NCBI GenBank assembly: GCA_013791785.1
Contig: VMTD01000041.1
Coordinates: 1 to 59,059, forward strand
Reading direction: 5' to 3'
Length of the DNA stretch: 59,059 nt
Source: Methanobacteriota archaeon
GTDB taxonomy: Archaea > Thermoplasmatota > Thermoplasmata > SG8-5
Part shown: one piece after another, positions 1 to 59,059 of the stretch
Layout: each line of letters opens with the position of its first letter
Numbering within the stretch: position 1 is the stretch's first letter
Made by a program: the position numbers and the translations under genes
Notes under the pieces: generated by a model
The model's input: only the letters and a program-made list of their open reading frames with translations
Told to the model about the DNA's origin: nothing
Database searches by the model: none

Positions 1-51
1 ACTTCCAGCCCTGGCAACAAACGCCAGCCACTTTAGGGGCTGGTAGTTTAC
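1..51 (-). repeat. Terminal-IR module (truncated by the window edge)
   Basis: ACTTCCAGCCCTGGCAACAAACGCCAGCCACTTTAGGGGCTGGTAGTTTAC. Confidence 0.8.
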
Positions 52-136
52 TGAACAAGTCCTCGCAGAAGAGCAGCTTGAAAGCGCCCGTATCCGCAGA
101 CTTAAAAGTCGCGGTATGTGGGCGAGGACATGTTCA
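52..136 (+). repeat. 85-bp hairpin element, copy 1
   Basis: Same as 31291..31375; few differences, confined to the loop-proximal left arm. Confidence 0.85.
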
Positions 137-137
137 A

Positions 138-1142
138 TCACAAATAATCAATGAACCATAGGAAAGTCATGAACAAGGCGTACAGGGCAAAGGCCAAAAC
201 ATATTGCACCGCCTGCCAGAGATTGGTTCTTCCCTGGCCCATCCACAATTTTTCGATGCTCTTGCCAAGATTCTTTGCCTTCATCAACTTATGGAACACG
301 GGGATATAGGTTGCCCATATGAGAAGAATGATTGCATAATACATCTGAATTCCCCATCCCCACAGAATGTAACTGGTCATCAGGGATACGGTAACTGCGA
401 ACATGCCAATGTAAACCGAGAAAACCAGCCAGAGAGACCGCCTCTGACCAAGAATTACGACGGTATTTCTCTCGACCTGCTTGTCCACCTCGTAATCCCT
501 AATCTCCTGGAAGAGCTGGGCCATGGTGCTTCGCATCATCACCACAGTAAGAAGGAAAGTGGTTCCGACGGTGAAATCGTTCAGGGCCACCAGGCAGAAG
601 AAGTACGGAAATGTGTTCACGAATATGCCGTGACTGAGTACATCCAGGCCTACCTTGTTCTTGAATCTCAGCGGTGGAGCGGTGTAAAAATAAAACACGA
701 ACATGGCAAAGGCCGTGTAAACAAAGGCCCACATGCCGAAATAAGTTGACGCAATAAGTGGTAGGATACCTGAAACGATGAGGAGCACCCTCACTCCGGG
801 CAGCGTGACTGCACCGCTGCAAACCGGATTGCGCTTCTTCTTGTGGGTGTCCAGGGCATCCACATGGCGGTCGAAGTAATCATTGCTGGCAAAAAGGAAT
901 ATCTGGGCGCTGAAAACGACTATCAGTGCGATGTACAGCGACGGTTCTGTCAACAAGCTGGTGAACAATGCATAATTGATTATTCTGTCACTCAGCACGT
1001 ATTTATACGGGACAAAAGCGAAGAGCACCATGCCCAGGGACAGCAGCCACCATTCGTTGATTCTCGAAAGGTCATAGACCACATGTTTAAATTTATTCTT
1101 TTTATTCGCGCTCACAGAATCAATCCAGCAAACGCATAACAT
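138..1142 (-). CDS. UbiA-family prenyltransferase (membrane)
   Basis: Multi-TM ORF with 'NDYFDRHVDALDTHKKKRNPVCSGAV' and 'RDYEVDK' motifs typical of UbiA prenyltransferases; the ORF-track start at 1232 lies in a repeat, so the true start is probably about 1115-1142. Confidence 0.75.
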   Translation of the reverse strand: MLCVCWIDSVSANKKNKFKHVVYDLSRINEWWLLSLGMVLFAFVPYKYVLSDRIINYALFTSLLTEPSLYIALIVVFSAQIFLFASNDYFDRHVDALDTHKKKRNPVCSGAVTLPGVRVLLIVSGILPLIASTYFGMWAFVYTAFAMFVFYFYTAPPLRFKNKVGLDVLSHGIFVNTFPYFFCLVALNDFTVGTTFLLTVVMMRSTMAQLFQEIRDYEVDKQVERNTVVILGQRRSLWLVFSVYIGMFAVTVSLMTSYILWGWGIQMYYAIILLIWATYIPVFHKLMKAKNLGKSIEKLWMGQGRTNLWQAVQYVLAFALYALFMTFLWFIDYL

Positions 1143-1173
1143 ATATAAGTTTGCGGTTAAAGGATGGTTCAGT

Positions 1174-1277
1174 CTTCTGAAATTGTAGATTTTAGATCTT
1201 AGATTTGTGCTGATAATATGCCACGCCGTCAATCCGTCGTAAATCTACAATCTACAATCCCTAAATCGAAAATCGTT
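1174..1277 (+). repeat. TTTTAGA/TCTACAA heptad repeat family, copy
   Basis: GAAATTGTAGATTTTAGATCTTAGATTTGTGCTG...CCGTCAATCCGTCGTAAATCTACAATCTACAATCCCTAAATCGAAAATCGTT. Confidence 0.85.
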
Positions 1278-1343
1278 CAACAGTTTTGCTGAAGACTCGC
1301 CGAAAACCAAACAATATTAAGGACAAGACAGATTATCTCATGC

Positions 1344-2390
1344 ATGAAGTCTGCATCGGGCCTTATATTCAAAGACGGGGAATTCGTCAAGGGAAGCGCC
1401 AGATTGGAAAACGGGAAGCTAATATTGAGCGAAGAATCCGACCCAAACGCAGACGTGTTCGGCCTTATCCTCCCGAAAACGGTCAACTGTCACACGCATC
1501 TTGGCGATGGGTTCATCCGAATTCCGGAGAAATCCACGGTGGAAGAACTGGTTGCCCCCCCGGACGGTCTGAAGCATCGGATGCTGAGAAACGTCAAGGA
1601 ACAGGAACAGATCTCAAGCATGAAGGAAAGCATAACCCTGGTGGCCAGAACCGGAACGTCACATTTCATCGATTTCAGGGAATCCGGTCTCGAAGGCACC
1701 AGAAGATTGCTCATGGCCTCATTGGGCACCGGCGTCATACCGGTGATACTGGGAAGACCGGACAGCGATGACGTGAACGAGATATCGGCCATCCTGAATG
1801 TGGCGGACGGCATAGGCATGAGTGCCATATCGGATATGGAATATGAATATCTCGTGAATCTCTCCGTCCATGCAAGGTCCACCGAAAAGGTTTTCAGCCT
1901 GCATGCCAGCGAGGCAAAGAGAGAAGACTTTCAGAAAATACTCGAACTGAAGCCGGATCTTCTGGTACATATGGTGCATGCCAGCGATGACGATATGGAG
2001 TCATGCGCATCGGCCGGTATCCCGGTCGTGATATGCCCGGGTTCCAACGCGTATTTCGGGCTAAAACCCCCGCTGAGAAAAATGCTTGATGCCGGTATTA
2101 CAGTATGCCTGGGCAGCGACAATGCCATGCTATCCGAACCGAATATGCTGGAGGAGTTGAGGAAACTCAGGACCATGTTCCCGATTACGGAGATCACTGA
2201 CCGGGAAATGCTCGAAATTTTATTCATCAACTGTAGAAAAGTATTAAATTCACTTCCAGGTTTAGGTGCTGCTAACTCGAATCAACCGGATTTTTTTGTG
2301 CTTGAGGCACCGGTAGACGAACCGTTCCTGTCCATTATGGGCTCTGAAACGGAAAATATACGCATGTTTGATATGGGAGGAATTCCATGA
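1344..2390 (+). CDS. Amidohydrolase-family metal-dependent hydrolase
   Basis: 'NCHTHLGD', 'SLHASE', 'LVHMVHASDDD', 'VCLGSDNAML' resemble amidohydrolase metal-ligand motifs. Confidence 0.75.
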   Translation: MKSASGLIFKDGEFVKGSARLENGKLILSEESDPNADVFGLILPKTVNCHTHLGDGFIRIPEKSTVEELVAPPDGLKHRMLRNVKEQEQISSMKESITLVARTGTSHFIDFRESGLEGTRRLLMASLGTGVIPVILGRPDSDDVNEISAILNVADGIGMSAISDMEYEYLVNLSVHARSTEKVFSLHASEAKREDFQKILELKPDLLVHMVHASDDDMESCASAGIPVVICPGSNAYFGLKPPLRKMLDAGITVCLGSDNAMLSEPNMLEELRKLRTMFPITEITDREMLEILFINCRKVLNSLPGLGAANSNQPDFFVLEAPVDEPFLSIMGSETENIRMFDMGGIP

Positions 2391-3226
2391 AACTGAAGGA
2401 CATCATGGTCAAGGAAGTAGTGTGCGCCGAATTACCAGGCAACAGAACAGATATAATCAAATTGATGGTCAAGAACAACAAAACAGGCATGCCCATCGTC
2501 AAGAGCGATGGCACCATGGCCGGTTTCATAAACAGACAGGACATCTACGCGAAACCGGATGAGGAACAGTTGGCTCTGCTCATGACAAAGGATTATCCGT
2601 TTCTCGGGCCCAATGATTCCCTGGAGGACGGTGCGAGAATTCTTCTGGATAACAATCTGCATCATCTGCCAATCGTCAACAGGAAGAAACTTGTTGGAAT
2701 CGTTACGCCCGCCGACTTCCTGAGCGTCATAGAAAAACTTGACATCAATGAACCCATCCAGAACTTTGTCAGAACGCCCTGCGTGCCAATTTACGAGGGG
2801 GCGCCCATCGCTGTGGCAGACACTCTTTTCAGGGTTGCCAATGTGGTTGCCGCTCCTGTTCTGAATGATGACGGACGGTTGGTCGGAATTGTCACGGACA
2901 GAGACATATTCAAGCATTCCAACGTGGACGGCCACACTGCGGTCGCCGAACTTGGCATAGGCGAGGATGAGGATTCATGGACATGGGAGGGCCTGAGGAA
3001 CGTCATAAAACTCTATTACGAAGTGAAACAGCTCACCCTGCCGAATATCCCCGTGAAGAAAGTAATGGTCTCCAACCCGATAACGATATTCGGCAAGACC
3101 AGTGTCAGCGAGGCTGCCAGGATTATGAAGAAACACGATTTCGGTCAATTACCGATTCGCAACTCCCAGGACCGATTGGTGGCAATGATATACGAGCTGG
3201 ACATGCTGGCAGCCATCCTCAGGTAG
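2387..3226 (+). CDS. Multi-CBS-domain protein
   Basis: Repeated CBS-like motifs ('MPIVKSDGTMAGFINRQDI', 'LPIVNRKKLVGIVTPADF', 'APVLNDDGRLVGIVTDRDI', 'LPIRNSQDRLVAMIYELDM'); overlaps the upstream stop. Confidence 0.85.
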   Translation: MKLKDIMVKEVVCAELPGNRTDIIKLMVKNNKTGMPIVKSDGTMAGFINRQDIYAKPDEEQLALLMTKDYPFLGPNDSLEDGARILLDNNLHHLPIVNRKKLVGIVTPADFLSVIEKLDINEPIQNFVRTPCVPIYEGAPIAVADTLFRVANVVAAPVLNDDGRLVGIVTDRDIFKHSNVDGHTAVAELGIGEDEDSWTWEGLRNVIKLYYEVKQLTLPNIPVKKVMVSNPITIFGKTSVSEAARIMKKHDFGQLPIRNSQDRLVAMIYELDMLAAILR

Positions 3227-3233
3227 TGTTGTT

Positions 3234-4721
3234 ATGCCCGTTGATGTACAATCCCTCGCCAAGAGGAGAGGTTTCATATGGCAGTCCGCCGAGATATACG
3301 GCAGCATGGCCGGATTCTATGATTACGGCGCAATGGGTGCCATGCTCAAGAAGAAATGGGAAAATACATGGCTGAAATATTTCATGGGCCTGGATGATAA
3401 TTATTACCTGATAGATCCTGCCAATATCATGCCAGAAGCCGCACTCAAAGCCTCAGGACACGTGGATAGCTTTACGGATCCATTGGTGGAATGCACCAAG
3501 TGCGGACACGCAGTCAGGGCAGACCAGCTCATCGAGGAAGTAACGGGCGCCGCTGCCGAGGATCTTTCCCCGGAACAGATTGACAGCAAAATCGTCGAGC
3601 TCAACCTTTCTTGCCAGCGCTGCAAGGGCCATTTCGGAAGTGCGAAAATTTTCCACATGATGTTCCCGCTGGATATTGGCACAAAGGGAACTGACAAGGC
3701 ATATCTGCGCCCGGAGACCGCTCAGGGTGCTTATCTGAATTTCAAGAGGCATTTCGAGATAATGCGGAGAAAACTTCCGCTGGGGCTAATCGTCATCGGC
3801 AAGGCCTACAGGAACGAGATAGCGCCGCGCCAGGGTGTTTACAGGATGAGGGAGCTAATCCAGGCGGAACTCCAGATATTCATGGACCCGGAAACATTTT
3901 CTGACGAACTGGACATGAAGGAGATGGAAGGAAAGGAAATCAACGTTCAGCTTGTGGACATGCGCGGCAAGCAGGATGTGCAGTCCATGCCGTGCCGGTA
4001 CCTCATTGACCAGTACAAACTGCCTGATTTTTACGTGTACCACATGCTCAAGATTCAGGAATTCTATCTGGACGTTATCCGGGTGCCGAAGAACAAGTTC
4101 AGGTTCTATGAAAAGTCGGAGAAAGAAAGGGCGTTCTACAACAGGGTTCATTTTGACATAGAGATTGACTTGGCCACCCTTGGCGGCTTCAAGGAACTTG
4201 CCGGTCTGCATTACAGAGGAGACTATGACCTCACCAAGCACCAGGCCGGTTCAAAGGAGTCCATGGAAGTGTCCCTGGACGGCAGAAGGCTCATACCCCA
4301 TGTGCTGGAACTGAGCTTCGGGGTTGACAGGAATGTCTGGGCCTTGCTGGACCTTCATCTGGTGGATGAGAGGACCGGCGTGCTGAAGCTTGCTCCGTCT
4401 CTGGCCCCGTACACCTTTGCCGTGCTCCCGCTGATGAGAAAAGACGAACTCATACCGGTTGCCAGGGAAATTCACACGCTCCTGAAAAATGACTTCGACG
4501 TGTATTACGACCAATCCGGCTCCATCGGCAAGAGATATGCCAGGATGGATGAGATAGGAACTCCTTTCTGCATAACCGTGGATTTTGACGGACTGGAAGA
4601 TAATACGGTCACCATCCGCGACACTGATTCCTCGGAGCAGAAACGTATTCCCATCGACGAACTGGAACGCATAGCCAGGGGACTTGCTTCCGGAAAGTTG
4701 CTTTTCAGGGACCTGAAATGA
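3234..4721 (+). CDS. glyS: Glycyl-tRNA synthetase (class II)
   Basis: Class II aaRS motifs, 'LRPETAQGAYLNFKRHFEIMRRKLPLGLIVIGKAYRNEIAPRQGVYRMRELIQAE', characteristic of archaeal/eukaryotic GlyRS. Confidence 0.93.
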   Translation: MPVDVQSLAKRRGFIWQSAEIYGSMAGFYDYGAMGAMLKKKWENTWLKYFMGLDDNYYLIDPANIMPEAALKASGHVDSFTDPLVECTKCGHAVRADQLIEEVTGAAAEDLSPEQIDSKIVELNLSCQRCKGHFGSAKIFHMMFPLDIGTKGTDKAYLRPETAQGAYLNFKRHFEIMRRKLPLGLIVIGKAYRNEIAPRQGVYRMRELIQAELQIFMDPETFSDELDMKEMEGKEINVQLVDMRGKQDVQSMPCRYLIDQYKLPDFYVYHMLKIQEFYLDVIRVPKNKFRFYEKSEKERAFYNRVHFDIEIDLATLGGFKELAGLHYRGDYDLTKHQAGSKESMEVSLDGRRLIPHVLELSFGVDRNVWALLDLHLVDERTGVLKLAPSLAPYTFAVLPLMRKDELIPVAREIHTLLKNDFDVYYDQSGSIGKRYARMDEIGTPFCITVDFDGLEDNTVTIRDTDSSEQKRIPIDELERIARGLASGKLLFRDLK

Positions 4722-5491
4722 TGCCATGCGACGCGGACGAACTTGCCGGCATCCTTCGTGAGATCGTGAAAGATTGCGTCAGCGGTTCCGGGGAGGTCGC
4801 GCTGATGTTCTCCGGAGGCCTCGACAGCGCCATCCTGGCCGTCCTTGCCAGGAAATTCTGCGACCTGAAACTGTACACCGCCGGCCTGGAAGGCTCCCAT
4901 GACCTGGAATGGGGCGTGGAATGCGCCGCGATTATGGATCTGCCATGCGTACCTATTGTGCTTGAAGAAAATGACATAATCGAATCGCTGGAGCGCGTGA
5001 CAGATACCCACAGAATGACCAATCCGAAATGGATGACAACGTTCGTGGGATTCGACCTGGTCCTTCGAAATATTTCCGAGAATACTGTCTTATGCGGCCA
5101 GGGTGCCGATGAACTGTTCGGCGGCTACAAAAAATACAGAACAGCGGAAGAACCGCTGGCATTGATGAAAACGGAACTCGCTGAACTCGTGGAAAATGAG
5201 TTTCCCATGTACAGGAAAGTAGCCGGACATTATGGCAAGGAATTGCTGGCCCCCTATCTTGACAGCAGAATTATCAATTTCGCTGAAAAAGTGCCAGTTA
5301 ATCAGATGCTGGACGAGACCGGAAATAAATTGGTGCTGAGGAAGGCAGCCGAGTTGCTAGGGGTACCGGGTATGATGGCCCAGAAACCGAAAAAAGCCAT
5401 GCAGTACGGCAGCGGCATATCCAAATCGGTGAAACACTATCTCAAAAGTTCGAAATTTACACTTAATGATACAATAAATAACAATCAATAG
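4718..5491 (+). CDS. Stand-alone asparagine-synthase-like PP-loop ATP pyrophosphatase
   Basis: 'MFSGGLDSAILAVLA' PP-loop and 'CGQGADELFGGYKKY' as in AsnB C-terminal domains; no N-terminal glutaminase domain. Confidence 0.8.
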   Translation: MMPCDADELAGILREIVKDCVSGSGEVALMFSGGLDSAILAVLARKFCDLKLYTAGLEGSHDLEWGVECAAIMDLPCVPIVLEENDIIESLERVTDTHRMTNPKWMTTFVGFDLVLRNISENTVLCGQGADELFGGYKKYRTAEEPLALMKTELAELVENEFPMYRKVAGHYGKELLAPYLDSRIINFAEKVPVNQMLDETGNKLVLRKAAELLGVPGMMAQKPKKAMQYGSGISKSVKHYLKSSKFTLNDTINNNQ

Positions 5492-5548
5492 CAAGAAAGT
5501 ATTTCAATGAGGTTTGCTTTATACCATCTGAAACAGTGTGGTTGGTTA

Positions 5549-6373
5549 ATGGACGTAAAACAGGTTAAAAGAAAAGTACTTCTTATCGGAGATGGGGCTG
5601 TGGGTAAGACCAGCCTTATAAGAAAATTCGTCACCGACAGGTTTGACGACAAGTACATCACCACAATAGGCGCAAAGATTACCAAAAAGGACCTCCGCTA
5701 CAAGGTCCAGGGCGGGGATATGCTTCTCACTCTGATGATATGGGACATACTTGGCCAGAAAGGCTACACCGGCGTCCAGGCTTCAAGTTACAGGGGCGCG
5801 GAGGGTGCCATGATTGTTTGCGATCTCACAAGAAAGGAGACATTGCAGAGCACCGTTGATTATTGGATACCGGAACTCAGGAAAGTTGTTGGCGAGATAC
5901 CAATGATCTTCGTGGGAAACAAGTGCGACCTTATTGATGCCAGGCAGATTTCCGAGGCCGAACTGGAGTCCACCGCAAAAAGTTTCGCCACTCAGAGCTA
6001 TGTTTCCAGCGCGAAAACCGGTGAAAATGTCGAAGCATTATTCTTGAAACTCGGTGAAGTTGTTCTCAATTATACCCCCGGCGGAAACAACAGGGCTTCC
6101 GAAACCGCACCCAGAACCATATCCAATCTGACGGATGTAACTGATATTATAATCCAGGAGTTCTGCGATTCCTTCGGGGACCAGGAGACCGCCATGGCCG
6201 CAATCAGGCAGCAATTTTCCCTCGCAGGAGTTGATGTGAAGAATCCCCAGAAAGCCCCATTGCTGAAGGCCGTCGAGCGCCTTGCAGAGGTGGAGAAAGG
6301 CTTCAAGGATGATTTCTCGGTGAAGAGCAGCCTCTCAAAACGAAAGCGCCTGATAGAGCAGCACGGCGGGTGA
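5549..6373 (+). CDS. Rab/Ras-like small GTPase with C-terminal extension
   Basis: 'GDGAVGKTSLIRKFV' (G1), 'WDILGQ' (G3), 'GNKCDL' (G4), 'SSAKTG' (G5); start taken at the internal ATG 5549. Confidence 0.9.
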   Translation: MDVKQVKRKVLLIGDGAVGKTSLIRKFVTDRFDDKYITTIGAKITKKDLRYKVQGGDMLLTLMIWDILGQKGYTGVQASSYRGAEGAMIVCDLTRKETLQSTVDYWIPELRKVVGEIPMIFVGNKCDLIDARQISEAELESTAKSFATQSYVSSAKTGENVEALFLKLGEVVLNYTPGGNNRASETAPRTISNLTDVTDIIIQEFCDSFGDQETAMAAIRQQFSLAGVDVKNPQKAPLLKAVERLAEVEKGFKDDFSVKSSLSKRKRLIEQHGG

Positions 6374-6377
6374 TGGC

Positions 6378-6929
6378 ATGGCCAAAAAACTCATGAAAAA
6401 GATATGCCTGCTCGGCGACGGAGCGGTGGGTAAAACTTCGCTTATCCGCAAATTCGTTTTTGACAGTTTCGATGACAAGTACATCATGACCTTCGGGACC
6501 AAGGTCTCCAAAAAGGAGGTCAGCATCTGCAGGAACGGTCAGGAATTCAACATGACATTCCTCATATGGGACATACTCGGCCAGCGGGTCCATGACAATG
6601 TGCATTCCGCGTATTACCAGGGCGCGGCAGGTGCCTTCATAGTCTGCGATACCACACGGCTGGAAACACTCCAGCACCTGGAGGACTGGATCAAGGTTTT
6701 CAGAACAGTGAACAACGATGCGCCGGTGGTTCTGCTGGGTAACAAATTTGACCTTGTCAGCGAGATGCAGTTCGGAGATAAGGAGCTAGGCGAGGTTGCC
6801 GGCAGGTACAACATGAAATATCACCTGACAAGCGCCAAGACCGGGGACCATGTTGAAGATTCGTTCATCGAGCTGGGGAACGAGGTAATAGACAGGCATC
6901 TGAACAAGGGAGTGAAATGCAATGAATGA
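6378..6929 (+). CDS. Rab/Ras-like small GTPase (no C-terminal extension)
   Basis: 'GDGAVGKTSLIRKFV', 'WDILGQ', 'GNKFDL', 'TSAKTG'. Confidence 0.9.
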   Translation: MAKKLMKKICLLGDGAVGKTSLIRKFVFDSFDDKYIMTFGTKVSKKEVSICRNGQEFNMTFLIWDILGQRVHDNVHSAYYQGAAGAFIVCDTTRLETLQHLEDWIKVFRTVNNDAPVVLLGNKFDLVSEMQFGDKELGEVAGRYNMKYHLTSAKTGDHVEDSFIELGNEVIDRHLNKGVKCNE

Positions 6930-7878
6930 GGCAGAGACAGCAGTCAGCTTCTTCGTCATGGGCGGAAATGCCCTGCGAAGCCTTCACGACGAGCTTCAGA
7001 TTTTACTTGGCGAGAAGGACGCGAGTTCCCTGCTGGAAAGGTATGGGTACAGATGCGGCGAGGGCCTGGTACAGAGCATAGGTTACACCTGCGATAATAT
7101 TGAAGAGATGGAGGACATACTTCCCGGAATACTCATCGAGACCGGCCTGGGCCGCGCGGTGACCAGGAAGATAACCCAGGATGAAATAATAATCGAGTTC
7201 GAGGAATCTGTGGAGGCAAACCACCTGGGCAAAAAAACCGGCATTGGATGCAATTTCACAAGGGGATACCTGGCCGGCGTGATATCTAGCCTGGTGGATG
7301 CCCGTTTCGACGGTTTCGAGGACAAGTGCCTGTGCCGCGGGGACGAGTTCTGCCTGCACAGAATCGTCAGAAATTCCATGTACGTTAAACCCGAACCCGA
7401 GAGCACAGAGGGCGAGGTGGAGAACGAACTGGAGATATGCACCGGATACCTCGTGAAGGAAGAGGTCCCGGACAGAAGCTACGAGATATTCAAGGACTGG
7501 GTCACCCACGGGCATCAGGGCCTGTGCATCACCAGGGATTTTCCTGCGAAGATACGGAAGAGATACGGCCTGGAGAAAACACCGATTATCTGGCTTTCCA
7601 CCTCGGAAACTGAAAACACGGTGCCGCCGCAGAACCTTTCGGCTCTCTTTTACCACATAGAAAATTTCCTGAAGAAGAGCCATAACGGAATCCTTCTTCT
7701 GTCTGGACTGGAGTACCTAATCACCCACAATTCCTACCAGTCGGTCCTGAAGTTCATCCAGCTCCTCAACGAGCAGATAGCCATCAGGGAAGCGGTGCTC
7801 GTGGTGCCAATCAGCCCAATGACCATGGACGAGAAGGACCTGAAGCTTATAGAAAGGGAACTCACGATATTGGAATGA
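6922..7878 (+). CDS. V4R domain - DUF835 protein
   Basis: N-terminal half V4R-like ('GCNFTRGYLAGVISSLV...CLCRGDEFCLHRI'); C-terminal half DUF835-like ('LLLSGLEYLITHNSYQSVLKFIQLLNEQIAIREAVLVVPISPMTMDEKDLKLIERELTIL'); start overlaps the upstream GTPase stop. Confidence 0.8.
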   Translation: MNEAETAVSFFVMGGNALRSLHDELQILLGEKDASSLLERYGYRCGEGLVQSIGYTCDNIEEMEDILPGILIETGLGRAVTRKITQDEIIIEFEESVEANHLGKKTGIGCNFTRGYLAGVISSLVDARFDGFEDKCLCRGDEFCLHRIVRNSMYVKPEPESTEGEVENELEICTGYLVKEEVPDRSYEIFKDWVTHGHQGLCITRDFPAKIRKRYGLEKTPIIWLSTSETENTVPPQNLSALFYHIENFLKKSHNGILLLSGLEYLITHNSYQSVLKFIQLLNEQIAIREAVLVVPISPMTMDEKDLKLIERELTILE

Positions 7879-7927
7879 GTGGGAATTCCCATAAACCTTT
7901 TATATATTCAATCAGCGATTTCTATTC

Positions 7928-8263
7928 ATGGAGAGATTCACCAAGGTCATAATCGCGGTCATTGCCCTCGGCCTGATTCTGGGCTGGTTCATTGAGCCTG
8001 CCATAACAGTTCTCGCAGGCGTGGCCCTCTGGTTCAGCATACTTCTCACCCTGGGCGGTGCGGAGGACGGGAATCCCGCCAGGACGTCCTGGTCTTTGCA
8101 CAGAGGCATTCCCGATAGACCCTACGTTCATACGGCCATGAAGTCCCAGAAAGTGCAGAAGACGGAGAACATCCGGGGGAAAAATGTCTGGATGCTGCTG
8201 ATATCTGGTGCCGCCCTGGTTGGCGTCGGAATTTACTGGATGAAACAGGCCGGGATGTGGTGA
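7928..8263 (+). CDS. Small membrane protein, paralogue of the next ORF
   Basis: Two N-terminal TM-like segments, 'GNP' loop, C-terminal TM; aligns with 8257..8604. Confidence 0.7.
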   Translation: MERFTKVIIAVIALGLILGWFIEPAITVLAGVALWFSILLTLGGAEDGNPARTSWSLHRGIPDRPYVHTAMKSQKVQKTENIRGKNVWMLLISGAALVGVGIYWMKQAGMW

Positions 8264-8604
8264 TTAACATGGAGAACGCGACCAAACTGATATTGGCCAT
8301 AGTGGGCATCGGAATTTTACTGGGTATCCTCTTTACCCCATTTGCGTTGATAGTCGCCGGAGGTGCCCTCTGGATAATACTCTGGATAGCCCAGGGCGGC
8401 ATGGCAGAAGGCAATCCCTACAAGAGAATGAACATGCGTGGCGGATTACCCAACTGGACCGTGGTGAACCAGTACCAGAAGAACGAGGAGATAGAGGTCA
8501 GGGACCGTGGTTCTTATTACACCGCGGTGTTCTTCTTCACGGCAGGCCTGATACTCATTGTGATAGGAGTCATCTGGATGTGGCTCAACGGCTCGTTCGG
8601 ATAA
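8257..8604 (+). CDS. Small membrane protein, paralogue of the previous ORF
   Basis: Shared pattern ME..TK.I.AI...LG...AG.ALW...GG..EGNP...RG..P with the upstream ORF. Confidence 0.7.
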   Translation: MVINMENATKLILAIVGIGILLGILFTPFALIVAGGALWIILWIAQGGMAEGNPYKRMNMRGGLPNWTVVNQYQKNEEIEVRDRGSYYTAVFFFTAGLILIVIGVIWMWLNGSFG

Positions 8605-9994
8605 TTTTCCACTTCACATCGTCGGCCGTGTCCTGGATCTCGATGCCCAGCTCCTTCAGCCGGTCGCGTATCTCGTCGGCCAGCTTGAAATTCTTCTCCG
8701 CACGGGCTTTCTGGCGTATATCGATTATGACGTCCATCAGCGGCGCCATCATGTGGTCCTGGGTGCCTTTCTCGAATTTGAAAATCGACAGAATCTCATC
8801 GTATATCTTGAATGTGGAAATTATCTCATCCAGCGAGGATTTTTTTGAGCCTGATTCCAGGTACTTATTTACTTCTCTGGAGAACTCGAATATTGAGGCA
8901 ATGGCATCCCGGGTGTTGAAATCCTCGTCCATGGCGGCGTCGAATTTTGCGACCGATTCCCTGGCAACCTGGGCGAACGCATCCTCTCCTTCTATCGCAT
9001 TCTCTGCATCGGCCAGCACACTGTCCAGCGTGTTCTGCATGCGCCCCAGGGCCTGTGCGGCCTCCTCCAGCGCTTTCTGGTTGAAATCTATGGGCTTGCG
9101 GTAATGTGTGTTCAGCAGGAAGAACCTCACAACCAGCGGGTCATACTGCTTCACGACGTCTTTTATGGTGAAGAAATTGTTCAGTGACTTGGACATCTTC
9201 TCGTCGCCAACGTTCATGAGGCCGCCGTGGAGCCAGTACTTGACGAACGTTTTATCTGATAGCGCTTCGGACTGCATTATCTCGTTCTCGTGATGGGGAA
9301 AAACCAGTTCGGTACCGCCGCCGTGGAGCTCGAAACTCTCGCCCAGGTATTTCATTGACATGACCGAGCACTCGATATGCCATCCGGGCCGGCCTTCCGA
9401 CCAGGGGGATTCCCAGAACGGCTCTTCCGGTTTTTTATTCTTCCACAGAACAAAATCAAGCGGACCCCTCTTCCTCTCGTCAACCGCGACCCTGGCACCG
9501 GCCAGCATATCGTCACGCTTGCGATGGGACAGTTTGCCGAACTCGGCAACTGCCATGACATCGAAATAAACCTCGCCGCCGGACTCATATGCAAATCCCT
9601 TGTCGATAAGTTTCTGAATCGCCTCGATAATCTCCTTCATGTGATGGCTGGCCACCGGGTAAATATTTGCTTTCTTCACTCCGAGCTTTCCCATGTCCTT
9701 GTGATATTCGCCGATGTAACGTTCGGTAAGTTCGTCCAGCGGAATCCCCAGCTTTATCGTGCGTTCGATGCAATGGTCCTCGATGTCGGTGAAATTGATG
9801 ACGTACGTAACATCATAACCCTTCCGCACCAGGTGCCGCCTTATGACGTCGAAAGTGACCGCCGATTTCGCGTGTCCCATGTGGCTGTCGTCATAGGTGT
9901 TGATGCCGCAGACGTACATGCCGACCTTATTCCCATTAATCGGTTGGAATTCCTCCATCTGGCCAATCATCGTGTTATGGACTCTGAGTACCAT
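8585..9994 (-). CDS. cysS: Cysteinyl-tRNA synthetase
   Basis: 'YVCGINTYDDSHMGHAKSAVTFDVIRRHL', 'WHIECSVMSMKYLG', 'KMSKSLNNF' (KMSKS); start taken at ATG 9994 because ORF-track position 10015 is a TTG. Confidence 0.93.
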   Translation of the reverse strand: MVLRVHNTMIGQMEEFQPINGNKVGMYVCGINTYDDSHMGHAKSAVTFDVIRRHLVRKGYDVTYVINFTDIEDHCIERTIKLGIPLDELTERYIGEYHKDMGKLGVKKANIYPVASHHMKEIIEAIQKLIDKGFAYESGGEVYFDVMAVAEFGKLSHRKRDDMLAGARVAVDERKRGPLDFVLWKNKKPEEPFWESPWSEGRPGWHIECSVMSMKYLGESFELHGGGTELVFPHHENEIMQSEALSDKTFVKYWLHGGLMNVGDEKMSKSLNNFFTIKDVVKQYDPLVVRFFLLNTHYRKPIDFNQKALEEAAQALGRMQNTLDSVLADAENAIEGEDAFAQVARESVAKFDAAMDEDFNTRDAIASIFEFSREVNKYLESGSKKSSLDEIISTFKIYDEILSIFKFEKGTQDHMMAPLMDVIIDIRQKARAEKNFKLADEIRDRLKELGIEIQDTADDVKWKIIRTSR

Positions 9995-10149
9995 GCCGCA
10001 TCGCTCCGGAGGCAATCATGGGGAGATGGTATAAAAATGTGTCCTCGGATAAATGCGAATGCAAGGCGAGATATGGGGGAGGTGCGCGGGGGGACGGGGG
10101 AAGCGCGATAGATGTTTAGCCTTGCCAAAGAAAGCGGCTCCGGCACCGC

Positions 10150-10300
10150 CCTGGCCAATCATGCCCCGTCTGAATTGGAACTTTTTGATATCTGGAGGGC
10201 GGGGTATTCGCCATCGAATTTGGAAAATTCGATGTCGTGTGACACGATTACCGCATCATCTCTTTAAAGCCTCGCCTGTAAGGGCGGGGTTAGCTTAAAT
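10150..10300 (+). repeat. Structured GC-hairpin repeat
   Basis: CATGCCCCGTCTGAATTG...GCCATCGAATTTGGAAAATTCGATGTCGTGTGACACGATTACCGCATCATCTCTTTAAAGCCTCGCCTGTAAGGGCGGGGTTAGC. Confidence 0.8.
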
Positions 10301-10646
10301 CGGCGTACAAAGTGGCCAAGAAGCTGGTTCCAACGTTCGACCCGAATATGCAACGGGTTCCGGACGTTTGCACCCAACATGCGACGCGAATCTACAAAGA
10401 AAAGCATCCTGTGCAAGATCCGCGTAATATGTTTCGCCCGGCATGCGAGGGCCGGGCGAGTACCTGGCACCCCGGGGCAAGCCCCGAGGTTTAACAATAT
10501 ACAGAAGCTGTGTATCACCCAGAATGTTTACAAAATGTAACCCCGCCCTCACAGGCGGGGCATGCTGCTGGCAGTCTCATCGTGTATAGATTGGATTGCC
10601 CTTGTAGCCGATTAAAGCATCTGGCAGATTGTGATATCTGTCAGAA

Positions 10647-10919
10647 TTATTTTGTCCAACGGAACTCATCGATTGGCAGTGCCAGCGATGTCTTGCACGT
10701 TACCGATGACGCGATATGACAAACAAATTCAACTGCCTGTTTCTCATCCTGGGTCTCGAAAATTATGATGGCATCCGGCTCGCCGAACAGCCCCAGGAAT
10801 TCGCGGACTTTGACGCCGTCCGGGATTTTCAATCTCTTGAGCGAGCGTATCGTGTCCTCGAACTTTCCCTCGTTGGCATGGATTGTTGTAACGAAAATCA
10901 TTGTTTCACCTTTTTTCAA
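10647..10919 (-). CDS. Small Lrp/AsnC-ligand-binding-like (dimeric alpha/beta barrel) protein
   Basis: 90 aa, 'MIFVTTIHANEGKFEDTIRSLKRL...VREFLGLFGEPDAIIIFETQDEKQAVEFV' resembles RAM/GYD-type folds. Confidence 0.55.
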   Translation of the reverse strand: MKKGETMIFVTTIHANEGKFEDTIRSLKRLKIPDGVKVREFLGLFGEPDAIIIFETQDEKQAVEFVCHIASSVTCKTSLALPIDEFRWTK

Positions 10920-10950
10920 TATAGTCGGAACCGGTATTTAAGGCTGCCTA

Positions 10951-11153
10951 GGATTGACGATTTTCGATTTGGGGATTGTAGATTGTAGATGTATGACGAT
11001 TGTAGATTTAGAGATTGTAGATTGTAGATTTACGACGGATTGACGACGTTGCATATTCCCAGCACAAATCTAAAATCTAAAATCTAAGATCTAAAATACG
11101 GTTGGGCATTCTGCCAGCAAAAATCTAAAATCTAAAATCTAAGATCTAAAATC
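10951..11153 (-). repeat. TTTTAGA/TCTACAA heptad repeat family, copy
   Basis: ACGATTTTCGATTTGGGGATTGTAGATTGTAGAT...TCTAAAATCTAAAATCTAAGATCTAAAAT. Confidence 0.85.
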
Positions 11154-11159
11154 CGTGTC

Positions 11160-11501
11160 TCAGGATATCAGCTTCTTCAGCCTCATGACATCGTCAATGC
11201 TGGCATCAAACTTCAACCGTTTGGTGGCCCAGGCCTTCATTGGCTTGAGCTGGCCTGTGAAAAGCTGCTTGAAATCATCCGTTGTGGCGTGTAGCGTTAT
11301 CTCCGCTGTTTCCAGCTTTCCGCGCTTGAAATCCTTTATCTCGCCTTTGTCCAGTATAAAGCTGAAGCCCTCGTTGTCAGTTGTATCGACATTAACATTT
11401 CTGACGACTTCCTTTAGATCGTTCCTCAACTCTTCATCTTCGGCGATCTTGGCCTTGAACTTTTCAATCGCGTTCTTTATGTGTCCTTCCAGTTCGTCCA
11501 T
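11160..11501 (-). CDS. SCP2 sterol-binding-like domain protein
   Basis: 'FSFILDKGEIKDFKRGKLETAEITLHATTDDFKQLFTGQLKPMKAWATKRLKFDASIDDVMRLKKLI' matches the SCP2 pattern. Confidence 0.75.
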   Translation of the reverse strand: MDELEGHIKNAIEKFKAKIAEDEELRNDLKEVVRNVNVDTTDNEGFSFILDKGEIKDFKRGKLETAEITLHATTDDFKQLFTGQLKPMKAWATKRLKFDASIDDVMRLKKLIS

Positions 11502-11505
11502 GTTC

Positions 11506-12189
11506 TCATTCCTCGTATTTGTCTATCCTGGTCATGCTCAACTCGCTTATTATTCTATCCACGGTCTTCCATGACCTCCTGGTGTGGGGCGGCATCTCGC
11601 CGTGCTCCGTGTACCAGCTCTTGAGAAAATTTATTGTTTTGGGGTCAGACGGATAACCGCTGCCGATGTCCTGGCCCAGTTCCTCCTTTATCTCCTCTAT
11701 CATGGCATCCCGACGGGTCTTGGCCACAATGCTGGCTGCCGAAACGACCGGATAAAGGTCATCGGCACCGTGCTTGGAGATTATCTTGACCTTGCCGCCC
11801 AGTTCATTCGATATGTATTTCGCGAAAACCTCCTCGTTGGTGTCGGCAGCGTCAACGTAAGCAATTTTTCCGCCCAATTTCTCTATCACCGTGGCGAACA
11901 GCTTGGATTCCATGACATTCATTGTCATGCTCTGCCGAAGAACATCGATGTCATCCGCACTGGCCGTTACGATTTCGTACCGCGAAACAGCCATCACCTC
12001 CTTCACAAGCTGCTCTCGCCTTGCCGGGGTGAGTCTCTTCGAATCGCGGACCCCGATCCTCATCAGTTCGGTATCGTCATCCACCAGCACTCCGGCGACG
12101 ACTATCGGGCCCATTACCGGGCCGCGGCCTGCCTCGTCCACGCCGCAAATTGGACCTACTTTGGGTGCAAAATCATCAAGTGTACGCAT
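11506..12189 (-). CDS. rnhB: Ribonuclease HII
   Basis: 'GVDEAGRGPVMGPIVVAGV', 'DSKRLT', 'SKHGADDLYPVVSAASIVAKTRRD'. Confidence 0.93.
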   Translation of the reverse strand: MRTLDDFAPKVGPICGVDEAGRGPVMGPIVVAGVLVDDDTELMRIGVRDSKRLTPARREQLVKEVMAVSRYEIVTASADDIDVLRQSMTMNVMESKLFATVIEKLGGKIAYVDAADTNEEVFAKYISNELGGKVKIISKHGADDLYPVVSAASIVAKTRRDAMIEEIKEELGQDIGSGYPSDPKTINFLKSWYTEHGEMPPHTRRSWKTVDRIISELSMTRIDKYEE

Positions 12190-12247
12190 TGGCGCGTAAT
12201 CATGTTCTTAATATAAAAACCCATAATGATGGAGTAAGTGTTCAGGC

Positions 12248-12353
12248 TTCTGAAATTTTAGATTTTAGAACTTAGATTTTAGATTTTTGTTGAGAATGCG
12301 TTACGCCGTCACCGTCGTAAATCTACAATCTAAAATCGTAAATCTACAATCGC
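12248..12353 (+). repeat. TTTTAGA/TCTACAA heptad repeat family, copy
   Basis: TTCTGAAATTTTAGATTTTAGAACTTAGATTTTAGAT...CGTCGTAAATCTACAATCTAAAATCG. Confidence 0.85.
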
Positions 12354-12389
12354 CACTCCTTCATTTCACTGTATACTTACATAATTATA

Positions 12390-12530
12390 TCAGGTTTCAC
12401 TGGCATAAAGCGCTTCGAGCCAGGTTTTCAGGACTTCGATGCCGGCGTCTCCGCTAAGCCAGCGTTTGAGCGGTTCGTGCATCTCCGGGAATGGTCTGGC
12501 GGCGTATTCCCTGCGGTCCCTGTACATCAT
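12390..12530 (-). CDS. Possible small protein of 46 aa (not in the ORF track)
   Basis: My translation of the minus strand: MMYRDRREYAARPFPEMHEPLKRWLSGDAGIEVLKTWLEALYASET*; coding-like composition in an otherwise unassigned gap. Confidence 0.4.
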   Translation of the reverse strand: MMYRDRREYAARPFPEMHEPLKRWLSGDAGIEVLKTWLEALYASET

Positions 12531-12667
12531 TAAATTCACCAATAGTGATTATCTTTCGGGAAGTACTAGTAGTTGCTGAACCAGTTATCAATATTGAAAG
12601 TCAAACTTAAACAAAGTTTATCTACTTTCAGTCTTTCTCTGGCTGGAAGGCACACCTTCAGTACATT

Positions 12668-13726
12668 GTGAGGATGGATAAAATGGAATATAAATTGAGA
12701 TGGGATAAAAGCACCTGGCTTATTGCACTTGTTGTATCGGGAATCATTGGGGTTGGCATACTACTAATGAGCTACAGAGGACTGGGCGAGGCCTGGCACA
12801 ATGCCTACTATGTTCCATTGCTGGGTTACTATGTCGTGCTGTCAATATGCCAGAGCCATTATTTTAAGGTCAAGCCTGAACCTAGCTGGAACGGGCTTGC
12901 AAGGCAATGGGTGTCCATCACCGGCGCAGTTTTCATGTTCTATGGGCATGAATTTCTTATGAAGGATGTCATGGGAATTTCCTCGGGTGCCGAATTGATG
13001 TCCAGCCAGTTCATGTTCATAGTCCTTGGTTTCTTCTTCTTCGGGATGGACGATTTCATGTTCAAGGGCCAGCTGTCAAAGTGGTTGAAACACGATGCCC
13101 TCAAGGCCATATTCTGGTATGTCATGATGTGGATATTCTGGTTTGTTCTGTTCGCATTACCCTGGAGCCTTGTCGGCGCCCTGGGTGACTTCAATGATGT
13201 TAGATTGTTCTGGTTCCTGGGTTCATTCCAGTGGGTAATAATGATGTCCATGATGATTGCCATCACATGGCGTGATTATCTCGAAACGATCAAGTTCAAG
13301 AACAATATCGACCGCGGAATCAAACTTCTCACGTTCTCATTGCTGGCCGGTTTCGTCATTGCATTCATGTGCTACCAGATTGTGAATTCCCTTGTCCCGG
13401 GCATCGCAGAGGCCGACAAGTGGCATCATGTTCTGTACATGGGCACATATCCGCTCATACCGATTATCCTGTTCGGAATATATTCAAATCACTTCAACCA
13501 TGTGAAGAATGAGTTCAAGAAAGCCCAGTTCAGGACACTGTGGATTGCGGCCTGGGTAATCGCAGGCTGGATAATATTCCGGCTGGTAATCGCGCCGTCC
13601 GGACTCTTCGGGGACCATCCCTGGTGGCATCACTTCGATCTGGTGTTCAACTTCACGATATCAATAATAGCACTAAGCCATCACTGGTTCTGCGGCCGCA
13701 TAGGATTCATGAAGCCCAAGAAATAG
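12668..13726 (+). CDS. Polytopic membrane protein, unknown function
   Basis: 352 aa with about 9 hydrophobic segments; no recognised family motif. Confidence 0.7.
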   Translation: MRMDKMEYKLRWDKSTWLIALVVSGIIGVGILLMSYRGLGEAWHNAYYVPLLGYYVVLSICQSHYFKVKPEPSWNGLARQWVSITGAVFMFYGHEFLMKDVMGISSGAELMSSQFMFIVLGFFFFGMDDFMFKGQLSKWLKHDALKAIFWYVMMWIFWFVLFALPWSLVGALGDFNDVRLFWFLGSFQWVIMMSMMIAITWRDYLETIKFKNNIDRGIKLLTFSLLAGFVIAFMCYQIVNSLVPGIAEADKWHHVLYMGTYPLIPIILFGIYSNHFNHVKNEFKKAQFRTLWIAAWVIAGWIIFRLVIAPSGLFGDHPWWHHFDLVFNFTISIIALSHHWFCGRIGFMKPKK

Positions 13727-13768
13727 AAAGGGTTTTAATAGGCCGATTCAATAATCTGAGGCGGGAAT

Positions 13769-14653
13769 ATGAAACTAGATGAACATCTGGCAGAGTGCGA
13801 CAGCGACCTGAGACGGCTCATTATTGCTATAGGGAATACTTGCAAGACCATAAAAAAAGGATTTGCCAGTCGCCAATCCTGCTCGGATACCGAGAACGTT
13901 TACGGCGAAAAACAAATGGCTCTCGACAAGTGGGCCGATGAGGTTCTCATCGCGGACCTGAAGGCTTCCGGACTGGTGAAGTATCTCGCTTCGGAGGAGC
14001 AGCCCGAAATACTTGAATTTGATTCTGCCGGTAACTTTGGCGTCACCATGGACCCCCTGGACGGCTCGTCCCTTATCGGGGTGAACCTGGCCGTGGGAAC
14101 CATCATCGGGATTTACAGGGGTAATGTTCTGGCACCCGGAAACACCATGGTCGGCGCGATGTATGTTTTGTATGGCCCGCTGACCACCCTCACTTACACG
14201 GTGAAGAAAGGCGTCCACGAATTTGTGCTGGATACGTCAGGAAATTTCATCCTGCAGGAAGAAAATATCCGCATCCCGGATGGCAAGATTTTTGCACCCG
14301 GCGCATTGCGAAAGGAGTATCTCCCGGGCCACCTGAAATGGATTGAGGCCCTGGAGTCGGAAGGGTACAAGATACGCTTCAGCGGTTCGTTCGTCGCCGA
14401 CGTTCACCAGATACTTCACAAGGGCGGCGTCTTCACCTACCCCGGCTACAGGGGAAAGGAAAAAGGCAAGCTTCGGTTGCTGTTCGAGGCAAACCCCATG
14501 GGGTTCGTGGTCGCGCAGGCAGGCGGCGCAACCAGCCACGGCACCGGGGACATACTCACGGTAATGCCGGAAAGCGTCAACCAGCGCATACCAATCTACA
14601 TCGGCGGAAAGAGGGAAATCCAACTCATCGAGAAGATAAACAAGGAGGCATGA
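13769..14653 (+). CDS. fbp: Class I fructose-1,6-bisphosphatase
   Basis: 'TMDPLDGSSLIGVNLAVGTIIGIY' (metal/substrate motif), 'KIRFSGSFVADVHQILHKGGVFTYPGY'. Confidence 0.9.
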   Translation: MKLDEHLAECDSDLRRLIIAIGNTCKTIKKGFASRQSCSDTENVYGEKQMALDKWADEVLIADLKASGLVKYLASEEQPEILEFDSAGNFGVTMDPLDGSSLIGVNLAVGTIIGIYRGNVLAPGNTMVGAMYVLYGPLTTLTYTVKKGVHEFVLDTSGNFILQEENIRIPDGKIFAPGALRKEYLPGHLKWIEALESEGYKIRFSGSFVADVHQILHKGGVFTYPGYRGKEKGKLRLLFEANPMGFVVAQAGGATSHGTGDILTVMPESVNQRIPIYIGGKREIQLIEKINKEA

Positions 14654-14654
14654 A

Positions 14655-15785
14655 ATGTACGAACCGATACCGGGAGACATAATGTTCAGGAGTCTGAAAG
14701 ATCAGGGTGCCATTATCATGGCGGCAAACGCCCGCATGACCCGTGGTGTGGCGCGAGGCATTTTCAGGGCCGCGCAGGACCTTGATGCGCCGGTAATGTT
14801 CGAAATTGCACGCTCCGAGTGCGATCAGAACGGCGGATACACTGGCATGAAACCTGCGGATTATGCAAGGCAAATCCAGATTGCGGCGGATGAAGTGAAG
14901 TTTGACATATGGGCCCTACACGCAGACCACATCACTGTAAAGAAAGGCACACCCGAGGACATTACCAATACCAAGGAACTCATAGATTTACAGGTTCAAG
15001 CCGGCTTCACCAGTTTCGCAATTGACGCATCCCATCTGTTCAATTTTAAAGGCGGAAATTTGAGAGAGGAGCTTGCGCTGAACATCGAGGTCACAACCGA
15101 ACTGGCCAAACATATAAAAAATAAAATGGGCGATAAATCCTTCGGGCTTGAGGTCGAGGTGGGTGAGATTGGAAAGGAGGGTGACAAGGGTAAGGTCGTT
15201 ACCACTCCAGACGAGGCAGTCACATTCATCAAAGCACTCAACGAGAACGGAATAGAACCGGACGTGCTGGCTATTGCGAACGGCACAATCCATGGAAATG
15301 TCTATGACGACAAGGGCAATCAAGTTGAACAGGTAGGCATCGACCTGGAACAAACAATGAACGTGGCCAGGGCGCTCAGGGAAATGGGCTCGCATGTGAG
15401 GATTGCCCAACATGGAATTACTGGCACACCCAGAGAGCTGATAAACACAATGTTCCCGAAGGGCGACATCATCAAAGGCAATGTCGCGACATTCTGGCAG
15501 AACATTGTACTCGACATTGTGAAGGTCTATGACCCTGACTTCTACAAGGAAATGTGGGACTGGACCATCAAAACTTACGGACCGAAAAATCCGGGAAAAT
15601 CAGAAGGATTGGTCTTCGGGAAGAATGTAAAGAACGCAATAGGTAATTTTTATATGCGTTTCCAGAACCTGGAATTTGAAGCGGTCGATACCATTGAAGC
15701 CCTGACTTATGCCGAAGCCAGGACATTCTTCAAGGCCTTCGGCGCCACAGGAACCGCTTGTATTGTCAGGGACGCCATGGAGTGA
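14655..15785 (+). CDS. Class II fructose-bisphosphate aldolase-like protein
   Basis: 'ALHADHIT', 'IDASHLF', 'EVEVGEIG', 'GTIHGNVY', 'IAQHGITG' in class II aldolase order; sits between fbp and tpiA. Confidence 0.8.
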   Translation: MYEPIPGDIMFRSLKDQGAIIMAANARMTRGVARGIFRAAQDLDAPVMFEIARSECDQNGGYTGMKPADYARQIQIAADEVKFDIWALHADHITVKKGTPEDITNTKELIDLQVQAGFTSFAIDASHLFNFKGGNLREELALNIEVTTELAKHIKNKMGDKSFGLEVEVGEIGKEGDKGKVVTTPDEAVTFIKALNENGIEPDVLAIANGTIHGNVYDDKGNQVEQVGIDLEQTMNVARALREMGSHVRIAQHGITGTPRELINTMFPKGDIIKGNVATFWQNIVLDIVKVYDPDFYKEMWDWTIKTYGPKNPGKSEGLVFGKNVKNAIGNFYMRFQNLEFEAVDTIEALTYAEARTFFKAFGATGTACIVRDAME

Positions 15786-15789
15786 GCAC

Positions 15790-16458
15790 ATGAGAACACC
15801 TCTTGTTGCAATAAACATGAAAACTTATCGGGAATGATCCGGCGCGAAGGGTATGAGCCTGACCGCACTGGTCCGGGAAGTGACAGAAGAAACAGGAAGA
15901 AACTTCGCAGTCGCACCCCAGCAATGCGACCTGGCCCTTTATGCGAATTCATTCGGCATTCCGGTCTTTGCCCAGCACGCGGATAACGTGAAACAGGGGA
16001 GCACCACCGGCCGAGTGACGCCGGAAGCCATCAAAGCCATCGGATGCGCAGGCACGCTCATCAATCATTCCGAGTACCGAATTTCCGCGGCGGACGTTGA
16101 AGCACTGGTGTCCAGATGTAAGGAACTCGGCCTCATAACAATCGTCTGCACGAAAGACGCCGAGGAAAGCCGGGCATATGCAAAATTCAATCCCGATTTC
16201 ATCGCGGTTGAGCCGCCGGAGCTCATCGGCGGCGATATTTCTGTCACCACGGCAAACCCCCAAATAGTATCCGATTCCGTGAAGCTGGTCAAGGAAGTTG
16301 CGCCTGAAGTGAAGGTCCTCTGTGGCGCCGGGGTGAAGAACGGCCGGGATGTGGCAAAGGCCATAGAACTTGGCGCTGACGGCGTCTTGCTGGCATCAGG
16401 CGTGGTGAAGGCCAAGGACCGGAAAGCGGTTCTGCTGGACCTGGTTAGTGGCATGTAA
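15790..16458 (+). pseudogene. tpiA: Triosephosphate isomerase with an in-frame TGA at 15835-15837 (ORF-track ORF begins at 15853)
   Basis: Frame from ATG 15790: MRTPLVAINMKTYRE*SGAKGMSLTALVREVTEETGRNFAVAPQQC...; same frame as the 15853 ORF and aligns with archaeal TIM N-termini (NxKTYxEATG). Confidence 0.85.
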
Positions 16459-16640
16459 ACTATCAGCCCCTAAAGGAGCTGGCGTTTGTTGCCAGGACTG
16501 GAAGTTTACCAGGGGCCATGCACCTAATTTATCAAAGCCAAATAGCTTTGATTTCATATGCGGGCATATGCACACGATGCATGGCGGGTCATGCATATGT
16601 CCACGATGCATGGCAGGTCATGCATACGAGCATGGCGGAT
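16455..16640 (+). repeat. Composite structured repeat: 55-bp terminal-IR module + CAAAGC/GCTTTG hairpin + 29-bp tandem repeats
   Basis: GTAAACTATCAGCCCC...GGACTGGAAGTTTAC, then ATCAAAGCCAAATAGCTTTGAT, then degenerate copies of CATATGCATGACCTGCCATGCATCGTGNN on the other strand; inverted relative to the copy at 54283..54486. Confidence 0.8.
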
Positions 16641-16713
16641 CTCTTTTTGTAATATTCGTGTAAATGGCCTCTCATCCCCGGCTTAAAAACCGGGGGGTTC
16701 CCGGCCTTTATCA

Positions 16714-17496
16714 CTAATCCAGATTCAAGGTCACATTCAGCTTCTTGGTCAAAACATTATCTCTGAGATTCATATTTGTAGCCAATAACTTTCCGTTTTC
16801 AATATCGTATATCATCAAGGATGGATATCCATTTCCTTTCAATCTTCTTGATGTGCTTGTACCACAGCTAATGAAATAAGTTCCTTCAAGATTCCATATC
16901 CAGTTCTTGTGCTTGTGTCCGGAAATGACCATATGAATTCCGCATTGCCGGATGATCTCAAGAACGTCACCAGCATCAGCAGGTATCTGGCGCTCCCTTC
17001 CTGTGCCAGGTATGGGGATAAGATGATGGTGCATCATGAGGATTTTCACCTTGCCCTTCACTGACATGGTCTCGCGTATTTTCGAATAATTGTGCCTTCC
17101 CACATTGCCATCATCCAGATCCGGTTCGCTGGAATCTATGCCCTGGATTACGACCGATTCATTTTCCCATACTGGGTGTCTGGGGCCAATTTTCTCTTCA
17201 AAAATCTTCCAACCATCGTTCCTGGCGTCATGATTGCCAGGGACAATAATATGATTATCAACATTGAATTGGGCAAAGTACTCTTCCCACATTTCATATT
17301 CATGGATATGGCCCTCGTTGATCAGGTCACCGGTTATTACAAGTAAATCAGGGTTCTGGCTGTTAACAAAATTAACGACTTTCTTTCCCCATTCCGGCTG
17401 GTAATTTGGGCTTGAAACATGCAGGTCCGATATGTGAATTATCTTCATGGTATCGAGCCGATAACGAGGGATTTCTATATCAATCTTCGTTTGCAT
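16714..17496 (-). CDS. Calcineurin-like metallophosphoesterase
   Basis: 'IHISDLHVS', 'VITGDLINEG', 'VPGNHDAR', 'MMHHHLIPI', 'VISGHKHKN'. Confidence 0.9.
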   Translation of the reverse strand: MQTKIDIEIPRYRLDTMKIIHISDLHVSSPNYQPEWGKKVVNFVNSQNPDLLVITGDLINEGHIHEYEMWEEYFAQFNVDNHIIVPGNHDARNDGWKIFEEKIGPRHPVWENESVVIQGIDSSEPDLDDGNVGRHNYSKIRETMSVKGKVKILMMHHHLIPIPGTGRERQIPADAGDVLEIIRQCGIHMVISGHKHKNWIWNLEGTYFISCGTSTSRRLKGNGYPSLMIYDIENGKLLATNMNLRDNVLTKKLNVTLNLD

Positions 17497-17616
17497 TTAC
17501 CGAGACTTTTTACTATTTTCGGGATTTTTTGCATCAAGCATGGATGCGCCATGAGCCAGTATATGTCTCAAAAGAAGGGTTGACACCATTTCCCGAATAA
17601 ATTAAAAAGTCTCCAT

Positions 17617-18267
17617 TTACCTGACTTCAATTCTTTCTCCGGTTATCATGTAGTGTATCTTTTCGGCCATCTTGCAAGCGTGGTCACCGCATCTCTCAAG
17701 GTATCTAGCAATCATGATATAATGTGTGCATCGGGTGATGTATTTCGGTTCTTCCATCATGTATGAAATTGCCTCCCTGAATATGGAATATCTCATGGCA
17801 TCGATTGTATCTTCCCGGTCTTTGAAATCCAGGATATAGCTTAATTCCTTAGTTTCGAAGGCTTTCAGGGCATCGTCCACCATGCTCGTGACTATCTTTG
17901 ACATCTGGGGAATGCTTGCCATCTTCGCGATATGGGGTTGGTCGGCAAGTTCCAGCGCTATTTTGGCGATGTCATTTCCATATCTGCCTATGCGAGTCAT
18001 ATAAGTAATCATTTTCAGAATTGTGGCGACAAGGCGCATGTCGCTGGCCATGGGCTGATGAAGAGCTATCAGCCTCAGAGCTTCTTCCTCTATCTTGTCA
18101 TCCAGTTCCCTTAGTGCCGGGCTCTCCGATATCACCCAGTTTGCCAGTTCGATGTCCTGGTTCTTGAGGGCCTGGACCGATTTCTCCAGCATGTCCTTGG
18201 ACAGTTCGCCCATCTTTTCGACTTCCTTCTTCAGCAATGCAAGTTCTTCATGGAATTTTTCTGTCAT
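17617..18267 (-). CDS. phoU: PhoU-type phosphate uptake regulator
   Basis: PhoU helical repeats; follows pstB. Confidence 0.88.
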   Translation of the reverse strand: MTEKFHEELALLKKEVEKMGELSKDMLEKSVQALKNQDIELANWVISESPALRELDDKIEEEALRLIALHQPMASDMRLVATILKMITYMTRIGRYGNDIAKIALELADQPHIAKMASIPQMSKIVTSMVDDALKAFETKELSYILDFKDREDTIDAMRYSIFREAISYMMEEPKYITRCTHYIMIARYLERCGDHACKMAEKIHYMITGERIEVR

Positions 18268-18277
18268 GCTTTCTCAC

Positions 18278-19108
18278 CTACCCGAATCTGCCAGTAATGT
18301 AATTCTCAGTCAGTTTTTCCTTCGGGTTCTCAAATATCTGCTCGGTATCTCCGAACTCAATAAGCTCGCCAAGATACATAAATCCTGTGTGGTCGCTCAC
18401 CCTAGCAGCCTGTTGCATATTATGGGTAACGATGATAACAGTATAATTCTTTTTCAGTTCCTCAATCAAGTCTTCGATTTTGGCTGTGGCAATTGGATCA
18501 AGCGCAGAGCAAGGTTCGTCCATGAGAATAACTTCAGGTTCAACTGCCAATGCCCGAGCTATGCACAATCTTTGTTGCTGGCCTCCAGAAAGGCTCATCG
18601 CGGACTCAGCAAGACGATTCTCTACCTCTCCCCATAATGCCGAATTTTTCAGACTTTTCTCAACAATGCGTTCCAGTTCCTCCTTCTCATTTATGCCGTG
18701 AATGCGAGGTCCGTAGGCCACATTATCAAAAATGGATTTGGGAAAGGGATTTGGTTTCTGGAAGACCATGCCCACCTTGGAACGAAGTGCGACAGGGTCA
18801 ACATCTTTACCAAGTATGTTCACACCTTTCCATATTATTTCACCCTCTATTTTGCAACCGTCAATCTCATCGTTCATGCGGTTGATAGCTCTCAGAAGTG
18901 TACTCTTGCCACAACCACTCGGGCCAATGAACGCTGTGACTGATTTCGGTGATATGGACATACACACATTCTTTACGGCATGGTTGGAACCGTAACTTAT
19001 GTTCAGCTTCTCTATTGACAAACGACCGGATGTAGAGAAAACGTTCTTTGACATTGCGTTTTTTTCATCATCTGACTTATTTACACTAAATATATTCAAC
19101 ATTACCAA
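18278..19108 (-). CDS. pstB: Phosphate ABC transporter ATPase
   Basis: '[20 protein letters not shown]', '[43 protein letters not shown]', '[27 protein letters not shown]'. Confidence 0.93.
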
Positions 19109-20994
19109 TCCCTCCTGGATTGTGCTCTATGCCTGATGTAAATGGCAAGTGTGTTCATGGTTAACAAAATACATAATAAAACCAAAATGGTCCCTGCGGC
19201 AAGATCATGGAACTCAGCGTTCGGTTGCCGTGTCCAGTAAAATATAGTAACTGGCAGAGCCAGGAATCCGTCCATAATGCCGGACGGCGCAACTTTCGAG
19301 AAGACAGCAGCTATGAACAATATCGGCGCTGTTTCACCAATTGCCCTTGACAATGAAAGAATAGTACCTGTTAATATGCCAGGCACAGCGTTTGGAAGAA
19401 CGTGATGCTTAACGGTCTGCCATTTTGTTGCTCCCAAGCCCTGGGCAGCCTCTCTGAACGTTGATGGAACTCCACGGAGTGCCTCTTCGGTTGTTACAAC
19501 GATTACTGGAAGGCACATAATGGCCAGCGTCATAGCTCCTGCAAGTAGGCTCGGACCAAAATCCAGCAACCTGGAGAAAATTATCAGCCCAACAAGGCCA
19601 AAGACTATAGATGGAACACCGGCCAGATTCTGTATCACTCTTCTCAGAAAGCGAGTAAACCGCGTATCCCTGGCAAACTCATTTAGATAGGTTGCCGCGC
19701 CAACGCCAAGCGGCACTGCGAAGAGCATGGTGAGTCCAACCAGATAAATCGAGCCAATTATTACCGGGTAAATGCCAGCGCGTTCTGGCACATAGCTTGG
19801 AAACTTGGTTAGGAACTGCCAGTTTATTACTCCTGCTCCTTGGGCAAACACAGTGCCTAGAAGGTATATCAGGAAGATGCCGGCCATTAGAAGGCAAATT
19901 CCCATGAAGTAAACACCAATTTTTCCTTTCATTTGCCTGAATCGGAGGAACGATTGACTGTCAACTATTTTAGTTCTGCGTCTTACTAGCGCTAATAATA
20001 TGTTTGGAATGAAATTGAGGGCACGCGAGATTTTTCCCTCACTGTGCTTCGGAGCCGAACCCTTCTTTATCCGCTCAACCACTCTTCCAGCCACTGAATT
20101 CACGGAATAGGTCATGATAAACAGAACAAGACCGACAGCAAAAGCAGCGCTCACGGCGACACCTGGTGGAAGGTCACCAGTTGCAACTTGAGCTATGTAA
20201 GAAGTCATTGTCTGCGTCTCACCCAGTGGATTGAAAGAAAGTCGAGCAACACTTCCTGCAGCGAGAACGACAATCATTGTTTCACCGATTGCCCTGGCCA
20301 ACCCGAGAAGGATTGAAGCCATAATACCGCTTGATGCAGCCGGCATGACAACTTTTGTCGCCGTTTCCCAGCGCGTTGCGCCCATGGAAAGGCTGGCCTC
20401 ACGCATGCTTCTTGGAACCGCCTTCATAGCATCATCGGAAACGCTGACGATTATGGGCAGGACCATTATGGCCATCACGACAATCGCACTGGCCGCATTG
20501 AAATAGCTTGCCCCAAAATATACCTGAAATATCGGACTTATCACAAGCAATGCGAAAAAACCGTAAACTATGGACGGTATTCCGGCCAGTAGTTCAATAA
20601 CAGGTTTGGCGATTGACCGCACTTTCGGTCCAGCAAATTCAGAAAGATAAATTGCCGCACCAACGCCGAATGGAGCGCTCAGAACCAATGCACCCCCAGC
20701 AATCAGGATTGTGCCTGAAAGTAACGGGAGTATTCCGAAACGAGGTTCCGTGCCATTTGGGGTCCATTTTGTGCCTGTAAAAAAATCAAGGATATCCACA
20801 CTGGGACTTCCAAAAAAATCAACCGAGCCATCAATAAGCGTATAGACTATGGCTGCGCTGATAACTATCGCAAGGAAAGCAGCCAAAAAAAGAGAGATTA
20901 CAATAATTCTCTCGCTTAAAATAAATTTTCTGGTGAATGGTTTTTTCTGCCCATCCGCCAGGTTTTCTGTTCCAATAGATTTCGTAAGATTCAA
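19102..20994 (-). CDS. Fused phosphate ABC transporter permease (PstC-PstA)
   Basis: Two permease halves in one 630-aa ORF, each with an EAA-type loop ('[27 protein letters not shown]' and '[27 protein letters not shown]'). Confidence 0.9.
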
Positions 20995-21000
20995 CTCCCT

Positions 21001-22047
21001 CTAATTGAGTTTAGCCCTCTGCGATTCGAGTAGAGATGCATCAACTAAATCAAGTTTCACAAAGCCAATTCCCGGAAGAATTGCCTGGCCTTCATCGCTC
21101 AGGATGAATTGGAGGTAATCCTTAATAGCCTGGCCTCTCTTCGTGCTGTCATCTGGAATTCCATTTGTGTAGATGTGCAATGGTCTTGCCATCGGATATG
21201 TGGCCACATTTGCGAACGACGGTTCAACATATATAGTTCCCGTTTTTGACAATTTTACAGGCTTGACATCACCAGGGTTCTCAATCAAATATGCAAATCC
21301 AAAGAAACCGATTGCATTCTCGTTGGATTTTATTGCGGTCAGTATAACGTTGTCATCTGCGCTTGGGTGGTAAACGCCATCTGTGGATTCAAGTCTGGGT
21401 TTCATTGCCTGGGTGTCTTTTCCCCACTTCGGGATAATGGTCTCAAAGAAGTAATCATATGTTCCGCTGGCCTCATCAGGCGCATAAATCTCGATTTTCT
21501 CATGAGGTGCCCCGGTCAAGCCAGGCACTTCATCCCAGTATACTGCAGCAGGCTGTGAATCGTTGTATGCAAATATATATCTCAAATGCGAATAATTTAA
21601 CTCTCCTGACCAGGTGTTCTGGTTGTTTACCACAACCGCCAGGACATCATAAGCCACAACCCATTTTTCAGGTTGAACACCGCCTGGCGCAGGGCCACTA
21701 GCAGTTCCATCCGCATTCACAAGAGTCGCATCGCCGCCCACCGCAGTATAATCCGAGCCTTTCATCAACCGGCTCGCATCTCCGAGATCTGCCTCTCCAA
21801 GAAGAAGGGCATTAATCCCGTGACTTGAACCACCGCCAGATACAGAAATGTCTGCACCGTTGAATTCCTCGGCCCATGCAACTGCAAGGGGCAGAACCGT
21901 GCTTGATCCCGCCTGTATGAGTTGAATTTTTTCATTTCCATCGCCGCCTGGTTTTAGTACAAAATAGGATACGCCAGCAATCACTATTACAGCCACTATT
22001 AACATGGCCAGCATTGTTGTCGTTATTCCATTGTCATCATATCTCAT
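21001..22047 (-). CDS. pstS: Phosphate-binding protein
   Basis: 'AGSSTVLPLAVAWAEEF', 'SGGGSSHGINALLLGEADLGDASR', 'APDEASGTYDYFFETI'. Confidence 0.9.
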   Translation of the reverse strand: MRYDDNGITTTMLAMLIVAVIVIAGVSYFVLKPGGDGNEKIQLIQAGSSTVLPLAVAWAEEFNGADISVSGGGSSHGINALLLGEADLGDASRLMKGSDYTAVGGDATLVNADGTASGPAPGGVQPEKWVVAYDVLAVVVNNQNTWSGELNYSHLRYIFAYNDSQPAAVYWDEVPGLTGAPHEKIEIYAPDEASGTYDYFFETIIPKWGKDTQAMKPRLESTDGVYHPSADDNVILTAIKSNENAIGFFGFAYLIENPGDVKPVKLSKTGTIYVEPSFANVATYPMARPLHIYTNGIPDDSTKRGQAIKDYLQFILSDEGQAILPGIGFVKLDLVDASLLESQRAKLN

Positions 22048-22245
22048 CGGATATCACCGGGCACAATAATTAGGGAGTAGATTATATAGATATTCAACAT
22101 AAAATATATAGGACTATAGCAGACACATCTTACTATATATTATATTTGAATCGGATTTTTTCACAGCTAATCCAGCATTTATTTTATGGGCATCGAATCC
22201 CCAATAGAATCTTGTGAATTTACGAATAAATATATATTTTATATA

Positions 22246-22268
22246 ACCTATAGAGAATACATATAGGT
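22246..22268. promoter_or_regulatory. Inverted repeat ACCTATA-N9-TATAGGT, candidate operator in the pst divergent region
   Basis: Perfect 7-bp arms; related dyad TATAG-GA-CTATA at 22107..22118. Confidence 0.4.
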
Positions 22269-22312
22269 ATAATCAAGAGTTCTCAAGGTATGAAAAACAT
22301 TGGAGATTCCTC

Positions 22313-23641
22313 ATGGGATTCCTTGATAAATTTGGGTATTTCATTTCCCGAAAGGGCACCATAAAAGCATGGTACGGAGTAGTGATTATCTTCTTCCTGG
22401 TAATGATCATAGTTCCGACGCTGTTCGTCCTGAGTTACGCGATAACTGGCTGGGACGATATCCAGGGAGATATTTTCACAGTACCAGCGGAGTCCACGCC
22501 CCAGCATATAGAACTGGTTTGCGTGAACAGGACATTGGTGTTTGACACATATGACATAATTGATATCACCGAAACCACATGGCTGGAACTGGACCTCCCA
22601 GATACAGCGGTCCAAGTCAATTACACAATCTTTGAGACGCTGGACGACGGCAGCGTCAAATCATATTATTCGGTAGGGCATTATTTCGATGTGCCAGATA
22701 CTTATGTTATACTTATTCACTCCAACGAAACCCACAATGAAATTACCCACGTCGGCCCGGTAATGCAGAATATAACACTGCGCGATGTCGACGGCACATA
22801 CCTGGATTCCTGGGAGGGCGAACTTTACCTCAGGGCCGGGAACGCGAAACCCATGGACCTCATCTGGGACGCCATGAAGATATCCTTCATCATCGCCACA
22901 ATCGTGACAATAATTGATTTCATTGCCGGTCTTCCGATGGCCTGGCTGATGGTCAGGAAGGACTTCAGGGGCAAGAAATACCTCGATATTCTCATCGATA
23001 TGCCGCTGGCCATTCCCACGGCGGCGTTAGGTTTCTCCACCGCACTGTTCTGGGCCGTAACCCCGAAAATCCCCGGTGCGGGATTGGGCATGACCGCCAT
23101 CCATGTAACGCACGACCAGGAAGAGGCGCTGACCATCTCGGACAGGATTATCATGCTGAAAGAGGGGAAAATCATACAGAAAGGCACGCCTCACGAGATG
23201 TTCAACCGGCCGGCCAGTCCGTTCATCCACCATTTTATCGGAGAGGCAAATTTCATTAGGGGAACTGTTACAGCCAGGCAAGGCAATTCATGCAGTGTCA
23301 CCACAGAAAGAGCCGGTGTGTTCAGCGCCGTGGGGACGGACCTCAAGGTGGGAACCAAGGTTGTCGCCGGAATAAAGACGGAATTTACCATACTGGAGAA
23401 GGAGGCAAAGGGCCATGAGAACCAGTTCTCAGGAATAGTGGACAGAAAGCTGTTCCTGGGCAGATTCACGGATTTCGAAGTCATCGTGGAGGACGGAAGG
23501 ATAATCCATGCCAGACTGCCAAGCTCCCTGGCCCATAAATTCCAGGAAGGTAGCAAGGTGCATGTGCATTACAACCCCGGGCGTCTGCTGGTGTTCCCTG
23601 AACCCGAAAGAGGACTGAAGGCCGAACTGGAGATGATGTGA
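22313..23641 (+). CDS. Chimeric ORF: ABC permease N-terminal half fused to ABC ATPase C-terminal portion (H-loop + TOBE)
   Basis: Permease to 'LIDMPLAIPTAALGFSTALFWAVTPKIPGAGLG', then directly 'TAIHVTHDQEEALTISDRIIMLKEGKIIQKGTP'; no EAA loop, Walker A, signature or Walker B. Confidence 0.85.
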   Translation: MGFLDKFGYFISRKGTIKAWYGVVIIFFLVMIIVPTLFVLSYAITGWDDIQGDIFTVPAESTPQHIELVCVNRTLVFDTYDIIDITETTWLELDLPDTAVQVNYTIFETLDDGSVKSYYSVGHYFDVPDTYVILIHSNETHNEITHVGPVMQNITLRDVDGTYLDSWEGELYLRAGNAKPMDLIWDAMKISFIIATIVTIIDFIAGLPMAWLMVRKDFRGKKYLDILIDMPLAIPTAALGFSTALFWAVTPKIPGAGLGMTAIHVTHDQEEALTISDRIIMLKEGKIIQKGTPHEMFNRPASPFIHHFIGEANFIRGTVTARQGNSCSVTTERAGVFSAVGTDLKVGTKVVAGIKTEFTILEKEAKGHENQFSGIVDRKLFLGRFTDFEVIVEDGRIIHARLPSSLAHKFQEGSKVHVHYNPGRLLVFPEPERGLKAELEMM

Positions 23642-23642
23642 C

Positions 23643-24827
23643 ATGCCCGAGATAGAGCTCAAGAACATCACAAAGCGCTTCGGCAAGGTCATGGCCGCAG
23701 ACAATATAAATCTCAAAATAAAGGATGGCGAGTACGTCACGGTACTGGGGCCGTCCGGTTGCGGGAAAACGACTCTGGTGAAGATAATCTCAGGCATCTG
23801 GGAGCCCACGGAAGGCGAGTGCTTCATTGACGGGAAAAAGGTCAACGGCATACCGACTTACGAACGCGACCTGGGTTATATATTCCAGAATATTGCGTTA
23901 TTTCCACACATGACAGTCTGGCAGAACACGAATTATGCACCCATAGTCAAGGACTGGGACCGCGAGAAAGGCGAACGCACGACCAGGGAATCCCTGGAGC
24001 TCGTCAAGATGCTCAAGAGGAAAGGTTTCAAACCATTCGAGCTAAGCGGCGGGGAGAAGCAGAAAGTGGGGATAGCCAGGGCACTCTGCGCGGGTTCGAA
24101 GCTCCTCATACTGGACGAGCCATTATCCGCTCTTGACGCCAGAGTGAGATTGGAACTGAGATATGAGATAAAGCGCCTTGTCAAACGGCGCGGCCTCACA
24201 GCCGTCCACGTTACCCACGACCAGGAGGAGGCCATGTCCACATCGGACCGCATAGTCCTCATGAGAGCCGGCAGAATCATCGAGGTGGATACCCCGGAGA
24301 ACATGTACAACCGGCCGAAGAGCCTGTTCACTGCCAACTTCATCGGCGAGGCGAATTTCATCGAGGGGACGATAATCGGATGCGGGGAACATCACGATGA
24401 TGATGATGACCACGATGACGATGACGATGATGACGATGATGAATCGGAAGAGTACATTGAATGCGACTCGGACGAGTACATAATGGAGACCAGGAACAAG
24501 CATCATCTGGTCATCAAGAACCGGGGCGGAAAATTCCACGAGGGCGACGATGTGGTGGTCATGGTCCGCCCGGAGAATTTATCCATATCCCACAGGAAGA
24601 AGGAGCACTGCCTGGATGGGAAAATCACAGACAAGATATTCATGGGTTCCTACATGAGATACATGATAGAACTCTGCACGGACGATACCGTACTGGTGGA
24701 AGTTCCGGAGGCAGATGACAAGACTTTTAATATCGGGGACACTATCAATGTTAAGTTCAGACCCAAGAAATTGCTGGTCTATCCCCAACCCAGAGAAGGA
24801 TTGAAGGAGGTGCTGAGCCTTGAGTGA
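23643..24827 (+). CDS. ABC transporter ATPase with His/Asp-rich insertion
   Basis: 'LGPSGCGKTTLVKIISG', 'LSGGEKQKVGIARALCAGSKLLILDEPLSALD', 'HVTHDQEEAMSTSDRI'; insertion 'GEHHDDDDDHDDDDDDDDDESEE'. Confidence 0.9.
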   Translation: MPEIELKNITKRFGKVMAADNINLKIKDGEYVTVLGPSGCGKTTLVKIISGIWEPTEGECFIDGKKVNGIPTYERDLGYIFQNIALFPHMTVWQNTNYAPIVKDWDREKGERTTRESLELVKMLKRKGFKPFELSGGEKQKVGIARALCAGSKLLILDEPLSALDARVRLELRYEIKRLVKRRGLTAVHVTHDQEEAMSTSDRIVLMRAGRIIEVDTPENMYNRPKSLFTANFIGEANFIEGTIIGCGEHHDDDDDHDDDDDDDDDESEEYIECDSDEYIMETRNKHHLVIKNRGGKFHEGDDVVVMVRPENLSISHRKKEHCLDGKITDKIFMGSYMRYMIELCTDDTVLVEVPEADDKTFNIGDTINVKFRPKKLLVYPQPREGLKEVLSLE

Positions 24828-25494
24828 AGATAAATTTACAATGTGGTTCGCGAAGCGAAGGGAAAGCAATGTGATGGACGGCGTCAAGGAACACATACTG
24901 AAAGTGAATGACGCCTGCGAGGAGATGGTGAAGACCATCAACGCCATCCTGAAAAAGGACTTTGAGGGCGCAAGACATGCCATAGAGCGCCTATACAACG
25001 ACGAGAAGGCCGCGGACAATATCGAGATAATGCTCAATGAGAACCTGTCCGTAGGCGACCTTCCGCCCAAGGAAAGAGAAGACCTCATGCACATGGTCAA
25101 GAGAATAGACCGCATCGCCAACTGGGTGAAGAGCGCCGCCAGGAATGTCGAGGTAATAATTGACGCAAAGATCGAGGTCCCGGAGTCCATATGGAAGAAC
25201 ATCCAGAACCTCGGAAACCGTGTGGCCGAGGGTGCCAGAGAGGTAAAGCTCAGCTTGGATTACCTGGGAGAGGACAACGAGAAATTCTTGGTCCACCAGC
25301 GCAAGGTCGAGAAAATTGAACATGAAGTCGATGATTTCTACTTCGCGGTGAAAAAGGAACTGATGATGTCAATGAGCCTGGACCCCAGGGTCATGTTCGT
25401 CATGAGGGACATAATTCACAGCCTGGAGAATGCCGCCGACAATTGCAAGGAATCCGTTGACCTAATGCATATCATCATGACTGCCAATCGATAG
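24820..25494 (+). CDS. DUF47/PhoU-like protein
   Basis: Long helical protein with DUF47-like pattern ('HEVDDFYFAVKKEL', 'ENAADNCKESVDLM'). Confidence 0.75.
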   Translation: MSEDKFTMWFAKRRESNVMDGVKEHILKVNDACEEMVKTINAILKKDFEGARHAIERLYNDEKAADNIEIMLNENLSVGDLPPKEREDLMHMVKRIDRIANWVKSAARNVEVIIDAKIEVPESIWKNIQNLGNRVAEGAREVKLSLDYLGEDNEKFLVHQRKVEKIEHEVDDFYFAVKKELMMSMSLDPRVMFVMRDIIHSLENAADNCKESVDLMHIIMTANR

Positions 25495-25671
25495 GTAGCG
25501 GGCACATCCCCTGCCTTCGAATGCGGATTCGAGACCGTACAAGCGCACATTTTGTAACAATTATGGTGAATACGGTTTAATTCGATTATATCGGGAATCG
25601 GGAGACGGGGGAATCGGCTGTGCCGTAGCCTTGGAAGGGGATGAACCGGAAACCACACCTGCACACCGGCC

Positions 25672-25866
25672 AACCCCATCATGCCCCGCCTGTGAGGGCG
25701 GGGTTTTCAGCATCGAATTCGGAACATTCGATGTCGTGTGACACGATTTCCGCATCATCTCTTTAAAGCCTCGCCTGTGAGGGCGGGGTTAGCTTAAACC
25801 GGCGCTCAACCCGGCCCCAGGGCTAGGGCACCGGCCAACCCCATAGATTTTCGAGCAGGCTGGTTC
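25672..25866 (+). repeat. Structured GC-hairpin repeat (upstream flank of R-M cassette)
   Basis: CCCCGCCTGTGAGGGCGGGG hairpins bracketing CATCGAATTCGGAACATTCGATG and CGTGTGACACG; also '...CCCCATAGATTTTCGAGCAGGCTG' tail shared with 28215..28425. Confidence 0.8.
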
Positions 25867-26057
25867 GTCTGTAAGAACAGGTTATAGTAGCTGATAGTAG
25901 CGGTTATATAGCCGATAAAAGATTATGGGATTACGTGACTTGGAGATAGACGTTTCAATCGTAGGTTATGTGCCCCCAAATCCTTTTAATCAATAGGTGT
26001 ATCACGTCTTCACATGTTAAAAACGTTAGTAATAAAGGTCAAAGAGGTGTTATTTAA

Positions 26058-26678
26058 TTGACACCAGATTACATAAAAGCACACATATTTAAATCACCGT
26101 TGTTCGAAGGCATTGTTAAAAACGCAATCAGTTTCTTCACGACAACTCCAATATGTGATTTACCACCAATAACAACTTTCAACGGAGTGGGTGTTTATGC
26201 GTTATATTATTTTGGTGATTATGAGCCATATGGGCAAATAGTTAAAAAGAATAAAAAAGTGCCAAATCTCCCAATCTATGTTGGTAAAGCAGTACCTGAA
26301 GGTTGGCGAACTGCTCGTGTAAGAATCCCTGATTCACCAGTATTATATCGAAGGTTAAATGAACATGCAAGAAGTATCCAGCAATGTAATAACCTAGATA
26401 GGGAAGATTTTAGGTGTCGTTTTATGATATTAAACGAGCCAGAAAGTGATCTTGTTGTTCCTGTTGAAGCAGAGCTAATTCGACGATTTAAGCCTCTATG
26501 GAATAATACAATAGATGGTTTTGGTAACCATGATCCTGGATCAGGAAGATATAACCAGGCAAAATCGGAATGGGATATATTGCATCCAGGACGACCATGG
26601 GCGGAAAGATTAACAGGAGAATCACCGAAAATTGATGAAATGCTTGATAGTATTGCTGGTGCGTTAAGAGAGTTATAA
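26058..26678 (+). CDS. Eco29kI-like GIY-YIG restriction endonuclease
   Basis: 'GVGVYALYYFGDYEPYG', 'PIYVGKAVPEGWRTAR', 'YRRLNEHARSI', 'VPVEAELIRRFKPLWNNTIDGFGNHDPGSGRYNQAKSEWDILHPGRPWAERL' resemble R.Eco29kI-type proteins. Confidence 0.82.
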   Translation: MTPDYIKAHIFKSPLFEGIVKNAISFFTTTPICDLPPITTFNGVGVYALYYFGDYEPYGQIVKKNKKVPNLPIYVGKAVPEGWRTARVRIPDSPVLYRRLNEHARSIQQCNNLDREDFRCRFMILNEPESDLVVPVEAELIRRFKPLWNNTIDGFGNHDPGSGRYNQAKSEWDILHPGRPWAERLTGESPKIDEMLDSIAGALREL

Positions 26679-28061
26679 CTTTTTTAATTCGACAACAGAT
26701 TCGTATAATTGGTTGCGAGATTCTGTTTTACCAACCCTTACGTTTGATTGAATAATACTGTTACCAACCCTCGTTCGGCGCGGAACATCAATTTGGACTA
26801 GTTCAAGGCCAACAGATTCAGCGATTTCACCAAAATATCTGTCGGTAGGTATCATTATGCCTTGTAAAATGCTGTTTCCTAACACTACAAGAGCGACACC
26901 ATCTTTCTTTAGTAAATATTTAATACCAATCGAAAATCGATAACAATCGTTAAAATATGACGCTGCATAATTAGCCCAGCCATTACCACCATAGATACCT
27001 TTTTCTTGGTTTTTATTTCGAAGTAGTTCTAATTGGTCTGCAAGATTGCTATCTGGCAGTGAGAAATTAAGGCTAATATTTTCTTTCTCACGCACTGTTT
27101 GCCAATAATTGCCGAAGTTAAAATTTTCTAATGGTTTTGTATCTTTTGGTTCTTTAACGAAATCTAACCAATACATTTGAGGTCTTGTATTTCTAATATA
27201 GTGATAATTGTTAAGATATGGCGGTGATGTCAAAATTAAATTAATCGATTCCGGAGCAAGATGTTTTGAGTAATTGAAAAATGAATCATTGATAATTGAG
27301 ATCTGGGGTACGTCCATAGATGGCATATTTTTTTGCAACCACGCAATATCTTCAACGATTTCAGTAAGTTTTGTCATTATCGCTTGATCAACTGGAAAAT
27401 CATCGAAATTTTTCTTACCGGAACTTACTCTAGCACCCAAACTCGGTTCATATGAATAATTAGAATATTTAACCATTGTCGATGCGAATGCCAATCGGAA
27501 GATATCGCGAACATTCTCATTTTGTATTTGATTAATGAAATCATGAATAATTAGAACCTTTTTAAGTATTTTGGGACTGTAGAATTCAAAACGCGTTTTA
27601 AATCCCTTTGGTGGTTTGCTTTTAACTTTATATCCTGGTTGCATGGCAGTATTTAAAAATATTCGAAGTGATTGCATTTCACTATTCAATGAGTCAGTAG
27701 ATACTTTATAAGCCCCTGCTTTTACTCTCGATACAAATGCAGCATATGGATTAATTTCAAAGCCATATGAATTATGGCCAAGTAGGAAAGAGTCCACTAA
27801 AGTAGTGCCGACACCAGCGAATGGATCAAGTACAACACCGGGTTCAATTAAGTATTTGTTCAATGCGTGTCTAACAAAATCACTAGAGTATCCTGCAATC
27901 CAGGGGGTCCATCGGTGAACTGGTGAATTTCGGTTATTTATAAACGCTGGGTCGTTGAACGCTGAATGTCCATTCTCTGGTATTAGAGGTTCTTGTTCTT
28001 GAGAATCTAATTTAAGCTGAACCGTTGAACCACTTATTTGATTTTTCGCAGAGGTATCCAT
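26673..28061 (-). CDS. DNA amino-methyltransferase (N6-adenine or N4-cytosine)
   Basis: 'VVLDPFAGVGTTLVDSFLLGHNSYGFEINPYA' (SAM-binding motif) and 'LILTSPPYLNNYHYIRNTRPQMYW' (catalytic TSPPY); convergent with the nuclease, overlapping by 6 bp. Confidence 0.88.
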   Translation of the reverse strand: MDTSAKNQISGSTVQLKLDSQEQEPLIPENGHSAFNDPAFINNRNSPVHRWTPWIAGYSSDFVRHALNKYLIEPGVVLDPFAGVGTTLVDSFLLGHNSYGFEINPYAAFVSRVKAGAYKVSTDSLNSEMQSLRIFLNTAMQPGYKVKSKPPKGFKTRFEFYSPKILKKVLIIHDFINQIQNENVRDIFRLAFASTMVKYSNYSYEPSLGARVSSGKKNFDDFPVDQAIMTKLTEIVEDIAWLQKNMPSMDVPQISIINDSFFNYSKHLAPESINLILTSPPYLNNYHYIRNTRPQMYWLDFVKEPKDTKPLENFNFGNYWQTVREKENISLNFSLPDSNLADQLELLRNKNQEKGIYGGNGWANYAASYFNDCYRFSIGIKYLLKKDGVALVVLGNSILQGIMIPTDRYFGEIAESVGLELVQIDVPRRTRVGNSIIQSNVRVGKTESRNQLYESVVELKKL

Positions 28062-28214
28062 GATTATTCATTTCCTTATTGACTTTATAATCAGTTATTA
28101 ACTATTGGGTACTTAAACCTTCTCCGGAGTAGACCGAAACTATTCAAGCGTTCTGAGCAGGTAGGAGACAGCCAGCGCAGGAACGCAAGGCCAGGGTTTT
28201 CACCCAGCCCCCTC

Positions 28215-28425
28215 CATCATGCCTCGGTCGAATTGCATCTTATTCTACCTGGAGGCCGGGGTTGTGACCCGGTTTTTGGAATCGGGTTGGTGACCGATTC
28301 CCGTATCATCCTTTAAAGCCCCGCCTGTGAGGGCGGGGTTAGCTTAAACCGGCACACAAACTGGCCACGGGGCTATGGCACCGTCCAACCACATAGATTT
28401 TTCGAGCAGGCTGACCTGGAGCTTA
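28215..28425 (+). repeat. Structured GC-hairpin repeat (downstream flank of R-M cassette)
   Basis: GCCCCGCCTGTGAGGGCGGGGTTAGCTTAAACCGGC and CATAGATTTTTCGAGCAGGCTG shared in the same orientation with 25672..25866. Confidence 0.8.
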
Positions 28426-28601
28426 AACCGGCACTCAACCCGGCCCCAGGGCTCCTGCGGAGGGTGCGGCCAGGCCCATACACCAGCACCCCCACAACTG
28501 ATACCCCACGCCTTCATTTTAATCCCCTCCCCCCATATATTTCCCCCGCCATCTATAGAAACCATTATAAACCTATATATCCTTTTGATTTTGAGGATAC
28601 C

Positions 28602-29603
28602 ATGGAAACCAGAAAGGTCCAGATGACTGGCGGCTCATCTTACATAATCACCCTTCCGAAGGATTGGGTGCTCTCGGCCAGGATAAAGAAGAACGACCCT
28701 GTCGGCGTAATAACGCAGCCAGACGGGAGCCTTCTCATCACACCGAATATAAACATGGATTCCGGCAATCTCACAAAGGTATTTTCACTCGACAAAATAA
28801 CTGATGGCACGTATCTTTTCAGGCTTCTCATCGGGGCTTATATCAGCGGTTATGTCAACATCGTACTGAAGTCAAAGAAGGGCATCGAGCCGACACTGCG
28901 GGACAGCGCCATCAAGTTCACCCAGACCCTCATCGGTCCTGAGATAGTCGAGGAGGATGCGAATTCCATAATCATAAAGGATCTTCTCAAGCCAACGGAG
29001 ATGCCGTTCAACAAGACTCTGAAGAGAATGTACCTGCTGGTCAGGAGCATGCATGAGTCCACGATGAAATCCCTTGAAGAATCGGACAAGGAGATTGCCA
29101 AGGAAGTTATCAACCGGGACCGGGACGTTGACCGTCTCCAATGGCTGGTGGCAAGGCAGGCCCACATGGTCCTGGAGGACATTACCCTATCCAGCAAGAT
29201 GGAGATAAAGCAGACCGACGTTGTTTTCTTCCTCACCATGAGCAGGATACTGGAGAGGGTGGGCGACCACGCAATCATCATCGCCACACACATGCCCAAC
29301 CTCATAGAACTTGAGCTCGAGCGAAAAACAGTGGATACAATAATCAATTCCAGCAATCAGGCCCTGAAGATGCTGTCGACCAGCATGGACGCCTGGCAGA
29401 AAAGGGATATCGTTCTCGCCAACAGCACCATCGAATCCCTTCCCGGGCTCATACGCACCTGCAAGAAAATTAACGACCTGGCTGCCCACATGGGCGGCGA
29501 CCCGACCGTCTCGCTCAGTTACATTTCCGAGAGCATAAGGAGGACCGGCGAATACGCAACGGACATCTCCGAACTGCTCATCAATACGCTGATTCATGAT
29601 TGA
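28602..29603 (+). CDS. AbrB-like N-terminal domain + PhoU domain regulator
   Basis: 'METRKVQMTGGSSYIITLPKDWVLSARIKKNDPVGV' AbrB-type, followed by PhoU-like helices; TATA-like element upstream supports start at 28602. Confidence 0.85.
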   Translation: METRKVQMTGGSSYIITLPKDWVLSARIKKNDPVGVITQPDGSLLITPNINMDSGNLTKVFSLDKITDGTYLFRLLIGAYISGYVNIVLKSKKGIEPTLRDSAIKFTQTLIGPEIVEEDANSIIIKDLLKPTEMPFNKTLKRMYLLVRSMHESTMKSLEESDKEIAKEVINRDRDVDRLQWLVARQAHMVLEDITLSSKMEIKQTDVVFFLTMSRILERVGDHAIIIATHMPNLIELELERKTVDTIINSSNQALKMLSTSMDAWQKRDIVLANSTIESLPGLIRTCKKINDLAAHMGGDPTVSLSYISESIRRTGEYATDISELLINTLIHD

Positions 29604-29640
29604 GATTCAAACCTGTTCGAAATGTGAATTATTATTCCAC

Positions 29641-31026
29641 TCAGAGAACCCTCGGCCCGATTACCTGCCAGAGTATCAGGAACAGAATCGTGAAAGCCAG
29701 AACCAGGGCGATTGTGTCAACGATTTTTGTCCTCTTTTCGACATCCTGGAACCTGGAAATGCGGCCCATGAATGAGTCGAGCCAGTCCTTGAATATGTAA
29801 CCGCCGTCCAGCGGAACGGCCGGAAGCGCGTTACTCAGTCCCACCATGAGGTTGAGCCAGAATATCCAGTAACAGGCATTTGCCAGAATCCAAAATGCGC
29901 CCGTAGGCATGAAGGACCAGAAACCGTCGATTTCATAGAAGCCCATGACGACGCCGTCCACCGGGCTCAGGCGCTGGAGTGGCAATGTAATGTAAATGGA
30001 TACCGAAACGCCCATATCCCCCAGGGTCCTCGAATCTCCGATGGGTTTGAAATAATCGTCCCGGACGGTCATTGAATTAATCCCGAGATAGCCCTTGCCC
30101 TCGTCCGCTATCTTGCCGGTTTCCAGGAACTTATCAGTCAGGGTCACATTGGGAAGCACCCTCATCCCATCCCCCCCAATATTCGGGTCATAAACCTCGA
30201 TGGACACGTTCTGATTTGCCGAGGTCAGTGCAATTGCGTTCGTGAAATCTGATTGGCGAAGTATCGGAGTGCCGTTGAAGGTGGTTATTATCATGCCCGG
30301 CACAAGCCCGCCGATATCCGCGGCGGTGCCGTCGCCCACTCCGGTTATTCCGATGCCCTGCGCCACCGGCTGGACGCTGGACATGAGTATGACAGAGAAT
30401 ATCACTGAAAACACGCCCGCGACTATGATGTTGGACGCCGGTCCGGCCGAGTACATCCTGACGCGCTTCTTCTTTTCCAATGTCATGATACCTTTCTCGT
30501 CCGGCTCCACGAAAGCGCCCATGGGGAATATGAAGAACATGATGCCTAGGGATACAACTTTCACCTTGGCGACGATTGTCAAAAGTCCGTGGGAAAATTC
30601 GTGAACCACCATTGCCACAATGAGACCCAGTATGCCGTACCACAGCGGTATCATGGGGTTGAGGCCCGGAAGCCCAAGCAGCATGTGCAGTTCAATGTCG
30701 ATGTCCTTGGCTCTCTCGATGACCAGGTAGGCCGAAAATACAAGCAATGCGGTCATGGTGACCATTGATACGCCGGTTATTCCCACGGAAATCCGGCCGT
30801 AGGTTTCAACCAGCTTTACCCTGGTTGTCGCTATCTTCTCGATGAGTTGCTTGCCGCGCTGGGTCTTCCACATCACGAAGGGGCCCATGCATTGAATGCT
30901 TTTTTTCTCAATCTGCTCCTTCCACCTTCCCCAAACTATGGAGACCGCGACGGTCCAGAGGAGTATTATCCCCAGTGCCAGAAGGTACCAATATATCATG
31001 TCCATAGAATTTCTTCCAGATGGCAT
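29641..31026 (-). CDS. Site-2-protease-like M50 membrane metalloprotease with PDZ
   Basis: 'VVHEFSHGLLTIVAKVKV' (HExxH) and 'NALPAVPLDGGYIFKDWLD'; central PDZ-like region. Confidence 0.9.
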   Translation of the reverse strand: MPSGRNSMDMIYWYLLALGIILLWTVAVSIVWGRWKEQIEKKSIQCMGPFVMWKTQRGKQLIEKIATTRVKLVETYGRISVGITGVSMVTMTALLVFSAYLVIERAKDIDIELHMLLGLPGLNPMIPLWYGILGLIVAMVVHEFSHGLLTIVAKVKVVSLGIMFFIFPMGAFVEPDEKGIMTLEKKKRVRMYSAGPASNIIVAGVFSVIFSVILMSSVQPVAQGIGITGVGDGTAADIGGLVPGMIITTFNGTPILRQSDFTNAIALTSANQNVSIEVYDPNIGGDGMRVLPNVTLTDKFLETGKIADEGKGYLGINSMTVRDDYFKPIGDSRTLGDMGVSVSIYITLPLQRLSPVDGVVMGFYEIDGFWSFMPTGAFWILANACYWIFWLNLMVGLSNALPAVPLDGGYIFKDWLDSFMGRISRFQDVEKRTKIVDTIALVLAFTILFLILWQVIGPRVL

Positions 31027-31290
31027 GGGATTGATAATATGTTATTAAAGTTGATGGTCTGAAGTAAGTGGTCATTTTTCAAACGTTAAAATTCGATAAA
31101 GCAGGTTTGATTATCCGGCTGATTGCTGTAATCAATTCCCGCTTCAGTTAAATGAGTGCTCCCCAACGCTAAAGCGTGGGGCATCCTTTCGGTTATCACC
31201 CTAAATTTCGTGATTCCAATTGATAAAAAAACTCATTCAGGTTGATTCTATATTGCGGATATTTCGAGATTGCTGGGGGAGCACTTTTAT

Positions 31291-31375
31291 TGAACAAGTC
31301 CTCGCAGAAGAACTGTTTGAAAGCGCCCGTATCCGCAGACTTAAAAGTCGCGGTATGTGGGCGAGGACATGTTCA
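31291..31375 (+). repeat. 85-bp hairpin element, copy 2
   Basis: TGAACAAGTCCTCGC...GCGAGGACATGTTCA with nested CCGCAGACTTAAAAGTCGCGG; same length and nearly identical to 52..136. Confidence 0.85.
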
Positions 31376-31552
31376 ATCAAAAAGCCATAATTTATTGTTA
31401 GAACTATCTGTAGTAATAGAGGAGAACTTGGGGATGCGGACCACTTACCAATGCAAGAGGCTTCACATCAGTGACCTCTTGCGTACGGAAATTCGGAAAA
31501 AAGTATTTTAACGAATACAGGTTGAGGTAAACTATAATGGTGGTATTCAAAA

Positions 31553-32404
31553 ATGCCGATTGAGAGAATAAAAAAGAACATAATCATGCTCGGAGACGGG
31601 GCCGTTGGAAAGACCAGCCTTATCAAAAGATTCGTTCTTGACCAGTTCGACGACAAGTACATCACCACCATCGGAACCAAGGTCACCAAGAAGGAACTTT
31701 TTGTTGGGGATGACACGAACGGAGCCAAGATGGCACTACTGATATGGGATATACTCGGTCAGAAGGGTTACAGGTACACACAGGCCTTGTCCTTCGGCGG
31801 AATAGAGGGGGCCATACTCGTAACCGACATCACTAGACCGGAAACACTCGAGAGCATCAAGGAATACTGGATACCGTCATTGATAGGTGTCGCAGGACCT
31901 GTACCGATGGTTATCCTGGGAAACAAGACCGACCTTGTTGATGACAGAAGAATTGACGTCACCGACCTCGAGAAATTGAATGATGAGCCCGGTATGGACG
32001 GCATCATTCAGGGCTGCTACCTTTCAAGCGCCAGGACCGGGGAGTCAGTGGAGGAGGCGTTCTACGCCCTTGCCGATAATATGAGGTACGCGAACACAAT
32101 TGCCAAGGAGAATACCACCCAGTACTTCGTTGACAGGAACGAGATTCACAACCTGATGGATGTGGTGGACCACATAGTTGCGGATTTCAGCAACCAGTTC
32201 GGCGGTCTCGAGAATGCCACACCGACAATCAGATACCAGATGGAGAAAGCGGGTCTGGTATTGGATAATCCGACCTACAAGTCCGTCATCGAGTTCATTA
32301 ATGGCCTGGCCAACGTAGAATCCAGCTTCAGAACGCCCGAACAGATACGCATGAACCGTTCGAGACGATTGTACATGGCCAACAATCTTCCCACAAGAAA
32401 ATAA
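31553..32404 (+). CDS. Rab/Ras-like small GTPase with C-terminal extension
   Basis: 'GDGAVGKTSLIKRFV', 'WDILGQ', 'GNKTDL', 'SSARTG'; C-terminal region homologous to that of 5549..6373. Confidence 0.9.
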   Translation: MPIERIKKNIIMLGDGAVGKTSLIKRFVLDQFDDKYITTIGTKVTKKELFVGDDTNGAKMALLIWDILGQKGYRYTQALSFGGIEGAILVTDITRPETLESIKEYWIPSLIGVAGPVPMVILGNKTDLVDDRRIDVTDLEKLNDEPGMDGIIQGCYLSSARTGESVEEAFYALADNMRYANTIAKENTTQYFVDRNEIHNLMDVVDHIVADFSNQFGGLENATPTIRYQMEKAGLVLDNPTYKSVIEFINGLANVESSFRTPEQIRMNRSRRLYMANNLPTRK

Positions 32405-32482
32405 TGCTTACCTTCCGAAGGCTGGAAACATGCGAACGGTTTAAAAATAACTGGCACAGAATGTTTTTCTTTATTCCGACAG

Positions 32483-35400
32483 CTATTCGTTCGGTTTCGC
32501 TTCCGTTTGCCACTGGGCTATAAGGTCGTCAAGCAATGGTCCGATATCATCCAACTTGCTCATACGGCCGTCCCAGGATTCCAGATTCGGGTGTTCGTCT
32601 TCAATCTTCGCAGTCAGCCCCAGTACCCGGGCCTGTAACTTCCTGTTCATCGATCCCGAATATATCAGGGCCAGGTTGATATTGTTACCCCTTTCCAGAA
32701 GCAGCTCCCTCTCCCCGAACTCCAGCTTCTTGACCCTCTCCCTCTTTCCGCTTGACAGGGAATCGCTCACGAACTGCTGGATCGCCGTGAGCATGGCCCC
32801 CACAAGGTCGCCGTCCAGGTCTGATTCCTTCTCACCACCGAATTTTTTGTGGGATATGAGCCGTCCATCCTTGTAAAGCACGAACACATCGTCGATGGAT
32901 GGGGGTATAGGTTTCAGGAAGTACCACAGTCCCAGTACCGCGAAGAACGAAACAATTCCGATTGCCAGTCCGGACCAGGGCCAGTATATATTTTCCCAGA
33001 AGGTGTATATCCGGTTTATGGTGAGGGAAAGGCCGTTGGATTCGACCGGCGATACTTGGCCGTCCACCGGGTCTGTTACCTGCATGTTGACATGGAAAAC
33101 GTCAGTCTGGAATGTGGCCGTACTCATCTTGAGGGCTCTCAGCGTCACCGTGAACGAATGCTGTCCCGGACCAACATTGGAAGTTTCCCAATAACATTTA
33201 TTCGAAACAACCAGGCATTCCTCGCTGCTTGACATATATTCCAGCCCGCCCGGTATGGTAAGATTGAACTTGATGCTGCTTGCCGTGCCGAATCCGGTAT
33301 TGTTGAAATGAACCGTCAGGACCACCATTTCATTTGAATTGGCAGCTGCAATCTGTGACACAAAATCCAGATAGAACATTGTCCTGAGCGATACGCCAAG
33401 CAGAGCAGTATTGGTCTCCCCGCTAATCACATAACCCGAAACATCCGCATAATCTATCGACCATTCCAGAGCAACGATTGAACCCTGAACAACATTATGA
33501 TTCAGTGTGGCACTGAATTCCAGTATTTGACTTGAATTTCCCTGAACGTTCTCGATGTAATATGCCACGGTTTCGCCCGTGAGCCTGTCATCAGAAGTTC
33601 CGTTAAGCCATACGTGTCGGGCCATGCCCCTGCCTGTGTTATTGACCCACAGTCTGAAGGTTACCCTATCGCCCACGTCCGCGGTTGCATTCAAGCAACG
33701 CAGAACGGCAGATATCACCGGGCCATTCACTCTCAGCGAGGCCGTGCTGAGAAGCGATTCCACACGGTTCTCCAGGGGGTCCAGATATTCCAGCGTCACG
33801 GTTGTCTGAAGGTTATCCCCATCCACGGAGCCGGATTTGACAGTGGCATCTATCCATATCATGTTCTGACCGGGAGGTATCTGAGTGAACACATAACGGC
33901 GAATTCCGGGATTGGAATCGGTGATATAGCTGTTGAAAATGGCAAGTGTGTTTGAGTTGTTGCCGACATATTCCAGGCGGTCATCGAGATATACGTTCAG
34001 CCATGCCGTTGCCGAACGGCTCTGGGCGGTGCTATTGAAATTAACATAGAGTCGAACGGTCTCTCCGGCTTCCGCACCGGCCACACCCCATACAGGTTCC
34101 AGTGTGAATTCCGGTTCTGCTGAAACATAACTGAGTTTTATCCATTTTACCGAGGGAGTCACCACGGAATCCGTAGTGATCAAAATTCCCATGATACGAA
34201 TGCTGTTTTCCGGATTTATGGACCTGATATCCCCATCTAGAGGCATTTCCGTCCAATTTGCACCAGAATTCGTGGAATAATGATATGCGATTTTTTGGCC
34301 ATTATGTTCAACCTCGTGAGTGAAGAATCCAAAGCTCGTGAAATTTCCCAGTGCATAATCCATGGTCTGGAATGACCCTGAAAGATGATATTTGTTATAG
34401 ATGATGTTCACCGAATTAAGAACTGGCGTGAGATTTGTCTCCGCAGTGCTGAATTCAGCTTTGTACTGGATATACCGGCCAATGGGCCTGTCGATATCTG
34501 AACCGGATGGGTCAGTGAGCGCTGTGGACCAGTCTGACCAGATACTGTCTGTGGGCACGGAAGAATTCCCGGTTCTCACAAAAAGTTCTATATCCGTGCC
34601 TGCCGGCAAATTCTCGCTCCAGGAAATATTGTTCCACATTGCATAAGAACCTGTATCATGGACCTGGGAAGTGAAATTGCCCTCCGTGCGATAGGCATCA
34701 TACAGTAACGAGGCATTGTCCCAGGAATTATTAACCCCATCTTTACCGCCAGTTTGCTTGTTTGTGACATTTGATTCCACAAAGGTGGTGATGGAAATAT
34801 TATATATTCCTGTCGAATTGAAAAAGCTAGTGTCTTCAGTCCATAGTGCTACCCAATCAGAGTCCGTTTCATTTATCCATTTTCGTTCTATGACTGTGTT
34901 TATTTCTCCGCATGGATTGGTGAGAACAATACTGGCAATGGTCCCATTATTTATCTCGTAGGTTTCGTTATTCAATACAAACCTGTGAATTGCAGATAAA
35001 TTAGTGCTTTTGGGTATTGTAGGTAAAAAGAAGCTCTGGTTGATCCAAGCAGTGCCATTTGCCGGAGCGAAGTCCACCGGATCCACAAACATCAGTTCCC
35101 ACCAATAATTGGTATCGCTCCGTTCTGGAGTCCATGATCCGAGTCCAATATATTCCGATTCATAACTCCAGTTATCTGCCGCGCCTCCGGTTGACGGACT
35201 TGAAAAATCCCCATTGACCAATGCCTGGATGTCTTCATCCAGAAAGAGCTGCACATCGCCAATCGGGGAAAAATAAACACTGCTCACTTCGGTAGCATTG
35301 TTGAAATCCTGAAATGAATCCTGGCGCCAGTTGGATTCATACACTGAGAGATTGGCATATCCCGACATAATTGAAATATTATCCGTTAAATAATCCGATT

Positions 35401-35554
35401 GATTGGAAAAATCCCAGGTAATTATTCTGGTTCCGTCTGGCTGGGGGTTATCCACGGGATCTGACTCGACCATTGGCACTGTACCAATGATGAACAATAG
35501 CATGAATATGGCCGTTATCCTGTTCAGACGGGCTGTGTTCCGCTCCCACTTCAT
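32483..35554 (-). CDS. Large secreted/membrane-anchored surface protein with C-terminal cytosolic longin/roadblock-like domain
   Basis: N-terminal signal-like segment, long Asn/Ser/Thr-rich beta-type ectodomain, single C-terminal TM ('WSGLAIGIVSFFAVLGLWYFL'), ~120-aa cytosolic tail. Confidence 0.75.
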   Translation of the reverse strand: MKWERNTARLNRITAIFMLLFIIGTVPMVESDPVDNPQPDGTRIITWDFSNQSDYLTDNISIMSGYANLSVYESNWRQDSFQDFNNATEVSSVYFSPIGDVQLFLDEDIQALVNGDFSSPSTGGAADNWSYESEYIGLGSWTPERSDTNYWWELMFVDPVDFAPANGTAWINQSFFLPTIPKSTNLSAIHRFVLNNETYEINNGTIASIVLTNPCGEINTVIERKWINETDSDWVALWTEDTSFFNSTGIYNISITTFVESNVTNKQTGGKDGVNNSWDNASLLYDAYRTEGNFTSQVHDTGSYAMWNNISWSENLPAGTDIELFVRTGNSSVPTDSIWSDWSTALTDPSGSDIDRPIGRYIQYKAEFSTAETNLTPVLNSVNIIYNKYHLSGSFQTMDYALGNFTSFGFFTHEVEHNGQKIAYHYSTNSGANWTEMPLDGDIRSINPENSIRIMGILITTDSVVTPSVKWIKLSYVSAEPEFTLEPVWGVAGAEAGETVRLYVNFNSTAQSRSATAWLNVYLDDRLEYVGNNSNTLAIFNSYITDSNPGIRRYVFTQIPPGQNMIWIDATVKSGSVDGDNLQTTVTLEYLDPLENRVESLLSTASLRVNGPVISAVLRCLNATADVGDRVTFRLWVNNTGRGMARHVWLNGTSDDRLTGETVAYYIENVQGNSSQILEFSATLNHNVVQGSIVALEWSIDYADVSGYVISGETNTALLGVSLRTMFYLDFVSQIAAANSNEMVVLTVHFNNTGFGTASSIKFNLTIPGGLEYMSSSEECLVVSNKCYWETSNVGPGQHSFTVTLRALKMSTATFQTDVFHVNMQVTDPVDGQVSPVESNGLSLTINRIYTFWENIYWPWSGLAIGIVSFFAVLGLWYFLKPIPPSIDDVFVLYKDGRLISHKKFGGEKESDLDGDLVGAMLTAIQQFVSDSLSSGKRERVKKLEFGERELLLERGNNINLALIYSGSMNRKLQARVLGLTAKIEDEHPNLESWDGRMSKLDDIGPLLDDLIAQWQTEAKPNE

Positions 35555-35745
35555 TGCTATTCCTAATAAATCATGTTTATAAAAAACCGATGTATGATTT
35601 CACTGATTTTGCGCCTAGTTTGGGTTTATCATTTTATTTATACATAAAAAAATATCGCAATGTATTTATATCATAATACCAAAAGCTTTTTAATGGTTGA
35701 AAATAATATATGTATGTGTTAAAATATATGAAATAGCGGCTACTA

Positions 35746-38571
35746 TTGTATTTTAACGAAAGAGGGCACAAAATGATTAATAATGCGAATCCTGGCCACA
35801 ATTTGCTGGTCATCAGCATGATGTGTATAGTCCTGACCATGCCTTTTAACTTCGTTGTCCCCGCAGGGGCAAATCACGAGATCAGCATCACACAAAATAA
35901 CCAGTTGGAAGAAGAATTTTTAAGTCCCTCCCATCCAGCACCTTTAATAGGCAATTCACCGCAGGTTATCTGGCAACAGTTCAACTCTCCAAACCAATCT
36001 GGCCTGTATGGCTGTGTTAAGTTCTATGATTTTGACCATGACGGCATTCAAGATATGGTGGCAGGTAATTTTGCAGGAGGAATTTCCATGTGGACAGGCG
36101 ACGGTCTCGGTAATTGGACCATGTTTTCCCCACCCATTACCAGCATGAATTTCTATGATTTTGCATTAGGGGACATTAACAATGATGGCTTATCTGATAT
36201 TGTTGCCGGATATGACAAAGGAATGCTTGCCTGGACCGGAGATGGTTCCGGAACCTGGACAAATGTAACGGTCGGGCTACCCAATGAATATGTTGGCCCG
36301 CTATTCCCCATATATTCCGTGGTTCTTGATGACATGAATCTTGATGGCAACCTGGATATTGTCGGAGGAAACAACGGCAAATCCGGGGCACAGTCGATTC
36401 AGGCAGTTAGGGTGTTCATGGGTAATGGAAATGGAGTTTGGACCGATGCAAGCAGCAACCTCCCTGCAGTGAATGGTCTCAAATATTTTGGAATTGCAAC
36501 TGGTGATTTTAACAGAGATGGATGGCCGGACATTGTAGGAGCCGGGTCCGCAGGTATTGATGCCTGGATAGGTAACGGAGGAAGTACATGGACCCTCAGG
36601 GACAATGGGTTGCCTGGCTCCGGTGCCTATTCCGATGTGAAACTTGCCGATTTCAACCTTGACGGAAATTTCGATCTTGTTGCCACCGGAAAAAACAACA
36701 ATGGACTTGCGGTTTCGAACGGGGACGGGTGGGGCATCTGGACTACAACATACACCTTGCCTATGACCGGCACATACACGGGTGTTGAGGTATATGATGT
36801 GAATATTGACGGTTACATGGACATCATAACCTCCAGCGATGATTCCGATAATATTATCTGGACCGGCGACGGTCAAAACAACTGGTATCTTCAGACCAAT
36901 GGCCTTAGAACCGGCGACTCGCATTCGGACATTTCGGTTGGGGACATAAACAATGATGCCAGAATGGACATATGTCTTCCGAATACCACCGGAGAGCAGA
37001 ATATCTGGTATTCATCGGTTGACAGAACAGTGAATGCCTGGACCGAACTGAACGCGCCGGCTTCCGGCGGCCAGATAAATGACATTGAGATTGCCGATAT
37101 AAACATGGACGGAAAGCCCGACATCTGCTATGCAAAGGAAGGCGGCGGAATCGAACTGTGGAGCGGGGACGGAACAGGCAACTGGACACCCATGACAAAA
37201 CCGGTATCGACAGGCAATTACAATTCAATAATTTCGACAGATTTCAACAAGGACGGCAAGCCAGACATTATTTCCACCTCGGATTCGGGAATAAAGGTAT
37301 GGATTGGCAACGGTGGAACGACCTGGGTCGCCAGAACCATGGGCCTTCCTTCATCGGGTGTTTACCTGGGCCTGACCGTTGCGGATTTCAATGATGACGG
37401 AGACCCGGACATCGCCGCTGGAACGCAGGCCTCCGGAGTTGCAGTGTGGAACGGGGACGGTTGGGGAATCTGGACAATGACTTACAACCTGCCTTTCGTC
37501 GGCACATACTACGACCTTGCGGCAAGGGACATGAACAGGGACGGGGCCCTGGACCTTGTAGCAGCACATGGCGGCCTCATGGTTTTCCTGGGCAATGCAA
37601 ATGACGGCTGGAGTCAGTCTTCATCCGGTCTGCCTGGTAGCTCTTCACAGTATTACTCGGTGGAGGTTACAGACCTTGACAATGATGGAATATTGGATAT
37701 TATTGGAGCCTCGGAATCTGCAGGAGTGAACACATGGCTCGGTGACGGGACCGGAAGCTGGAACTTCGGCTCCAACCCCACTTCCGTAGCAACCACCGGC
37801 CTGGCAACAGGCGATTTCAGCATTGACGGAACCCCGGATATCGTGTTCGGATCAGGCACCAATAACGGAATAAACGGTCTTGCACGGAAACAGCCAGCGT
37901 GGGAAACTGTCTCGGATGGACTGTTCCAATCCGGTGATTTCAGGACCATTGAACTGGCAGATATCAACATTGACGGCAGACTTGACATAATAACTGCAAA
38001 TTACACTGCCGGAACGCCCAATATCTGGGTGGGTGATTACGCCGTACCGCCGCCGGAAACCTTCAGCATCGGCCCGCTTTCCGTGGGTTGGAACCTGGTA
38101 TCAACGCCCCTTGCACCGTCCGACACGGCACTTCCCGGCGCCCTCACAGACTTGGACGGCGACACTTCCTGGACAAGGGTGAAATATTACGACAATGCGG
38201 CTTCACCTGCTTGGAAGACATACGGCCCCAGCATTACTTCGACGCTCACGGACATCACCGAAAAAATGGGTGTCTGGATATACATACCGGATGCCGGTTC
38301 CCTGGGTGACGGTTATATCAGGCTGGAAGGCAGCGCCCCGACAGCCACAACAATTGACCTGGTACCAGGCTGGAACCTAGTGGGCTACCCATCGTCCATC
38401 TCAAGAACCGCCGGCACCACTGTCCCACCCCAGGTGGACATTATGTCGGTCTATCAGTCCGCGTCCCCTTACATACAGGACTTCACAGCCTACTCGGGCG
38501 TCAGCATGATTCCCGGTAACGCATACTGGATTCATGTGAATTCAGCCAGCACGTGGGTTGTTGATTATTAA
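35746..38571 (+). CDS. Secreted VCBS/FG-GAP beta-propeller surface protein
   Basis: Signal-like N-terminus; many 'D.N.DG..DI' repeats; C-terminal 'GWNLVSTPL...GWNLVGYP' module. Confidence 0.88.
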   Translation: MYFNERGHKMINNANPGHNLLVISMMCIVLTMPFNFVVPAGANHEISITQNNQLEEEFLSPSHPAPLIGNSPQVIWQQFNSPNQSGLYGCVKFYDFDHDGIQDMVAGNFAGGISMWTGDGLGNWTMFSPPITSMNFYDFALGDINNDGLSDIVAGYDKGMLAWTGDGSGTWTNVTVGLPNEYVGPLFPIYSVVLDDMNLDGNLDIVGGNNGKSGAQSIQAVRVFMGNGNGVWTDASSNLPAVNGLKYFGIATGDFNRDGWPDIVGAGSAGIDAWIGNGGSTWTLRDNGLPGSGAYSDVKLADFNLDGNFDLVATGKNNNGLAVSNGDGWGIWTTTYTLPMTGTYTGVEVYDVNIDGYMDIITSSDDSDNIIWTGDGQNNWYLQTNGLRTGDSHSDISVGDINNDARMDICLPNTTGEQNIWYSSVDRTVNAWTELNAPASGGQINDIEIADINMDGKPDICYAKEGGGIELWSGDGTGNWTPMTKPVSTGNYNSIISTDFNKDGKPDIISTSDSGIKVWIGNGGTTWVARTMGLPSSGVYLGLTVADFNDDGDPDIAAGTQASGVAVWNGDGWGIWTMTYNLPFVGTYYDLAARDMNRDGALDLVAAHGGLMVFLGNANDGWSQSSSGLPGSSSQYYSVEVTDLDNDGILDIIGASESAGVNTWLGDGTGSWNFGSNPTSVATTGLATGDFSIDGTPDIVFGSGTNNGINGLARKQPAWETVSDGLFQSGDFRTIELADINIDGRLDIITANYTAGTPNIWVGDYAVPPPETFSIGPLSVGWNLVSTPLAPSDTALPGALTDLDGDTSWTRVKYYDNAASPAWKTYGPSITSTLTDITEKMGVWIYIPDAGSLGDGYIRLEGSAPTATTIDLVPGWNLVGYPSSISRTAGTTVPPQVDIMSVYQSASPYIQDFTAYSGVSMIPGNAYWIHVNSASTWVVDY

Positions 38572-38577
38572 AACGGT

Positions 38578-38694
38578 TGGACGATTGTAGATTTACGGAT
38601 TGTAGATTGTAGATTTACGACGGATTGACGGCGTTGCATATTCATAGCAAAAATCTAAAATCTAAAATCTACAATCTAAAATTTCAGAATACTG
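38578..38694 (-). repeat. TTTTAGA/TCTACAA heptad repeat family, copy
   Basis: ACGATTGTAGATTTACGGATTGTAGATTGTAGATTTACGACGGATTGACGGCGTTGCATATTC...TCTAAAATCTAAAATCTACAATCTAAAATTTCAGAATACTGAAC. Confidence 0.85.
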
Positions 38695-38748
38695 AACTCT
38701 CATCATTTTCCAAGAGATATATATATCAATTAACCATTCACCGCAAAC

Positions 38749-40182
38749 ATGGGGTCGGCTTCCAGACTTCTGAAGAACACGACGGTACTACTGGCCAGTA
38801 ACTTCGCCACCAAGGGTCTCAGTGCGCTGTTCATCATTTACCTTGCAATATATCTGGAGGATTACGGTTTCGGCCAGTACAGTTTTGCACTGTCGTTTGC
38901 AGCGGTTTTCGTCATTTTTTCCGATCTGGGACTCGATGCCCTGACCATCAAGAACGTGGCCCGTGACGGAAAGGTGGCAGGTGCATACCTGGAATCGGTG
39001 GGGCTGCTCCGGCTGGGACTTTCGGTCCTGATGATAATCATATCACTGGCCATCGGTTATTTCATGGGCCTGGAAACGCACCTTCTCCTGGTGATACTGG
39101 TCGCCGGAATGGCTTACATGTTCGACAAGGTCTCCGGGCTGTTCTACGCAATATTCCGCGCCAGGGAAAGGATGGAACTGGAGGCGGGTACCCAGATTGC
39201 CTGGAAACTCATTCAGGTGGGGCTGGGGTTCGGCGCAATACACTTCGGCTTCTCCCTGCTGGGGATAATGCTGGTCCTGCTCATCTCTTCAGTGGTGAAA
39301 ACAATCATCGGGTTCACAGTGCTGATGAGGGAGGGGGTGCGTCCGGTGGGTGGTGCGATCAAGCTTAAAAATCTTTTCAGGGATGCCATGCCTTTCGCCG
39401 GGTACGAGGTGGGAAATGCAATTTACATGCAGATATCGATAATACTGCTTTTCCTGCTCCGGACGCCTGAAGAAACTGGCTGGTTCGCTGCCGGTCTAAG
39501 AATAATAATGTTCATGCTCCTGATACCCAGTGCCTTCGACGCGGCCATATTTCCGCTGTTCTCGAAACTGTACCACACATCTGCCGGCGACATGAATTTC
39601 GCCTACGGAAAATCATTGAAATTCAGCCTTCTGGCCGCAGTCCCGGTGGCAGTGATGCTGGCAATACTGGCAGAACCGGTTGCCGGAATTTTCGGGGATG
39701 TGTATGACAACACGGCCAGTGCAATAATCATAATGGCCGCGCTGCTTCCTCTGTACACCCTCAACATGCTAATGAAATCCGCGCTCTGGAGCGGGGATGC
39801 ACAGAAGAGCATCGCCGTCAATATCTGGATATCCCTGGCAGTGCTCACGACGATGTCTTATTTTTTCATCGTGGAATACGCATACACAGGTGCCGCAGTG
39901 GCCCTTGTGATTGCCGAATCATGTTTCCTGGCCCTGAACTACCGGGACGCGAGAAAGAAGAAATTTCCCATGGGATTGCACCTGGCCAAGCCGGTTGTGG
40001 CAGGAATCTGCATGATATTCTCGGCTTACGGGATGTATATCATACTGGCCGATGAGATAAGCAGGTACCACATGGCATTGCTGGCAGGTCTCGTTTACCT
40101 TCTGGCGATACTGCTCATGGGCGCCGTCACTGAATCAGACAGGGCCATGCTCAGGCGCGCATTACATCGTCGTAAATCCTGA
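38749..40182 (+). CDS. Oligosaccharide flippase (Wzx/MOP superfamily)
   Basis: Polytopic protein beginning 'LLKNTTVLLASNFATKGLSALFIIYLAIYLEDYGFGQYSFALS'. Confidence 0.85.
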   Translation: MGSASRLLKNTTVLLASNFATKGLSALFIIYLAIYLEDYGFGQYSFALSFAAVFVIFSDLGLDALTIKNVARDGKVAGAYLESVGLLRLGLSVLMIIISLAIGYFMGLETHLLLVILVAGMAYMFDKVSGLFYAIFRARERMELEAGTQIAWKLIQVGLGFGAIHFGFSLLGIMLVLLISSVVKTIIGFTVLMREGVRPVGGAIKLKNLFRDAMPFAGYEVGNAIYMQISIILLFLLRTPEETGWFAAGLRIIMFMLLIPSAFDAAIFPLFSKLYHTSAGDMNFAYGKSLKFSLLAAVPVAVMLAILAEPVAGIFGDVYDNTASAIIIMAALLPLYTLNMLMKSALWSGDAQKSIAVNIWISLAVLTTMSYFFIVEYAYTGAAVALVIAESCFLALNYRDARKKKFPMGLHLAKPVVAGICMIFSAYGMYIILADEISRYHMALLAGLVYLLAILLMGAVTESDRAMLRRALHRRKS

Positions 40183-40978
40183 GCAATTTCGAGACAGGAA
40201 TTTCCGGGCTGTGAAAACGTTTTATGAACTCGCGAGGTTCCTTCACCTCATCCGGGTTCTGGCCATCATAATATTTTGTGAATTTTTTCTCGAAATCCGT
40301 GAATGTCGCAAGACCGCAGGCCATGGCCTCCAGGCGCGCCATGCTGATGACATCGCCCACAGTGCCAATCATGAATTCGTAATGGTTCAGAAACTCATTG
40401 AGTTCATCGTATTCCACGCAGGGTAACATCCTCACATTTGACGGGAAATTGAACGGATAACCGTTGTTCACACAATCGTATTCCACGTCCGGCTTGATGA
40501 ATTTCGATAATTTCGAATTTTTCACCTGCTTTCCGAGAATGAGCTGGCGCTTGGATTTTTTTACCTCCGGCATGGGCCTGAAACGTTCCAAATCCACCGG
40601 ATTGGGAATGTATGTGCCATTTGGCTCGAATTCCTCCAGGTCCGGGGTGGACAGAATTATCGCTGCCGAGCGCTTTCTGATGTACTGGCTTATGACTGAA
40701 TAATGAAAAGGAAGCTGCTTTCTCCCGGTTCCGGTGAGCAACCGGAGGTCGGAACCATGGCAGTGCAGAATGAAAGGCTTCTTCAGCTTCCTGGCCAGCC
40801 TGAAAGCGGCAATCGTGTGCCTGTTCAGGGCATAGTGGCCGTGAATTATGTCGTGTTTTGCGATGGTCCTCGCATCTGGCACTTCCACGAAATCCGCCTG
40901 GACGCCTTTCTCCTTCAAACGGGATACCAGCAATTGCGGAATGTGTGCAATCTGATGCACGTGCAATACTCTCATCAA
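40151..40978 (-). CDS. Glycosyltransferase (GT-B-like)
   Basis: 'ILHCHGSDLR', 'YIPNPVDLERFRP', 'SMARLEAMACGLATFTDF'. Confidence 0.8.
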   Translation of the reverse strand: MMRVLHVHQIAHIPQLLVSRLKEKGVQADFVEVPDARTIAKHDIIHGHYALNRHTIAAFRLARKLKKPFILHCHGSDLRLLTGTGRKQLPFHYSVISQYIRKRSAAIILSTPDLEEFEPNGTYIPNPVDLERFRPMPEVKKSKRQLILGKQVKNSKLSKFIKPDVEYDCVNNGYPFNFPSNVRMLPCVEYDELNEFLNHYEFMIGTVGDVISMARLEAMACGLATFTDFEKKFTKYYDGQNPDEVKEPREFIKRFHSPEIPVSKLLRIYDDVMRA

Positions 40979-41014
40979 AGGGTAAAGTATGCGTTGTGTA
41001 TTAATAGATTACAA

Positions 41015-41794
41015 TCATTGGTCCAGAAAACGATTTGCGAGTGCCAGCGGATTGCATTCCAGATGTATTCTCTTGATACCTTTGGGGAGCTTTATGTCCA
41101 CGGAAAATCTCGAACCCCTCAGACGCTGGCTTTTTGGCATCAATCCGTCCTTTTTCAGGATGCCAAAGACAATTCGCGAGAAATCCTTCGAACGTGATTC
41201 GTAATGCCTGACCTTTTCCCGGAATTTCCCGGTAATGAAATATACGACATGCTTGTCAATCTTTTTCTTGCCCAGTATCCCCACGAACACCATCTTTCGG
41301 AGCCAGAATTCAACATTTTGCTGTCTGAGCCCGACAGATGAAACAATATCCTTCTGGCGTATGCTGTTTCCCGATCCATGAATAATCTTCAGTATTTTTG
41401 CCGGCCATTGAAAACGGAACATGCCTGCCAAGGCGAGGTCTTCCGCCTCCATCATTCCCTTGGGCCAGTAGATGTTTCGACCGTCCATCCCCCTGGATTC
41501 TATGTATCCGCCGGCGAGCAGCTGACCGAGATTCCAATTAATCGAGGAAGTGCTCATTTCCATCTTCCTGGCGATGGAACGGGTATGGTCGCACGGATTC
41601 CGGCACAGATGCGTGAATATCAAAAGCCTGAGGGGTTTCATCAGAAGCGAGACGCTGGCAGTCTGCGGTTCGATTTTACCGACTCTGTCGTCCTGGCGAA
41701 AAATCTTCTTGAGGATTCGACCGGCACTTTCCCCTGGCTGAGCATCGGACCTCGGCTCATGGGCTGGCGGATTATCCGGTTTCTGGTTCAGCAT
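41015..41794 (-). CDS. Winged-helix transcription regulator (two tandem wHTH domains)
   Basis: 'LRLLIFTHLCRNPCDHTRSIARKMEMSTSSINWNLGQL' and 'RQKDIVSSVGLRQQNVEFWLRKM'. Confidence 0.75.
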   Translation of the reverse strand: MLNQKPDNPPAHEPRSDAQPGESAGRILKKIFRQDDRVGKIEPQTASVSLLMKPLRLLIFTHLCRNPCDHTRSIARKMEMSTSSINWNLGQLLAGGYIESRGMDGRNIYWPKGMMEAEDLALAGMFRFQWPAKILKIIHGSGNSIRQKDIVSSVGLRQQNVEFWLRKMVFVGILGKKKIDKHVVYFITGKFREKVRHYESRSKDFSRIVFGILKKDGLMPKSQRLRGSRFSVDIKLPKGIKRIHLECNPLALANRFLDQ

Positions 41795-41868
41795 CCATCA
41801 CCTTCATTGCTATCAAGGCGTACACGATATAAATAATCTCACATTCCATCTTACGTAAGAATTCAGTA

Positions 41869-42107
41869 TTCTGAAATTTTAGATTTTAGAACTTAGATTT
41901 TAGATCTGTGCTGGCAGAATGTCCAACCGTATTTTAGATTTTAGAACTTAGATTTTAGATCTTTGCAGGGAATATGCAACGTCGTCAATCCGTCGTAAAT
42001 CTACAATCTACAATCCCTAAATCGAAAATCGTTATACATCTACAATCTACAATCCCTAAATCTACAATCGTCATACATCTACAATCGTCAATCTACAATC
42101 GTCATAC
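41869..42107 (+). repeat. TTTTAGA/TCTACAA heptad repeat family, long multi-unit copy
   Basis: Two T-rich arms and several TCTACAATC blocks; approximately the reverse complement of 10951..11153. Confidence 0.85.
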
Positions 42108-42157
42108 CAAGGATTTATATTGCATTTAGACTATTGACCTGCAAAGGGTGATTGTGA

Positions 42158-43294
42158 TTGCCAGAGAATTTCGTTGTAACCCCATGGGAAGTGACCGGCG
42201 ACATCGATTATGAAAGATTGATCGAGATGTTCGGCACCCAGAAGATAGACAGCAAGATTATTTCCAAATTCGTGGAGCACACTGGTGAACTACATACGAT
42301 GCTGCGCCGCGGGATATTCTATTCCCACAGGGACATGGACAAGATTTTCCAGGATGTGGAGAGTGGCGCCGGATTCGTCATGTACACCGGTCGCGGGCCT
42401 TCCGGACACACACACCTGGGTCACCTGATGCCCTGGCTTTTCACGAAATACCTTCAGGACAAATTTGGTATAGAACTTTATTTCCAGATGACCGACGACG
42501 AGAAATTCATGTTCAACCAGAACCTCACCATGGAGGACACGCGAAAATACGCTTACGAAAACGCGCTGGACATCATCGCCCTGGGCTTCGACCCCGAGAA
42601 AACGCACATATTCCTGGACACGGAATACAGCAACCAGCTTTACAAGATTGCCATAAAGGTCGCCAAGAAGGTCACCTTCAACACCACGAAGGCGGTGTTC
42701 GGTTTCAACAACAGCACGAATATAGGTTCAATATGGTTCACCAGCATGCAGGCCGCACCGGCCTTTCTTCCCAGCGTCCTGCGCGGCCGAAACATAAGAT
42801 GCGTCATCCCCTGTGCCATTGACCAGGACCCGCATTTCAGAGTGGCCCGGGACATCGCCGAAGGTATCGGTTTCTACAAACCGGCGTTGCTGCATTGCAA
42901 GATGCTGCCGAGCCTTGCCGGTTCGGATAAAATGTCCGCCTCGCTGCCCAACACCAGCATTTTCACGATTGACAAACCGAAGGATATCAAGAAGAAGATA
43001 GGCAATGCCTTCACCGGCGGATGCGTCAGCGTGGAGGAGCAGAAAGTGAAAGGAGGTAATCCGGACATCTGCTCGGTCTACCAGTATCTCTATTACATTT
43101 TCGAAGAGAACGATGCGAAACTGGAGGACAGGAAGACAAAGTGTCGGTCCGGCGAACTGCTGTGCGGGTACTGCAAGCAATATCTCACTGAGAAAGTAGT
43201 AACCTTTATTGAAGCGCATCAGGTCAGAAGGGAGCAGGCCAGAGAGATTCTTGAAAAATTCATGCTCAGGGATTGCCAGGGTGAGGAAAAGTGA
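42158..43294 (+). CDS. trpS: Tryptophanyl-tRNA synthetase
   Basis: 'GRGPSGHTHLGHL' (HIGH-like), 'DQDPHFRVARDIAE', 'KMSASLPNTSIF' (KMSKS-like). Confidence 0.93.
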   Translation: MPENFVVTPWEVTGDIDYERLIEMFGTQKIDSKIISKFVEHTGELHTMLRRGIFYSHRDMDKIFQDVESGAGFVMYTGRGPSGHTHLGHLMPWLFTKYLQDKFGIELYFQMTDDEKFMFNQNLTMEDTRKYAYENALDIIALGFDPEKTHIFLDTEYSNQLYKIAIKVAKKVTFNTTKAVFGFNNSTNIGSIWFTSMQAAPAFLPSVLRGRNIRCVIPCAIDQDPHFRVARDIAEGIGFYKPALLHCKMLPSLAGSDKMSASLPNTSIFTIDKPKDIKKKIGNAFTGGCVSVEEQKVKGGNPDICSVYQYLYYIFEENDAKLEDRKTKCRSGELLCGYCKQYLTEKVVTFIEAHQVRREQAREILEKFMLRDCQGEEK

Positions 43295-44337
43295 AGGTAC
43301 TCAGTGTCATAGGCGCGAGACCGCAGTTCATCAAGGCATCCGTGGTGTCCAGGGCACTCAGGAAGAACAGCGAGGAGATACTTGTTCACACGGGCCAGCA
43401 TTACGATTACGAGATGTCCAAGGTTTTTTTCGAGGTCATGGGAATACCGCAACCGGACTACAACCTGGAAGTCGGCTCGGGAACTCACGGTTGGCAGAAG
43501 GCCAGGATGCTGGAGGGCATCGAGAAGATAATACTCGACAGAAAACCCGACCGGGTGCTGGTCTACGGGGATACAAATTCAACTCTTGCAGGTGCGCTGG
43601 CTGCGGTCAAATTGCATGTGCCTGTGGCTCATGTGGAAGCGGGACTGAGGTCGTTCAACATGGCCATGCCCGAGGAAGTGAACAGGAGGCTCACCGACCA
43701 CATCTCGAAACTGCTTTTCTGCCCCACACCCACTGCAATCCGTAACCTGGAGAACGAGGGAATACGGGAAGGCGTCCACCTTGTGGGGGACGTGATGTAC
43801 GATGCGGCCCTGGAATACTCCGACATGAAGACCGACGTGCTGGAGAGGAACGGACTGGCCGCGAAAAAATACCTGCTTCTCACAGTTCACAGGCCAGTTA
43901 ATACAGATAACCGCCGTAATCTGGAAGGTATTTTTGAAGCAACGAACGGACACGATGTTGTATTCCCGGCCCATCCCAGGACTGTGGCCTTCATCGGGAA
44001 GCACGGCATAACCATACCGGAAAATATCAGAATGATCAAGCCTGTGGATTACATTGAATCACTTGCTCTGGTGAAGAATGCCGAAAAGCTTCTCACAGAT
44101 TCCGGCGGCATGCAGAAAGAAGCATATTTCTTCGGAACGCCGTGCATCACCCTGAGGGAGGAGACCGAGTGGGTGGAAACGGTGAGCGAGGGCTGGAATG
44201 TGCTTGTGGGTGCGGATAAGACAAAGATATCATCTGCCGTGCAGAATTTCAACCCAACAGGGGAGAGAAAGGCCAGCTACGGGAACGGGGATGCTTCGCA
44301 GAAAATTGTGGATATCCTGGAGAATACCAACATATAA
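43291..44337 (+). CDS. wecB: UDP-N-acetylglucosamine 2-epimerase (non-hydrolysing)
   Basis: 'GARPQFIKASVVSRAL', 'HTGQHYD', 'VYGDTNSTLAGALAA', 'HVEAGLRSFN', 'TDSGGMQKEAYFFGTPCITLREETEW'. Confidence 0.92.
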   Translation: MKVLSVIGARPQFIKASVVSRALRKNSEEILVHTGQHYDYEMSKVFFEVMGIPQPDYNLEVGSGTHGWQKARMLEGIEKIILDRKPDRVLVYGDTNSTLAGALAAVKLHVPVAHVEAGLRSFNMAMPEEVNRRLTDHISKLLFCPTPTAIRNLENEGIREGVHLVGDVMYDAALEYSDMKTDVLERNGLAAKKYLLLTVHRPVNTDNRRNLEGIFEATNGHDVVFPAHPRTVAFIGKHGITIPENIRMIKPVDYIESLALVKNAEKLLTDSGGMQKEAYFFGTPCITLREETEWVETVSEGWNVLVGADKTKISSAVQNFNPTGERKASYGNGDASQKIVDILENTNI

Positions 44338-44447
44338 ACTACCGGCAATTAAGAGAGCTGGCATTTGGAACAACGACATTTGTTGCGAATAGATCGATCA
44401 TGGCATCGGTCTAACACAATCCAACTCGTGACTTGCGAATTATGATA

Positions 44448-45371
44448 TTATTCCCCGCGACCTATCTCAACCATCCTGTCCAGCGGTTTCCTGGCCCTCT
44501 CGAGAATGTCCTTTGAAATCTCGACCTTCGGTTCCAGGGTCTCAAGGCTTTTGATGACCTTTTCCAGGGTGATTTTCTTCATGTTCTGGCACACGGCATC
44601 TTCCACGGCATAGAACTGTTTTCCTGGAATATCTTTTGAAAGCCGGTAAGTCATCTCCTTTTCGGTGCCAAGTATGAATTCCGCCGCATCGGATTTTTTC
44701 GCATGCACCAGCATTCCGTGGGTCGAGAATACACAATCAGCGTAATCAATCACTTCCGGCGTGCATTCCGGATGGACCATAACCTCGGCTTCGGGATGCA
44801 GCGACTTCAGAGACTCCAACTTGGCCACTGTGATTTTGTTGTGATGTACCGCGCAGAATCCCGGCCACAGTATGATCTCCTTTTCGGGTACGAATCTCTG
44901 GACGTACATTCCGAGATTCCGGTCCGGTGTGAAAATTATCTTTTTCTCCCTGACGGATTTTATAACCTTGACAGCGTTTCCGGACGTGCAACAAACATCG
45001 GATTCCGCTTTCACATCAGCAGTGGTATTGACATAGGACACCACAACAGCATCCGGATGCTTGGATTTCATTTCCCTGAGAAACGGAATCTCGACCATGT
45101 CAGCCATGGGACATCTGGCATCCGGCTCGGGATGAATAATCACCTTCTGCGGGCTGAGAATCTTGGCAGTCTCTGCCATGAAATTTACACCGCAGAAAAT
45201 GATGATTTTGGAATCCATCTTAGAAGCTTCCGTGGCAAGCGCGAGGGAATCACCCAGCAGGTCAGCTATGTCCTGGACATCCGGCATCTGATAGTTGTGC
45301 GCGATTATGACTGCATCGTGTTTCTTCTTCAGCTCCCTGATGTACTCAAGGGTCTCATTTGAAACTGGCAT
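44448..45371 (-). CDS. nadA: Quinolinate synthase A
   Basis: 'AHNYQMPDVQDIADLLGDSLAL', 'GVNFMAETAKIL', 'WPGFCAVHHKI'-like, 'HPECTPEVIDYAD'. Confidence 0.92.
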   Translation of the reverse strand: MPVSNETLEYIRELKKKHDAVIIAHNYQMPDVQDIADLLGDSLALATEASKMDSKIIIFCGVNFMAETAKILSPQKVIIHPEPDARCPMADMVEIPFLREMKSKHPDAVVVSYVNTTADVKAESDVCCTSGNAVKVIKSVREKKIIFTPDRNLGMYVQRFVPEKEIILWPGFCAVHHNKITVAKLESLKSLHPEAEVMVHPECTPEVIDYADCVFSTHGMLVHAKKSDAAEFILGTEKEMTYRLSKDIPGKQFYAVEDAVCQNMKKITLEKVIKSLETLEPKVEISKDILERARKPLDRMVEIGRGE

Positions 45372-45419
45372 CTTGGGTGGGATTGACGCCCGACATATTA
45401 AGTTTGTGTCTGCGCGTAA

Positions 45420-45533
45420 GAGTTCAATATTCTGAAATTGTCGATTTTAGATCTTAGATTTTAGATCTTTGCTGGCAGAATGTCGTCCGTCGTAAATCTA
45501 CAATCTACAATTACTAAATCGAAAATCGTTACG
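45420..45533 (+). repeat. TTTTAGA/TCTACAA heptad repeat family, copy
   Basis: TTCTGAAATTGTCGATTTTAGATCTTAGATTTTAGATCTTTGCTGGCAGAATG...CGTCGTAAATCTACAATCTACAATTACTAAATCGAAAATCGTT. Confidence 0.85.
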
Positions 45534-45595
45534 CTGACCACTTACATCTGCGCACATTACCAATGTTTATATCGGTAGGACGTTTTTCGGAAACT

Positions 45596-46831
45596 ATGGA
45601 ATCCGGAAAGCCAGTAGGGAACACCAACCCGAGGCTCGAATTCACCAAGGCCATGTTCAGGAAGTATTATTCCAAGGCCAATGTCCAGCCGCCCGGAAAG
45701 CTCATCAACAGGGAGTTCGGCGTCATCACAGAGAGGGGAGGTATGTGGCGCCACCTGGGGTTCGGAACACCGGATGAATTGCAGAACTTCCTGAAGAAGC
45801 AGGCACCGATTCATGCATATCACTCATCGGCCTACTACACCAAGCCCAACGCCCGAACGATGGATGAAAAAACATGGCTTGGCGCCGACCTGATATTCGA
45901 TCTGGATGCGGACCATATCCAGGGAAGCGAGAACATGACCATTGAGATGATGTTCGAGAAGGTCAAGGTGCAATTCAAAAAACTGGTCCACAGCTACCTG
46001 CTGGATGATTTTGGTTTTGACGAGAATGATGTCAAAATTGTCTTTTCCGGCGGAAGAGGATATCACGCTCACGTGAGCAATGAGAAAGTTCTCCGCCTGA
46101 ACAGCCATGAGAGAAGGGAAATTGTGGATTATATCACTAAACCCAGCACCAACATTGACACGCTTGTCAGGAAGGTGATTTTCAGCAACGAGAGGTTCAA
46201 GGACCATGATAACAAGAAATACATTTACCGGCTTTACCCGCGGGACACACCCGGTTGGAGAGGCAAGGTGACTGCCAGCGTCCTGGATTTCATAGACAGA
46301 ACCGAGAAAATGCCAAAAGAAAATGTCATCGACGAACTTGAGAGCCACAGAGGGATTGGTGACACGCTCGCCCTGAAAATATACAACAGCATGTACCTCG
46401 GCAAACCCGGTGACCGTGGGATCGACAAGATGCGGAGCGACCTCAACCTGGAACCCTTCGGCGAGGATTCCGTGAGGAACAGCTTCATCAACCATATCGT
46501 GAAGGAGATGACCGTCGACCTGGGCGGCGAGACTGATGAACCCGTAACGTCTGACATAAAACGCCTCATCAGGCTTCCCGGCTCTGTCCACGGGAAGACA
46601 GGCCTGGTTGTCAGGACCATGACCGTGGAGGAACTGAACGGATTTCTGCCGCTGCGGGATTCGGTTTGGCCCGGTTTTGAAAAGAGCACTGTCAAACTCA
46701 TGGGTCTGGAAGATTACGAGGTAAAACTGAAGAATACGGTGTTCAAAGTAAAGAAAGACACAGAAACCGAGGTCCCGGAATATGCCGCACTCTTTCTCTT
46801 GGGGCAAAAAAAGTGCGACATACGAATATAA
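45596..46831 (+). CDS. priS: DNA primase small subunit
   Basis: 'LIFDLDADHI', 'IVFSGGRGYHAHV', 'VTSDIKRLIRLPGSVHGKTGL' as in archaeal PriS; TATA-like TTTATATC near 45565 suggests start at 45596. Confidence 0.9.
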   Translation: MESGKPVGNTNPRLEFTKAMFRKYYSKANVQPPGKLINREFGVITERGGMWRHLGFGTPDELQNFLKKQAPIHAYHSSAYYTKPNARTMDEKTWLGADLIFDLDADHIQGSENMTIEMMFEKVKVQFKKLVHSYLLDDFGFDENDVKIVFSGGRGYHAHVSNEKVLRLNSHERREIVDYITKPSTNIDTLVRKVIFSNERFKDHDNKKYIYRLYPRDTPGWRGKVTASVLDFIDRTEKMPKENVIDELESHRGIGDTLALKIYNSMYLGKPGDRGIDKMRSDLNLEPFGEDSVRNSFINHIVKEMTVDLGGETDEPVTSDIKRLIRLPGSVHGKTGLVVRTMTVEELNGFLPLRDSVWPGFEKSTVKLMGLEDYEVKLKNTVFKVKKDTETEVPEYAALFLLGQKKCDIRI

Positions 46832-47538
46832 GTTATTTATTACTCAAAAATCCTGCGTAAAATACGGCATGTAATGAAAATAAGACATAAAAGGTAATAA
46901 AAATTAAATAATCGTATGCACATAACATCTCGAAAAGAACTATTAGAGAAACAGACGTCGCACGTTTTAGTATATTAATATTACGTCGCATTTTCTATGT
47001 ATTGCGACAAACAAAACACAAGGATATAAACCTAACGATTTTTCGAACAAGGCATGAAAAATCCAAAAAAGAGGTAATAAAATCCATTTAATCGTAGCAC
47101 TGCATAAAGAGTCAAAATGAAATGTCAAGGAAACATCAAAAAATATCAGCAGAGGCTAGGCTCCTGCGTGGAAAAACATGGTTCTGTGAGAATATGAGCG
47201 TGAAACAGCGTATTTGAGGCAGCGCATAAAACTTAAAGATTTAAAAAATAGTCAAATAAAGTAAAATAGAGTATAATATAAGCATATTACCAATAATGAA
47301 ACAGAAAAGATTATAAAACAAGTAACAATCAAATATAATTAAACAATTAAAGTTTAAAGGACAATAAAGATACATATAAAGTTATATATAATAATACACC
47401 GAGTCATTAGAGGTATAATTATAGCTATGTCGCGCATATAATAAAACAATAAAGATAATGAGCCGATAAATAAAGCTTAAAGAGATATTTTACAAAAACG
47501 ATGTAGCAAACTATTTTTAAAGGCAACCCGATGCAACA

Positions 47539-48678
47539 TTGATGAACGAGGAAGAAAGCATACGGTGCCCAATATGCGGGACAGTAAACAAACCTGATTC
47601 TGAATCATGCACCATGTGCAAGACAAAACTGAAGAAGAAGACCGACGGCAGTCTGGGCGTAAGCTCACCCAAATCAAGGGGAAAGACGCACATAATGATA
47701 GATATAGAAGATCCCCTGACAAGGAAGAAATTGGAAGAACTTACTCTTATACCAGGTGTAACAAGAAAGAAGGCCCTGATGCTCTACCAGGCAGGTATCC
47801 ACAGCATGGAAGAATTTCTTATGAAAGCCCTGCACGGTGAGAGATTTTCTGCCAATTATTCACGAACAGTGGCCAACAAACTGCTGGTTCAATCACTGGG
47901 AGGAAAGAAGAAAGGAAGCGTAGACATTCCTTGCCCATCTTGCAAAGCGCCGAATCCGGCGAACAGTATAAAATGTAAAGTATGCAATTTTGACATAAAA
48001 GAGGATATGGATTCTGTGGACCTGGATAACCTTTCGGGCACGATATCCGAATCTGTGGGCAACATACTCACCGAGCTCAGCGAATCCGAGGATTTCGAAT
48101 CACTGCCCGAGGAACTGAAAAAACAGTTTGCCTGCCTGGTGGAATCGGACGATGTGGATTTCGACGCGGAAAAACCGAAGGACCTGGAGGCTCTGGGTAT
48201 CGACCTGGACAAGCTGGACGAGATGGCCGAGGAAAGTTCCGGGGAGGACGTTGCAGCCGATGCTCCGGAAACTGCGGAAGAGCCCCCCGCAGAAACACCG
48301 GAACCTGAAATTCAGAAGGAAAAACCGGAAACGGTAATGGCTGCCGAACCTGAGTCGGAGAAGAACGCCAATCCCGAGAAAAAGAAAAAGCAGGATAAGA
48401 TCCGCGGCATACTGCAGGACAAGTTGATAAAGTGGAGAAAAGCGGGTTATGAAATTACAGAATTGGAACAATATCTTGATGATGTCGAAGGCTTTAAAGA
48501 AAAGGCAAAAATGGTTTTGGGCAACGGAAAAGTGGTGAAACAGAGATACAAAAAACAGATAGAAATGTGGAAAGAGAAAGGATTTGATGTGTCCGAACTC
48601 GAACCGATACTAGAAACAGATGTGGATATGTTTCCAGAGAAAGCAAAAGAAATACTCAAAAAGCAAAAAAATAAGTAA
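47539..48678 (+). CDS. Zn-ribbon / HhH / Zn-ribbon protein with acidic linker and C-terminal tandem repeats
   Basis: 'CPICGTVNKPDSESCTMCK', 'LTLIPGVTRKKALMLYQAGI', 'CPSCKAPNPANSIKCKVC', two copies of 'W(R/K)(K/E)(A/K)G(Y/F)(E/D)(I/V)(T/S)ELE'. Confidence 0.8.
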   Translation: MMNEEESIRCPICGTVNKPDSESCTMCKTKLKKKTDGSLGVSSPKSRGKTHIMIDIEDPLTRKKLEELTLIPGVTRKKALMLYQAGIHSMEEFLMKALHGERFSANYSRTVANKLLVQSLGGKKKGSVDIPCPSCKAPNPANSIKCKVCNFDIKEDMDSVDLDNLSGTISESVGNILTELSESEDFESLPEELKKQFACLVESDDVDFDAEKPKDLEALGIDLDKLDEMAEESSGEDVAADAPETAEEPPAETPEPEIQKEKPETVMAAEPESEKNANPEKKKKQDKIRGILQDKLIKWRKAGYEITELEQYLDDVEGFKEKAKMVLGNGKVVKQRYKKQIEMWKEKGFDVSELEPILETDVDMFPEKAKEILKKQKNK

Positions 48679-48817
48679 ATATATAAATATAAAAATTATT
48701 ATTTCAATATAGAAGCATAAATATATATTACCATAGCATATAATAAAAATATAATAATTTAATTAATTTATTTAAAAATATAAATAGGGAGCATATAATT
48801 ATAGTTGAAAATAACGA

Positions 48818-49432
48818 TTATTCCTGGGCCCTTTTCATGCCCTTTCCGATCATGTAAACCTCCGAGCTGGTTTTCCTTGAGGCTTTGGGGGAGTATCTTT
48901 TTGCAGTGGCAAATTTGTCCTTGATGCGCCCGAAAAATTCATGTGCCATGTCACCGTCAAATACCTTGATGACCATGTTACCGCCCCTGACCAGAAACAT
49001 ATCACAATAGCTCAGAGCCATCTCGGCAAGTTCTATGGACCTTGCATGATCAAATGAATAATTGCCGCTGATGTTCGGTGCCATATCCGATATGACAACG
49101 TTCGCGAACCCGTCTAGTAGTTCTCTTTTAACCTGCGACTTCACCGCCACTGACCTGGCGTCGCCCTTGATAGTTACCACACCGCTTATCGGATCCAGCG
49201 GTTTGATGTCCAAAGCGATTACACGGCCTTTCTCACCAACCAATTCGGAAGCGACCTGTGACCAACCGCCCGGGTTGGCACCCAAATCGATGACAGTGTC
49301 ACCGTTCCGGAATATGCTGAAGCGCTCATCTATCTGCATGAGCTTGTAGGCCGCCCTGCTGCGATAATTCTCATCCTTGGCCAATCTGTAATAGTAATCC
49401 TTCTTTCGGTCAGAGACCCAATTTTTTGACAT
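48818..49432 (-). CDS. RrmJ/FtsJ-family RNA 2'-O-methyltransferase
   Basis: 'YRSRAAYKLMQIDERFSIF', 'VIDLGANPGGWSQVASELVG', 'VISDMAPNISGNYSFDHARSIELAEMAL', 'GGNMVIKVFDGD'. Confidence 0.92.
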   Translation of the reverse strand: MSKNWVSDRKKDYYYRLAKDENYRSRAAYKLMQIDERFSIFRNGDTVIDLGANPGGWSQVASELVGEKGRVIALDIKPLDPISGVVTIKGDARSVAVKSQVKRELLDGFANVVISDMAPNISGNYSFDHARSIELAEMALSYCDMFLVRGGNMVIKVFDGDMAHEFFGRIKDKFATAKRYSPKASRKTSSEVYMIGKGMKRAQE

Positions 49433-49438
49433 GTTCGC

Positions 49439-50029
49439 TCACACCAGCTTTGTCTGTTTTGTATCAACGGCGAGATTGCCGGCCCTGAACTTTCGCAATA
49501 TTGCCATTTGCAATATCATATCAAATTCCTTATCATAATTTGCTTCTCGGACTGTGAACGCAGGCTCTTTCATTGCCAGGCGAAATCCCCTCTTGGCCAA
49601 CATTTTCTTGAGTTCAAGCCTTTCCTCATTGGGTATCTTGACCGCAAAAATCTCCGGGTCGCCGTCAAATCCTGCCCTGAGCATCTCGCTCTGGAAGACC
49701 GGGCGCTTGAACAACTTCTGGAAAAAATACAGGATTACTTCCGGTTTCCTGTCATGGGGGAGAACATCCAGCTCATCACATATATCCTTAACAGTCCCGT
49801 AAATATCCTTGTCCGACATGGTGGATATGGAATACACTTTTGAAGGCGGAAACTCTCTTGATGTGAGCAAGCCCATCTCCTCCATTGCCTTGAGATATCC
49901 TGTGAGAACTAACCTGTGAACCTTCTGCCCGCTTTCCGTCAAAGCTCTGTGAAGCGTACTAATTGATTTGTCGCCGATTTCCAATTCCTGGAATATCTTT
50001 GTCTTGAAAGTATCATCTGGAATGAACAT
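49439..50029 (-). CDS. Probable winged-helix DNA-binding protein
   Basis: N-terminal 'ISTLHRALTESGQKVHRLVLTGYLKAMEEMGLLTSREF' looks wHTH-like; the rest is not recognised. Confidence 0.55.
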   Translation of the reverse strand: MFIPDDTFKTKIFQELEIGDKSISTLHRALTESGQKVHRLVLTGYLKAMEEMGLLTSREFPPSKVYSISTMSDKDIYGTVKDICDELDVLPHDRKPEVILYFFQKLFKRPVFQSEMLRAGFDGDPEIFAVKIPNEERLELKKMLAKRGFRLAMKEPAFTVREANYDKEFDMILQMAILRKFRAGNLAVDTKQTKLV

Positions 50030-50040
50030 ATTTCACCCGA

Positions 50041-50095
50041 CTTGGTAACAAACCTGGTAATAAATAACCTTTTCGGTGCTTTCTCTGTTACCAAG
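50041..50095. promoter_or_regulatory. Inverted repeat CTTGGTAACA...TGTTACCAAG upstream of the wHTH gene and nrdD
   Basis: Perfect 10-bp arms separated by 35 bp, with a partial extra half-site CTGGTAATA between. Confidence 0.45.
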
Positions 50096-50335
50096 TTTAG
50101 TTCAAAAATCTCTTTAAACTACATGAGAATATGCAGGGTTCCCGAAAAATAATGCCTAGCCGGGATGTATAGAGGGATGTGAGCATGGGAATGCGTATCG
50201 TCACATGCCAGTATGTTTTGGCAAAGGTGCAGAAGTGGGTGCGGGAGCATACGCGGGCTTTGTGAACATGTCTGGCATAGCCTGCTCAATACACATAACA
50301 GATATGATAGTATATCAAAAAAGGAAGGGAAACGG

Positions 50336-52447
50336 ATGAAACCGGTCCAACTGAAGGAAAACAGCAAACAAGCAACCCCCGGAACGGGAACTCCGGAATC
50401 CACAGAGTTATCCCTGTTCGTGAGAACATCGGACGAGGATATTAAGGAATGGGACAAGCAGAGAATCCAGGACGCCCTGGTCCGCGAGACAAACATCAGC
50501 GAGGATGCCGCTGCCATCGTGGCCAGGGAGGTAGAGAGGATGATACTGAACCTGGAAATAGATTATGTTACCGCACCCCTGATTCGGGAACTCACCAACG
50601 CCAAGCTGGTGGAATACGGGCTTGCCAGGATCAGGAAACAGCACACCCGCCTGGGTGTTCCCCTTTACGACGCAAGAGAGATAATAATCAACCCCAACAA
50701 GGAGAACGCCAATGTGCCCCACGGCCCGGAGGCCACCAATCTTACGTTAGCCGAGAACATCAAGAAGGAATTCGCACTTATCGAGGTGTTCGACGAATCC
50801 ATCGCAGATGCCCACATGAGAGGAATGATACATCTTCACGATTTGGGAATGATAGACCGCCCGTACTGCGGCGGCCAGTCAATTGAATATGTTAAAAAAT
50901 TCGGGCTGAACCTCCCGAACGCCATTTCCATAGCCAAACCCGCGAAGCATGCGGACGTTTTAATCGAACATGTGGTCAAGTTCTCTGCGGCACTTCAGGG
51001 CCACTTTGCCGGCGCCATCGGATGGGACGCATTCAACCTGTTCCTGGCACCGTACCTGGAGAAGACGAACGACAAACAGATGAAGCAGCTTGCGCAAATC
51101 CTGATTTACGAGTTCGCCCAGCAAGCCGTTGCGCGGGGCGGCCAGTCAATTTTTAGCGATCTCAATCTGTACTGGGAGGTTCCCAAGCACTTCATGGATG
51201 TACCGGCAATCGGCCCGGGCGGCAAGGAGACGGGACAAACGTACAAGGATTATCTCCCTGAAGCGCAGAGGTTCGTTGATGCGCTGTTCGATGTATACAT
51301 GGACGGCGACGCCCTTGGAAGGCCGTTCTTCTTCCCGAAGCCGAACGTCCACATGACAGAGAAGTTCTTCGATTCCGAAGGCCATGAAGAATTCCTCGAA
51401 AAGATTTGCAAGGTAGCTTCGGAGAAGGGAAACACCTACTTCGTTTTCGACAGAGGCGATACCGCAAAGATAAGCGAGTGCTGCCGTCTGACATTCAAGC
51501 TGGACAACAGGGATCTGGAAGATGCCAAAACGCCATGGAAGATGAGATATTCCGCAATGCAAAACGTCACAGTGAACCTGCCCAGGATTGCCTACGAAGC
51601 GAATCTCAACGATGACATAATGAAAGATATTATCACCGACAGAATACAACTTGCCGCGAAGGCCCACCTGCAGAAGAAAGTGTTCATATCCAAACTACTC
51701 AAGATGGGGAAGTACGGCCCGTTATCCCTGCTGGCAATGGAGCTTGACGGTGAACCGTATTACCGCCTGGAGAGGGCAAGTTTCCTCATAGGAATGCTCG
51801 GCCTGAATGAGATGGTGCAATATCACACCGGCGAACAGCTCCACGAGTCCAAGGACGCGAACATGTTTGGCCTGAAGATAATAGCTCACATGAACAAGGA
51901 GGCGGAGCGCATCGGCAATGAACTGGGAATCAAGATGCCGCTGGAGCAAACGCCGGCAGAATCAACGGCCTACAGAATGGCGAAGCTGGACATGAAACAT
52001 TTCCCCATGCAGGCGCCCACCGTGATTAAGGGAAACAAGAGCGCCGGAGAGCTGTATTACACAAATTCGACTTACGTCAATGTTTCCGCGGAGATCAACC
52101 CCATAGACAAGGTGAAAATGGAAGGCCAGTACCACCCGTTAATCGAGGCGGGAGCGCTCACCCATGTCTGGCTCGGAGAAAGTAAACCCTCGCCCGAGTC
52201 ACTGGCCAACTTCGTGAAGAAGACAATGCGCAACACCCAGAACGCGCAAATTGCTTTCAGCCCGGAATTCACTTCCTGCCTGGACTGCGGGAAGACCTAC
52301 AGAGGTTTAACGGGAACATGCCAGAAATGCGGCTCCGAGAACACCGAGGGCATTACCCGTGTAACAGGTTTCTTCTCCAAGATAAGTTCCTGGAACAAGG
52401 GCAAAATAGGCGAGTTGAAAGACAGACACAGAGTAGAAATAAAATAA
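50336..52447 (+). CDS. nrdD: Anaerobic (class III) ribonucleoside-triphosphate reductase
   Basis: 'HMRGMIHLHDLGMIDRPYCGGQSIEY', Zn-binding 'CLDCGKTYRGLTGTCQKCGS', C-terminal glycyl-radical region 'TRVTGFFSKISSWNKGKIGELKDR'. Confidence 0.9.
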   Translation: MKPVQLKENSKQATPGTGTPESTELSLFVRTSDEDIKEWDKQRIQDALVRETNISEDAAAIVAREVERMILNLEIDYVTAPLIRELTNAKLVEYGLARIRKQHTRLGVPLYDAREIIINPNKENANVPHGPEATNLTLAENIKKEFALIEVFDESIADAHMRGMIHLHDLGMIDRPYCGGQSIEYVKKFGLNLPNAISIAKPAKHADVLIEHVVKFSAALQGHFAGAIGWDAFNLFLAPYLEKTNDKQMKQLAQILIYEFAQQAVARGGQSIFSDLNLYWEVPKHFMDVPAIGPGGKETGQTYKDYLPEAQRFVDALFDVYMDGDALGRPFFFPKPNVHMTEKFFDSEGHEEFLEKICKVASEKGNTYFVFDRGDTAKISECCRLTFKLDNRDLEDAKTPWKMRYSAMQNVTVNLPRIAYEANLNDDIMKDIITDRIQLAAKAHLQKKVFISKLLKMGKYGPLSLLAMELDGEPYYRLERASFLIGMLGLNEMVQYHTGEQLHESKDANMFGLKIIAHMNKEAERIGNELGIKMPLEQTPAESTAYRMAKLDMKHFPMQAPTVIKGNKSAGELYYTNSTYVNVSAEINPIDKVKMEGQYHPLIEAGALTHVWLGESKPSPESLANFVKKTMRNTQNAQIAFSPEFTSCLDCGKTYRGLTGTCQKCGSENTEGITRVTGFFSKISSWNKGKIGELKDRHRVEIK

Positions 52448-52467
52448 TGGAGACAAGTATCACGATT

Positions 52468-52535
52468 ACTCCCCCTTTTATTTTTTTATAATTTGCCAGC
52501 GTGAGCTAGGCAAATATCAAAAAATATGGGGGAGT
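52468..52535 (+). terminator. Long hairpin downstream of nrdD
   Basis: ACTCCCCCTTTTATTTTTTTATAATTTGCC / GGCAAATATCAAAAAATATGGGGGAGT are imperfect inverted repeats around AGCGTGAGCTA. Confidence 0.5.
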
Positions 52536-52572
52536 TATGGGTTATCGACCCAGTGAAATTTATGAGGTCGAA

Positions 52573-52675
52573 CATCCCTGCCCTCACAGGCAGGGCTTTA
52601 AGGGATTTATGCAATTGGTTTTGTCAATCGTATCCAGAATGTTTTCAAGACCCCGCCCTCACAGGCGGGGCATGC
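52573..52675 (+). repeat. Two-hairpin GC repeat unit
   Basis: CCCTGCCCTCACAGGCAGGGCTT...TTTATGCAATTGGTTTTGTCAATCG...CCCCGCCCTCACAGGCGGGGCATG; same layout at 58671..58770. Confidence 0.8.
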
Positions 52676-52857
52676 TCGCGATTTGCCGGCGGCCCTGTCG
52701 GCAAATGAATTGATGTTGGGGGGAGTCCTGAGGAAGGGGCTCTGCCAGCGTGAGCTAGGCAAATATCAAAAAATATGGGGAAGGAATCGACTATCAATTT
52801 CAAACTGCCGAATACCTCTCCAAAAAATGTTTAAATATAGCAGCGATATGTCATCCG

Positions 52858-54102
52858 ATGGCAGATAATCCGTTCTACACGCTGGACGATTTCGATTTCG
52901 ACGGCAAGACAGTGCTTCTCAGATTGGACATCAACTCGCCCATTGATCCCACCACCATGAATATACTGGACGACACCCGGATACGGGCGGTGTTGCCCAC
53001 CATACAGGACCTCGGGAATGCCAAAATTGTTATTCTGGCCCACCAGAGCAAACCCGGCAAGAGCGATTTCACCCCCCTAAAAGAGCACGGGAAGATACTG
53101 GCCAATCTACTGGGGAGGAAAGTTACCTATGTTGATTCTTTGTTCGACACCAGGGCCCTGGACACCATAAAGGCCATGAAACCGTGGGAGATTATTCTTC
53201 TGGAGAACACCAGATTTTATTCCGAGGACGTCGCTCTCAAGGACAAGAAGCCGGATATCCAGGCCAGGAGCCATATCGTTCAGAGGCTGAGTTCTGTCGC
53301 GGATTATTACGTGTGCGAGGCATTCGCAGCGGCCCACAGGTCCCAGCCCACGCTCATCGGTTTTGCGGAGGTAATGCCTGCAATCGCGGGACGTCTCATG
53401 GAATCCGAACTCTGTACCTTGGGAAAACTCCTCACTAAAGACGATGGATTAACAGCGATACTCGGCGGGACAAAGGTGGATGATTCCCTCAACGTTCTCA
53501 AGTACATGCTGGAGAACAATATGCTGGCGCAAGCACTCACAGGCGGCCTCGTTGCGAATCTTTTTCTGAAAGCGGAGGGATACGACCTGGGGAAGGCCAG
53601 CGAGGATTTCATGGAAAAGGAGATTCCAGAACTCGCCAAGATGCTGGAAGAGGCCAGGGCGCTCATGGACCGATATCCGGACAAGATCCAGGTGCCAGTG
53701 GACCTGGGCCTCAACAATAACGGTGAGAGACTCAGGCTCAGCATTGACGAGCTTCCGGCGGAATTCCCCATACACGACATAGGCCTGGAAACCACTGTCG
53801 ATTACATTGACGAGATAATGAGCGCCGAGAGATGCATGCTCAACGGCCCAATGGGCGTTTTCGAGCTGGACGAGTTCGATTTCGGGACATTGCACGTGCT
53901 GAAGGCTATGACAGAGTCCGAATGCTTCAGCGTGGTTGGCGGGGGCCATACCGCTGCTGCCGTGGAGAAATTCGGCCTGAGGAGCCAGATGGACCATGTC
54001 AGTACCGGCGGAGGCGCGCTTATCAACTTCCTCACTGGAAAGGAATTACCTGTTGTCGAGGCACTGAAGAGGTCGAAGGCCAGATGCGAGAAAAACGGTT
54101 AG
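52858..54102 (+). CDS. pgk: Phosphoglycerate kinase
   Basis: 'VLLRLDINSPID', 'VILAHQSKPGKSDFT', 'TAILGGTKVDDSLNVLKYMLEN', 'FSVVGGGHTAAAVEKFG', 'STGGGALINFLTGKELPVVEAL'. Confidence 0.93.
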   Translation: MADNPFYTLDDFDFDGKTVLLRLDINSPIDPTTMNILDDTRIRAVLPTIQDLGNAKIVILAHQSKPGKSDFTPLKEHGKILANLLGRKVTYVDSLFDTRALDTIKAMKPWEIILLENTRFYSEDVALKDKKPDIQARSHIVQRLSSVADYYVCEAFAAAHRSQPTLIGFAEVMPAIAGRLMESELCTLGKLLTKDDGLTAILGGTKVDDSLNVLKYMLENNMLAQALTGGLVANLFLKAEGYDLGKASEDFMEKEIPELAKMLEEARALMDRYPDKIQVPVDLGLNNNGERLRLSIDELPAEFPIHDIGLETTVDYIDEIMSAERCMLNGPMGVFELDEFDFGTLHVLKAMTESECFSVVGGGHTAAAVEKFGLRSQMDHVSTGGGALINFLTGKELPVVEALKRSKARCEKNG

Positions 54103-54142
54103 ATTTTAACGAGTAGGTATAAATATCCTGGACTTCGAACTC

Positions 54143-54260
54143 AAGAATTGTTTTCTCAGGTAAAGCACATTTCCGTTCCGGTGGTTTTCACCCACCTTTA
54201 CTGCATAAATGCCGAGAAAGCCCAGCCCTGAGGGTCTGAGATGAATCGGCATCGACAGTA
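54143..54260 (+). ncRNA. Candidate structured transcript downstream of pgk
   Basis: Archaeal TATA-like TATAAATA at 54118..54125 with no following ORF; stems GTAAAG/CTTTAC and ATGCCGA/TCGGCAT, the latter followed 2 nt later by ACA. Confidence 0.3.
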
Positions 54261-54282
54261 AAAACGTTGGAGATCGCCATGC

Positions 54283-54486
54283 TCATATGCATGACCTGCC
54301 ATGCATCGTGCTCATATGCATGACCTGCCATGCATCGTGCTCATATGCATGACCTGCCATGCATCGTCCAATCTATTGCGCATGAAATCAAAGCCATTTG
54401 GCTTTGATAAATCAGGTGCATGGCCCCCTGGGTAAACTTCCAGCCCTGGCAACAAACGCCAGCCTCTTTAGGGGCTGGTAGTTTAC
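54283..54486 (-). repeat. Composite structured repeat, inverted relative to 16455..16640; three 29-bp tandem units at 54283..54366
   Basis: TCATATGCATGACCTGCCATGCATCGTGC x ~2.9, hairpin ATCAAAGCCATTTGGCTTTGAT, terminal-IR module at 54432..54486. Confidence 0.85.
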
Positions 54487-54978
54487 ATAATGCATCCACT
54501 CAAGATAAGGCAACCAGAGCATCAGAGAACCGGCAATTGCGACAGCCAGCATCTGGTAATCGCTCACATGCGCAGTTCCAAATCCCTTACCCCCGTCCAG
54601 GAATTTATCTTCCGGAACCAGCGTATCATTTTTAACACTGATATTGCCTTCTGGCAATGATTGCATGAGCGTTATGTTCCCGACTCCGTTGGGCATGTTG
54701 CAAGAGGTATTGTCGCCGGCATTGAGATTCATGAAAAAAGTATCATTGAACGTAATGTTGCCGGTGCCGAATCCCAGATATGTATCGTTTGCCTCGGCAC
54801 GGAGGCCGAATTCCGCACCCCTGTCCATGCTGCATTGGCTGAAAAGGAGAAGTGCGGCTAATGATATACTGATTATCAAAACATTCATAATTTTCAGCAA
54901 CACAAGTAATATTACGCATGAGAAGTAAATAAAAGGGCTGAGCCAGATGTTGATAATGAGAATCACATATGATAACAC
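54412..54978 (-). CDS. Secreted/membrane hypothetical protein, C-terminus read through the repeat element
   Basis: Hydrophobic N-terminus, 'FDNT'-like ectodomain, TM; final residues 'VNYQPLKRLAFVARAGSLPRGPCT' are encoded by the repeat. Confidence 0.5.
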   Translation of the reverse strand: MLSYVILIINIWLSPFIYFSCVILLVLLKIMNVLIISISLAALLLFSQCSMDRGAEFGLRAEANDTYLGFGTGNITFNDTFFMNLNAGDNTSCNMPNGVGNITLMQSLPEGNISVKNDTLVPEDKFLDGGKGFGTAHVSDYQMLAVAIAGSLMLWLPYLEWMHYVNYQPLKRLAFVARAGSLPRGPCT

Positions 54979-55240
54979 ATTCCAACCGCAATGGATGCAT
55001 GATATTCCAAGGTGGCCTCTGTCTTTCCCGATAATACAGGTCCATTCAGATTGGCATTCTCACATCAACATGCCCTGCCTGTGAGGACAGGGGTTTATAC
55101 TAATCTGGCATCAAGTGATTTGGCGTAGCGGAGAAGTGCCCTATAATCATTGGTATAATGTAAAGGGATGGCCTGTAAAATTGGACTGACCCCCTTTTAA
55201 TGGACAATTTGAATAGAGAGTATTTGATATGAGGTGAAAT

Positions 55241-55573
55241 ATGACAAAAGCTAGGATTAATTACACAAAAGAGTTCAAATTGGCTATTTTGTCCCAGGTT
55301 GAATCTGGAATCCCAGTGGCCCAGGTTGCCCGTGAGAACGGGCTACATTCTGCACTGGTATTCCGCTGGAAGAAGGAATTCATGGATAATCCGGAGAAGG
55401 CATTCACTGGCTCTGGGCATCCGTACAAGGACCAGGCCAGGGTAGCCGAGTTGGAACGAACCATTGGCCGTCTTTACGCGGAGAACGAATTCCTAAAAAA
55501 AACTTTGAAGACAATGAACGAGCGAGTCGAGGAAGAAAAACGGAAATCACAAAGCAGGAGAAATACCAAATGA
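55241..55573 (+). CDS. IS3-family transposase OrfA (HTH)
   Basis: 'YTKEFKLAILSQVESGIPVAQVARENGLHSALVFRWKKEF' HTH; leucine-heptad C-terminal part. Confidence 0.92.
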   Translation: MTKARINYTKEFKLAILSQVESGIPVAQVARENGLHSALVFRWKKEFMDNPEKAFTGSGHPYKDQARVAELERTIGRLYAENEFLKKTLKTMNERVEEEKRKSQSRRNTK

Positions 55574-56439
55574 TCTGGGATAACCAGCGTTTTCCAGCCC
55601 CTGTGCCAGCCAAGGAATCAGCACGCTTGATGAATGTCAGCAAGAGCGGCTATTATGCCTGGGCCAGAAACAATGGGTATGATAGTCGTGAAGCCAGGGA
55701 CAGGCCAGTTGTCGAGGATATGATGAAAATAATCCATGAATTTCCTGGCTACGGATACCGTAGAATAGCCAGGCAATTGAAAAAGCAGGGAAATACTGTG
55801 AATCACAAACGTGTTCTGCGCCTGATGCGCGAGAACAATCTACAGTTCAGGCGCAAGAAGTTCTCGCCAATAACGACAGATTCTGAGCACAATAATCCAG
55901 TGTACCCAAACCTGCTTTGCGGCCTCAAAACAGAGAGGCCGAACCAGGTCTGGGCTGCTGATTTTACGTACATTCAGCTCGGCAAGGAGTATGTGTATCT
56001 GGCTGTTGAACTGGACATCCATACAAGATGCTGCATTGGCTGGTCTTTGAGCCGAAGTTTGAGCACAGAAACAGCACTGGATGCCCTGCAAATGGCACTG
56101 TATAATCGCCAGGATGATGATATCAGCGGTCTGATTCACCATTCAGACCGGGGAACGCAATACACTTCTTTTGCGTTCACCCAGTGCCTCAGGGATCATG
56201 GCATCCAGATAAGTAATTCCAGGAAAGCAGTTCCAACAGATAATGCGTACGCTGAAAGCTTTTTCAAGACGCTGAAATACGAGGAGGTTTACTTGAACGA
56301 ATATGAAACATTTGAGGATGCCTGGGACAATATCCAGGCATTCATTGAGGGCGTGTACAACAGCAAAAGAATGCATTCTGGACTCGGATATCTTTCACCG
56401 AAAGAATTCGAGCAGAAATTGAAAGGAGAAATTATATAA
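55570..56439 (+). CDS. IS3-family transposase OrfB (DDE integrase core)
   Basis: 'PNQVWAADFTYIQL', 'LIHHSDRGTQYTS', 'PTDNAYAESFFKTLKYEEVY'. Confidence 0.95.
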   Translation: MIWDNQRFPAPVPAKESARLMNVSKSGYYAWARNNGYDSREARDRPVVEDMMKIIHEFPGYGYRRIARQLKKQGNTVNHKRVLRLMRENNLQFRRKKFSPITTDSEHNNPVYPNLLCGLKTERPNQVWAADFTYIQLGKEYVYLAVELDIHTRCCIGWSLSRSLSTETALDALQMALYNRQDDDISGLIHHSDRGTQYTSFAFTQCLRDHGIQISNSRKAVPTDNAYAESFFKTLKYEEVYLNEYETFEDAWDNIQAFIEGVYNSKRMHSGLGYLSPKEFEQKLKGEII

Positions 56440-56499
56440 TGTCTCGATTCTTAGAGTCCACTATGAGGGGGGCAGTCCAATCCGTAAGGTAAAAATTCC

Positions 56500-56883
56500 A
56501 TGATTCGTCAGCATACTAATAAAATAAAGATTGAGATTTACATAGCCTATACGAAGGGATATATCATTGGCAAGAATGTTAAAATGGGATTTTTTCACGG
56601 TGCCGACATATATGCTTCATATTCCAATAGATGCTTTTCGGAACTTTCCGAGAAGGAACGTGAATTCATTAACAAATTCAAACATTTGGAAAATGAAGAT
56701 TCCATTGAAATAAAAATCTACGACACGACCCGCACACTTCATGCTTTTAGAGCGTTCATTAATGGCATATGGAAAATGCCAGCAGCAAAAATCGGTAGAT
56801 ATTTATTGCTTGAAAATACCCAAGAAGCCGAAATAAATTACGCAATCGAGATGACAGCCCGAGGATATAAATCTCCCAAATGA
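56500..56883 (+). CDS. Hypothetical protein next to the IS right end
   Basis: 127-aa ORF with plausible composition; no recognised motif. Confidence 0.4.
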   Translation: MIRQHTNKIKIEIYIAYTKGYIIGKNVKMGFFHGADIYASYSNRCFSELSEKEREFINKFKHLENEDSIEIKIYDTTRTLHAFRAFINGIWKMPAAKIGRYLLLENTQEAEINYAIEMTARGYKSPK

Positions 56884-57290
56884 TTGGCTCAAACATTTTG
56901 AAAACGGAAGGGCGGGAGTCCGTAGCCAGACCGTGGGGGCGTGACGCAGCGCAGACCTGGAGCGAGAACAAATTCGCTTCGACGCCAGCGACCCGTGATG
57001 CCCCGCTCGGAGAAATCCGTCCTAGAAACGACGTGTGCCTGACACTGCTCAGGATTTCGACGAGTTCGAGGAAACTATCTCCGATGTAGGATCCATGCCT
57101 GGAAACTACTCAATTCCGAGAATCTGAGGTCCAACCGAAGGACGGGGAGCAGGGACGAAAGGTATTTACAGCACCTTTCGCATTCACATTTTTCTAAACA
57201 AATGGTGCATTTTGCAATCTTCAACTGTCAAACCTCGCCTGTCAGGGCGGGGTGACAACGGCACCCAGTCTCGTCATAGTATGCCATACA

Positions 57291-57986
57291 TCACAAAAAC
57301 CAGGGCAATATGCTGATGCTGAATACCCGGTTGGCCCCGTGGAGGAGCCAGGCTCCGGCCAGATTCTTTGATTTGTGAACTATCACCGCGGTAAGAACTC
57401 CCTGGACGATGGCCGATACCATTCCCAGGCCCCAAAAGTGTTGGGGATGCATCAGGACAAAGCTCATTATAGATGTGACATAGGCCACACGAACGTCCGT
57501 AACCTTCCACAGGTAGAGGAACAATATTCCCCTGAAGAAAAATTCCTCGGTGAAGGATTCGACAAACATGATGCCACTGTGGAGATTATCTCCGGGCGGG
57601 TAGGACCTGCCAAGCAGAATCGAGACAATGGCGTCGGTTGCCAGCATCAGAGGTATGAAGATAGCGCAAAGCAGCAGGCTCTTTTCCATTCCTTTTTTCC
57701 GGACACCGAAGTCGGGCAATATTTTACTGGTTTTCTTATCCTTCAGATACCAATAAAAGATACCTAGCGGTAGGAAAACAAAAAGCACAAATTTCCAGAA
57801 AATGTACCCGAAAAACGGAAAGTCCAGATTCCAGGCAAGCGGTTCATACAGAATAACAATCAATAGCATGATTATTATAATCAGCCAGATATCTTTCAGG
57901 CTTTCTTTCTTCCATTTCCGGCAGTATACCAATGGAATTATCATCGGAATTAGCATGGGCCAGAGGAAGAAGGTTATCATTTTCAT
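57291..57986 (-). CDS. CPBP-family intramembrane metalloprotease
   Basis: 'ESFTEEFFFRGILFLYLW' (EExxxR), 'FVLMHPQHFWG', 'WLLHGANRVFSI'. Confidence 0.85.
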   Translation of the reverse strand: MKMITFFLWPMLIPMIIPLVYCRKWKKESLKDIWLIIIIMLLIVILYEPLAWNLDFPFFGYIFWKFVLFVFLPLGIFYWYLKDKKTSKILPDFGVRKKGMEKSLLLCAIFIPLMLATDAIVSILLGRSYPPGDNLHSGIMFVESFTEEFFFRGILFLYLWKVTDVRVAYVTSIMSFVLMHPQHFWGLGMVSAIVQGVLTAVIVHKSKNLAGAWLLHGANRVFSISILPWFL

Positions 57987-58179
57987 TCACCGCATTGGGA
58001 ATTGGGCACATTACCTGGGCTGAAGGTGCTAGTCCCCGAAGGAAATGGGAAAACGATGTAATAAGGGTTTCGGGGGAGAAGAGCGGGGTGGCTGGAAGGA
58101 GCGCTGGAGGTGGTTGGTCGGGACTGGATACAGAACCGGGGAGGTTGGAACCAGCTCCGTGGCCGGGTTGAGCGTCGAT

Positions 58180-58325
58180 TTAAACACCCCCCTGCCCTCA
58201 CAGGCAGGGCACCAGAAGGATGATTACGGGAATCGTGTCACACGCCATCGAATTTTTCAAATTCGATGGCGAATACCCCGCCCTCCAGATAACATGAGAA
58301 GCGATTCAGACGGGGCATGATGGAA
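58180..58325 (-). repeat. Structured GC-hairpin repeat, opposite orientation
   Basis: CCTGCCCTCACAGGCAGGG...GGGAATCGTGTCACACGCCATCGAATTTTTCAAATTCGATGGCGAATACCCCGCCCTCC...GACGGGGCATGATGG. Confidence 0.8.
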
Positions 58326-58434
58326 GAGGCTGGGACCAGCTTCGTAGCCGGGGAAGTTGGAACCATTGAGAGGGTTGCGATTAGTAAGTTTTAATATATG
58401 TGTCCAATTAACCCTCTCATCCCACAATCATAAA

Positions 58435-58508
58435 GCCACTGTGGCATAGCCTGGTAGCGCGGCTGATTCGTAATCAGCAGGCCGAGGGTTCAAATCCCTT
58501 CAGTGGCT
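58435..58508 (+). tRNA. tRNA-Thr (CGU)
   Basis: GCCACTG...CAGTGGC acceptor stem, anticodon arm GCTGA-TTCGTAA-TCAGC, T-arm GAGGGTTCAAATCCCTT; discriminator T; no encoded CCA. Confidence 0.95.
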
Positions 58509-58530
58509 CTATAATTATTTTATAGCACAC

Positions 58531-58607
58531 GGAGCCGCTGAAGCACTTCAGTGGCTCTCTATTTTTACCCCTAAATCCCCGGAGACGCTGAAGCTCTTCA
58601 GTGGCTT
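58531..58607 (+). repeat. Two hairpins copying the tRNA-Thr 3' acceptor sequence
   Basis: GAGCCGCTGAAG-CA-CTTCAGTGGCTC (58532..58557) and GAGACGCTGAAG-CT-CTTCAGTGGCTTC (58582..58607). Confidence 0.85.
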
Positions 58608-58670
58608 CAACTTTTTACCCCTAAAAAATTGTTTGGCCACGAGGCCCTTTGATATTTTTCCGGCCTCAGA

Positions 58671-58770
58671 CCCTGCCCTCACAGGCAGGGCTTGGATTGA
58701 TTTATGCAATTGGTGTTGTCACTCGCTAACACATCGCTGCCAGTACCCCGCCCTTACAGACGGGGCATGT
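58671..58770 (+). repeat. Two-hairpin GC repeat unit
   Basis: CCCTGCCCTCACAGGCAGGGCTT...TTTATGCAATTGGTGTTGTCACTCG...CCCCGCCCTTACAGACGGGGCATG. Confidence 0.8.
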
Positions 58771-58799
58771 TGTTGTTAAATTGTCTTGTTACCACATTG

Positions 58800-58823
58800 G
58801 AGCCACTGGAGCACTCCAGTGGC
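58800..58823 (+). repeat. Third acceptor-stem-like hairpin
   Basis: GCCACTGGAG-CA-CTCCAGTGGC. Confidence 0.8.
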
Positions 58824-58912
58824 GCATTCTGAAACCAAATGTCCAATTCAACCACCCTATGTCCCATCATTCGCAGAAACCATAATATATACGAATAATG
58901 ATTATCATTCAA

Positions 58913-58988
58913 GTAAACTACCAGCCCCTAAAGTGGCTGGCGTTACCGCTTGAAGGTATTGCTAGCGGATTCGGGGCTGGAACTTTAC
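58913..58988 (+). repeat. Terminal-IR module (GTAAACTACCAGCCCC...GGGGCTGGAACTTTAC), longer variant
   Basis: Same termini as 16455..16509 and 54432..54486; followed by hairpin ATCGAAGCCTGGTGACTTCGAT. Confidence 0.8.
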
Positions 58989-59059
58989 CATAATAAGTTG
59001 CATGCCTGAACAATCGAAGCCTGGTGACTTCGATTTACTTTGATTGCATTAGTACGGCA

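Follow-up and report, generated by a model that had tools for sequence, protein, structure and literature searches.

Conserved adjacency of a Rab-like GTPase and a V4R-domain protein in archaea suggests a paired sensor and switch

Introduction

Rab proteins steer membrane traffic in human cells. Few archaeal Rab-like GTPases have a known cognate partner, and the layout of an Asgard genome gave none (PMC10933270). Rab-like GTPases have already been reported in a Thermoplasmatales archaeon and in Aciduliprofundum, in a study of archaeal Rab-like GTPases that makes no mention of operons or Bet3 (PMC4915359). A related question was posed in 2008, namely whether prokaryotic V4R domains, members of a fold family from which the TRAPP subunit Bet3 has been proposed to descend, were already associated with trafficking-type machinery (PMC2253512). 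The locus described here, in which genes for two tandem Rab-like GTPases are followed by one for a V4R-DUF835 protein, raises that question in a form that can now be tested with two proteins, far from the Asgard archaea: is the V4R protein the partner of the GTPase, and in which direction would control run? The archaeal GTPase–V4R adjacency suggests a previously undescribed pair of sensor and switch; a search of the openly readable literature returned no description of the pair.

The locus and its transcription unit

The window, i.e., the whole stretch of 59,059 nucleotides that was analyzed, is one contig (C49) of a 2.62 Mb genome. The source is a Methanomassiliicoccales-like archaeon, with Methanomassiliicoccales/Thermoplasmata MAGs as its closest named relatives, and its genome holds ten Ras-type GTPases, seven V4R matches, and eleven DUF835 matches. 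The cluster lies on one strand (+) in the order GTP1, GTP2, V4R-DUF835, TM1, and TM2, with the following features:

~5516..5525, +, putative TATA box of the GTP1-GTP2-V4R unit (gctttatacc), from the sequence and a comparable box in relatives
5549..6373, +, GTP1, Rab-like GTPase with a C-terminal four-helix domain (Pfam Ras, E 1e-38; AlphaFold)
about 5573-6064, +, G domain of GTP1
about 6128-6364, +, C-terminal four-helix domain of GTP1 (AlphaFold pLDDT about 75-92 there)
6378..6929, +, GTP2, Rab-like GTPase, the conserved V4R partner gene (Pfam Ras, E 4e-33)
6922..7878, +, V4R-DUF835 protein, 318 aa, its start overlapping the GTP2 stop
6943..7371, +, V4R sensory domain of the MopR/PoxR type, with glycine doublets and predicted zinc ligands
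7468..7863, +, DUF835 domain (Pfam PF05763), no Walker A motif
~7898..7908, +, separate TATA box upstream of TM1 and TM2, also conserved among three relatives
7928..8263, +, TM1, small membrane protein, probably transcribed separately and outside the module
8266..8604, +, TM2, apparent TM1 paralogue, probably outside the module

A sequence-only reading had proposed these five open reading frames, and all are present at the positions it gave. Its description of two tandem small GTPases, followed by a protein with a V4R half and a DUF835 half, is borne out by the Pfam Ras matches of GTP1 and GTP2 and by V4R and DUF835 matches that both exceed their cut-offs; the overlap that it saw between the GTP2 stop and the V4R-DUF835 start amounts to 8 nt. 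The TATA-like box, ~28 nt 5' of the GTP1 ATG, also has a counterpart before GTP1 in relatives, and together with the overlap it suggests a single transcript of GTP1-GTP2-V4R/DUF835, which most likely makes up the whole co-transcribed unit.

TM1 and TM2 had been read as paralogous membrane partners of the GTPase module. The two proteins do look paralogous; the partnership was rejected, since they have their own TATA box and are displaced or absent in relatives, and they are probably outside the operon. One of the three relatives that conserve this box has an extra gene in between, and a further relative showed no TM1-TM2 pair next to the cluster. The probable start of TM2 is ATG 8266, not GTG 8257, in agreement with its relative in locus L033.

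Conservation of the GTPase–V4R adjacency

The survey of 399 genomes of the source's class yielded 63 full-length V4R-DUF835 genes (two of them found by profile), of which 61 were testable, the other two lying at contig ends. For 59 of the 61, the next gene upstream, on the same strand, encodes a GTP2-type GTPase, with 12-91 nt between the domain matches; the true exceptions, without a GTPase neighbor, are on contigs C80 of genome G001 and C35 of genome G011. Conversely, every GTPase with a GTP2-profile score of 224 bits or higher has a V4R neighbor (59/59, including those of G333 and G010). Outside the class and within the same phylum, all seven full-length V4R-DUF835 genes adjoin a GTPase.

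The other neighbors of the pair vary. One family set has GlyRS, an Asn-synthase-like gene, and GTP1 beside it, and a second has PAC2 and an arginine-decarboxylase-like gene (names from reading the sequences); GTP1 is a lineage-specific third member. The pair itself also occurs rearranged: in family f58 the order is inverted, with the GTPase downstream of V4R-DUF835; in f56 a GTPase is followed by V4R-DUF835 and a stand-alone V4R; and f39 has GTPase, V4R-DUF835, GTPase, and stand-alone V4R, in that sequence. Divergent and stand-alone V4Rs of the linked subfamily likewise adjoin GTPases. Altogether, the pair is present in 25 families, i.e., 71 pairs in 22 families plus f9, f12, and f58. A further arrangement was observed at L177:2376-5010 (G001:C53), where four tandem Rab-like GTPases precede a stand-alone V4R of the linked subfamily.

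In a control covering six genomes, including the source, a GTPase was sought within 1.5 kb of each V4R match and was found for 11 of 13 V4Rs of the subfamily vs 0 of 21 others. The association is therefore peculiar to one V4R subfamily and is no by-product of an abundance of GTPases. Within genomes, GTPase and V4R paralogues match weakly better as paired than when swapped (rank 6 of 128, some of these not independent). The layout names the GTPase partner unambiguously across the 25 families. The earlier suggestion of a GTPase encoded with its cognate partner, for which a synteny survey in relatives had been recommended, is supported by adjacency far in excess of chance and of the controls.

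The two Rab-like GTPases

Both the G1-G5 motifs and Rab-like switch regions are present, and the best profile match is Rab21. GTP2 carries the catalytic Gln69, His76 in switch II, and the motif YYxGA at 79-83. The catalytic Gln is kept in 67 of 71 V4R-linked GTPases. Two switch-II residues mark the linked proteins, His76 (60/71 linked vs 6/30 unlinked) and Tyr79 (67/71 vs 5/30), in a contrast drawn against an unlinked sample that is small (n=30) and phylogenetically confounded. In a tree, the V4R-linked GTPases from 17 families group in a single clade, which contains no unlinked member of the sample. A C-terminal prenylation Cys is not conserved, as a Cys occurs among the last five residues of only 3 of 71 linked GTPases.

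GTP1 was modeled with AlphaFold at an overall pLDDT of 70; the best solved-structure match of its modeled G domain is the Thorarchaeota Rab 7EZB. Its C-terminal four-helix domain, which GTP2 lacks, gave no sequence match in the PDB. Such a helical domain (~90 aa, without a Pfam match) is common to six of the ten Ras-type GTPases of the source genome: it is encoded at 6128-6364 and 31553-32404 of the window and in four further GTPases of the genome.

The V4R domain and its predicted zinc site

The Pfam V4R match (PF02830) covers residues 90-149 of the V4R-DUF835 protein at 32.0 bits, against a cut-off of 31. Several relatives score 40-54 bits, so this marginal value does not reflect a chance match. 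Additionally, a sub-threshold XylR_N match spans residues 12-72. Two GxxxG glycine doublets are the mark of the V4R/Bet3 fold (PMC2253512), and these (G42/G46 and G115/G119) occur in all 71 linked V4R proteins. Of 56 fused forms, 53 keep the four residues predicted to bind zinc, C110, E133, C136, and C144; the spacing of these residues, C-x22-E-x2-C-x7-C, is identical in MopR, and in DmpR zinc is held by three Cys and a Glu in the corresponding region (PMC7264223). The pairing does not depend on zinc, since families f14 and f25 have lost the ligands and kept the GTPase link. V4R-DUF835 genes without zinc ligands and with a GTPase neighbor were observed at L107 (G012), L148 (G094), and L149 (G087).

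Compared with the PDB, the profile of linked V4Rs finds MopR (E 2e-7), PoxR (4e-5), and MJ1460 (6e-5), and no TRAPP chain (Bet3/TRAPPC3) is among its matches, even at E<=10. By sequence profile, the V4R domain is thus closest to the phenol sensors MopR and PoxR. The proposal that it is a relative of Bet3 stands as far as the glycine doublets go and fails at the level of the profile. The AlphaFold model of the V4R-DUF835 protein, obtained from an alignment of five close relatives, has a pLDDT of 45, too low to speak for or against a V4R/Bet3 fold.

The DUF835 domain and KaiC

The DUF835 match covers residues 183-314 (E 1e-35; 122.8 bits vs a cut-off of 33.1). The domain has been classed as an inactivated KaiC (iKaiC), an archaeal signaling domain, and is known as an output module of response regulators in archaea (PMC5847659). 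None of 24 proteins checked has a Walker A motif. A profile comparison of DUF835 with KaiC, from thin alignments, showed no similarity, and the iKaiC assignment rests on the cited work (PMC5847659).

Single genes of the V4R, GTPase, or DUF835 type occasionally adjoin true KaiC genes, although not generally. On contig C43 of the source genome (L065:6843-9461), the gene for another V4R protein (309 aa) directly precedes those for a KaiC-type ATPase, in which Walker A is intact, and a 263-aa protein without a Pfam match. On contig C120 (L071:7436-8740), 3 nt separate a KaiC-type ATPase gene from the Rab-like GTPase gene downstream of it.

Proposed mechanism and alternatives

We propose that GTP2 and V4R(-DUF835) may well constitute a conserved two-protein module of sensor and switch, in which V4R senses a ligand and acts on, or reads, the GTPase. 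The V4R part would form a dimeric, zinc-stabilized pocket of the MopR/PoxR type, dimerization being expected from homology, and this pocket would sense a small hydrophobic or aromatic compound, or a lipid. V4R would then dock on its cognate Rab-like GTPase, on the side of switch II, and change or read the nucleotide state according to the ligand. DUF835, where present, might relay or anchor the signal, possibly to KaiC-type hubs; V4R versions without DUF835 point to V4R as the constant part of the module. Physical binding of V4R and the GTPase is likely, and ligand sensing by V4R is somewhat likely as well. As for the direction of control, an effector or reader function of V4R has somewhat less than even odds; a role as an exchange factor or GDI-like protein is on the unlikely side, and one as a GAP is improbable. 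That in archaea outside the Asgard group a ligand-gated V4R directly regulates the nucleotide state of a Rab-like GTPase, and that the Rab–V4R/Bet3 pairing predates, or is independent of, the eukaryotic TRAPP–Rab pairing, is doubtful.

The most probable alternative, itself held only hesitantly, makes the V4R protein an effector: GTP-bound GTP2 would recruit V4R-DUF835, and the ligand state would gate output through DUF835. It is consistent with the retained catalytic Gln, with a specific switch-II signature common to the linked GTPases at the place usually read by effectors, and with the known output function of DUF835 in response regulators (PMC5847659); however, stand-alone V4R partners exist that have no output domain at all.

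The sequence-only reading had suggested a GEF-like regulator. In this alternative, a TRAPP-like exchange factor akin to a minimal TRAPP, V4R-DUF835, alone or as a V4R dimer, would catalyze GDP release from GTP2. In TRAPP, the main exchange surface for Rab is the longin pair, to which Bet3 adds a C-terminal tail (PMC10152722), so the step from V4R to GEF is unwarranted. The consistent presence of a Rab-like GTPase beside V4R and the invariant glycine doublets fit such an exchange factor, and the adjacent V4R paralogues of f56 and f39 could heterodimerize as TRAPP subunits do; yet the linked V4Rs have no Bet3/TRAPPC3 match in the PDB, their C-terminal end is DUF835 or the protein simply stops, and the four Roadblock genes of the source genome are on contigs without a GTPase match. 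On balance, exchange by this route seems unlikely.

Non-interacting enzymes are often encoded in one operon, and the two genes could be co-transcribed through shared regulation or need, their products never meeting. This explanation has little probability, as the pair survives neighbor turnover, order inversion, duplication, and changes in domain layout. Finally, adjacency conserved merely through genome kinship, without selection, is very improbable: the sampling covers one phylum and many pairs are vertical copies, but the families share only 33-43% identity, their surroundings differ, rearranged and duplicated versions exist, and the other V4Rs of the same genomes have no GTPase neighbors.

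Comparison with known systems

The proposed sensor and switch pair resembles bacterial MglA–MglB, in which a Ras-like small GTPase is likewise encoded beside a dedicated partner (a GAP/GEF) as a conserved pair; the partner there is Roadblock/LC7, whereas that of the archaeal pair is V4R. GTPases of the Rup type are reported never to be coupled to MglB (PMC4316618). In the source genome, no contig with a GTPase match carries any of the four Roadblock/LC7 genes, and a Roadblock partnership was rejected there. On contig C21 of that genome (L064:5087-5852, - strand), a V4R gene (5439-5852) adjoins a Roadblock/LC7 gene (5087-5437) at a distance of 1 nt; their products resemble both fold types found in the TRAPP core, and no GTPase is nearby.

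With the TRAPP core (Bet3/TRAPPC3) and the Thorarchaeota TRAPPC3, the archaeal V4R has in common the glycine doublets of the superfamily and the association with a Rab-type GTPase. It differs from them in having no sequence match to them in the PDB, in its fusion to DUF835, and in that no longin partner was seen. GTPase genes of the Asgard genome MK-D1 generally lie outside TRAPPC3 operons (PMC10933270). The GTPases themselves share the G1-G5 motifs, YYxGA, and similarity to eukaryotic Rabs with other archaeal Rab-like GTPases, and here lack a conserved C-terminal Cys.

The sensory domains of MopR, PoxR, and DmpR belong to the same V4R fold family, give the best profile matches, and in MopR have the same zinc spacing; their output is an AAA+ sigma-54 activator, whereas here it would be a separate Rab-like GTPase and DUF835. 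KaiC-hub signaling has DUF835 in common with the present system, in which the domain is fused to V4R and its linked partner is a GTPase rather than a receiver domain.
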